NCBI GenBank assembly: GCA_030144725.1
Contig: JASKMD010000029.1
Coordinates: forward strand, 5,627,538 to 5,691,537
DNA: 64,000 bases
Direction: 5' to 3'
Source: Haematococcus lacustris
Taxonomy: Eukaryota; Chlorophyta; Chlorophyceae; Chlamydomonadales; Haematococcaceae
Below the pieces are notes generated by a model that was given only the letters and a program-made list of their open reading frames with translations, made no database searches and was not told where the DNA came from. Both the position numbers and the translations under genes were made by a program. Of this stretch, positions 1-64,000 are shown one piece after another. Numbering within the stretch: the stretch's first letter is position 1; each line of letters opens with the position of its first letter.

Positions 1-430
1 GCATGCACTGCATACAACCACCATCTCCTTCTGCTGCCCCACACCAATTGCCTGGCTTCAGCCTAGGAGGGCATGCTGGGGCGTGCCCACTGCTGCTGCC
101 CGCTCCTGTGGCTCATCAGGGCTGATGCTGATGAGGACTGGTGTTGATGCAGGCTACTACCATCCCCTGCCCCCTGCCCCGTACCTTGCCGCCCTGCTGC
201 GCCCCTTGGCAGTCTCCATGGATGAATGCAGGGTCCTGTGAGGCAAAGCTCTGTGGCTATGGCTGAGGGATGAGGGCTGATGGCATGAGGGCATGAGGGC
301 ATGAGGGCATGAGGGCATGAGGGCATGAGGGCATGGGCTTCAGTGACCCAGCCCGTGTACCCGTGTAGCCCGTGTACCTGGCCTGCCCCTGTGTCCCTCA
401 TCAGGGCCCTGCTTGTCCGCCGACCCTCAG

Positions 431-3400
431 GTGTTCTTTGCCTGCACCTGCGCCACCCTGGCCCTCAACCTCAGCAAGAGCGCGGCGGCAGCAGCAACAG
501 GCAGGGGGCATTTTGGCTGGTTTGACAAGGAGGTCACTTTTGAGGTGGGAGGGGCGGGAGGGCTGGACAGCTTGTGGCGCATTGTAGTCGAGCAGCCGTA
601 CCCCACCCCACCCCACCCCACCCCACCCCACCCCCACCCCACCCCACCCCACCCCACCCCACCCCACCCCACCCCACCCCACCCCACCCCACCCCACCCC
701 ACCCCACCCCACCCCACCCCACCCCACCCCACCCCACCCCACCCCACCCCACCCCACCCCACCCCACCCCACCCCACCCCACCCCACCCCACCCCACCCC
801 ACCCCCACCCCACCCCACCCACCCACCCCACCCCACCCCACCCCACCCCACCCCACCCCACCCCACCCCACCACCCCACCCCACCCCACCCCACCCCACC
901 CCCACCCCACCCCACCCCACCCCACCCCCACCCCACCCCACCCCACCCCACCCCACCCCACCCTGACCACCCCGCTCCCGCATGCAATGTTTGGCTGCAG
1001 GCTGGTCTCTCCTTTTCATCACATGTTCTTGCGGTGCTGCCAGCGCTTGTCATCGGTGTGGTGGCTGGCTTGTTTGCCATCGCCTTCACCTATGTGAACT
1101 TGAAGGTCAGGGGCTGAGGCGTGAGGGAGGGTGTCAGGGCCACAGCCAGGCAGGGTGGGGCTCGGGGCGAGGGATGGGCACTGTTGAACAGGTTGGGGCA
1201 CAGCAGCGCATGGTGAAGTCCGGATGCAACAAGGGTGGCCAGCTCAGGGACAGGGGACCGGGACATGGGCAGGGCAGGGCAGGGCAGGGCAGGGCAGGGC
1301 AGGGCAGGGCAGGGCAGGGCAGGGCAGGGCAGGGCAGGGCAGGGCAGGGCAGGGCAGGGCAGGGCAGGGCAGGGCAGGGCAGGGCAGGGCAGGGCAGGGC
1401 AGGGCAGGCGGAGTCAGTGGAGGCAGGCTGCTGGGGCTCACCAGTGCCAGAGACAGGCAGGCGCCCCTATGCGAGCAGGAAGGCTGCAGGGCCTGACCAA
1501 GTGCAGCCTGGGGAGGCAGGCCAGGGAGAGTTGCTCAAGGCCGTTTGGCTGGGTCATGCAAGAAGAGCAGGCTGGCCCCAGACCACTGTGGCAGGCTTGG
1601 ACAGGCCAGGCTGTGATTGGTTGGGCAATGCAGCCACCAAGGCTGGTACCACACCAAACCTGCCCCAGGACCACACTGACGTTCGCAGCCTTGGCCTCAA
1701 ACAAGCTCCTGGCTTGTATTGCCTGTACTGCCTTTGCCTCCCTCACACCAGCTGCCTGCACCCCTGACCCCCCCGACAGCCACCACTGGCCATCACTGCT
1801 CTCCACTGCCTGCCACCTCACCCCTGGTAGGGTGTCCCATTTGTGCCCTAGCGCCAGAGTGGCCCGGCCCCACCCCCTTGTACTCAGACCCCCCAACCCG
1901 TCCCCTCAACATTCCCAACCTTCCCCTCCACTCCACTCAACCTTCCCTACCTACCTTCCCCTCCACGCCTACCTGCGACAGAGTGATTCTGACCCACTGC
2001 TCACCAGCCCTCCTACCCTTATTACTAAACCCCTTGACCGCCCCCCTTGACCCCCCCCCTCACCATGGTGCCCTTCACCTTCACCTCTCCCTTCCCTGCA
2101 AGGGTGTCACACCTGGCGTCAGGCCCTGAGCCCTGCCCCCCCTGCCTGCCTGCCTGCCTGCTTGCTTGCGCTGCATGCGGTGCCCCCCTTGCAGATCGCC
2201 CCGCTTGCGTGATGTGCTGTGCAGCCACATGCGCTGGCGCCGCATGATCGAGCCGTGCCTCCTCACCGGCCTGTACATCACGGGCTGCATGGTGCTGCCG
2301 CTGTTCTTCCCTTGCACGCCAACAGAGTGTGTGTTCGACAAGGTAAGCCGCCAGGAAGGTTCGAACCCACACTCAACACGACGCAGATCTTCATGATCGC
2401 AGTGGTCTGATGATGGATGCTGATACATTTAAGCACCAAAACACTGTGTGTGCCAGGAATCGAACCTGGGTCCTGCCACTCTGCACCAAGGGGGTTGGCA
2501 GGATTCGAACCTGGGTCTGGCTGGCGGGTGGATGCACCCTTGCTGCCCCCGCGAGCTGTTCCTGCAGCGGCTGGGCAACTCCCTCTGATTGCAGGTCACG
2601 GGGGATCTGCAATGTGAGACGGGGCTGCATGGGGATGGGGCAGCGGGCGGCAGCCTGGTAAGCCGCAACGGCACCTCCATCCCCGACACGCCCCCCTCCC
2701 TGCCGCTCTACACCTGCAATGTGGATTATCACCCGGGTGAGGGGGAGGGGAGGGGAGGGGGGGGGAGGAGGGGAAGGATAAGTTGGAGTGAGGGAGGGGT
2801 GTGTGCAGAATGGGGGGAGGGGCGTGTGCGGGGTGGGGGAAGGGTTGTGGGGGGTGGAGGGATGGGGAAGGGGAGGACGAGGGGGGGGAAGGGAGNNNNN
2901 NNNNNNNNNNNNNNNNNNNNNNNNNNNNNNNNNNNNNNNNNNNNNNNNNNNNNNNNNNNNNNNNNNNNNNNNNNNNNNNNNNNNNNNNNNNNNNNNNNNN
3001 NNNNNNNNNNNNNNNNNNNNNNNNNNNNNNNNNNNNNNNNNNNNNNNNNNNNNNNNNNNNNNNNNNNNNNNNNNNNNNNNNNNNNNNNNNNNNNNNNNNN
3101 NNNNNNNNNNNNNNNNNNNNNNNNNNNNNNNNNNNNNNNNNNNNNNNNNNNNNNNNNNNNNNNNNNNNNNNNNNNNNNNNNNNNNNNNNNNNNNNNNNNN
3201 NNNNNNNNNNNNNNNNNNNNNNNNNNNNNNNNNNNNNNNNNNNNNNNNNNNNNNNNNNNNNNNNNNNNNNNNNNNNNNNNNNNNNNNNNNNNNNNNNNNN
3301 NNNNNNNNNNNNNNNNNNNNNNNNNNNNNNNNNNNNNNNNNNNNNNNNNNNNNNNNNNNNNNNNNNNNNNNNNNNNNNNNNNNNNNNNNNNNNNNGGGTG

Positions 3401-6178
3401 AGGGTGAGGGGTCAAGGGTGTTGAAAGGAGTGGCTGTAGGCTGAACTACAGCTGAGCACAGGCTGGGCGGACTGTCCCACTGCTTGGTCGTGACGCACCA
3501 GACCTGCCCCAGCCTGTGCTGAGCCTGCCAGCCTCCCCCCTTGGGCCAAGGCTTGCATGCTTGCTTGCATGCTTGCTTGCCTGGCAGCACCAGGCATGTC
3601 CAGCCGCCCCTGGTTGCACCTGACTGCACGCGCCTTGCTGCCGGCCCAGTGGGTGGCTTAGACTAGGCGCCAGCAGATGTATGCACACCGGTGGCTGCAG
3701 GCCAAGTGGGTGGCGGACGCTGTGAGCCACAGCCTGTACCACGGCCTGCTGGCAGTCAAGTGTGTGCCCTTCCTCCCCCCCTGAGCCCACCAGCAAGTAC
3801 TCGCTGGACCTCATCCCCGTGTCCATGGTCATGCACAGCCCGGTGGTCACACTTCGTCACCAGATGAAGGTGTGACCGCAGGGCGCTGCATGGGGCCCCC
3901 GGGCTGCTGGCTGGCGATCAAGGGGGAGGGGGCAGCAGCACCAACAGTCAAGATGCTGCTGGACACATGCTGTGCAGGGCTGGGCTGGGCTGGGCTGGGC
4001 TGTGCAGGGCTGGGCTGGGCTGGGCTGGGCTGGGCTGGGCTGGGCTGGGCTGGGCTGGGCTGGGCTGGGCTGGGCTGGGCTGGGCTGGGCTGGGCTGGGC
4101 TGGGCTGGGCTGGGCTGGGCTGGGCTGGGCTGGGCTGGGCTGGGCTGGGCTGGGCTGGGCTGGGCCCCTACCATGCTGTGGCCTTGCCTGCACTCTGTAT
4201 GCAGCCTGATCTCCATGTGGCACCGCATGGCTCACCCGCCCACTTGCCTCTGTCGCCCAGCCTGTTGGTCTGGTTGGCTGCCTGCTGGCCTGCCCTTGGT
4301 GCACCTGAGTTAAATGACCCACATTCGAAGCGTGCTGCCAGCAGGCCATGTCTCACTCTCCCCTGCATTGGCCAGGTGAAAGAGATTACTGAGGCGCTAC
4401 GGGGCGTGACGCACAACGGTTTCCCAGTGGTCAAGGACAGCGCCTCAGGCCAGGTGGGCAGCAGCGGGCTCAGCTGCAGCCACCAGCCAGCTGTCAGGGC
4501 AGCCAGGCAAAGCAGCTGGCAGGGCAGCAGCCAGGCAGGGCTGACTGAACACAGCAGGCATGGCTGGCATGTATGCATGCATGCATGCATAAAAGAGTGA
4601 CCTGAGGTGTTAAGTCAATATTACCGGGGATGGTCAGGTAACAACTGTGGCTTATCACACACTGGTGGGCGTGAGGTCACACCCCCATCACCTCACATCA
4701 CTCCTCATCACACACCCCCACTGCTGCCCGCTGCCAGGCTGCCTGCTCCCACCCCTGCCCCGCTGCCCTGCCTCATCCTGGCCGCAGGTGGTGGTGGGCC
4801 TGATCACCCGCAGCCACCTGATGGCGCTGCTGCAGCGCATCGTGTTGGAAGGCAGGTCAGAGGGCCTGCAGGTAGGTCATGGCCCTCACACTCACATGTA
4901 GGTCACTCAGGAAGCTGCCAGGCACCTGCCTGGCGGCAGGTGGGAAGCTGCCACGCTGCCAAGCCCGGCACAGCCTGCTGCTGCTGCCGCTGCCGCTGCT
5001 GCCGCGTCATCAGTGTGAGGACTAGGCTTTGCCTCGTCATCAGCTGCCCTCACACTGACACTGTTCTTCGCCTTGCCCCATGCCCTGCCAGGTTGGGTGG
5101 AGCGAGCTGAACCGGCGCATGATGGACCCGGTGCTGGCCCAGCGCAGTGTGCATGAGCAGCAGATGGTGGCCCTGCAGCGGGAGATGGCGAACAGCATAG
5201 CGCTGGCAGGTGAATGGAGGGAGGGGGACGGCCTGCCTGACACTGCCCCCAGATCCACCTGCCCGCCCGCCTGCCCTGCCCTTGCTATGAATATGGCATG
5301 TGTATCAACACATTAGCTGCAGTAGGAAAGGTACAGGCCGGGTGCTACGGGTGCAGTGTCTTGACTAAGCACAGCACAGCCAGCATGGAGGGCACTGGTA
5401 GAGGAGGGACAGGGGCTGGGTGCAGGTAGCTCATAGTGGGGTTAGGAGGCTTGGGAGCCCTAACCAACCCAAACCGACTTTAACTGGCCCTAACCGACTC
5501 TGATCGACCCGACCAGGCCTGGCCCATGGTGGGTTGGGGCCTAGAAAAGCAGGCATGGGTCAGTGTCTGGAGCGTGGGTCGACTGCTGTGTGTGCAGGGG
5601 TGGGCGGCGGGCTCAGCGGCGCCAGTCGCGAGTGTGGTCCCGCGGGGATCGCGAGGCAGTGCCGCGGGGGTCGCGTCAGGCGACATCGACGAGATGAGTG
5701 TGGACCTGCTGCCCTACACCAACACTTCAAGCTTCGTGGTGCGTGTCGGCATGGCAGCCCAACATCCAGGGCGCAGGCTGTCCCACGCCGTCAAAACCTA
5801 CACCCCAGCTTCCACCCAGCCCCTTGGCTGCCATGTCAGACCCCACAGGGGCCTTCACAGGGGCTGAGCAGGTAGGTAGGCAAGAAGGGCTTGGAGTGGG
5901 TCTGGCAGAGCAGGGAGTGGAGCCTATGAATTGCTCATTGCCTTGGCCACCGGCCTCCCTCCTGCTCCCAACCTCCCAGGCCCACCTCCCTGGCCACCAG
6001 CCTGGCAACCAGCCCGACCTGCCCGGTGTGCCTGGTGTGCAGGTGCCCGACAGCTTCAGTGTAGAGCGCACCTACATCCTGTTTCGGACCATGGGCTTGC
6101 GCCACCTCATAGTCATAGACCAGCACAACCACGTGCGCGGCATCGTCACGCGAAAGGACCTGCTGGGCTTCCGACTAG
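431..6178 (+). CDS. CLC-family chloride channel/transporter, C-terminal part, multi-exon
   Basis: Membrane anion channel or H+/anion exchanger of the CLC family; the subcellular membrane cannot be told from this part. Exons I can place: 431-544 (ends FDKEVTFE), 1001-1105 (hydrophobic [22 protein letters not shown]), about 2195-2342 (ends PTECVFDK), 2595-2736, a gap, about 3677-3869, 4376-4453, 4788-4871, 5092-5209, about 5617-5738 and 6043-6178. The exons from 3677 on encode the cytoplasmic tail with two CBS domains: CBS1 is split over three exons ([36 protein letters not shown]) and CBS2 lies in 6043-6178 ([20 protein letters not shown]). The first helices lie left of the window; some core exons fall in the N gap, so selectivity-filter and gating residues cannot be checked. 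The frame breaks in a C7 run at 3775-3781. The true stop is not certain: a donor-like GT follows 6178. Family assignment is firm, subfamily is not. Confidence 0.85.
600..963. repeat. (CCCCA)n pentanucleotide array in CLC intron
   Basis: About 73 near-perfect copies of CCCCA between two CLC exons. A few CCCA units interrupt it near 830-900. Long proline/histidine or glycine/tryptophan reading frames here are repeat artefacts. Confidence 0.95.
1266..1406. repeat. (GGGCA)n pentanucleotide array
   Basis: About 28 uninterrupted copies of GGGCA in a CLC intron. The rest of the intron, 1106-2194, is C-rich with no exon I can support, although the phase of the next exon suggests that a small one may be missed. 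Confidence 0.95.
2343..2594 (-). repeat. tRNA-like (SINE-type) debris in CLC intron
   Basis: The minus strand carries three pol III B-box-like motifs: GGTTCGAACCT (2357-2367), GGTTCGATTCC (2456-2466) and GGTTCGAATCC (2501-2511), the last two matching the tRNA T-arm consensus. An A-box-like TGGTGCAGAGTGG lies at 2476-2488, only 9 nt before the second B box. No cloverleaf can be folded at this spacing, so these are not functional tRNA genes. Tandem A/B boxes recall tRNA-derived SINEs described in Chlamydomonas (SINEX type); membership is inference. Confidence 0.45.
2896..3395. other. assembly gap (500 N)
   Basis: Exactly 500 N, a conventional placeholder for a gap of unknown size. It is flanked by G-rich low-complexity sequence and removes part of the CLC membrane core. 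Confidence 1.
3976..4165. repeat. (GGGCT)n pentanucleotide array
   Basis: About 38 copies of GGGCT with two GTGCA interruptions near the left end, in the intron before the second CBS1 exon. Confidence 0.95.
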
Positions 6179-7328
6179 GTGAGCTGAGGCTGACGCCTGT
6201 GGCCTGTAGCGGCTGTGCATGTTGCGTCAGGCAATGCCGTTGGGCTGTGAGGCTGGTGAGGAGTGACCTTGGGTTGGTGAGGCTGTGGCCTGCAGCCCCT
6301 GGTGCTGACTGCCCATGTCATGGCGATATGGTCCTTGCCTCGGCGGGTGTCTAGAGGTAGAAAGGACCCTCGGTGGCTAAGGGGGATGCAGGGGGTAAAG
6401 GGGGATGTAAGGGGCTGGGCTAAGGGGGATGTAAGGGGTTGGGGAGGGGCCCCTAGGTGCACCTAAGCCTGAGGGTGACGTGGGTGGGCCTATCCCTTGG
6501 TGCGGAGAACCTATGGAGGCGCGATGATGCCCAGGACCAGGGCCGATGCCTAGGGGTGGGAAGGGAAGGTGCAGAAGGCTGGGTAGGGTGGCTTAGGTGC
6601 GGTTGGCCCTAGGTGGCTCACTGCTGGCGCTGTGGTGCATGGGGGGCTGGATGAGGCAGACGCGCGTAGGTGGGCTATGATGTGAGGGGTTTGCACGCAG
6701 GGGTGAGGCGGCGCGGCAGCAGTGGGGTAGGCTGGTGTGGCAGAGCTTATGGCTTCAACCATGGCTAGTGCAGGGTGTCTGAGCTCGTGTGCAACTCATC
6801 AAGGGGATGTATGCAGAGGCAGAGGTATGCGGTCTCTTCCAGCCGGCCACATTGCAACCGAGGGTCATGCAGTGAGCTCCGCGCCGCTCTGCTATTCTGT
6901 TGTGCTTTGCTATTCCTCTTCACACCTCGATGTCACGCATTTCACGGTGCACCATGTAGTTGCATGCATGCCCCCGCATTGCGCCGCAGACGAAGCCATC
7001 CAAAAGACCATGGGCCTGCATCTCGGACGAGGCAGTGCTCAGCGACGAGCACTGGGCGATGTGTCGCCGGCCGAGGGGCTCACCGTACGAGTGCTGGACC
7101 ACTTGGGTATGCCAGCGCGAGCGCAGCGACGGATCGACTTGTAATTGATGTCACTTGTACATAGACCTGCGCTAGCTCGCGCACCTCGAGATTGGGTGCT
7201 GGGGTGGCTGCAGCATGGGCGGCATTTGTCAATTGTCAATTGTCGCCGAAGATGGCATTGGGAGTGTCCTTCGCTTTTTGGGTCGGATTGGACTGCATAT
7301 GCTTAAAGCTGTGCTCTCGATAGTGCTC
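6179..7328. other. CLC 3' flank, no gene recognised
   Basis: No convincing coding region. The first part has tandem GGGGATGTAAGGGG-like words (6380-6440). From about 6850 the base composition becomes less GC-rich and changes into the mobile-element nest. It may contain the CLC 3' UTR or a last small exon. Confidence 0.5.
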
Positions 7329-8642
7329 TCGACCGTCACGCGCATGGGCACCCTCAGTTTGCCAAGCACCGTCAAAGGCACGTCCCCCACGTCGTTCGGC
7401 GGTCCATGTGTGCGCATAGATGTAGGCCATCTGCGCCAAAAACTCGTCAAGGCTCCAGGAGTTCTTCATCATGTTGCACGTGGATGGCAAGGAAGGACGT
7501 CGAACCCGTCACGCAGCCCCACCAGGCCAAGGCTGTTCATGGTAGACATCGACGACTACAACGACGTGAGGTACAAGATGGCAAGCTATGACTTCAACAA
7601 GGGTGTACGTTGTTCGGCGAGTAGATATCGCTGGAGTCCAACCGGTCGATGCCCACCGCTGGGCATCGACCGCACAGGAAGCAGCTCGCCGCCCAAAGGT
7701 TCACCTTGAAAGCAGACACGAGCACGAGCTGGAGCATCAACGGCGTGGGTAAGTGGCTTAGGCACACTCGACCCACCTTCTATTCTGACGTGAGCAGGTT
7801 CGTCTTCTCTTTTGGAGGCGCTCGCCGCCGGTGCGATACCAATGGGAGGCGGCTCCGAGAACTGGCGGCGGTAAGAACTGCTGCGCCAAGCCTCCTGTAG
7901 GTCGCCACACTGTGCGTTGCGTGCAGGAACTCGTCCTCCTGTAAGCAACCCTTCATGGTGTTGCGGGTCGGGCAACACGGTTGGGTGTTGGCGTCGTTGT
8001 ACCCCTCCTTCAAGTCGGTCCGGTCCAAACCGTTCAGGTAAACGCATTCCGATGAAAGGACGTACGCGCAGTAGTGACAGGGAAGCAGCAGCTTGCACCG
8101 CATCAGGTTCCCCTCGGCCTCGCCCTCCGCGAATGATACACCCCGGTTCTGGGCAGATGCCTTGATGTTGGCGAGCCGACTTGTGGGGCTCGTGGCATTC
8201 TTGTTGTTATGCTTCCGCCCGGCCAGTCGCGCTGCCTCGGGATTCTCCCTGCGCCGCGCCGCTTGGGTCACCCTGTGCTGAGCGAGGAACGCCTCCTCAT
8301 TCTCTGCTTTCGCCGCTGCTGTGGCCGCCACATAGCTGTTATGCTTTCGCTTTTTTTGCAATCATCGCAGTTGCCCTTCCAGCGCCCCCTTCTTTTTGCC
8401 GTTTCATTACTCCATGAGAACTTGACGTGCTCGCTAGGACCCAGGCCGCAAGCGCCGCACGCAGAAGGCTGCGCCACCTCGTTTTGGCTGCGCGGGACAT
8501 AACCTGGCTTAGATAGCCTGGCTACAGTCATCTCGACGACACATGCTTTGCACTAGCCAAACGGACGCCCACTGGTGGGCCGGAGGTGGAAGTCAACAAG
8601 TGGTTTCGTTAGCTGACACCAGTCGCACACATAGTGCAGCGA
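7329..8642. repeat. left arm of large inverted repeat (uninterrupted copy)
   Basis: This 1.3-kb arm is repeated in reverse complement from 8661 rightwards, separated by a spacer of only about 20 bp. Over 7487-8642 against 8661-9817 the arms are nearly identical. Further left it matches the pieces 9945-10011, 13762-13843 and 14745-14760 of the interrupted right arm, so it preserves the original order. It holds a broken HNH gene copy on the minus strand. Confidence 0.9.
7780..8642 (-). pseudogene. HNH endonuclease-like gene, left-arm copy, broken
   Basis: Mirror copy of the gene at 8662-9524. It has the same Cys-rich start (CQLTKPLVDFHLRP), lysine/arginine-rich middle and HNH-like end (LNGLDRTDLKEGYND). 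Two defects are visible. A TAG stop at 8553-8555 stands where the right copy has TCG (serine), just before the CKAC zinc motif. A frame break sits at the T7 run (8351-8357), which the right copy shares as A7. The few other differences between copies are mostly silent or conservative. The two genes diverge from a common spacer. Confidence 0.65.
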
Positions 8643-8661
8643 CACACAGTCGGACTGCGAT

Positions 8662-9524
8662 GTGCGCTGCACTATGTGCAAACGGTGCCAGCTAACGAAA
8701 CCACTTGTTGACTTCCACCTCCGGCCCACCAGTGGGCGTCCGTTTGGCTCGTGCAAAGCATGTGTCGTTGAGATGACTGTAGCCAGGCTATCTAAGCCAG
8801 GTTATGTCCCGCGCAGCCAAAACGAGGTGGCGCAGCCTTCTGCGTGCGGCGCTTGCGGCCTGGGTCCTAGCGAGCACGTCAAGTTCTCATGGAGTAATGA
8901 AACGGCAAAAAGAAGGGGGCGCTGGAAGGGCAACTGCGATGATTGCAAAAAAAGCGAAAGCATAACAGCTATGTGGCGGCCACAGCAGCGGCGAAAGCAG
9001 AGAATGAGGAGGCGTTCCTCGCTCAGCACAGGGTGACCCAAGCGGCTCGGCGAAGGGAGAATCTCGGGGCAGCGCGACTGGCCGGGCGGAAGCATAACAA
9101 CAAGAATGCCACGAACCCCACAAGTCGGCTCGCCAACATCAAGGCATCTGCCCAGAACCGGGGTGTATCATTCGCGGAGGGCGAGGCCGAGGGGAACCTG
9201 ATGCGGTGCAAGCTGCTGCTTCCCTGTCACTACTGCGCGTACGTCCTTTCATCGGAATGCGTTTACCTGAACGGTTTGGACCGGACCGACTTGAAGGAGG
9301 GGTACAACGACGCCAACACCCAACCGTGTTGCCCGACCCGCAACACCATGAAGGGTTGCTTACAGGAGGACGAGTTCCTGCACGCAACGCACAGTGTGGC
9401 GACCTACAGGAGGCTTGGCGCAGCAGTTCTTACCGCCGCCAGTTCTCGGAGCCGCCTCCCATTGGTATCGCACCGGCGGCGAGCGCCTCCAAAAGAGAAG
9501 ACGAACCTGCTCACGTCAGAATAG
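8662..9524 (+). CDS. HNH endonuclease-like protein with zinc-finger N-terminus, right-arm copy (one frame break)
   Basis: Predicted DNA-cutting protein of the HNH superfamily. The N-terminal part has zinc-type pairs CKRC and CKAC flanking PLVDFHLRPTSGRPFG, then CGACG and CDDC. A basic, alanine-rich linker follows. The C-terminal part reads CHYCAYV, then LNGLDRTDLKEGYND and PCCPTRNTMKG, matching the beta-beta-alpha metal layout of phage and giant-virus HNH enzymes (CxxC, LDR.D, GY, N..PCC..CN). In the last motif the usual second cysteine is arginine (CPTR), so metal binding may be impaired. The frame shifts at an A7 run (8947-8953); both arms share it, so it may be real. Start could be GTG 8662 or ATG 8674. 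An origin from a large DNA virus of algae or from a mobile element is possible but not shown. Confidence 0.6.
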
Positions 9525-9816
9525 AAGGTGGGTCGAGTGTGCCTAAGCCACTTACCCACGCCGTTGATGCTCCAGCTCGTGCTCGTGTCTGCTTTCAAGG
9601 TGAACCTTTGGGCGGCGAGCTGCTTCCTGTGCGGTCGATGCCCAGCGGTGGGCATCGACCGGTTGGACTCCAGCGATATCTACTCGCCGAACAACGTACA
9701 CCCTTGTTGAAGTCATAGCTTGCCATCTTGTACCTCACGTCGTTGTAGTCGTCGATGTCTACCATGAACAGCCTTGGCCTGGTGGGGCTGCGTGACGGGT
9801 TCGATGTCCTTCCTTG

Positions 9817-9944
9817 CTAGAAGAAGAAGAAGAAGAAGACTACTCCGGCATTCACCGGCGTGCATTAAGGAGGAGCTACCGCCTGGGGCGCGGCCTGCTC
9901 CCACCATCAAACCACAGAAGAGGCGTCCCCTCTGTCCTTCCTTG
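9817..9944. mobile_element. 116-bp retroposon-like insertion with 12-bp target duplication
   Basis: The 12-mer TGTCCTTCCTTG occurs at 9805-9816 and again at 9933-9944, but only once at the matching left-arm site (about 7484-7495, with one or two substitutions). The 116-bp insert begins with a run of AGA triplets. A long, variable-type duplication and a simple-repeat end fit LINE-mobilised insertion. No internal promoter box seen. Confidence 0.55.
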
Positions 9945-10006
9945 TCATCCACGTGCAACTTGATGAAGAACTCCTAGAGCCTTGACGAGTTCCTGGCGCA
10001 GATGGC

Positions 10007-10011
10007 CTACA
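10007..10011 (+). repeat. target-site duplication of LTR element (left), CTACA
   Basis: CTACA directly precedes the element and is repeated at 13757-13761. The left arm carries the same site once (7421-7425 as TGTAG). Confidence 0.85.
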
Positions 10012-10390
10012 TGTTAGAGTATAGCCGGGACAGCAGGATACATGGCTGACTATACGAGATTCTGCGGTTAGTAGCTGACGGAACAGCTGAGCAACTGCAA
10101 TACTAGTGGCCTGCGTACTCTTGAGAGAAGACGCTTGACCAGACGGGTGATTCCAGGAGACGACTTGCAGACGGAACTGCACGGAGGTGACTGGTGCTTT
10201 GTTCTGGGAAGCTCCAAGTACTTACAATAAGCAATGCTAGACATTAAATCAGCAAAGATCAACTAACAACTGACAGAAGATACTTTAGTTAAAATCCCGC
10301 ATGCAACACAAGATCTATCATGCAGGGCTGGAAAGACCTGCAGGCGCATTCAAAGATCATGCAAACTAGGTTCAAAGCAGCACTGTAACA
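10012..10390 (-). repeat. 3' LTR (left)
   Basis: 379 bp, starting TGTTAGAG and ending GTAACA on the plus strand. Differs from the right LTR at a single place I can see (CCAGACG here, CCGGACG there), implying recent insertion. Confidence 0.92.
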
Positions 10391-10568
10391 CTCTCCCCCA
10401 CTCCAAAAAGCTACGTCCCGGAGCTGGCAGTTTTGAGGTCAATCATGTTTAACAACAACAGGCATGGACAGGCAGGCAATGACGGGCAGACAGGAACAGA
10501 CTTGAAGCTACATGCAACAGACAAGCAAATGCATCGAGCTCTATGCAACCCGTGCTTAAACTATAAAA

Positions 10569-11283
10569 TCAGAGTCTTGAGCTGACCGTCGTCTCGTTCT
10601 CCTCCTCCTCCAAAGCTGACCGAAGAAACCATCGTGACAAAAACTGAGAAACAGAAGATGTGGTAGTTGTGTTCAGCGTAGGTTGCAATGGGTGATCAGT
10701 CCATGCCGGCTGCATAGTGCTTGAACAGAGTGGCGGAAGTGGGACAGCGTGGATCATTTTGGTGAGCTTGTCGACAAAGACAATGGCATCGTGTCCAGCT
10801 GTAGTGGAGGGCAGCTGAGTGATGAGGTCCATGCTAACATGTTCCCAGCGGTGCTGATGAACAAGTAGGGGATGAAGGAGACCGATTGGTTTGGCTGTGT
10901 TGGATTTGTTTCGTTGGCAGTGTGTGCAGGTGCGGACGTAGTTGTAAACTGATGCTGCCATGCGGGGCCGGAAGAAATGGCGTGATAGTTGTGCGTAGGG
11001 TTTTGTCCCTACCGAGATGTCCGGGAGATGGGGATGTCATGTGCTTCACGGAGAAGGGCGGTGCGCATGGGTCCCACCGGGATGTAAAGCCGGCGAGTCC
11101 CCCGTCCAATGTGGTACATGAGGTTTCCCTGGATTTAAACTGGCGTGATTTGCCAGCCAGTGCAGCCGCTAGGAGGCGCTGGTACCGTGGATCTGCAGCC
11201 GCTGATTGCAATTCAATGATCTGCAGTTGAGGATGGGTTGCGGAGAGCGACTCCGGTCCCGTGGCCCATGCATGAGTGAACAT
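10569..11283 (-). pseudogene. Ty3/gypsy integrase fragment
   Basis: Minus-strand reading shows the integrase zinc-binding region (GHLGRDKTL, then VRTCTHCQRNKSN, the H..H and C-x2-C pattern). The start of the catalytic core follows (HVSMDLITQLP, then IVFVDKLTKMIHAVPLP), which would hold the first catalytic Asp. The two halves lie in different frames near 10960. After HAVPLP the family similarity is lost, so the DD35E core is truncated and the protein cannot be active. Confidence 0.8.
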
Positions 11284-11989
11284 GAGAGAAGCAGCAAGGA
11301 GGCTGCAACCCTAGGCAAATGCATGATCGCTTTGCCCCGTGCCGTTGTTGTGTGCTACCTCAGGTGTTACCTGGGCTGCCATGATGTGCGCATGCTGTGT
11401 AGCTAAGCGGCTTGAGTGTTCTGGCAGGCTGCTGGGCTGGGTAGCTCTGCTGCCATGTTGTGTATGATGTTCTCTGCAAGGAATGCAGGAATGTAGGCTG
11501 TAGCTAATGGTATCTGTGGCTGAAGCCAGCAGGGTGAAATGAAGCTAGAGCTGTGCTGGGTGTCGTCGCTGTGGCTGATGCCAACAGGGTGTAATGGGAC
11601 TGCCTGCGGTGCAACGATGCGAGGTCTCGCCTGATGCGGGATGTGCAACGATGCGACTGTGCTGCAGGTGCGGTGCGAGGACAACTTACTGCGTGTTTTC
11701 CTCATAGAAGCGGAGAAAGGCTACCGAGCTCTCCGCTGTGGGGCTCCGCTGTGGGGCTCCGCTGTGGGGCTCCGGCTACAAGTGCGTCGACCGAATCTAA
11801 CATGAGCGATGTCGACAGTCGACAGAACTGTGGGTTGGAGAAGCGGCGAGGGGTGGCGAATGGGTCAGATGAGAGTGCATGCCAGACGTCGAGATATGAC
11901 TACTGGGCTGGCCCCCATGCCACTTTGCCCTGCTTGTCGTTTCTGTCAAATTGAGACGATGCCTGGTAGGTTGAACTCAGACTTATATA

Positions 11990-12307
11990 CACTCCTACAA
12001 ATTAGTCCCTGCGTTCTTCCCTGCGCTTTTGTCAACCTTGTCCAAATGGGCTGAAACTTGGCCAGTTGGTAGCTTGTGATGTAAGGATTCCATCCCTGCA
12101 CTCGTCCCTGCGCCCCCCCCTCCATCCCTGCATCCGTCCCTGCGTGAACGCCACGGGCCGCCCAGCCTCCGCCTTTAATTTTTTTGACCTGATTTCTTTT
12201 GGGATGGAATCCTTACATCACAAGCTACCAACTGGCCAAGTTTCAGCCCATTTGGACAAGGTTGACAAAAGCGCAGGGAAAAACGCAGGGACTAATTTGT
12301 AGGAGTG
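11990..12307. mobile_element. foldback MITE nested in the LTR element
   Basis: 318 bp with 107-bp terminal inverted repeats (11990-12096 and 12201-12307) that differ at one base, and TA on both outer sides (11988-11989, 12308-12309). Ends read CACTCCTACAAATTAG. TA duplication suggests a Tc1/mariner-type transposase in trans. It has no coding capacity. Confidence 0.85.
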
Positions 12308-12629
12308 TAGCTGTGTGTTGTGGCTCTCTGCAGGCTGGTGCACTGCAGGGTACTGTCATCTGCTTGAGCAAGGTGATGTAGGCTAGGTATGTAGGTATGT
12401 GCTGCCATTGTAAGGTGTCTCTACTTAGGGCAGGAGTGCAGCTATGTGTTCTCTGCTTGAGCAGGCTGGTTGTGTTGATAGAGATGAGGCTATGTATAGG
12501 GCAGGTTGTGTAGGGGCGCTGCAAGGAGCAGATTGGAAGGTTGTGCAAGAAGTGTATGGTTGTGCATGCTGATTGTGCTGGTCTTGCAGTTATGGTCGTG
12601 CTCTGTGCTTCAGTCATGGGGGTCTCCAT

Positions 12630-13376
12630 CTATCCACGCCTAGCTGCCTTGGCTGCCTGGCGTCTCTGAGCTGCCTGGCTGTTTGTGTTCACAGCCTGAG
12701 CTGGTGGTGGGACTGTGACTGGGTGTGGGTATGGTATGGGTTGTGGGTATGCAAATGGAATAGTGGCCCTACCAACGGCTATGTTGTTGATGATCTGCTG
12801 CAAACCAGCCACTTGACTACGTAGCTCGTGGCTAGTTGCGTGATGGTAGTCCGCTGCAGCCGAAACTTCGCGCACAGCTGGCACGGGTTGGAACTGGATG
12901 TCTGGACTGGGCGGTGGTGGGGTTGCGGCTGGGCAGGAGGCGGTACGGTCACTGGTACGGTCGTCACCACAGTCGATGTTGCACTGAAGTCAGGTACTGG
13001 GATGGGCGTGTGCTTCCTGGTAGTCGCGCGCGCTGCAAAAAGCAGGTAGGCACCGTTTGCACGGGTAAAACGCTGCTTTCGCAGGTGAGCACTGCTTGCG
13101 CAGGTGAAACACTGTTCGCACAGGTAAAGGCACTGCTTTCGCAGGTTCAAACACTGCACGCAGTCACTTGTACTGCTATCTAGCGCAGGTGGGCGTGGCG
13201 ATGAAAGCCACTGGGTGCACTAACCTGCAGTCGGAGCTGGTGGGTTCGCAGCTGAAACTGCAGGTGCTTCGGGGGTCGGAGCTCCGTCCTTGATCCCGAG
13301 TAACTCCAAGACGTCGAAGTCGTCTGGGTGCTCGTTGTGCACTGCAAAGGCCGATGATCGAAAACGTGGAAACCAA
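12630..13376 (-). pseudogene. gag-like remnant of the LTR element
   Basis: Just inside the 5' LTR, minus-strand frames encode proline/threonine-rich stretches and a heptad-like segment (SHELRSQVAGLQQIINNI), spread over several frames. Position fits gag, but I recognise no capsid or zinc-knuckle motif. Short direct repeats containing CGCAGGT run through 13075-13150. Confidence 0.35.
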
Positions 13377-13377
13377 A

Positions 13378-13756
13378 TGTTAGAGTATAGCCGGGACAGC
13401 AGGATACATGGCTGACTATACGAGATTCTGCGGTTAGTAGCTGACGGAACAGCTGAGCAACTGCAATACTAGTGGCCTGCGTACTCTTGAGAGAAGACGC
13501 TTGACCGGACGGGTGATTCCAGGAGACGACTTGCAGACGGAACTGCACGGAGGTGACTGGTGCTTTGTTCTGGGAAGCTCCAAGTACTTACAATAAGCAA
13601 TGCTAGACATTAAATCAGCAAAGATCAACTAACAACTGACAGAAGATACTTTAGTTAAAATCCCGCATGCAACACAAGATCTATCATGCAGGGCTGGAAA
13701 GACCTGCAGGCGCATTCAAAGATCATGCAAACTAGGTTCAAAGCAGCACTGTAACA
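13378..13756 (-). repeat. 5' LTR (right)
   Basis: 379-bp partner of the left LTR, followed by the second CTACA (13757-13761). The left-arm sequence resumes at once with a TCTGTGCG motif. Confidence 0.92.
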
Positions 13757-13843
13757 CTACATCTGTGCGCACACGTGGACATGGCCGCTGAACGACGTGG
13801 GGGACGTGCCTTTGGCGGTGCTTGGCAAACTGAGGGTGCCCAT

Positions 13844-14736
13844 TAGGGCACGACTGTTAACGTTAACATCCTGATGTCTGGGCCTGTTAACGTGGGTTAA
13901 CAAATTGTTAACGTAACGTTAACGCCTTGAGCCTAACACCCTGACGACCCGGAGTGCGATGGGGGTTTGGCAGAGGTTTCCCGGTATATAACATACACGA
14001 ATAGGCAGCAATACGCTCCCGACATCTAAGCCCAGCCAGGCAATGGGCTTCATTGAGAACATTGGTGTTGATGTGGGCTTTGCCTCTGAGCCGCTAAGCA
14101 AGCCGCTGAGTAAGCCGCGCAGCCATTGTGGTCCTTTTGTTGCAGCGACTTCCTACACGGCTCGTTGCGCCTAGCATCGACTAATGTGCCTCCTGGAGCC
14201 TGCGCCATAGAGAGCTGTAGCCCCCCGGTAGAGCGCCATAGAGAGCTGTGGTCCCGCTATGCTTAGCTAGTCCCGCTAGTGCGGAGAGTGCTTGACTAGT
14301 TAGCCTGAATAGCCCCGCAGCCTGACTTGCACGACTTGCACGACTGACTTGCACGGTGCACTTTGTGCATTTGCGCTTGCGATGCTTGACGCCATCATCC
14401 TTGCCACCACCCCAACTACCGGGACAATAGCGTCCTTGTTCGTCGCCATGTAAAGAATTGCCCCCAAAGCTACAGCCAACCCCCAAAGCTACAGCCGACC
14501 AGCCATGGCCTGCTCCAAGCAGAGTTACATCATAGTGAAACACCGGCCGAGCACTGTAGCTCTGCGTATAGCTTCGCTTTGCGGAAAGGCTGCGTGTTCG
14601 AAGATTGGGGTCGCGGTTGCTTCGCCTTCCATCGCGACTGCGGAGCGCGACCTGGCGGTCGTGTTAACAATTTGTTAACTTTCCTCCCTTGGTTAACCCA
14701 TGTTAGCTTTGGGTTAACAAACCGGGTCATGCTCTA
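13844..14736. mobile_element. hAT-like non-autonomous DNA transposon
   Basis: 893-bp insert flanked by an 8-bp duplication GTGCCCAT (13836-13843 and 14737-14744), present once in the left arm (7344-7351). Terminal inverted repeats are TAGGGCACGAC and TAGAGCATGAC (9 of 11 match), fitting the hAT start pattern. Many subterminal GTTAAC words lie at both ends. No transposase is recognisable. Confidence 0.82.
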
Positions 14737-14760
14737 GTGCCCATGCGCGTGACGGTCGAA

Positions 14761-15195
14761 GGAGAATCGATGATCTTACCGAGTGGAGGTACATTGCACA
14801 CGGTCTCAGGGTTGCCTAGGAACGGGTGGCCAGAGGTGCCCATCCGAGAGTGTACCGGGAGTTGCAGGTAGAGCCGGAGGTCGCACACTGCATCAACAAC
14901 AGATTGATCTCTGGGTATTGATCTCTGATGGGTGGAGCCTGACTGCTGCCGCCGAGTGCTGGTGGACAGGCTGCTTGTCATGGTTAGGGTGCATCAGTGG
15001 TGCCTGACTGCTTCTGTTAAGATGACTGTGATGATTGTGTTCTTACGATGAACCAGCTGGGTTACAAAGGCTCTGGTGGGGCAGCAGTGCAGCAAAGCTA
15101 CCAAGCCCTCAAGCTATCGTTCTTGTGCTACCTTACGTCGCGGACCGCGAACTTGACGCCAGGGTGTCGAGTGGGCAGCCCATCAATCCGCGGAG
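14761..15195. other. spacer, no gene recognised
   Basis: Moderate GC, no long supported reading frame and no clear repeat. It lies between the inverted-repeat end and a decayed Fanzor-like segment and could include more of that remnant. Confidence 0.4.
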
Positions 15196-15540
15196 TTGCT
15201 AGTGTGTTGCGTCGCTAAACACCGGCAACAACAGCCGGTACGACGTGTCGGGCAAGCGGGGGCTGGCGCTGACCGCAGTGGTCCGCAACTCGTCAACCAG
15301 CACCACCTTGTAGAGCCCAACTCTCGTCACGGCCACCGATTGCCGGCCATGGCCACAGGGCGTCCAGGTGCCTGCTGAACCATCGCAAACTGTGCGACGC
15401 TGGCCCGCGCGACGCTGGCATGTTTGGGCTGACATGGCGTGGAGGCAAGCGCACCAATGCAGGATCTTCCCGATGCAGGTTCCACTCTGCTACGGGTCCA
15501 GCCTGCAAGGCGCATTGTAGTCTTGGTGGCCATCAAGCCC
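15196..15540 (-). pseudogene. decayed Fanzor-like fragment
   Basis: Minus-strand frames contain APGRPVAMAGN and, shifted, YKVVLVDELRTTAVSA. They align in order with TGRPLALAYGAA and GRVVLVHEFRTSRVSSA of the RuvC-II exon of the Fanzor gene at 22521-25217, including the Glu-x-Arg-Thr core. The intervening glycine-rich stretch is deleted and stops interrupt the reading. No RuvC-I or RuvC-III motif was found nearby. A short, diverged match, so chance similarity cannot be excluded. Confidence 0.45.
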
Positions 15541-15781
15541 CTAGCTTGTTCTAGACAGCTGTGGACAACACGTATTGGGGGAAGTTAGGTGCATTGACGT
15601 TGCAAAGATGCCTAGAGCCATACATGCATGCTTACATCCATTCAAACATCTCCAGCTGTTGCGAGAAGTGCCAATCACATTGCGGTATAGACAAAGGTCG
15701 TATTCCAGATTATGTCACTATGCAATAAAGCACCAATGCCCATGTCGCAAGGCCAAGTAGCAGCCAAACGCGACTGTCACG
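15541..15781 (+). other. upstream region of cpSRP54
   Basis: No coding signal. Likely promoter and 5' UTR of the chloroplast SRP54 gene, with no recognisable core motif. Confidence 0.4.
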
Positions 15782-18185
15782 ATGATGATGCACACAAGGC
15801 GAGGGCTGTGTTTTAGGGAGCAAAGACAATGCCCGAACCGTTGTGCGACGAGGCGACCATTCACTGCAGTGCGACCGACACTGCTACCCAGCAGGGTAAA
15901 CACAGTATCCTCATCAGTACTGCGCCAGGCAGCGGTCCACGTCTCGCTTCCACGTGCTGCGCAGGGCCGAGCTGGCGCGGTGCAGACACGCGCAGCAATG
16001 TTCGACTCACTCAGCCGCAGCATGGAGCGAGCCCGCAAACTCATGACAGGGACTGACAAGCTGACCGCAGAGAACATCAAGGAGCCTCTGAAAGAGATAA
16101 GGAGGGCCCTGCTGGAGGCAGATGTCAGCCTGCCAGTGGTGCGGCGTTTCGTCAAGAAAGTGGAGGAGCGGGCACTGGGCACAGAGGTAAGGGACCAGGC
16201 AGTGCAGCTCAACCTGCCCCACAAGCGTGACTCACAAGGCTGCTGGGACTCAGCGGTGCAGGCCATCGCCGTCATAGGCATGCAGCCCTAGCAGGCCTGG
16301 CAATGCAAGGCGGCCATGCAGGCTGGGGCGGCAGCAGACGCACTCAGCTCCAATAGCACCAGCCCTGCCACTTGCCAGCTGCAGAGCCCTGCATGTCGGG
16401 AGCGCCCTGGGTGTCACCCCACCCCAGCACAGCCCTGCACAGCGGCAGCGCCCTGGCTGTAGTCCAGCTCTGCCAGCAGCTGTTCAACAGCCAGGCTCCC
16501 CCACTGCAGCTGGCAGGCCTTGCTCTGACGTGTGCCACCTGGGCCTCAGCCTTAGCCTGTGCCGCACTCAAGGAGGAGTGAGTGTGGCTGAGTGAGAGCC
16601 CTCCAGCCGTAGTGGGACTGGTGCTCCTGGGCTGCTGCTGCACTGCACGCCTCCAGCAGCCCACCATGGGTGGACGCTGATGGCAGGGGCTGGACAGGCA
16701 CAGCTGGCTGATGTGGATGGGTGCAAGGTGGCAGGGGTGGCGGAATACCCAGCAGGTCCCTGCTGCTGCTGCCGCCCGTGATGGTGAGGGGTGCCTGCCT
16801 GCTGGCGGTGGTAACGGTGGTGGTGACGGTGGTGACGGTGGTGACGGTGATGGTGACAGTGGTGACGGTGGTGACGGTGGTGGTGGTGGCATTGCAGGTG
16901 ATCTCTGGCGTGAACCCAGACGTCCAGTTTGTCAAGGTGGTGAATGATGCCCTGGTGGAGCTGATGGGCAGCCGGGGCAGCAAGGACCTGGAGCCAGGCT
17001 TCCCGCAGGTCATCCTCATGGCCGGCCTGCAGGTGGGCTGCGCCAGGGCAGGGGCGGAGCGGGCCCTCACTGCGCGGTGCCAGCTGGGGTGCCAGTGGCG
17101 GATGGGCGGCAGGGGGAGCAGGCCAGCAGCAGGGGAGCAGGGGCAGGGGCCACAGGGGCTGGGGACTCAGGGGCAGGGCCACATGCGCAGGGGCCTCAGG
17201 GGCAGGGGCCTCAGGGGCGCTTCATATGCAAGGTCTGGCATGTATCATCATCATCATTACACGGCAGTCACCTGTTGGCATTGCTGCAGCGCTCAGGCTG
17301 AGTCCTTTTGACGCTGCAGTCTCAGGTCCTGCAGGCTCTCATGACGCTGTGCGTGTGAGTTCGTGTGACTCTGTTGGTGTTGCTGGGGTCCTGGTGAGGA
17401 TGGCCAGTGCCTCGGCCGGTCGCAGCGGCACCCAGGCTATCCATGCCCATGTGTATCCCTGTGTGTCCATGTCCCTGTGTGTCCATGCCCATGTCAGAGT
17501 GTGGGTCCTGGTGCAAGGTCCAGGGCGTTGGCCGGCCACCCTGCAGGGCGTTGGCGGGGAGGAGGAGCCAGGGGCAGGCGCCAGGGTCCGGGGCCAGGGG
17601 TCGGGGCTAGGGGCTTTAGAGAAGCAAGGGCCAGTGTAGCGGCAGGGGGAGCAGGCCAGCAGGAGGTGGTGGGGCAAGGGTTGGGGAGGTGGCTGGGCCA
17701 GGGGGCCGGGGCCAGGGGCTACACAGAGCCAAGGGCCTGTGAGGCCACTGTGTGCCTTGGCCTATTGCCTTGCAGGGTGTGGGCAAGACCACGGCCTGCG
17801 GCAAGCTGGCCCTGTACCTCCTGAAGCAGAAGAAGAGTGTGCTCATGGTGGCCACTGACGTGTACCGGCCAGCTGCCATTGAGCAGCTGCAGAAGCTGGG
17901 CCAGGTGCGCTGCTGCGGCTGACCTGCGGTGCTCTGAGGTGCACAGGGTCCACCTGCTGCCAGGCCTGAGCTGCTCAAGGCTGCGCTGCTGCTGACCTGC
18001 GGTGCTTCGAGGTGCACAGCCTTGAGCTGCTGCCGGGCCTGAGCTGGCTAGGTCTTGAGAGCCACTGGCAGCAACAGGGCAGAGGAAGGCTCAGCTGCAG
18101 TGCCGGAGGTAGGGGGGCCAGCGGCGGCAGTGGCAGCAGCGGGGGCCCTGCGGGCTGACAATGGGCGACAGAGCAGCAAGGTGAC

Positions 18186-18219
<34 letters not shown>

Positions 18220-21200
18220 GTGTGGAGGGGGCAGCAGGGAAACTGCAGAGGCCAAACGTGGCCCAGCCAGGCCTGGTGCAAGGCTGCCTGTCCTGGATGT
18301 CCCTGGATGTCCCTGGTGGAGGCCCTGCCCTCCCACCCCTGATGTGCGGCTCATGAAGGCTGAGCTGGTGTTGCAGCCGCCCAGCCATCCCCTTCGCCAC
18401 CTCTAGGCTAGCCCCCCTGCAGCCCCCCCTTCCCTACCTGCCTGCCTGCCCACCCTGACCTGCAGTCCCCACTGTGCCTCCCCTCCCTCCCTCCCCCCTC
18501 CTGCCTGCCTGCCTGGCCCCCTGACCCGCAGTCCATCAAGGTCCCGGTGTTTGAGATGGGCACTGACAGCAAGCCAGTGGACATTGCCCGGGCTGGGCTG
18601 ACAGAGGCACGCCGCCTGAAAGTGGACGCTGTGATTGTCGACACGGCGGGGCGCCTGCAGGTGCGGTGGCCACAGCCTGCTGGGGGGGGTGGGGCAGGGG
18701 CAGGGGCAGGGGCAGGAGGAGCGGCAGGGGCAGGGGCAGGGGCAGGGGCAGGGGCAGGGGCAGGGGCCAGCCTGCACAGCGCCTGGGGAGTGTGACACAG
18801 ATAGTGTGTGGGGCGTGGCCTGCCCACCTAGCTGCTGCTGTGCTGTCCTCTGGCACACTGATGATGAGCGACCTTGTGGGGCAGGGCCTGCCCGCCTGGC
18901 CCTGCACACCGCCCTGCTGCCTGGGCGCACCTGACCTGGATACAGATTGACGAGGACATGATGGCTGAGCTGCGGGACATCAAGGCCGCGGTGAAGCCAA
19001 CTGACACGCTGCTGGTGGTGGATGCCATGACTGGCCAGGAGGCCGCAAACCTTGTCAAGGCATTCAACGACGAGGTGAGACCGGCCAGGCGAGGGTGAGG
19101 GGCCCACCCCCTGCCAGGCTGTCATATCCTATCCTAACATCCCTGCTGCTGCACGTGACCTCCTTTGCACACCCTTGCCGTCTTCCTCCTCCTGCCCCAC
19201 CTCCTCTACTCGAGGGGCTTGTCCTGTGCTGGGCAGCCTCCCTGGGTGACCTCCCTGCTGACCCCCCTTGGCCCATTACCCAGCATTGCCTCCCCCCCCC
19301 GCACCATGGCTGGGCCATGGCGCCCTCACAAAGTCTCATTCACGCATGGGCTCTTCTCCCCATATCCTCTATACTGCATGCTCTAGGCAATCCGGGCCTC
19401 TCGTCCTCCCTCCTCTCCCCTGCCCTGCCCCCAGCCCCCCCCCTGCCTGTCCCATCCCTGACTGCCTGGGTGCCTGTGACTGCTCAGGTGGACATCAGCG
19501 GGGCGGTGCTCACAAAGATGGACGGCGACTCACGGGGCGGGGCAGCGCTCAGTGTGCGCGAGGTGGGTGGCAGGGCGCAGAAGGCCCAGGGCGTCACAGG
19601 GTGTCAGCAGCCAGGAGGGCGGGGCGGCTCGCAGCTGCCTGCTCCCATCCTGGGTGTCTCCCTGGTCACCTAGTCAACCTTTTACCCCGCCGCCCCCTTC
19701 ACTCCCTCAGACCTACACCTTCGCCTGGTTACCACTCACACCTACCCTCACCTAACCCTTATCCGCCCTTCACCTAGTCACCCCTTCACCCCCTTCTTCA
19801 CCCCCTCAAACCTCACACCTTGACATTTTCACGCTTGCTGTTTTGATTCTCATCACAGCTGAAGGATAACAGCTTAGCTCTCTCCCATTCTGCTCCCTGC
19901 AGCTGTGCTTTAAGAATGCAGCTCGATTCATCACCCCACATCCTCACCAGCACAGCACAGCCTGTGGCCTGCACCTAACCCTGGTCATCCCTACCCCACC
20001 TGCCCCCTGCCCCACCTGCCCCCTGCCCCACCTGCCCCCTACCCCACCTGCCCCCTGCCTTGCCTCCCCCCTGCCCTGCCTCCCCCCTGCCCTGCCTGCC
20101 CCCTGCCCTGCCCACCTGCCTGCCACCAAGCTGGCCTGCCCCTGGCCCCCTGGCGCCCTGGGCTCAGGTGTCCAGCAAGCCCATCAAGTTCGTGGGTGTG
20201 GGGGAGGTGCTGGAGGCGCTGGAGCCCTTCTACCCGGAGCGCATGGCCAGCCGCATCTTGGGCATGGGAGACATGCTGACCCTGTACGAGAAGGCCTCCA
20301 CAGCCATCCAGGTCAGGGGGGGAAGGTGAGGGGAGGGGGGTCAGGGGTCAGGGGGTGGGGGCCAGGCAGGGCAGGGGGCAGGCAGGGAGTGGGGTGCAGG
20401 TAGTAGGGGACAGGGGACAGGGTTTAACATGAAGGTGGAGAAGGGCGTGGCCATGATCAGGGGGAGGGGTCCACAGGACCTACCGCACAACATATTGCCA
20501 TAGCTAGGACCTGGTGTGTGGGGGGGGCTGCATGCAACAGCATTGAGGTGGACTGATCAGTGCTGCCGCTGCTGCTGCTGCTGCTGTGTTGGGTTGGATA
20601 GGCTGACGAAGCTGCTGCCTTGGCTCAGCGCCTGAAAGAGAGCAAGTTCGACTTCAACGACTTCTTGAAGCAATACGAGACGATGAACAACATGGGCGGC
20701 ATGAAGTTGATGAAGATGATGCCAGGGTTCAACAAGGTGCGTATGTGTGCAACAGGGGGCCTGACACAGGTGAAAAGGACATGTGCAACATGTGCAACAG
20801 AGCAGCCCGGGCCTGCTTTATGCCGCACTAGACTGCAGTCGGCAAGCTTCAAGATTGGACATGCTGCTTTTTCTTTGCTCTGTTGGCGCAGATTTCTGAA
20901 AAGCAGTTGTATGAGGTCGAAAAGCAGTTTGCTATCTACAAGAAAATGATCGACGTCATGGACGAGGACGAGAAGGCAGATCCGCGGCTCCTGGCGGCAT
21001 CACCTAGCAAGAGGCGTCGCGTAGCGCAGGCCAGCGGTCGCAGCGAAGCCGAGGTGTCGGAGCTGCTTGGAAAGTTCACACAGATGCAAGCGCAAGCAAT
21101 CAACATGGGCCGCATGATGCAGCTGGGGTCTCCTGAAGGTGAGGAGTGAGGTCACACTGGCTGTATCCGGCCTGGCAGAGCTGGTCAGAGCCGCACGGGG

Positions 21201-21995
21201 CCAGGGCCAGTGAGGGGGCAAAGCAAGTAGCAGGACATCACCATGACCAACATGGCAACATGCGCAGGCTAGGAGCCTGCCAAGCATGGTACGAAGATAG
21301 TGAAGGGGAGAGTGGATACATGTGATAGGGGAAAGGCAGGAGGGTGCTGCTAGAGGGTGGGCCTGAAGGTGAATGTGAAAACGACAGTGAAAAGCAGGTC
21401 GTGGGCCAACACACGTAGGGCAGGCAGGTAGGGGAGCTAGGTTGCTGAGCAGTAAGCCAGGCGGGGTTGAGGACGCTGATTGTGACGTGGCTGCACAGGA
21501 GCCAATAACGAGAAGGTGATGAGGGAGCTGGTGGAGTCTGCATCCCGCCAGGTGCGGCAGCAGCCCTCGAGCGTCGCACTGTGCACATGAGCTGTCATGC
21601 TCTGCTTGCAATAGGTATTGTGGTGTATGCACGCCCTGGTTGAGTCGGACTGAATGGCATGGCCTGCTTCAGGTGAACGGTGGTGCATGTGCAGCAGGCA
21701 GGTCAGGGCAGGGGTGGACCTGTGGGCTGTCTGACAGGCGCAGGGTGGGCTGTGGGGTGTCAGGGTCAGGGTCAGGGCTCTAGGGCCTAGGCCTGGGCCT
21801 CCGCGTCAGGGGTTCAGGGATGCGTTGCCCAGTCCGGGTGTTGCTTAAGCCACTCTTTGGACGCTGCCTGCTGCCTGCTGCCTGGTGGGCTGCGTGGCGC
21901 AGGTGTCGCCTGGCAAAGTGCGGCGGAAGCGCGAGAAGCCCGAGAGAGTGGCTGCGGCCCCAAAGACCAAAGGCTTCGGCGTCCCCACCAGATGA
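15782..21995 (+). CDS. cpSRP54: chloroplast signal recognition particle 54 kDa GTPase (cpSRP54)
   Basis: GTPase that targets plastid-encoded and LHC proteins to the thylakoid membrane. Eleven exons joined in phase give about 557 residues: 15782-16186, 16898-17032, 17776-17904, 18532-18660, 18946-19074, 19488-19562, 20168-20311, 20602-20736, 20892-21138, 21499-21551 and 21903-21995. Residues 1-72 are an Arg/Ser/Ala-rich transit peptide. The N domain carries ALLEADV. The G domain shows the P-loop (GLQ/GVGKTT, split by an intron), VDTAGRL, TKMDGD and GVGE. The M domain is Met-rich ([16 protein letters not shown], then MGRMMQL). The last exon encodes a basic tail VRRKREK and ends KGFGVPTR, like the land-plant cpSRP54 tail. 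All splice phases fit and no frame break is seen. A stop read through 21138 (GEE) is the alternative end. Confidence 0.96.
16799..16892. repeat. (GGTGAC)n array in cpSRP54 intron 1
   Basis: Imperfect hexamer/trimer repeat of GGTGACGGT ending a few bases before the exon 2 acceptor. Confidence 0.85.
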
Positions 21996-22520
21996 TGCGA
22001 GAATCACACCGCCCGAACCGTCAGCCGTCAGCTTACACCGCCCAAGCCTTCAGCTCCTTGGCCCCCCTCTACCTTCACACCTCGAGAATATGCGCATAGT
22101 GCCTCCGTAGCCCTATCGTTGTTGTAGACAGGGCAGCAGCTGTGCCGTAGTGGTACGCAAAACATACAACAGTGCTGCAATGTGCGGTCACTCAGCAACC
22201 TTGGCATGAAATGGCATACAGAGGCGGCTTTGCTCATTATCGTGCCAATGCACGTTCCTACGCGGATTTATAATGGGCGACGACTCTGCTGTGAGACCCA
22301 GCCTCGGACACTTTCAACCAAACAACCTTCAGGCCGTCCTGTGGAGCCCCTACACTTCTCCACAGGAGTCAGGGACCGGTGTGTGTCCCTAACCTAGGTC
22401 CCTAACCCTAGGAGTCGATAGAGCCCTACCCTACCCTATGCACACTCTATCGCACACACATCCCCTTTGTTAGGGGCAATCGAATTGTTTGTTTGTTTGG
22501 CTCATGGCATGATGCACATG
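21996..22520 (-). ncRNA. structured 3' flank of Fanzor gene, candidate guide-RNA region
   Basis: The 525 bp between the cpSRP54 and Fanzor stop codons has no coding signal but several hairpins. One has a 10-bp stem, TCCTGTGGAG at 22337-22346 with CTCCACAGGA at 22358-22367. Another pairs GGGAC (22372-22376) with GTCCC (22385-22389). A third pairs CCCCT (22462-22466) with AGGGG (22472-22476). In TnpB and Fanzor systems the guide RNA comes from the transposon end just 3' of the nuclease gene, which is this position. It may also simply hold the two 3' UTRs. No experiment or homologous RNA is known to me. Confidence 0.3.
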
Positions 22521-25217
22521 TCACTGTCGCTGCCGCTGGTGCCGCCGCTGCCACTTCCGCAACAGGCCTCTGTCGCGCACGCACACCCACTCCTGGCCTG
22601 GTCTGCCTGGATTAGGCATAGCTGGGCGGCCCACCCAGCTGCTGAGCTCGCGGGGGCGGCCCGGCCCGGCTGCAATGCGGCGGATGTTCAGCGCGGCTGA
22701 CACGTCCCGATCGTAGAACCTGATGCCGTTGCTTGTTGAGCACATCAGGCCCCGGATGCGGGACCGCGTCGCCATGCTGCGCACCGGGCGCAGCCACCTG
22801 CAAGGCGACATACATGTCAATGCACATTTGTAAGATTGCCAAACCAAGTGTTAAGTCAAGCCATGTTGAGTCTAAACGGTGCTGGGCACAGTCAGGGGTT
22901 GGTGTGTGAGGCTATTTCACAGCTGTGTGAGGTGCCATTCTACAGCTATGTAATGAGTCCACTCCTACAATGCACATGCACCTGAGGTCTCTTACCTGAA
23001 AGACTCTGGCTGGCCTGCCACCACGTCGGTGCGGGCAGAGCTGACCCGGCTGGTGCGGAACTCATGCACCAGCACCACACGCCCTGGGAACTGCTTGCAT
23101 GCCTCCCTGAGCATGTGCTTGACGGGCACACCCCTGCTGCCCCTGCTGCCGCTGCCGCTGAAGCCTGCTGCCCCATAGGCCAGGGCCAGGGGGCGACCTG
23201 TGGCAGCCGAGTTGCAGCGTACCCTGGCACCCCTCACAGTCTGCAGCCAAGGCACACAAGGAGAGACACATTGTGAGCTCAGGTCCAGCCATGGCAAAGA
23301 CAAGCATTGTGAGCACACACACTAGCACACACACTGGCTGGGTACGGCCTACTCACATCAGCCCAGAACTTGGCCACCGTGCTCTGCTTGTATCGGTACA
23401 GCCGGAATCTGGCGTTGGACCAGCGCGGCTTGGACAGCTCGGCCCACATGGCGGGCCAGGTCACCAGCGTCATGGCGACGTACTCCCGGTACCGCTGCAG
23501 CGAGGCGGTGTAGTTGGTGACTTGCGACAGCACAGCGTGCTCGGGCTGGATGCCGGCCATCCAGGCCTTGGACACCTTGGCGTGCTGCGTGATGCCGCTC
23601 TGCCGGTAGTAGTGCCCCGCAGTGAGGCTGCGCTGCCACACGGACTCCACAGCGCCCGAGGGGTACCGCTCCTCGTGGGCCACTGTCGCCATGTTGGTTT
23701 TGCCTGGATCGCAGCCCAGCCAGTCCGCGTCCAGGTGCGCCAGCGGGTTGACAGCGCCCTCCTGCTTGCCCATGCTTGGCAGCTCGTCGGGCGGCCCTGC
23801 TGGCTTGGGGCGCGTGAACAGCAAGCTGACCGTGACTCCGTCCGTGTGAACCACCTGCGCGAAGGTCTGCCCGTCGTTTGGCCAGATGGATGGCTGGATG
23901 GCTGGCGGGAGGCTGGATGGAAGGAAGGCGATCCACCGGTTGGCCACCTGCAACCCAACACAGCCGACACAGCCGACTCAACACACTTGGACCAGCAATA
24001 TGCCTCAAGCACCATTACACCAGCAATATGCCACAGGCAACATGCCACCAGCAACATGCCTCAAGCACCATGCCACCAGCAATATGCCACAGGCAACATG
24101 CCAGGCTGGCCAGCTCAAGGCTCACTCACCTCACTGTCCCTGGGCCCGGCCACACCATTCCTGAACCTGGTCAAGGAGGTGATGTACGCTGGCAGCATGC
24201 CAGCGGCCCGCATCAGGCCATAGATGGCCCGGGTGTCCAGCTTGATGTGGTGCGCCTTGCAGCTGCAGCCGGGTGTGATGGCAAAGGGGGATGGGGGGGC
24301 GGTAGGGCCTGGAGTTTGGCTGCCCCCCAATTGCCTGCCAGTCTGCCCAGTCAGCCTGCCAGCTGACGTGGGCAGCCTCCAGCTGCCTGCTGGTGTCCAC
24401 TGCATGACGCAGCAGGCTGCCCCGGTTGACCCCCCTCTGCCGCCAGGCTTTGTTCACCACCACCCCCTGACCCACCCCCAACAACCTCCGCTGCCTGGCC
24501 ACCTCATCCCGCATGGCCTCAGTAGGCACCACCCCACCCTGACCCTGACCCTGACCCTCTAGCCAGGTCACCACCTTCCCCCGCACACTCCGCACCACCC
24601 AGCTGCGCTGACGCTCAGTCCAGGCTGGACTGCCATCCACGGGCAGCCCAAAGCGGCGCTGGTGCTCGTGTGAGCCAGCGATGACCCTGGCTCCAGCCAG
24701 AGCCACCGCTTGCCCAACTCTGCGCTTGAACAGCTCGTTGAGGCTGTTGGCAAAGCTAGTCTCCAGCTTCTGGCCCACATCGTCGACGGTGTTGGAGTCG
24801 TGCGGATAGCGAGGTATTGCGTCGAGCTCGTCGCTGAGGGTCGGGTACGCGGCCAGCACAGCCACCACAGCAGCGCTGGGCCGAGACTGCAATCCGGGAG
24901 GGAGGCATACCGCGGCCGAGCTGCAGGTACAGGTTGCGCTCCGCAAAGTCCGGGATGACCGCGTCCTCAGCAGGGATTTCCTCTAAGAGCTCGACAGGCC
25001 ATCCGCAAGTACAGTGACGCGTGTGAAGGAGTCGCGCACCATGAGGCCCAACAGCAAGCTGGCGAGCAGCGCCCTCTTGCTGCAGGCCTCCACCCAAAGC
25101 ACACGTTGGTCGTGAGAGCCGCGCCTCCACCACTTCGGAAGGCACGACCGCGCCCGCCTCTAACCCCGCAGCGGCCACACCCCTCATCAAGGTTGCGTTT
25201 ACCTTTTTGCGTGCCAT
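22521..25217 (-). CDS. Fanzor (eukaryotic TnpB-like RNA-guided nuclease), N-terminal half frame-broken
   Basis: Predicted RNA-guided DNA endonuclease of the TnpB/Cas12-related Fanzor family. Clean 3' exons are 23357-23947, 22996-23240 and 22521-22797, with GT-AG borders and fitting phases. RuvC-I: GCDPGKTN, Asp codon 23708-23710. RuvC-II: VVLVHEFRTS, Glu codon 23061-23063. RuvC-III: RFYDRDVSAALNI, Asp codon 22704-22706. So the whole catalytic triad is present. The zinc-ribbon CxxC pairs usual in TnpB are missing, leaving only LMCSTS. The 5' part (24130-25217) shows family-like pieces in different frames: MARKK at the start, ACSKRALLASLLLGLMVRDS, IPAEDAVIPDFAERNLYL, LAAYPTLSDELDAIPRYP and HHIKLDTRAIYGLM. 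The last step crosses a G7 run (24294-24300). Either assembly indels or early decay. Tail-to-tail with cpSRP54, head-to-head with the transportin gene. Confidence 0.8.
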
Positions 25218-25590
25218 GTGTTATTGTGGTTGTGGGCCCAGTGCGCTGCACCGTTGGCCTGCATGTTCCGCTGGCCTGACTTGGTTCTGGCGGCTGTCAA
25301 CCTAACTGTCCGAGGCATTACGATTACGTCTACGCTGTCTGTTTCGCTGCATTTTCCTAACTCGCTTCGCTAACTGTGGCGCTAATTGGCCATTGTGTCC
25401 TGGTTTTTCTGCTTTTTTCCTGGTTTTCCTGTTATTTTCCTGGTTTTCCTGGTTTTCCATACAGCGGCTTGCATTCTGCTGGCTATCCTTCCGTTCGCCT
25501 CGTCCGGTCACTGCGGGTTGTCGATAAGTACATTCATTTGTATTTTGCGTTAGGAAGTTCGACCGGGTGGGTCTAGCGCTCAGTGCCGCC
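25218..25590. promoter_or_regulatory. intergenic region between divergent Fanzor and transportin genes
   Basis: 373 bp with an AT-richer, T-rich stretch (25395-25465, repeated CTGGTTTTCCTG words), the only such stretch for several kb. It probably holds the transportin promoter; any Fanzor promoter would also have to be here. No TATA box I would defend. Confidence 0.35.
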
Positions 25591-36229
<10,639 letters not shown>

Positions 36230-37707
36230 AATGCCAACGCTCGCAATGACCCGCTGTTCTCTTCTGATCATCCCACCATGTAACTATTTCCCGCTTTACC
36301 GCGCGTCTCACTACAAGAGATATCGATATATTGTGATCGGCGCGACCGTCGTGGTTGCGGCCGCCGACCTCCGCACACTGCTAGGCCACACCCCCGCTTT
36401 GCTCTTGACAGTCCTGTCTGTCCGTCCGACCTTCAGCTAAACCCTAAAACTGAAGTTAAGCACCCTAAGGTACATAGGTATCTGTCCAGAGCGGGGGCGG
36501 GGCGGGGCGGGGCGGGGCGGGGCGGGGCGGGGCGGGGCGGGCGGGGCGGGGCGGGGCGGGGCGGGGCGGGGCGGGGCGGGGGCGGGCGGGGCGGGGCGGG
36601 GCGGGCGGGGCGGGGCGGGGCGGGGCGGGGCGGGGCGGGGCGGGGCGGGGCGGGGCGGGGCGGGGCGGGGCGGGGCGGGGCGGGGCGGGGCGGGGCGGGG
36701 CGGGGCGGGGCGGGGCGGGGCGGGGCGGGGCGGGGCGGGGCGGGGCGGGGCGGGGCGGGGCGGGGCGGGGCGGGGCGGGGCGGGGCGGGGCGGGGCGGGG
36801 CGGGGCGGGGCGGGGCGGGGCGGGGCGGGGCGGGGCGGGGCGGGGCGGGGCGGGGCGGGGCGGGGCGGGGCGGGGCGGGGCGGGGCGGGGCGGGGCGGGG
36901 CGGGGCGGGGCGGGGCGGGGCGGGGCGGGGGCGGGGCGGGGCGGGGGCGGGGCGGGGCGGGGCGGGGCGGGGCGGGGCGGGGCGGGGCGGGGCGGGGGGC
37001 GGGGCGGGGCGGGGCGGGGCGGGGCGGGGGTATGTAGAGATTGGGAGGTGGTGGTCGCAGGCACATGGTGCAGGGACATACTGGTTCAGGCCAAGCAATG
37101 CTGATCATGGCTTGTGCATGCAGATCAGCTGCGACGAGCCTGCTGTAATGGGGATGAGCATGAGGCAGGTGCAGGTACTAATGAGCCTCGACAGCTGGCA
37201 GCAAGAACTGGTACCGCCCTGGGCTTCTCACCCCTCCTGCTGCCCCCCTATGGCAGCAGCTGGCAGCACGAGCTGGTGCCGCAGCTGGGCTGCTCATCCC
37301 TCCACGTGTTGCTGTAGCTGGGGAGCAGCAGGTGGGCTTATGCCGTGTAATTGCAAGGCAATTACAACCAGCTTTTCTCCCCACTGGAGAGAATTTCAAA
37401 AGAGAGCTTGTCCAACCTGATTGAAGGCACTCTTGACCTGCTTGTTATGGCTTGTTGTGGCATGCGCGCATGTGAAACAGGGTTGTGCATCACGCTGCAT
37501 TGGTTTTTGGGTGAGGTTGCGCGACCTGGAGGACAAGAGGAGGTGCACACCCGCATCCCTTACTTAGTCGTTCTGATCTGAATTGTGATTTATATACAGC
37601 AGAAGCAAAGCCAGGCGCAATGTTAATGCCGCCCTGGTTCTACATGCATGCCGTGGCATGGGACGTGATTGCTTTCCAGGCTTGCTTTTGCTGTCGACTA
37701 GTCCAGG
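36230..37707. other. intergenic region transportin to lumazine synthase
   Basis: Holds the (GGGGC)n array and, from 37030, about 680 bp of lower GC without a supported gene. Two imperfect copies of a GCAGCTGGCAGCA-containing segment lie near 37190 and 37255. The 3' UTR of transportin and the promoter of the synthase must lie here. Confidence 0.5.
36493..37029. repeat. (GGGGC)n pentanucleotide array, about 540 bp
   Basis: More than 100 copies of GGGGC on the plus strand, with sparse GGGC or GGGGGC variants at both ends. Each run of G4 could take part in G-quadruplexes. Confidence 0.95.
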
Positions 37708-39749
37708 ATGTTGCGCGGGACCGCCAGCTGTTCTTGTCCGCAACACTCCGCCACCCAGGTTCCCTTGATCAGCGCCGCATCACATCGAAGCACCCGCCGG
37801 AGAGCTAGGCAGTCTTTCTCGTCCAACGCTTGTACGTGCGTGTACAATGCACCACAGTCGCACAGCTGCCATTGGCTGCTCGTTGACCTGCTGCAGACAG
37901 CGTATCGGTACCGCCTTTCGTGAAAAACTCGCCAGTGCGACCCTCTGCAATCGCCACAAAGGCAACGCAGTATGTAGGCTCGGTTGTGTCTGACCCAGCA
38001 TGCAAGTACGCCGTGGTGGTGGCAAGGTTCAACGACCTGGTGACCAAACAGCTCCTAGATGGCGCCCTGAGTCTTTCAAGCGGCACGGGGTGCAAGAGGA
38101 GCATGTCGAAGTGGGTTGCTGAGGCACACTGGCTGGGGCATGACTAGCAAGGGGGCACTAGTCAGGCTATTGACTGCGGATGCTCTTCATGACTACTTAT
38201 CCTCAACCATTTGTTCAGCGCTGACCCTCTCTGTGTCCAGGTCGCCTGGGTGCCCGGCAGCTTTGAGCTCCCCTTGGTGGCCAAAAGCATGGCCATGTCC
38301 GGGAAGTATCACGCAGTGGTGGCAATTGGGGCGGTGGTGAGTGCATGCTGGCTGCCCCACATCCGCCATCCCCACCACACTCCTACTGCATGCTGCAGCG
38401 ACCTGCCTGAGTGCGCAACTCCACCTGAGCTGAGCTGAGCTGAGCTGAGCTTCGCCAGTGCCCAGCTGTGCCTGCCGTAGCTGCACTCATCACCAGTCTG
38501 CGCCCAGGTCAGCCAGTCCTGCTGTCAATGCGGCTGTAAGGCAGCAGTGTTGACAGTGAGGCAGTGGTGTCAGTGTGGCAGCAGAGGTGGCGACAGGGGG
38601 CCCTGCAGGCAGCAGGATGGCGACAGTGCGATGGCTGTTGAGGTGTGTGCAGCAGGCCCTACAGGTGCCCGGGGAGGCAGCAGGGCAGCTAGCCAGCACA
38701 CAAGGCAGTGGAGCCAGGGCTATCAGGGCAGAGCAGCGCAGGGGGTCCAGGGGAGCCGGGCTGGACGTTGATGTGTGGCGTGCTGGCTGCCCCTGTGCTG
38801 CGCAGATCCAGGGCGCCACCACGCACTATGACGCAGTGGTCAGCGCAGCCACCAGCGGCATCCTCAATGCAGCCTCGCATCAGGTGTGCCAGCAAGCCTG
38901 AGCCAGCAGCCTCAGACAGCCATGCGCCCTACCAGCCTGTCCCTGTCACTGCCCTCAAGCCACATGCCCTGCCAGCTCCACCCCTCCTCACTGCCCCTCA
39001 ACCCACTGCCCTGCTGCCCACTGCCCCGCTCTGACTGCGGCACCAGGCGCATGCTGACGGCTCAGTGCTGGTTGCATGCTGCAGGGGTGCCCATTGTCTT
39101 TGGCGTGCTGACGACAGACAGCTTGGAGCAGGTGCCCTGTCACCCTGTGCCCTAAGGCCTGTGTCTTAAGCTGCAGTCACCCCTGCAGCAAAGCCTTCCA
39201 GCTCCCTCCTGCCTCCACCCCTTGATTCTCTCATCCCCCTCACACCAGCCATCCCCCTCACACCTCTCACCCCCCCCTCACATCCCCCCTTGCACCTCAA
39301 CCTCTCACACCTGCCTGCCTGCACAGTGCCACCTTGACCCACCGCTCCTGCTTTCCTGGCCCAGCTCCAGACCCTGCCTCAAGCCACATCTCACAAAGAC
39401 CCATGTTTCGTCCCACTGTGCAAGCCCTTCTCCTGCCTTCCCCTCCGCTCCACATTGCAGTCACACATTACAATCACAGCCTGCGTGCTGTCAACTGACA
39501 GTGCTTCAGCAGGACCCGCTGCTGTTGTTGTGAGCATGACTGTTGACGCCACAGTCAATGCTGATCCTGATCCTGCTGATCCTGCTGGTCCTGCTGATCC
39601 ATACCAGGCGCTAGACCGTGCGGGGTGGCAAGGTGGGCAACAAGGGCGGCGAGGCAGCAGAGACGGCCGTGGAGATGGCCAGCCTGATGCTGCAGCTGCA
39701 GGAGGCAGGCTGTGCGGCACCACCGCGGCCATGCAGGTCTTCTGATTGA
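37708..39749 (+). CDS. 6,7-dimethyl-8-ribityllumazine synthase, plastid (riboflavin synthesis)
   Basis: Makes 6,7-dimethyl-8-ribityllumazine from the ribityl-diamino-pyrimidinedione and dihydroxybutanone phosphate, the penultimate step of riboflavin synthesis, in the chloroplast. Exons: 37708-37831 (Ser/Arg-rich transit peptide), 37897-38110, 38241-38336, 38806-38883, about 39066-39131 and 39608-39749. Motifs in order: [66 protein letters not shown] (His of the catalytic THYD region), [22 protein letters not shown], then [18 protein letters not shown]. Two single-base frame breaks: a short T run at 38074-38076 (one T seems missing) and G4 at 39622-39625 (one G extra). The canonical IRGDTTHYD reads IQGATTHYD here. 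The fifth acceptor could instead be at 39084, with one base lost. Confidence 0.93.
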
Positions 39750-40175
39750 CTTGCAAAGGGGCTGTAGGCGTGGTGACAAAGAAGACATGCACTCGTGGGT
39801 ACTTCTAAACATCGGTTAAGACCTTCAATCGCTACCTAATTGTCAACCCAACCAACAAGATTTGATGTTGTCACGCATTATGACAGCACACACATTAGGA
39901 CATGAGACGACCGGAGGAACATGCACGGCGTCGCACTGGCTGTGCATGCATAGCTGCATGGCAAGCGTGGATTTGTATCTCTTGTGAGGCCCCCACCCCA
40001 CCCCCTTTCATAATTCGGTACATGCACGCAAAGCAACCCCAAGACAAAGGCTGTGATCAGCGATGCCAGCTGAACTGTCAGCAATGCCATTGTCATGTGC
40101 CATGTTTAACTTCTTGACCGGCTCTGTGCTGGGGTATGCCACGGATCGGGGGTGCCGATGATATCGTAGACAGCA
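39750..40175. other. intergenic, lumazine synthase to RELCH-like gene
   Basis: 426 bp of mixed composition, no coding signal or repeat. It should hold one 3' UTR and the next promoter. Confidence 0.4.
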
Positions 40176-43100
40176 ATGGCGCAGGCGGAGCAGGGATGCG
40201 CAGCAGAGGCGGATGCCCCGAATTCTTCCTCGTTGACTTCATATGAAGCCGATAAGGTGCCTGCGTAGCCACACTCGCGTCGCCCCGCCTCGCATTCTCT
40301 CACATCGCATCTTCTCACCTCGCATCCCGTGGCTTCAGCCTGGCTTCCTCACCCTGCACCTGGATGCAGGTGGTGGCCTTCCTCATGTCGCGGGGGCTAC
40401 CACCTCACCGCCCTGGAGCTGCTGGTAGAGTCACAGGAGGCCGGTCGAGCTCACGAGGTGTGTGGGCCCTGGCTACAGCTGGACCCCACCTCTGACCCCA
40501 GCAGCAGCCCCAGCAGCAGCAGCAGCAGCGAGGAAGCTGGCGGCATCAGCCCCAGCCTGCAAGATGCTCGTCTGCCTTGGATGCTGGGGCCCTGGACCAC
40601 AGGCCACTGCAGCCCCAGCACGCCATTTGCATGGCCCAGCCCCCGATGACCCTCTATGGCCGACACAGTTGGCCTAAGCCCCTGTGCCGCCACCTGAGCA
40701 GGTGCATGAGCTGCAAGCGCTTCTTCTCTGACCCCCTGCGCTTCCCCCCGGCCTCACACTCTCCGCCAGGCAGCCAGCGCCCCCCTGCAGCCAGCCCCCC
40801 AGCGCCCCCTGCTCCCCCCCCCACTGCTGCTGCTCCCCCCAGGGAGGTGGAACAGCGGCTGCAGCTCAAGGAGTGAGTCCACCCACCCCCCACCCACCCA
40901 CCCACCCACCCCACCCACCCACCCACCCACCCACCCACCCACCCACCCACCCACCCACCCACCCACCCACCCACCCACCCACCCACCCACCCACCCACCC
41001 ACCCACCCACCCACCCACCCACCCACCCACCCACCCACCCACCCACCCACCCACCCACCCACCCACCCACCCACCCACCCACCAGCTTGCCCACCTGCGC
41101 ACCAGCTTGCCCACCTGCGCACCTGCCCACCTTCTAGCCCTGTACCCGCCATCCTAGGCCAGCCCCCGAGGTCCCGCAGTGCAGCGCAGTGCAGGGGCAG
41201 GGAGGAGGGCAGGGCGGCAGGTGGGGGCCAGGGGGGAGGGGGGGCAAGCCCACACACCTGCCTCCCCAGCCCCCTGGGGGGAGGGTTGTGGGGCCAGGTA
41301 TGGAAGGGTGTGGGTGAGGGTGGTGACGTCCTGGTCCCGTGTTGGTCTGGTGAAGGGAGGGGAGGGCGGTAGGGTGAGAGGAGGGGGTCCATCTGGAGCT
41401 GTGGTAGGGTTGCGGTGTGGGGTGTCTCAGCACATGGTGCGATGGAGGGGGTTGATAAGGTGGGGTTGTGGATGTCTCAACACATCTCAGCGCACCTGAC
41501 AGTCCCTGAGGCCTGCCTGCCTGCCTACCCTAACCCTAATCCTAACCCTGACCCTAACCCAGGCCATCTCATCTGGCTTCACCCGTGTGGGCACAGCCTG
41601 CCTGGCGGCACACCCTGCCCTGGCCCCAGGTATGAGCTGCGGCTGGCTCTTGAGGACATGGAGGGGGGCTGCAGCGCAAGCTGGACTCAGCGCTGCTCCA
41701 GCTGGCCCACCAGCAGCAGCAGCAGCAGGGGCGGCAGGAAGGGCAGCAGCAGCGGCAGGAAGGGCAGGAGCAGCAGCAGCACGGGCAGGGGCAGCAGCAG
41801 CAGCAGCAGCAGGGGCCCTCCCCCCTCCTCTCAGAGTCTCAGCCGGGGGGGGGCAGGGGGTAGGCAGGCCATCAGGGTCAGGGGTGGGGCTGGGGGTGGG
41901 GCCTGGCCCCCCCCGCTCCCCCCTGCCCCCCCCCTGCTGACCTGCTGGCTGCCAGGGGGGAGAGGCGGGCTGGGGGACCTGTGGCGCCCGAGCAGTGAGG
42001 AGATGCAGGTGAGGCAGGCACCCCCTGGCGCCTGGCCGCCCCGACCATGGGCCCCCCCCCCCTCCCCCCCTCCCCCCTCCACCCCCCACTGCTTCCTGCT
42101 GCCTCCCCCCTCCCCCTCCCCCCTCCCCCCATGGCCCCCTGCTGCCTCCCCCCTCCCCCTATGGCCCCCTGCTGCCGTGTGCCGCAGGTCATCAACTCCG
42201 CGGTGCTGGCCTTCCTGCTGCGCCAGGGGCTACCGCACCAGCGCCCTCACCCTGCAGGAGGAGGCGGGGGAGGCGCCTGTTCTCACCCGCCCCCCACACA
42301 CCCAGCATGCGCCCCCCCCCCCGGCTCCCCCCCCCCTACCCCAGGGGGCCCTCGTGGGCAACCAGGCCGTGAGGTCCCCCCCCAGGCCGCCTGACCCCCT
42401 CGCGCTGTGGCGCTGGCTTAAGGCTGCGCAGGCGCTAGCAGGGGGCCAGGGGGGGGGGGGGGACGGCAGTGCAGGTGCGAGGGGGCGGCTGGGTCATGGG
42501 GGGAGGGGGGCAGGGGGGGAGGGGGGGCAGGGGGGGAGGGGGGGAGGGGGGAGGGGGTCATGGGGAGCGGAGTAGAGGCTGTTGCTAGCAGCTGTAGGTG
42601 TCGGGACTGGCCCCCCTCCCCTGCCCTGTCGTGCGCCGTGCTGTCAGTCTCATTGCCACTGCTGGCGGCCTGACTGACGGCTGGGCTGCTGCCCCACACC
42701 CTGCTGCCACACACGCTGCTGCCCGCTGCTTGCTGCCCTGCTGCTCTGCTGTGACAACCACCACAACTACCACCACAACTAGCAGCAGCAGCAGCAGCAT
42801 AGGGGCCTGATGTGCCCCCTGACCTCACGCAGACGCAAAGGGCCGGGCCAGCCCCCCCCCCTCCGCCCTCCGGCCCCATGGCCAGCTCTGCAGCCAGGGG
42901 CAGGCTGAGGGGCAGGCGGCAGCAGAGGCAGCGGCGGCACAGCAGCAGGTGGAGGTGCTGACACAGCAGGTGATGCTAGGGCGGGGCCAAGCCAGAGGGA
43001 CCTGGGTCATGGGGGGGGCAGGGGGGGGGCGGGGGGGGGGGGGGGAGCAGGGGCGGAGGTGGGGGTTTGGCAACAGGTCCCCTGCTGCTGTGTGTTGCAG

Positions 43101-46100
43101 GTCCAGGCCCTGCAGCAGCAGCTGAGCCGTCAAGGGCCCCCCCGGCGCCCCCCCAGCCCTGCGCCTCCCCCGCCCCCCTCCATGAGCCAGGTGGCGGGGG
43201 GGGTAGGGGCGGGAGGGGGTAGGGGCCTGGGGGCCGCAGGGAACTCACGACCCTGAGCCAGGCAGACCCGGCTGCTCTGGGCTGGAGCCACAGTCTGCTG
43301 CAGCCAGGTGGGCCGCCAGGGGGGCCAGGGGGGGGGGAAGGGGTTAGGGGGCAGGGTGCAGGGGGTATGGGTGGTGCTGGTCAGGTGCACAGCAGCCATG
43401 GTTGGGGGGGGGGGGCGGCAGGAGGCAGGGCAGGGGGAGGGCAGTGACCTGGCTGGCACTCACTCCCTCACTCTCATCACTGGCTGCTACTGCCCCCCTC
43501 TGCCACAAGTATCGCATCTGCTGCTGCTGCTGCAGCTGCGCGGACGGGGCAGCTGGCCCTGGCCCCCCCTGCCCCCTGCCTCCCCCCTCAGCCCACCATC
43601 ACATCCTGGCCCAGCTGACCCAGCTGCTGCCGCGCATCCTGCCCGCCCTCACCATCAAGTCGCGGCTGGAGATGCTGCCTCTGGTGCAGGTCAGTGCAGG
43701 CAGAGGGGGAGGGGGGGGAGCCATGGCAGCAAGGGGGGCATCAGGGGGGCTCTAGGCAGCTAGGGGTAGGGCAGGCTGCTGGCAAGGGGGGTGAGGGGGG
43801 GGTGAGGGGGAGGGCTGGCGCCATACACAGCAGAGCCACCTCCTGCCCTTAATCACACCCCTTGCTAACTGCCCCTCTTACCCCCCTACCCCCACCCCCT
43901 TACCCCCCACCCCCTCCACCCCTCAACCTCCCTACCCCCACCACCCTCAAACCCCCACCCTCCCTGCCCCCCACCCCCTTACCCCCCACCCCTCTCCCCC
44001 CTGCCTCTGAGGCCCCTGTGTCCCTGGTCTCCCCCCTCCAGGCCATCATCCTCGGCAGCCTGGACAACGACACGCGTCAGGCGCTGACCGGCCTGGTGAT
44101 GAGCGGCATCGCCTCGCCTGACCCGGGCCAGCGGGGCGCAGTCGTCGCCATGTGTGCCCAGGTGGCAGCGGCCCTGGGGCGGAACTGGGCCTCGCTGGAG
44201 GTGCTGGGCAACGCCGTGAAGCTGGTGAGGGGGAGGGGGGAGGGGGCAGGGGGGAGGGGGCAGGGGGCAGGGGGCAGGGGGCAGGAGGGTCAGCTGCCAC
44301 AAGGTACCACAAGGTGGTTGAGGGGTGGTTGAGGTGATGCGCGCAGTGGCTGTTGCCTGGGGAGTGCAGCTTACGTGCTGTCTCATGGGGGCAGTAGGCG
44401 GCTGAGCAGGTGCTGAGCAGGTGGCAGGGCAAAGCTGGCCACTGAGGGAGGGGTAGGCGGGACGCAGTAGGGGAGGGGGGTGGTGACTACTGCTCAGCCT
44501 CTGGCCGGGCTGAGCAACTGACTGAGCAAAACTGGTCAGTGATGGAAGGGTGGGAGGAGCTAAGGTGGATGTCGCTGCCCAGGACCCCTGACCCTCCTTC
44601 ATGGCAGCCTAGACCCCCTGACTCGCCTGGACGTCTGTTGCCCCTTGCCTGCTCACTTCCTTTAGGGGGGGCTTCGTTAAGAGCGGGCTTTGTTAGTAGC
44701 GGGGTTAATGGCTCAGCCACCTCTGCCTGCTCACTTCCTTAAGGGGGGGCTGCTCAGCCACCCCTCACCTGCTGCCCCCTCCCCCCTACTGCCACCCCTC
44801 ACCTGCTGCCCCCCTGCTGTCCCTGACTCTGCGCTGCAGGCAACCAGCCCTAGCCCTGAACGCCGCATGCTGGCAGCCGAGATGCTGGCAGCGCTGCTCC
44901 AGTGGCCCCCCTGCCAACCCCCTCCCCCTCCCCAGCACCCCCCCCCTCCACTTCCCGCCCCCCTTCCCGCTCCAGCACCCCCAGCCCCCACCAACTGGCA
45001 GCAGGGGCGGGGGCTGGGCTGGGTGAGCTGGTTGGGAATGGCAGGGAGGGCCCCCCTGCTGTCAGCTCCAGCCTGAGCGCCACGACTGGGGGTGGGGGCG
45101 ACACTGGGGGGGAGGGGGGAGGGGGGGGTCCCTGGGTATGGGGCAGGGGGGGAGGGGCTGGGCCAGCCGCTGGTGGATGTGGGTGCCACCTCGGGGCTGC
45201 TGCTGCAAGCGCTGCATCGGCTGGCCGAGGACAGGATGGAGCAGGTGGGTGGGGGTGGGGTGGGGGTGGGGGGGGGTGGGCGGGGGTCAGCCAGGCCCAG
45301 AGTTGGGGCGTCTTGTGGGGCTGAAGCTGGGCTGAAGCTGGGCTGAAGCTGGGCTAAAGCTGGGCTGAAGCTGGGCTGAAGCTGGGCCTGGTGCTGTTGA
45401 GTCTGGGGTCTATGTGTCTGGGGTAAGGGGGTTGGGGGGATAGGCCTGCAAGGGAGATGCAAGGCCTGGGGGTGGGACCAAGGCAGTGGGCGTGGGAGGG
45501 TGGGGCAGGGAGGGTGTGCTGGCTGGGGGTGGGGGTGGGGCCTTGACCTGTGGTAGCCCTGGACGTGGTTGAAGGGGGTGGCATGGGGTAGGGGGGGTGG
45601 CATGGGGTAGGGTCAGGGAGGGTGCCTGGGTACGTGGCCCATCTTGTGTGACCTGCAGCTTGAAAGTGTGTCCAGTCACGCTGTGCAGGTGCGTGTGGCA
45701 GCAGTGGATGCGCTGACGGCACTGCTGGCCCCAGGCAGCCTGCCCTTTTCCCCCCCGCACTACCTGGCTCTGGAGGTGAGCCCTGGGCAGCAGGGGGGGC
45801 CGCAGGGGCCGCAGGGGCTGCAGGGGCAGGGGCCGCAGGGGCAGGGGCCGCAGGGGGCAGGGGCCAGGGGGCAGGGGGCACAGCGCCAGGGGGTGAAGGG
45901 GCAGCGCCAGGTCCGGGTCAGGGGGCCCTCAGGGGCCGCAGGGGCAGGGCCAGGGCGGTGGAGGGGTTAGGGCTAGGGCGTGCAGGCACTGGCGCCAGGG
46001 GCTCGGCCCCACTGGCTGACCCCCTCGCTGCCTATCCCTGGCATCAGCCCCCCCTGCTCCCTTGCCCTCCCGCCTGCCCCCTCACCCGCCCTCCCACTTG

Positions 46101-47528
46101 CCACTGCCACCCCGCCTGCCTGCCTGCTGCTGCTGCTGCTGCTTGCCCAGGAGTTGGTGCTTCAGCTGCTGCGCGACGGGGCAGAGTGCGTGGCCTCCTC
46201 CACCGCCACCAGGCTGCTGCCGGCCTTGCAGGTGCAGGGCGGGGCTGGGGGCCTTGGCTGGGGTGCCGGCTTCGCCGCTATATCAGTGGCGGGCAGCCAG
46301 GAACAGCGCAAGCGGGGATTGCAAACAGTGCAAAGGGTGATGATGACCAACGACCTGCCATTAAGAGGCAGGCAGGCAGGTCATTGGTTAGCCCCTGCCC
46401 CGGCCCCTGCCTTTGAGTTCGGACCTGTCCACCTTTAGCCCTGCTCCTGCTGCTGCTCCTCTGCCCCCTGCCACTGACTCTGCCCCCGCCCCCGCCCCTT
46501 GACAGGCCTGGGCAGCAGACCCCGTCCTGCTGACCGCCTCCCTGGTCAGCAAGCTGGTGGGCCAGGCGGGGCGACACCTGCGCGCCAGCCAGCCCGCAGC
46601 CAGCCCCCCCTACCCCGCAGCAGTCACCGGGCCGGGAGGCCAGGCAGGGCACTGGCCAGGGGCGGCAGCCGAGGGTCAGGGTCAGGGTCAGGGTCAGGGT
46701 CAGAGTCATGTGAGACACCCCAGTGCTAGCAACCTGGCGGCCATCGCCACTGCAGCGGGGGGCGTTGCCGGCAGCACTGCAGAGGCTGAGGCAGCAGGTG
46801 GGTGGAGCTCTTGCCTGCCCTCTTGAAACAAGGGCCAGCAGCAGCAGGGGGCTCATCACCTCCCCTGCCCAGCCCAGCCCAGCCCTGGCCTGGCATTGCC
46901 TGTGCATGCCCCCAGTAGAGAAGCCCCTGCCTGCTCTGCACAGCCTAGTCCATGCAGACTAGCCCCTGCAGCCTCCCCACCCCAACTCCTATACCCCCTA
47001 CCCCTTGCTGACCCCTTCTCCCCCCCTCTCCCCCCGAGGGCCTCCCTGCCATACTCCCCTGACCTCCCCCACCCCCTCCCCCCCTTCCCCCCTCCCCACC
47101 TCCCCCACCTCCCCACCCCCACCTCCCCCACCCTCTCTCCTGCATCTGACCTTCCTCCCCTCAGGACCCTGGCTTGCTGCGGTCCACCCCTCTCCTCTCC
47201 TCCCCCTCACCTGCCCTCACACTCCACTGCTCTTGAACCCCCCCTGCCCTGCCCTCCCCGCCCCCCCTGCCCCCCCTGCCCCTTTGCCCCCCCTACCCCC
47301 CTGCCCCCCCGCCCCCCTGCTGCAGGCCCTGGCCCTGAGGCAGCAGCCCCCCCCATCTACCGCCTGCCAGGTCTGACCGTGGTCACACGCGGCAGCGCCA
47401 CCAACCTGGCCGCACCCCCCCACCCCTCAGATCATGACCCCGACAGGGGCAGTGGTAATGGGCCCAGGGGGGGCACACGCGGCAGTGACCCCGGCTTACC
47501 CCCCGTCCCCCCCATCCCTCCCCCGCGT

Positions 47529-47565
<37 letters not shown>

Positions 47566-50500
47566 CTGTGTGGGGCCCGCCCCTTGCCGCCACCGGGCAC
47601 CGCCTGTCTGGGTCCATGCCCTCCTTAGCCCCCCATGAGGGTGAGGGGGGCGGGGGCAGGGGGGGGGAGGGGCAGGGGGGGCCCCCCCCCTGGCCTGACC
47701 CCCCGCCCCTCCCTCCACCTCCAATGGCAGCACAGCCTCAGCAGCCTGGGGGGTCTGGGGGGGGTGCTGGGCATACCAGAGGTGGCCCTGGGGGGGGGGG
47801 CAGCTGGCTGGTCACACTTCAGGACCCTGAGTCACTCGCATGGAGGCGGGGCGCATGGAGCCCGGCTGCTGGCCCCTGGGGCGGCCCAGTTCAATGCCAA
47901 GCGCTTTGACAGCTACCACCAGCAGGTGGGGTGGGCAGCTGCCCCTGGCTGCACAGGGCTGCGAGTGAGAGGGTGGTTGGGGCACAGCCGGGTGAGGTGG
48001 TGGCGGGGGCGGGGGGCTGGCAGCTGGTGAGGACACAGGGAGGGTCTAACAAACCATGCTAGCCCCACACTCCCCTCCCCCTCCCTCTTCCCCTCTCCGG
48101 CCCTCTCCCTCCCCCCCCTTGCCCTCTTCCTTCTTCGCCCCCCGGGCCCCTCCCCCTCTGCCTCCGCCTCGCCTCCCCTCCCCCGCTCCCATCCTCCCTT
48201 ACCTCCCCGTCACTCCCCTCGCTCCCCTCACTCCCCTCACTCCCCTCGCTCCCCTCGCTCCCCTCACTCCCCTCACTCCCCTCACTCCCCTCGCTCCCCT
48301 CACTCCCCTCACTCCCCTCACTCCCCTCGCTCCCCTCACTCCCCTCACTCCCCTCGCTCCCCTCACTCCCCGCCCACAGCCATGGGGTCAACAGCCTGTC
48401 CTGTGTTGTGCTGCTGGTCATGGTCCAGGCCGCACACCAGCTGCTGAGCGCGTTCACAGCCCTGGTGCCCCTCATGCGCACCGCAGCCCTGGCCACCTGC
48501 CCCCTGGCACTGGCCCTGGCAGCCAGCCCCGCCCCCTCGGCCGCCCCCCCTCCAGACCTCCAGCTCCAGCCACTAGGACCTCAGCACCTGCCTGGCGCCG
48601 CATGGAGTGGGGCGCACGGCACAGTCGAGAATGACAACAAGGGGTGTGAGAGGGACCTCGAGGGGGGGGCGGGGCTGGGGCCAGTGGCTGGCTCTGTGTT
48701 TGAAAGGGCCGCCCTCATGGCAGCCACAGCAGCTGCACACTCAGCCCACCTGGGGGCAATTGGGTCGCAGGACCCGGAGCAGCAGAGGGGTGCAGGGGGG
48801 GAGGGGGGGCCTGCCCTGCACGCTGTGACCCACCACCCCCTGGTGTCTCGCCGCACCACCCCCACCACCGGGGCACTCCCTCTGCCCACCCTCCCCACCC
48901 CACCACCGCTCCTGGGACCCTCCTCGTGCTCCCTCCAAGTTCACCCCACGCCTCCGCGCCAGCCCACTGCAGCACACGAGCCTCGAGACATCGTCGAGCC
49001 TCGCGGAACCCTCGAGTCTCGAGACGGCCTGACTGACACAGACGTGCGGTCCCACAGCGTCGACACGGTGGTGGTGAACGGCAGCGACCCGGGTGGCTGT
49101 GCGTTCATGCACGCCTCATGCGCCACCAGCAGGGCCACCTCCACCTCCACCCCCCTGGCCGCCACCCAGGCTGGGGGGGCGGGGGGCAGGGCCCAGGGGC
49201 TAGGCAGCTCCAGGCTGGGCGCCATGCACACCGCGGTGTGTGGGTGGCTGGTCCAGGGGGGGGAGGGGGATGAGGGGGAGGGGGGGCCGGGTCAGGTGGT
49301 GGATGCCAGTGGTCCTGAAGGCTGGGGCGGGGCCAGTGGGGGGCAGCTGCTGCAGGCCTGGGCTGCGGGGCAGGGTGGCGGCGGGGCGGCTTGGCCAGTG
49401 GTGCAGTGGGTGGTGCAGGCGGTGCTGCCTGAGCTGCTGCACCAGGCTGCCCTGCTGCCCCCGCCCTGTCTGCCCAACACGATAGTGGCCGTTGGGGTTG
49501 TGGGAGGCAGGGGGGACGGGGGCTGGGGGAGGGGGGAGGGGGCGGAGGAGCAGCAGGGGGTGGGCCAGCTGCGGGCAGACCTGGCCTTGGCGGTGGAGGC
49601 CATTGCTCGGGTCTTTGGTGAGTGCTGGAGGGGAGGGGAGGGGAGGGGCTGGTGGGAGGTGCTGGTTGGCAGCTGGGAGGTGGAGAGGCGTGGCGGTGGG
49701 AGGGGTGGAAGGAGGCGTGAGCAGGGGGGTAGACACGGCCTGGATCCTCCATGACCTGCTGTGTGACCTGCTCTGACCTGCGCCTCAGCGTGGACCCGCC
49801 CACTCGCCCCTGCCCCCCACCCCCCGCCCCCCCGCCCCCCCCGCTCCCGTCTCAAAGCAACCCTGCTGCCTACCCGCTCTTCCATCCACCACCTTTGCCT
49901 GCAGGCCCGGCCTTTGCGAGCCATGTGCTGCTGCCAGTGCTGAGCCAGGCAGCCTGCGCCCAGGACCCAGGCAGCTCAGGCAGCAGCGGGCAGGCGCAGG
50001 GCGCGGCAGAGCTGTCCTCCGCATCATCAACAGGGGGCAAACAGGTCAGGGCGCCACCCAGGGGGCGGCAGCGGCAACGTGACCCCCTGCTCACTTGCTG
50101 CCTGCCCCTGCTTTGCTGCTGCTGCCCCTGCTGCTGCTGGGGCTGCTGGGGCTGCTGCTGGGGCTGCTGCTGCCCTCCCTGGGCCCTGGGTGGTTGCAGC
50201 CAGCTGCAGTGGCAACGGTAGGGGTAGCGTTCCTTGCTCTGACCAAGGACAGCCTGGTGCTGAGGTGAGTGCTCTGTCAAGCTGTGGGGCGGCCGGGGTT
50301 AGGGGTTAGGGTTAGGGTCTAACCCCTAACCCTAACCCTAACCCTAACCCTAACCCTAACCCTAACCCTAACCCAAGCTGTGGGGCGGCCGCCTGTTGCT
50401 GAGACACACCGGGTTTCAGCTGTCACGGCCTAAACCTAACCCTTGTCGTAATGCGTGACAACAATGACGCATGTTGAGCTGATTGCCAGCAATGTGTAGT

Positions 50501-52433
50501 GGGCACGGGGGGTCCAGTCAGGCGCAGTCAGGGGGGGCGGCAGAGCTGATGATGATGCTGGCAGCTGCTGGGATGACGGGGCGCTGAGCCCCCCCCCCTC
50601 ACCCCCCCTCCTCTCACCCCGGCCACCTGCTGCTGCCCCCCCCAGGCACCCCCCTGGGCTGCCCCTCCCCCCCCTGGGCCTATCAGAACACACCGCCAGG
50701 TAGGAGGAGGGGGCGGGGGGGGGCGGCCTCAGCCTGACCCACCTCTACACCAGTGCCTAGCTTCACCGGGGAGGGGGGGCAGGGGGCTGTGGGGCAGGGG
50801 GGGCAGGGGGGGCAGGGGGGCCAGGGGGGGCAGCAGGGGCAGCGCCGTGCTGGTGAGGCGCCTGATGATGAAGGGGCCAGGCAGGGGTGTGTGGGTGCCG
50901 GCTTCCAGCTGCTGCCCCCCATTGCCCCTGCCCCTGCCCCTGCCCCTGCCCCTGCCCCTGCCCCTGCCCCTGCCCCTGCCCCTGCCTCTGCCCCTGCCCC
51001 TGCCCCTGCCCCTGCCCCTGCCCCCTGCCCCTGCCCCTGCCCCTGCCCCTGCCCCTGCCCCTGCCCCTGCCCCTGCCCCTGCCCCTGCCCCTGCCCCTGC
51101 CCCAGTGGCCCCGGTAGCCACCCTGCCTACCCTTGCCACTGCTGCCCGCTGGCTGCTGGCTGCTGGCAGCTGCCAGGGCGCGCCTGCTGCCGCTGCTGCT
51201 GGGGGGGCTGCTGCCCGCCACCGCCCCCTCCCCTGGCCTGGGTCGCTGGCTGCTGGAGCTGCTGGAGGGGGCGGGGGGGGCGGGTCACAGGGGCGTGTCC
51301 TGGGTCACGCACTGCCTGCCTGTGAGTCCAATGACAGCAGCAGGGGCCGGGCCACAGGGGCATGATGAGAAGGCAGCAGCTCGCTAGGGCAGGGCAGGGC
51401 AGGGCAGGGCAGGGCAGGGCAGGGCAGGGCAGGGCAGGGCAGGGCAGGGCAGGGCTGCAACTGGCAACCGGCGCGCTAAACCTCGGCAGCAGCTGTGCGG
51501 CAGCCCCCACGCAGACTCCAGATGGAGTGGCCCCCTTGCCCCCCCTCACCTGGCTGTGAGTGCCTGCTGCTGTGCGCCCCCTGCCTCATCGCCTCCAGAG
51601 AGCGGTGTGCCTGCAGGACCGCTTTGCTTGCCCGCCTGCCCAACTGCCTGCCTGCTTCATACGCAACTGGCTGATGAGGGCAATGGGCACTCAACAGCAA
51701 AATGCCACTGACAATGGCTATGCCTCCAGCAGTCAATGGGATGCAGCATGCTGTCAATGACTCAGCACCTGGCCTAACCTGCTGCCCCCCTCCCTCAGCA
51801 CCTGGCCTGACCTGCTGCCCCCCCCCACTGGGCCCTGCTGCTGCAGGAGCTGTCTGCCGCCGTCGTCTTCGCCTGCTGCCTGCACAGCCCTGCCCTGCCT
51901 GAGGTGCTGTCCGCCCTGGAGACCTGCCTGCTGGCCGGCCCCACCTGCACCCTCCAGCAACGGCCCTGGGGCTGGGGCTGGGGCTGGGGCTGGGGCTGGG
52001 GTGGGGGGTTCCCCAGGCAAGCAGGCGGCAGCCAGCAATGCTGGCCTGGTTGCTGCGGCACTAGTGCGGGGCGTGCTGCCGCTGGAGGCAGTTGGCGCAC
52101 TAATGACACGAAGGTGAGGGCTGTGCGGCAGCAGGGGGGTCGGGCTATGAGCCTCCTCCCTCCCCCTCCCTCTCCCCCTTCCCTTCCCCCTCCCCCTCCC
52201 CCTCCCCCTCCCCCTCCCCCTCCCCCTCCCCCTCCCCCTCCCCCTCCCCCTCCCCCTCCCCCTCCCCCTCCCCCTCCCCCTCCCCCTCCCCCTCCCCCTC
52301 CCCCTCCCCCTCCCCCTCCCCCTCCCCCTCCCCCTCCCCCTCCCCCTCCCCTCCCCCTCCCCCTCCCCCTCCCCTCCCCCTCCCCCTCCCCCTCCCCCTC
52401 CCCCTCCCCCTCCCCTCCCCCTCCCCCTCCCCC

Positions 52434-52496
<63 letters not shown>

Positions 52497-54672
52497 CCCT
52501 CCCCCTCCCCCTCCCCCTCCCCCTCCCCCTCCCCCTCCCCCTCCCCCTCCCCCTCCCCTCCCCCTCCCCCTCCCCCTCCCCCACCTGCCCCCACTCTGGT
52601 CGCAGGGTCATGCCGCCTCTGATGGTGTTGCTGGGGGGCGAGCAGCCCCGGGTGCAGGCGGCCTGCTGTGAGGTGCTGCTGGACGTGCTGCTGCTGTACC
52701 GCGACACACCCCAGCTGGTGGACCAGGCAGGCTCTCCTACACATCCCACTGCCTTAGGCGCCCAGTCTCCTCGACGGCTCCTTGCCTGCACCCACCAACA
52801 CATTCCCGCCCAGCTGCCCGCCTATCCACCCGCCTGGCCCATCCAGCCTACCCGCCTGATTGCTGTAGCGGGGGTGGAGCTCTCTGCAGTGGATGGTGAC
52901 CCCCCCACCAGCCCCCTACCTGGCAGCGCAAAACGATCTGGGGCTCCGCAAAACATAACTCACCAAAGCTGCTTCAGCAAACCCTGCCATGTCATACCTA
53001 CCAACCAACCAACCACCTCTGCCGTGTCATACTCCACGAGTCGCGCCACAACACTGTGCTCCTTCCTGACGTCTGAACTGTTGGCCCACCAGCCACCGCA
53101 CCCCCAAGGGCTGGCCCTCACCCTCACCCTGTGGTGGGCAGGCTCAACTTGCTCAACCGCTCCTCGCAGCACCCGCCAGTCAACCCCCACACACGGGGAA
53201 CTGCCCACCTGCTCGCAGCACCCGCCCCGGGACTGCCCGCCAGCCACCCGCCACCACCTTGCTGGCCTCCACCCTCACCCCCAAACACAGAGCCCCTCCA
53301 TGATTCAACCTTTCCCATCCGTAGCCCACAACTGATGAGGCATAATCAGGCTCTCTGCTGCCTTGTTGCCCCTCGCACCCAACACCCCACACCACCTCCT
53401 GCCTGCCCGCAGGCTTGCACAGTGTTTGACGGCCTGCTGCAGCAGGGACCGCCCCCACTGCGCCTCGCGGTGCTCGCGGCTGGCCAGCGGCTGGCAGCGG
53501 CAGTGTCTCCGCAAGCTGTCCGCAGTGCGCCCGCAGCTGCACAGCTGGAGTGGCTGCTGCAAGTGGGTGCGGATGGCATGGTAGAGGCCTTGGGGATGCG
53601 GTTTGCGAGCCAGTGCTGCATGGACGAGAGCTCCATGTGTATTGGCCTTTGCTCGTCCCCTGGCCTGCTGCCTGCCCTCATGGCTGCTGCTGCTTGCCCT
53701 GACTGGGTGCAAACCAGCCCCCCTCCGCGGGCCTCAGTGCCTTTTGCAGTGAGCACAATGTGAGTGCAGTCTTGTGTGCCTCGTGCATGTGCCTCGCGCA
53801 TGAGACAAAATAAGAGCACACGGCACTGCTGACAGCTATGCTCAGCTATGCTAGCAGCTGATGTCGTAGCGGCTGCGAACCCCTGTTGGCCCAGATGACC
53901 AAGTGCCAACCTCTTACCCCCACCCCCCTTCCCCCTGCGCCTGCAGGTATGCCAGGCCCAGGCTGCCCACCTCGTGCACCAGTACTCGCACCCGGAACCC
54001 TCCTCAGGCCCGCCCTCCAGCCCCTCCAGCTCCACCCTCGAGCAGCAGCGCGCGCTCGCAGCGCAACTGGTCCACATCCTCGCCACGGTGCACTCGTACG
54101 AGGTGCGGTTGCCGCGCCTGCAAACGCGCCTGCTCGCGGCGAGCGAGGCACTGAGTCGAGGGGGCAAGGGGCTCCTCGGTGAGCAGGGAACCACGTTGCT
54201 TGCAGCCATATCGGGCGGCAGGCAGCAGCACACCGCACCACTTTACTCGGCTCCCGCGGCTGCAGCCATGCAGGGAGGACCACACCAGCAGCAGGGGCAG
54301 AAGGGAGGAGGCCAAGGGGGACATGGGGTTCAGAAGGGAGGGGTCGCAGCGAGCGAGGAGGGGGTGGCCGTGGGGGCGGTAATGGGCAGCGTGCCCCGGA
54401 GCCCGTTTGGGGGTCAGCACACATCCGGGATGCCTCAGGGGCAGGGACCGGGGGGAAGCCCAGCACCGGCAGCTGGCGCCCTGCGCCCAGGGTCAGGGAT
54501 GCACACCCCGGTTCCCACGCCTCTTGGCGCCATGCTTGCGTCACCCGAGCCAACCTCGGCTCAACCCGCAGCCCGCAACGAGGACAGTTCCGCGTTGTCT
54601 TCGAGGTTCGGGCGCTTTAAAGCCAGGCTGCTGCAAGGGGCCGGCGCACAGACTGGGAATACACACAACTGA
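40176..54672 (+). CDS. RELCH-like protein (LisH, coiled coil, HEAT repeats)
   Basis: Homolog of animal RELCH/KIAA1468, a RAB11-binding factor that moves sterol from recycling endosomes to the Golgi; its algal role is inferred. First exon 40176-40256 ([15 protein letters not shown]). LisH-like segments: [25 protein letters not shown] (40370-40457) and [26 protein letters not shown] (from 42188). Gln-rich coiled coils: from 41630, 42834-42969 and 43101-43189. HEAT exons, approximate: to 43690, 44041-44224, 44840, 45160-45244, 45659-45775, 46151-46231, 46505, 47325-47924, 48380-49618 ([26 protein letters not shown]), 49904, 50219-50270, 51846, 52606-52726, 53412-53560 and 53947-54672. Order matches RELCH throughout ([36 protein letters not shown]). 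Single-G frame breaks at 40392-40396, about 41664-41669 and 42226-42229. Several exon borders unsure. Confidence 0.8.
40880..41083. repeat. (CCCA)n tetranucleotide array
   Basis: About 50 copies of CCCA after the third exon of the RELCH-like gene. Confidence 0.95.
41527..41565. repeat. short degenerate CCCTAA tract
   Basis: Five or six imperfect telomere-type units (CCCTAA, TCCTAA, CCCTGA) in an intron. Confidence 0.6.
45310..45392. repeat. CTGAAGCTGGG tandem repeat
   Basis: About six to seven copies of a 12-bp unit GGGCTGAAGCTG in an intron of the RELCH-like gene. Confidence 0.85.
48196..48372. repeat. (CTCCCCTCR)n array
   Basis: About 20 copies of a 9-bp unit ACTCCCCTC/GCTCCCCTC just before the long exon beginning near 48380. 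Confidence 0.9.
50279..50390. repeat. interstitial telomeric repeat with flanking 16-bp duplication
   Basis: The 16-mer AAGCTGTGGGGCGGCC occurs at 50279-50294 and 50375-50390. Between them (50295-50374) lie about three TTAGGG-type units followed by about ten CCCTAA units, a head-to-head arrangement. It is in an intron of the RELCH-like gene. Confidence 0.9.
50924..51106. repeat. (CCCCTG)n hexamer array
   Basis: About 30 copies of CCCCTG, with one CCTCTG variant and one phase slip near 51025. Confidence 0.95.
51389..51454. repeat. (GGGCA)n pentamer array
   Basis: About 13 perfect copies, same unit as the array at 1266-1406. Confidence 0.9.
52158..52582. repeat. (CCCCCT)n array with 59-base C homopolymer
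   Basis: Hexamer CCCCCT repeats enclose an uninterrupted run of C from 52435 to 52493. In an intron of the RELCH-like gene; the exon resumes near 52606. Confidence 0.95.
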
Positions 54673-55385
54673 ACGGACCCAACGTTGCGAGGCATAGAAG
54701 GAAGCATAGCATGCAGTTGACGTACTTAATCTAACGATGGATTATGTTATCGGCCCACCATTGTTGCTACACTGTTTGCGAACAACGTTGCGCAGCGACG
54801 AACAGTATGTACACCAAACTCTCCGGGACATCCGGCCAGCTGGTACCGACCGCGAGAGCTGTCCCATTGAGCTAGTGACCGCGCCTGCTCAACCTCGGTA
54901 CTAGGCGCAGGCAGCGGGTGGACATCCTAGACGCCGACGACAGCTAGTAACAACAGTTGCAGCGGCTACAGTGATGCAAAATATAGTCCATCATCTAGGC
55001 ATTGCGAGTCATGCATGAATGCGCAGGTGGAGGCGCGTGCACTGCTGTTATGCCAGCCCCTAAGTGAGCATAATTAGAGTGTGGTACAATCTCCAGCAGA
55101 GTCAAAGGATCCATAGGAGCAGAGGCCTGGAGATCCTTTACTTTCAACTTTATCAACTAACATTAGATGCTCCTCCAAAGCTCCCCATTCCTCCCTCTCC
55201 TTTTCCTCCCCATCCCAATCTTCATCTCCAACCCCAGCCCCATCACCGACAACGAGAGCAGTGTCCAATAAACAGCCATCCAACACCCTCGCAACATACA
55301 CGATCAACACTAAAGCGCCGTACTCTCGTTTCAATAAAAGACTCCGTCTCTGAACCTAGACTACAAACAATTTACTAGGTTTGAA
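54673..55385. other. tail-to-tail intergenic region
   Basis: 713 bp between the stops of the RELCH-like (+) and BIG-like (-) genes. Clearly AT-richer than the surroundings, no repeat and no coding signal; the two 3' UTRs and terminators should lie here. Confidence 0.45.
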
Positions 55386-58300
55386 CTAACAGGCAGGCCA
55401 CGATCCCAACCTTAGCATCGCTTGGCTGCTGCCAGACGCGCGCTCCAGCTCCTGCACTCGAGCTAGCAGCGCCTGAGCCAGAGCGTGGGCCTGCAGACAC
55501 ATGGCACACCGCATGCGCACCTGCGACTTGAAGGACTCGAAGGAGACACGTGCCCCTTTCCCCCCACTCCCCCTTCCCCGCCCTGCTCTACGTAGCATGC
55601 ATATACTGTCGTAACCTACACGACTGACGGGGTGTGGCGTAGAGTAACAACAACCCTAGGGATACAATACTTGCCCAAACCGCTTGCCTACCAAGCATCA
55701 TCTGGGGATCAAGGGTACAGTACTCACCTGGTGTGGCGTGCTCAACCCACAGGCTGACAGGCGTGCTCGCCACCGTTCCTGCGCCTGGCCACCTTCTTGG
55801 CTAAAGCGGTGCCGTTCCTGCAGCTGTTCAACCATTTGCGGCTGCTGATGTTGCCATGCCAAGCTGTCATTGCCATGCTGTTGTTGTTGGTGGTGGTGCA
55901 TGTAGGCGTGCAAGCAGTCAACGAGGCTGAAGAAGCGCAGCGCCACCAACACGCCTTGGCTTGGTCTGTCCGCGACGTATTCAAACTCTCGAGCTGCAAG
56001 CCCCATGTCGGCACCACGGGAGGGTGAGGAAGAGCCCGGAGCCAATGTGGCGGCCGGTGATGACGGCTCAATTGTCAAGTCTAGTACCTGCCTCCTACTG
56101 TCACTGCTGTTGCTGCCACTTGCAAGCTTGTTGACGCTGCTGGCCCCAGCGCTGTCCTCCATGGCTGCGCTACGGTTCCCCTCTGGGCGTCCGGCTCCAA
56201 CAGCCCACAGCAGTCTATGCAGCGCTACTGCCCGGTAGCTCAGCCAGAGGCCAGGGGCGCTGTGTGTGACGAGGCTGAGAGCCAGGGCATGTGGCCAGGA
56301 CTGCGGCGCGGGCCCTTGCAAAGTCGTGACGCCGTGCCATTGCCGCCAGCCTTCAAGCGTCGAGGTTGTCTGATGTGCGCGAGACTGTGAGGTCGAGGAG
56401 GGGTCCGGGTCGGGGGATACGGAGGGCAAGCTGCTTGTGGGGTGGCTGATGGGCGCAGGGGTCGCGATGGGTGAGGCCTGGGGCGGGGAGGGTTCCGCAG
56501 GCACCGCGTGGCTGTCCACATAAGCTCGCAGCACAGTCCGCTGTTCTGGGTTGCAGTGCTCGTGGAAGTACAGGGCTAGGGGCAGCAGGCAGGGCATGAG
56601 GGCGGCGTTCGACTCCCGCCCGCCGCCACCACAGTCATTCGAGAACGATTGGCGGGCCGCGAACCTGCATGACACGGTGCACATGCGTATGAGGTGTGAT
56701 TGAGGGACTGCGAGCCTAGTGTGAAAGTTGGCTCGGGTGCTGTCCCAGTGCTGCGACACAGTGCGTGTCGAGTGTGTGTCGAGGATGCCTGCCCAGCCTA
56801 TGCCGCAGCCTCACTGCAACATCTACAACAGGCCATGGCCCAGCCAGGCCGGACACTCGGCCCAAGATGATCTGAAGTACGTTTGCTTTGTGTGCACGCC
56901 CACCTGAACAGCAGGCTGGCCATGTCTGCCGCCATGAGGATCAGCCTCAGACCTGGCCCCTCCTCGAGCATCATACGCTGCAGCTTCAGCCCAGCTTCCG
57001 CCTCGCCCTCTGCCTGCATGCCCAACCCCGCTCCCCCAATGCTGTCTTGACTCATTGAGGCACCCACAGCCCGCGCTGCTGCATGCACCCCGTTGCTGCT
57101 GGTGCTGGCATTGCTGGAGCTGGCGGCGTTGCTACGAGAGGAGGGCCGCGAGGGCGTGTCAAGGCACGGGCCGAGGGCCTGCAGGGCCTCCCAGTGCGCC
57201 GCGAGCCCCTCCTCGAGGGCAGTTTCAGGCAGTCGAAGCCCAGGCAGCGGCAGCAGCATGTTGCAGCGAACCTGTGAGCACAGGGCGAGAGGGAGGTGAG
57301 CCGTACGCCGTACCTCGACATCTAACAGTGTGTTCCAACAGCGCAGCCTAGACTCCAGTGACCACAGCGCCTTTGCCTCTACACCATGCGCCCCAGGCCC
57401 ATGCGCCCCAGGCCGTTGCACCCGCCATGCACCCCAGTGATGACGCAGAGCATCCACGAGAAGGCCAGTGTTGACTGAAGTGCTCGCATCAGGGCGTGCG
57501 TAACTAGCAGCAGGGGCTTGTCTGACACACCTCCCCATTGCGCAGGCTCGCGCCATCCCATTCCTTCTTTGGCGTCCTCAGCGAGGCATCTGCCCGCCGC
57601 GCCGCCGCATGGCAAGCTGCGTGGATGACGTTGAAGTAGGTGACGCTCGTGTACAGCGCACGGCAGGGGCTGTTGGCAGGCAGCATGCACATAGGGGGGC
57701 CACCCACAGTCGTCAAACCAGCCTCCCATGCAGCCGTGCTCAGCGCTGCCCTTGCCTCCGCCCCCGCGAGTGCCGTGACTCCGCCAACAACTCCAGCCTC
57801 CCCCTGGCACACACCCGTGCTGCTCCCTGCTCCCTGCACTGGCTCTGCCCCAGCACCGGGAGTCACCCGCCCTGGACCTGCTCCTCCTCGTCCAAGGGCG
57901 CGACGCCCCTGCCCCCCGCGCCTAGCCCCTGCTCGCGCCTCCTGACCTGGCTCCAGGCTGTCCCTGCCGTCTGCCTGGCTCCATGTGTACGGCACCGCCT
58001 TGCAAAACAGGTACACACACAGCAGCTGGCTGGGCTGCAGGCTGTAGCCCTCGTGGCAGACGCAGCAGCGCAGCTCCGCCCCCTGCCTGGCCTCCCGCCC
58101 CTGCTGCTGCTCAGCTGCCTCCTCCTCAGCCTCGAGCGCGGCCAGCTCGGCTGCAAGCTGGCTGCCCGGGGGGCTGTGAGGGGGGAGCAGCAGTGGTGAG
58201 GGAGGCGTGGGGCTGGGTAGGGGGGTTGGGAGCGGCGGTGTGCGGGTGGCTGGCCCCAGGCCTGGGTTGAGGCCGAGGCCATAGCCTGCGTGTCCAGTGG

Positions 58301-61300
58301 GTGGCGAGACGGCTGCCTGACCTGCTGCTGTGTCGGCTGCCTGTGGGGGAGTGCCCGAGGGAGATGTGGTCAGGGCCAGAGGGGGAGGGCGGGCCTGGCT
58401 GGATGGTGCAGCAGGAGTGGAGGGCCCTGCTGCCTGGTCAGGCGGGGGAACGGCTTGCTCCAACACCATCACCCCCTGGCCGTGCCCCTCCTGCTGCTGC
58501 TGTTGCCGCTGCTGCTGAGGCAGCGCACCGGGCACCAGCCTGGGGCTGCTGGGGTTGAGAGGTCCAGAGTGTGCTGCAGCAGCAGCAGGGAAGCCAAGCT
58601 GGACCACCGCGGGGCCTTGCAGACGGTAGGGGGTCAGGCCGCTGCCCAGTCCCGCCGACTCTGCTCCTCTGCTGGCCTCCTGAGGTCCCCCCTCAGGCGC
58701 CCCTGGCACCCCTCCCACCTGGGCCAGGCTGCCGCCATCTAGCCCCCAGCTCACCACCCTGGCTCCTGTGACGCTGCCAGGCGGGGTCACACTTCCAGCC
58801 CCCGGGGTCACACTCCCAGGTGCGCCCTGGGGGGAGGCAGGCAGGCCCATGGCGCGCATCATGGCCTCGCGCCGGCGTGCTGCGAGGATGCGCGCCCGCT
58901 GCCTGCTGTCTTCACGCAGCCGCGCCACCTCTGAGGCCACACTGAGCGGGCCCACGACCGGGCGAGGGGCTGCATCATCATCAGCAGCTGCTGCCCCTCC
59001 CGGTACCGCGAGCTGAAAGTGGCCGTTGCCACTGGCTCTCGCGCTTGGGCCCGTGCTGGTGGCGGGAGGGGTGCTGGTGCTGGTGCTGGTGCTGGTGTCC
59101 GCCCTGGCCTGCTCTGCTGCCGTGCCTGATGCACCAAATGGCTGGCTGAGCGGGGTGGGTTCGTGGAGGTGGAGGTGGGGGGTGGGGTGGAAGGGGGAAG
59201 GGGCGGGGCCAGGGTGGGGCAGCAGGGCGGTGGAGGCGGCTAGGCTGTCGAGCAAGGCTTCCGCCAGGGGGGCCAGGGTGGGTCCTCCACACACCCCCTC
59301 CAGGAGGTGGAGCAGGTGCAGCAGCGGGGGCGCGGGGGAGGGGGGGGCGCTGGGGGGGAGGGAGGGAAAAGGCGGTAGGGGTGGGGGACTGCGGGTGGGG
59401 GAAAGACCCCTCATCGCCCCTCCTCCCCCTCCTGCCCCTCCCTCCCCTCCTTCCCATCTGTCCCCGCCTGCTCCTGCTCTTGCTTCACAAGCGCCAACCC
59501 CTTGAAGGCCGGTCGCCTCTGACCCTTCTCTGCCGCCTGTCTTGCCTGCCCCCTCGACTGCCCACAACCCAGCGCTGCATGCAGCGGTGGCGCTGGCAGC
59601 ATGGCCGCCCACCATGCTGCACAGCAGCTGTAAGGCCAGGGGGAGGCCGGGCAGGCTGAGGGCGGTCTTCCAGGCGGGTGAGGTGGGAGCCAAGCACCAG
59701 GGGGCCAGGGCAGGGGGCAGGGCGGAGGAGGAGGTGGCTGGGGGCGTGGCTGCCTGACTAGAGCCTGGGTGGTGTGCAGGGCTGGGGGCTGGCTGCTGCT
59801 GCCTGGCTGCAACAGGCAATGGCTGAGTTGGCTCCGTCAGGGCGGTAGGCAGGTTGCCAGCTGCAGGCTGGCCATTGCCCGCCTGCTGCCCTGCTGCTGC
59901 TGCTCCTGCTCCTGCTGCTGCTGCTGCTCCTGCTGTTTGGTCCTGGGCGGGTGGTGTAGCTGCTGGTGGTGTGCCCGCAGTGACTGCCTGGGTGGTGCCT
60001 GGCGTGCAGGGACCAGGGCCCAGAGCCGCGGGGGCATCAGGCCGTGTGAACGCGCACAGCAGGTAGGTGGCCAGCTGGTGAGGGACCCCTCGCTGCAGCA
60101 GCAGCCCTCTGAAGGCAGAGCCTGCTCTGGGGCAGGGGTCGGATGCTGTGGCTGGGGTGAGTGTGGCAGGGGGGCTGGGGCTGTCAGTGGGAGGGGGAGG
60201 GGGAGGGGGAGGGGGAGGGGGGCTAGCCGGCTCAACGCCACGGAGGGAGGAGCTGAGAGCTGGAGGGGCTGGGGGTGCGGGGGGGGCTGGGCTGCTGCTG
60301 GCGACACTGGTGGGGGCAGAGGGGTTGCTGAAGGACTACAGGGCGGCAACAAAGTGGGGGCAGGGGTCAGTGGCAGTAGTGGAGGCAGGGAAGGGGATGA
60401 TGAGGGGTTTGAGGAGGGGAGTGTGAGGGGCAGTGAGGAGGGAGGGGAGCAGGGAAGTGAGGGAGGACAATGAGGAGATGTGTCAGAGGAGCTGGATATA
60501 GCAAAGGAGGAGGCACCTCTTTAACCTGCAAGGACCCTGACACTGGCCTGCTACCTGCTACCTGCCGCAGCCTGCCCCTGCCACCAGGCTACAGACTGTC
60601 ACCGCCCCTGCCCCTGCCACCGCCACCTGCCACCGCCACCGCCACCAACGCCTGCTACACTGTCACCGCCCCTGCCCCTGCCCCTGCCCCTGCCACTGCC
60701 ACTGCCACTGCCACCAACGCCTGCTGCACTTCCCCCAGCCGCCGCTGCCACCACCACTGCCACCACCACTGCCACCACCACTGCCACCACCACTGCCACC
60801 ACCACTGCCACCACCACTGCCACCACCACTGCCACCACCACTGCCACCACCACTGCCACCACCACTGCCACCACCACTGCCACCACCACTGCCACCACCA
60901 CTGCCACCACCACTGCCACCACCACTGCCACCACCACTGCCACCACCACTGCCACCACCACTGCCACCACCACTGCCACCACCACTGCCACCACCACTGC
61001 CACCACCACTGCCACCACCACTGCCACCACCACTGCCACCACCACTGCCACCACCACTGCCACCACCACTGCCACCACCACTGCCACCACCACTGCCACC
61101 ACCACTGCCACCACCACTGCCACCACCACTGCCACCACCACTGCCACCACCACTGCCACCACCACTGCCACCACCACTGCCACCACCACTGCCACCACCA
61201 CTGCCACCACCACTGCCACCACCACTGCCACCACCACTGCCACCACCACTGCCACCACCACTGCCACCACCACTGCCACCACCACTGCCACCACCACTGC

Positions 61301-64000
61301 CACCACCACTGCCACCACCACTGCCACCACCACTGCCACCACCACTGCCACCACCACTGCCACCACCACTGCCACCACCACTGCCACCACCACTGCCACC
61401 ACCACTGCCACCACCACTGCCACCACCACTGCCACCACCACTGCCACCACCACTGCCACCACCACTGCCACCACCACTGCCACCACCACTGCCACCACCA
61501 CTGCCACCACCACTGCCACCACCACTGCCACCACCACTGCCACCACCACTGCCACCACCACTGCCACCACCACTGCCACCACCACTGCCACCACCACTGC
61601 CACCACCACTGCCACCACCACTGCCACCACCACTGCCACCACCACTGCCACCACCACTGCCACCACCACTGCCACCACCACTGCCACCACCACTGCCACC
61701 ACCACTGCCACCACCACTGCCACCACCACTGCCACCACCACTGCCACCACCACTGCCACCACAGCAGAGGTGCCCGCCACATGTCACCTGCTGCCACCAC
61801 CTCCCTGGCCCTGCCTGACCTCCCTTTCCCTGCCTGAACGAGCCTCATACCCCTTGCCCCCAGCAGCAGCAGCCCTCCCCGCCGCGCACCTGCAGCAGTG
61901 CTAGAAAGCTGCCCAGCTGGGCTCGATGGCGCTGCGCTTGCTCCTGCGGGGCCGTGTCCAGGTCTGACAGCTGGAGGCTGGGCAAGAAGTGGTCCAGCAA
62001 ACCTACCTGGAAGGTCGAGACACAGCAATGCAGGGCAGGTCATACCGTGTCATGGCATATAGTGTGGGGTCAGGTGGGGTGAGGTCAGGTGGGGTTGGGA
62101 TGAGTCAAGCCCTACAATCCTCAGCCGGCCTGAGAGCTGCATCTACAGCCCACAACCCATGGCTGGCTGGCAGAGTGTCAACAACTGCCACATGAGCCCG
62201 CATGACGGCTCCATGCATGCCCTGCCTCCTCCTCCAGGGGGCCCAGGGACCAGGCAGACCCACCTGCGCTGCCAGGTTGCCATGAGCCAGCAGGGGCAGC
62301 ACGCGGGCCAGCACCTGACCGCACTCCACCCCCCAGGGCAGCAGCGCCAGCGCCTGCAGCCCATCCGCCAGCTGCCTCACCTGACAAGGAAGGCAGGGGC
62401 AGGGGGGAGGGGGGAGCGTGGCTTCACAATACCAGCCACCTACCGGCTATATATAGGCTGTTGCAGCATCTGAAGTGTATGTAGACGGATGGGGTAGTGG
62501 GAGGGTAGCGAGGGCCACATGCCCCGAGGCTACTCTCCTCCATTCATGCACGCCCGACAGCGAGGGCATAGTCTTGTTTTCTTTCTTTCTTTCTTAATCA
62601 GATGGAGGCGGAGGGTTGTAAGCAGGCAATGCAGCAGGGGAGGAGGCATGGCAGCCCCACCTTCCTCTTGCATACCACAATACAGCAATACACTAATACA
62701 ATGACACAATAATGGGATATACAATAATGCAATATTACGTCGACTTTGCTGCATGAGAAGGCAGAGCACCAGCAGCTGCTTACCAGCCACATCCTACTCA
62801 GAGCCATCCCCAGTTACCCAAGTGGCACAAAGTGAGGCACAGGCGCGCTCCCACACCCCTGCATCCCTGAGCAGCACAGGAAACCACCCACCTGTCTGGC
62901 CGCCTGCCCCTCCAGCGCCTGCAGCCCCACCCCTTTCGCCCCCTCACTGCCGGGGTCAGCAGACCCCCCTGACCCCAGCCAGCTCCCCGCCTCATCAGCA
63001 GGCGCAAGGAGGACCCCGTTGAGGAGCTTCACCCTCCCCACGGCACCCTCCTCGGCCACAGCAGCCGCCTCTTGTGCCACGGCCTCCAGCAGCCCTAGCA
63101 GGCTCTTCAGCTCTTGCGCCACTACCACCAGCTCCTTGTCTGCTGCAGGGCTCCAGCCCGGACGCACCACCGCTGCCCCTGCCGCCGTGGCCAGCCCCGC
63201 CCCTCTGCCGCCCCCAGGCTCCTGCCGCGTGTGCGAACGACCAAGTCTGACTGAGGAGGAGGAGGTGGAGGGCTGAGCTGTGTCTGATGTGGCTTGCGTG
63301 AGGCGAGGCAGGGGGCCGGGGCTGGGGTGGCTTGCGTTCCCCAGCAGGACCTGCATGGCTGCATGCACCTCGGCCAGCAGCACGCCCAGAGCACCGTGCG
63401 CCAGCAGCTCGCGGCGGCAGCAGCGCAACCGGCAGGCAGCGGCCAGCAGCTGCAGCAGCAGCGGCCGAGCTGGGGCCAGGAGTCCTGCAGAGGGGAGGAG
63501 GGAAAGTGGACGAGTGCCGGCTGCGTGTGAAGCTCGAGAGGGTGTGGAGGATGACGCGGTGGCAACGGCGGGCGGGGCAGTTCGCTGGTGGCTGCCAAGC
63601 AGCTGCAGCAGCAGCGAGATGCCGGTCAGGCGGGGGGTGGGGCGGCGCTGGCTAGGTGCCCCTGGCCCTTGGCAGCCAGGGCCTTGCTCGGCGCCGCTGT
63701 CAGCCTCGCAGCACAAGGAGGCTGCAGCCGCGTAGTCCTGCTCGGGGTCGGCCTGCTGCCGGGCGCCCGCGGAGGTCAGGGTCTTCACGACAGTCTCGGT
63801 GGCCTCACCGTCCAAGCCGGACAGACGGAAGGTGACGACCATGGGCAGCTGCGGTGCGGCTGTGGGGGGGGAGGCAGCAGCAGCGGAGCTTGCGGGGGTG
63901 GAGGGGGTGGCACGGCGGGGGTGCCCTGAGCCCCCTGCCTGGCGCTCCGCGAAGGTGGCAGCTGCCGCAGCTAGGCGCGACACTCGCGGAGGCTGGCTGG
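55386..64000 (-). CDS. BIG: BIG/UBR4-type E3 ubiquitin ligase, C-terminal part (5' end outside window)
   Basis: Giant calossin-like protein; UBR4 is an N-degron E3 ligase and plant BIG acts in auxin transport and growth. The gene enters from the right edge. Exons: 62892 to beyond 64000 (MVVTFRLSGLDGEATE, then LRCCRRELLAHGALGVLL), 62264-62380, 61890-62006, 57531 to about 60130, 56904-57271, 55728-56664 and 55386-55520 (ends LGSWPAC). The large exon holds the UBR4-type zinc module: CCVCHEGYSLQPSQLL, then TYFNVIHAACHAAARRADA, followed by PKKEWDGASLRNGE, nearly as in plant BIG. Then CNMLLPLPGLRLPE, and FAARQSFSNDCGGGGRESN across the next junction. Long Ala/Gly/Pro-rich inserts, one of about 150 residues inside the zinc module, are not in plant BIG. 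The upstream border of the large exon is uncertain. Confidence 0.9.
60738..61762. repeat. perfect 12-bp repeat (CTGCCACCACCA)n, about 85 copies
   Basis: About 1,020 bp in which successive 60-bp blocks are identical, between two BIG exons (intron 57531-60130 / 61890-62006). All frames are open (Cys-His, Gly-Ser or Val-Ala repeats), which explains the very long spurious reading frames. Confidence 0.97.

Follow-up and report, generated by a model that had tools for sequence, protein, structure and literature searches.

Among the described eukaryotic RNA-guided nucleases, those closest to the gene analysed here are the Fanzor1 proteins SpuFz1, PpFz1 and GtFz1 (PMC10432273, PMC11423790). In the accessible parts of the literature, a Fanzor is marked by a RuvC D-E-D triad with DPG, the Glu being an alternative one placed six residues ahead of the ribbon (PMC10711439); the Fanzor1 pattern is given as D-X(125,275)-[TS][TS]XX-C4-X(5,50)-RD, the C4 finger being described as strictly conserved among Fanzor and TnpB proteins (PMC3627910), and a further account places the zinc finger in "many" Fanzors, which is not to say in all of them (PMC10711439). 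The zinc finger of SpuFz1 is part of its NUC (TNB) domain, and the TAMs that stand before the target are CATA for SpuFz1 and TTAAN for GtFz1 (PMC10432273). Green-algal Fanzor elements are already in print: CRe-1, CRe-2 and CRe-3 of Chlamydomonas reinhardtii (Bao and Jurka 2013, PMC3627910) are multicopy, intron-containing Fanzor1 elements with a fixed 3' end, variable 5' ends and variable short direct repeats, and an abundant Fanzor-encoding repeat of Auxenochlorella is described as a most-abundant repeat (PMC12633428). In the open-licence literature on Fanzor and Haematococcus, we found the Auxenochlorella paper only (PMC12633428), in whose available text Haematococcus figures in connection with ploidy and in a reference; within the accessible portions of the same literature, no description of a Fanzor family without a zinc ribbon was found.

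The locus presented here lies in a 64,000-nucleotide stretch of Haematococcus lacustris contig JASKMD010000029.1 (hereafter the window), from an assembly of 308 Mb in 597 contigs. Because H. lacustris is reported to be diploid, with an assembly of 151 Mb (PMC7617258), the larger assembly may contain both haplotypes and the copy counts given below may be doubled. We consider it probable that the locus, which occupies 22330–25447 on the minus strand as judged from the edges of BLAST alignments with other genomic copies, is a degenerated copy of an H. lacustris mobile element of about 3.1 kb that carries a Fanzor1-type nuclease gene and would act as proposed below. It is like the Auxenochlorella repeat, whose available description is silent on a zinc ribbon, in being a high-copy Fanzor element of a green alga, and it sits between two plus-strand genes at 19979–21146 and 25528–25848, respectively, an SRP54-type gene (PF00448, PF02978) and one with an importin-beta N-terminal domain (PF03810).

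The gene is read from the minus strand. Three 3' exons, E2 (23357–23947; RuvC-I), E3 (22996–23240; RuvC-II and the first half of a degenerate ribbon) and E4 (22521–22797; the second half of the ribbon, RuvC-III and the stop codon at 22523–22521), had been joined in phase by the first-pass annotation, and the window sequence bears this out: they share one frame through GT-AG introns, and the spliced C-terminal half comprises 422 amino acids with no stops and contains all three motifs that had been picked out, GCDPGKTN, HEFRTS and YDRDVSAALNI. The exon upstream of E2 ends at 24130, in the frame of E2–E4, and is parted from E2 by intron 1 (23948–24129, likewise GT-AG), within which a 14-bp tandem repeat (ACCAGCAATATGCC-like) spans 23991–24102. 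The earlier gene end of 25217 should probably be moved: going by the sister model P0004, the gene is likely to start at 25264, giving an N-terminal coding exon of 24130–25264. A deposited model, P0003 (588 amino acids), was found by protein search to be 100% identical to the C-terminal half; much of the N-terminal half is left out of it.

The N-terminal half does read in several frames, as had been remarked, and the cause proves to be lesions. When matched to residues 1–330 of P0004, the window copy has five stops, and several small indels, located between about 24.29 and 25.20 kb, disrupt its frame. Of twenty element loci fetched, one is the window copy; the N-terminal half is a single stop-free frame in 8 of the remaining 19, for which reason exon structure was rejected as the source of the mixed frames. 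Relative to 13 alignable sisters, one 4-nt loss and three single-base length changes in the same interval are private to the window copy; further differences in this half are common to one to four sisters. A stretch of 16 nt present in all 18 other aligned tails is missing from the 3' terminus, and E2–E4 are undamaged. Judged from its sequence as assembled, this copy can no longer make the full protein, so that what had been taken for an intact nuclease gene is a broken copy of the element. The frame breaks could instead be assembly errors, in which case the gene would be intact and possibly active. Several of them are indeed single-base length differences, the type of error typical of long-read assemblies, and the undamaged E2–E4 would be in keeping with this; nevertheless, we think it unlikely, as the 4-nt loss is absent from all 13 sisters and the 16-nt loss from the 18 other tails, neither being of the homopolymer type and both less easily ascribed to assembly error than the single-base changes, and as the 588-residue P0003 also omits much of the N-terminal half.

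The family to which this gene belongs is homologous to Fanzor1, and its D-E-D triad, which is of the Fanzor type, is intact. In the window, the catalytic Asp codon of GCDPGKTN (23708–23710), the alternative Glu codon of HEFRTS (23061–23063) and the last catalytic Asp codon of YDRDVSAALNI (22704–22706) can be read directly from the minus strand. In an alignment of 22 Haematococcus family members, the alternative Glu is found in all 22 rows, DPG in 21 (P0021 has DLG) and RD in 21 (P0111 has RG); by eye, all three residues are present in 21 of the 22 rows, one row having RG for RD. The combination of DPG with an alternative Glu before the ribbon is therefore present in the family, and the earlier assignment of the triad is upheld, down to the Fanzor-specific position of the Glu in EFRTS. 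The earliest profile link was made via viral Fanzor1: profile–profile comparison of the 22-member alignment with ten viral Fanzor1 sequences extended over 316 columns with a probability of 96.3, and a viral relative matches SpuFz1, PpFz1 and GtFz1; a second viral scan gave the same viral locus alone. The proteins of this viral contig (L009, P0121–P0240) share the EFRTS, HIRLDT and TDG motifs and the RuvC layout with those of Haematococcus. Foldseek and VIA searches with a predicted model of a sister protein returned Fanzor1 chains in all of the top seven rows, and the model displays the bilobed REC-WED-RuvC-TNB arrangement, with a predicted likeness to SpuFz1, PpFz1 and GtFz1 over residues about 50–728; it has a mean pLDDT of 55.8, falling below 50 over 578–773, a stretch that takes in much of RuvC and TNB, and 8 of the 53 rows in its input alignment were viral Fanzor1.

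Sequence profiles had been suggested as a check, and here the outcome was divided: PF07282 (TNB) is matched, but weakly, and below its cut-off wherever bit scores are shown. The match was seen in 10 of the 22 members (best E 5e-4), at the ribbon where its place is shown, with 16.7, 14.5 and 15.5 bits for P0004, P0010 and P0003, respectively, against a cut-off of 26.3, a level that the family does not reach; P0066 and P0062 gave no PF07282 match at E 1, and a whole-genome search with introns unspliced gave a single match of 18.9 bits, also below the cut-off. Pfam and PDB sequence searches with pieces of the gene and with the family alignment yielded nothing usable (three unrelated chains, E 0.49–1.8), and phmmer gave no matches to the known Fanzor1 proteins with solved structures. 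The spacing and the [TS][TS] of the Fanzor1 pattern fit (D458 to T638 in P0004), whereas the C4 part does not. As the family thus fails the strict C4-finger definition, we call it Fanzor1-like, a variant without the zinc ribbon, and take it to work as Fanzor1 does.

The absence of the zinc-ribbon cysteines, as first reported, holds for three of the four: in the window gene, the first CxxC place reads Ser-Ser-Ala-Arg (23031–23042) and the second Cys-Ser-Thr-Ser (22731–22742), by sequence and family alignment, such that Ser and Arg stand in the first pair and Ser at the fourth position, and one Cys is kept, in RGLMC. This lone cysteine survives in 15 of 15 translated copies of the window family, and TSRVSSA, which puts Ser-Ser-Ala at the first CxxC place, is invariant across the 22 aligned rows. 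An EFRTS-type motif was found in 145 of 192 Haematococcus proteins, 47 being without it; none of the 145 has C..C at the first zinc pair, and 142 have Ser at the first position of the lost CxxC. By comparison, the motif occurs in 119 of 120 viral proteins, and all 119 keep C..C. The first zinc pair is therefore lost in every motif-bearing family member examined, and the suggestion that the loss might mark a distinct algal subgroup is borne out for a whole lineage in H. lacustris. Divergent proteins of this species (26–34% identity) show the same loss wherever the stretch is present, with TSRVSS or TTRVSL at the CxxC place in P0285, P0297 and P0301, and P0300 being without the stretch. No zinc-bearing relatives were found in the same genome, either by the unspliced PF07282 search or among P0285, P0297 and P0301. 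Some of these four proteins have long Ala/Pro/Lys-rich insertions at the would-be second zinc pair.

In lacking the C4 ribbon, with one Cys left in the window family, these proteins differ from SpuFz1, PpFz1 and GtFz1, as far as the accessible descriptions go. If a large family is kept under selection without this ribbon, the TNB domain would seem able to function zinc-free; such a lineage would be missed by screens of the kind used in at least one mining effort, in which CxxC...CxxC was required in the search pattern (PMC10711439). The degenerate finger might, on the other hand, mean that the family no longer cuts DNA and has been repurposed as an RNA-guided binder or for some other non-nuclease role. 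This draws support from the placement of the finger in the NUC (TNB) domain of SpuFz1 (PMC10432273); we consider it improbable, given that the D-E-D triad is retained (complete in 21 of 22 rows) and that E2–E4 are under purifying selection.

This selection is apparent from both the frame and the substitutions. E2 (591 nt) is free of indels in the best match of each of 20 copies, and the 187 pairs from its 20 copies that have a dS over 0.02 give a median dN/dS of 0.34; for E3 and E4 together, 104 pairs from 15 copies give 0.28. The copies were chosen as the best E2 matches, which favours well-kept ones, and these values therefore describe the well-kept part of the family. The search for sister copies that had been proposed was rewarding: the genome holds at least 151 exon matches (150 of 3629 candidates having been scored), and the last 22 bases of the element occur 262 times with at most one mismatch, compared with none for a reversed-pattern control. 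By protein search, the 120 best-listed of 253 matches are all from H. lacustris, and in a second search with a long query (candidates of about 859–2733 amino acids), 106 of 106 matches were named H. lacustris. The existence of the gene model P0003 could be taken to mean that this is a single gene domesticated by the host between its SRP54-type and importin-beta-type neighbours; the hundreds of 3' ends, the sharp element edges and the broken frame make this very hard to credit. A number of H. lacustris gene models are fusions of a Fanzor-like stretch with a Pfam domain foreign to it, PF00069 (kinase) and PF00504 (chlorophyll-binding) being examples; these are probably annotations of intronic or adjacent copies of the element.

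The alignments to other copies stop sharply on the 3' side, where the window copy ends in ...CGGCCTG at 22330; the 5' edge falls at 25433–25460 in 13 of the 19 other loci. The 3' terminus is constant across copies (...GTGGAGAAGTGTAGGGGCTCCAC...GGATACAGGACGGCCTG), the 5' ends differ, and 9 of 20 further loci (L031–L050) align as two separated pieces, indicative of internal deletions. The last 200 nt have a mean identity of 95% over 19 tails. From the tail alignment, folding and covariation, the 3' terminal region (22330–22520, minus strand) appears structured and is a candidate omega-RNA scaffold, comparable with the structured 3' region of the characterized Fanzor1 systems. Three copies fold better than shuffled sequences (z −2.6, −3.6 and −3.1), the window copy not clearly so (z −1.35). 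Covariation in the tail is weak: two of the 40 pairs change on both sides, a number reached by 76 of 500 shuffles, although no more than 4 of the 500 attain the covariation score; most of the base pairs are invariant and therefore say little. In the terminal CAGG-NNNN-CCTG hairpin, the loop bases vary and the stem is mostly kept. Rfam gave no matches in L020 and L010, the window copy contains no inverted repeats of 16 nt or more, and no second gene was recognised in the element.

Short direct repeats that follow CTG occur in excess around these insertions. At least 8 nt of the 3' flank was sought 1–5 kb upstream for 21 3' ends from 19 of the 20 loci: a repeat was present for 10 ends, in 8 of which it stands after CTG, compared with means, for flanks taken at 44 other offsets, of 2.14 ends for any repeat (maximum 7) and 0.14 for a repeat after CTG (maximum 1). 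The sole repeat of L010 and of L021, and a second repeat of L025, are without a preceding CTG, and 11 of the 21 ends, the window copy included, gave no flank repeat. Among the 20 further loci, where under 900 nt upstream was covered, the repeats of L050 (13 nt) and L037 (7 nt) follow CTG, in contrast to those of L041 (8 nt, twice) and L039 (7 nt); among chosen copies, those of L048 (a duplicate of L026), L040/L045 (10 nt) and L088 (11 of 13) follow CTG and that of L034 does not, L031, L036 and L082 have no convincing repeat, and L125 has none in 551 nt. As the 3' end of the element is itself ...CCTG, the putative guide is preceded by CTG at each of the two ends. This is the position occupied by Fanzor TAMs, the sequence differing from the CATA of SpuFz1 and the TTAAN of GtFz1; equally, CTG could be part of the duplicated target.

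The CRe elements differ, by description, in having Helitron2 ends and TTTT targets and in belonging to a set with a strictly conserved C4 finger (PMC3627910); none of the repeats listed for Haematococcus follows TTTT, or otherwise points to insertion after a T-rich tetranucleotide. A rolling-circle-type recognition end has been proposed for the Helitron2-linked CRe elements (PMC3627910), and the structured 3' end of the Haematococcus element may likewise serve only to be recognised by a transposase, of the rolling-circle or another type, with no omega RNA involved. The constant 3' end, variable 5' ends, internal deletions and short direct repeats resemble those of CRe-1 to CRe-3, as far as these are described in the accessible text (PMC3627910), and we hold this to be a serious possibility, if the less likely one, as most of the repeats found follow CTG and not TTTT. 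Moreover, the two roles can coexist, since the guide RNAs of TnpB overlap the transposon right end.

Grounded in the protein class, the triad, the selection, the conserved 3' end and the excess of repeats after CTG, all of which are observed, the mechanism that we propose as the most likely one for the Fanzor-carrying element is as follows. An intact copy would be transcribed through its own 3' end, the folded tail serving as the omega-RNA scaffold and the host flank immediately after ...CCTG as the guide. The protein would bind this 3' RNA and find CTG followed by matching DNA, with CTG acting like a TAM, and RuvC would cut the matched DNA, so that the element would more readily be copied into matching sites that are still empty. 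The remodelled TNB region would function without zinc, and mobilisation probably needs machinery in trans. A bolder version, to which we give little weight, is that in this Fanzor lineage, free of zinc, the element's own guide RNA sets the landing site, and that the element spreads through RNA-guided cleavage of empty sites that match, with little or no dedicated transposase; it would see the insertions as lying after CTG plus 8–14 nt recurring right after the ...CCTG of the element, a recurrence that would make the flank the guide and CTG the TAM. The hundreds of insertions, with their CTG preference, form a natural archive of the sites that a eukaryotic RNA-guided nuclease element enters.

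Two further kinds of trace were considered and rejected. Shared 3' flanks of 12–13 nt at unrelated loci were taken as possible products of guide-directed insertion: among 11,730 pairs, agreement at 11 or more of 12 nt was seen in 9 (0, 0, 1, 0, 0 and 0 at six control offsets) and at 10 or more in 12 (4, 1, 1, 1, 0 and 1 at these offsets). Such pairs are mostly duplicates or homologous contexts; L026 and L048, for example, share about 1.9 kb of 5' flank. Repair scars 12–15 nt past the 3' end were considered as signs of self-cutting and initially seemed clustered; of some 17 indels in flanks extending to 98 nt, about 3 lie at nt 10–15, where about one is expected. The flanks of L036 with L125, L126 and L127, of L031/L050 and of L144/L155 agree at 10–12 of their initial 12 nt, beyond which they differ; no common context was found for these three sets, and a genome search allowing up to 3 mismatches found the L036 join nowhere else. 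Finally, the window contains a second Fanzor-like fragment on the minus strand at 15181–15342 (VVLVDELRTTAVSAS...LRGLM), which has one stop and no C..C at the first zinc pair and which, although much decayed, still has 45% identity to residues 661–722 of P0066 (E 2e-5).
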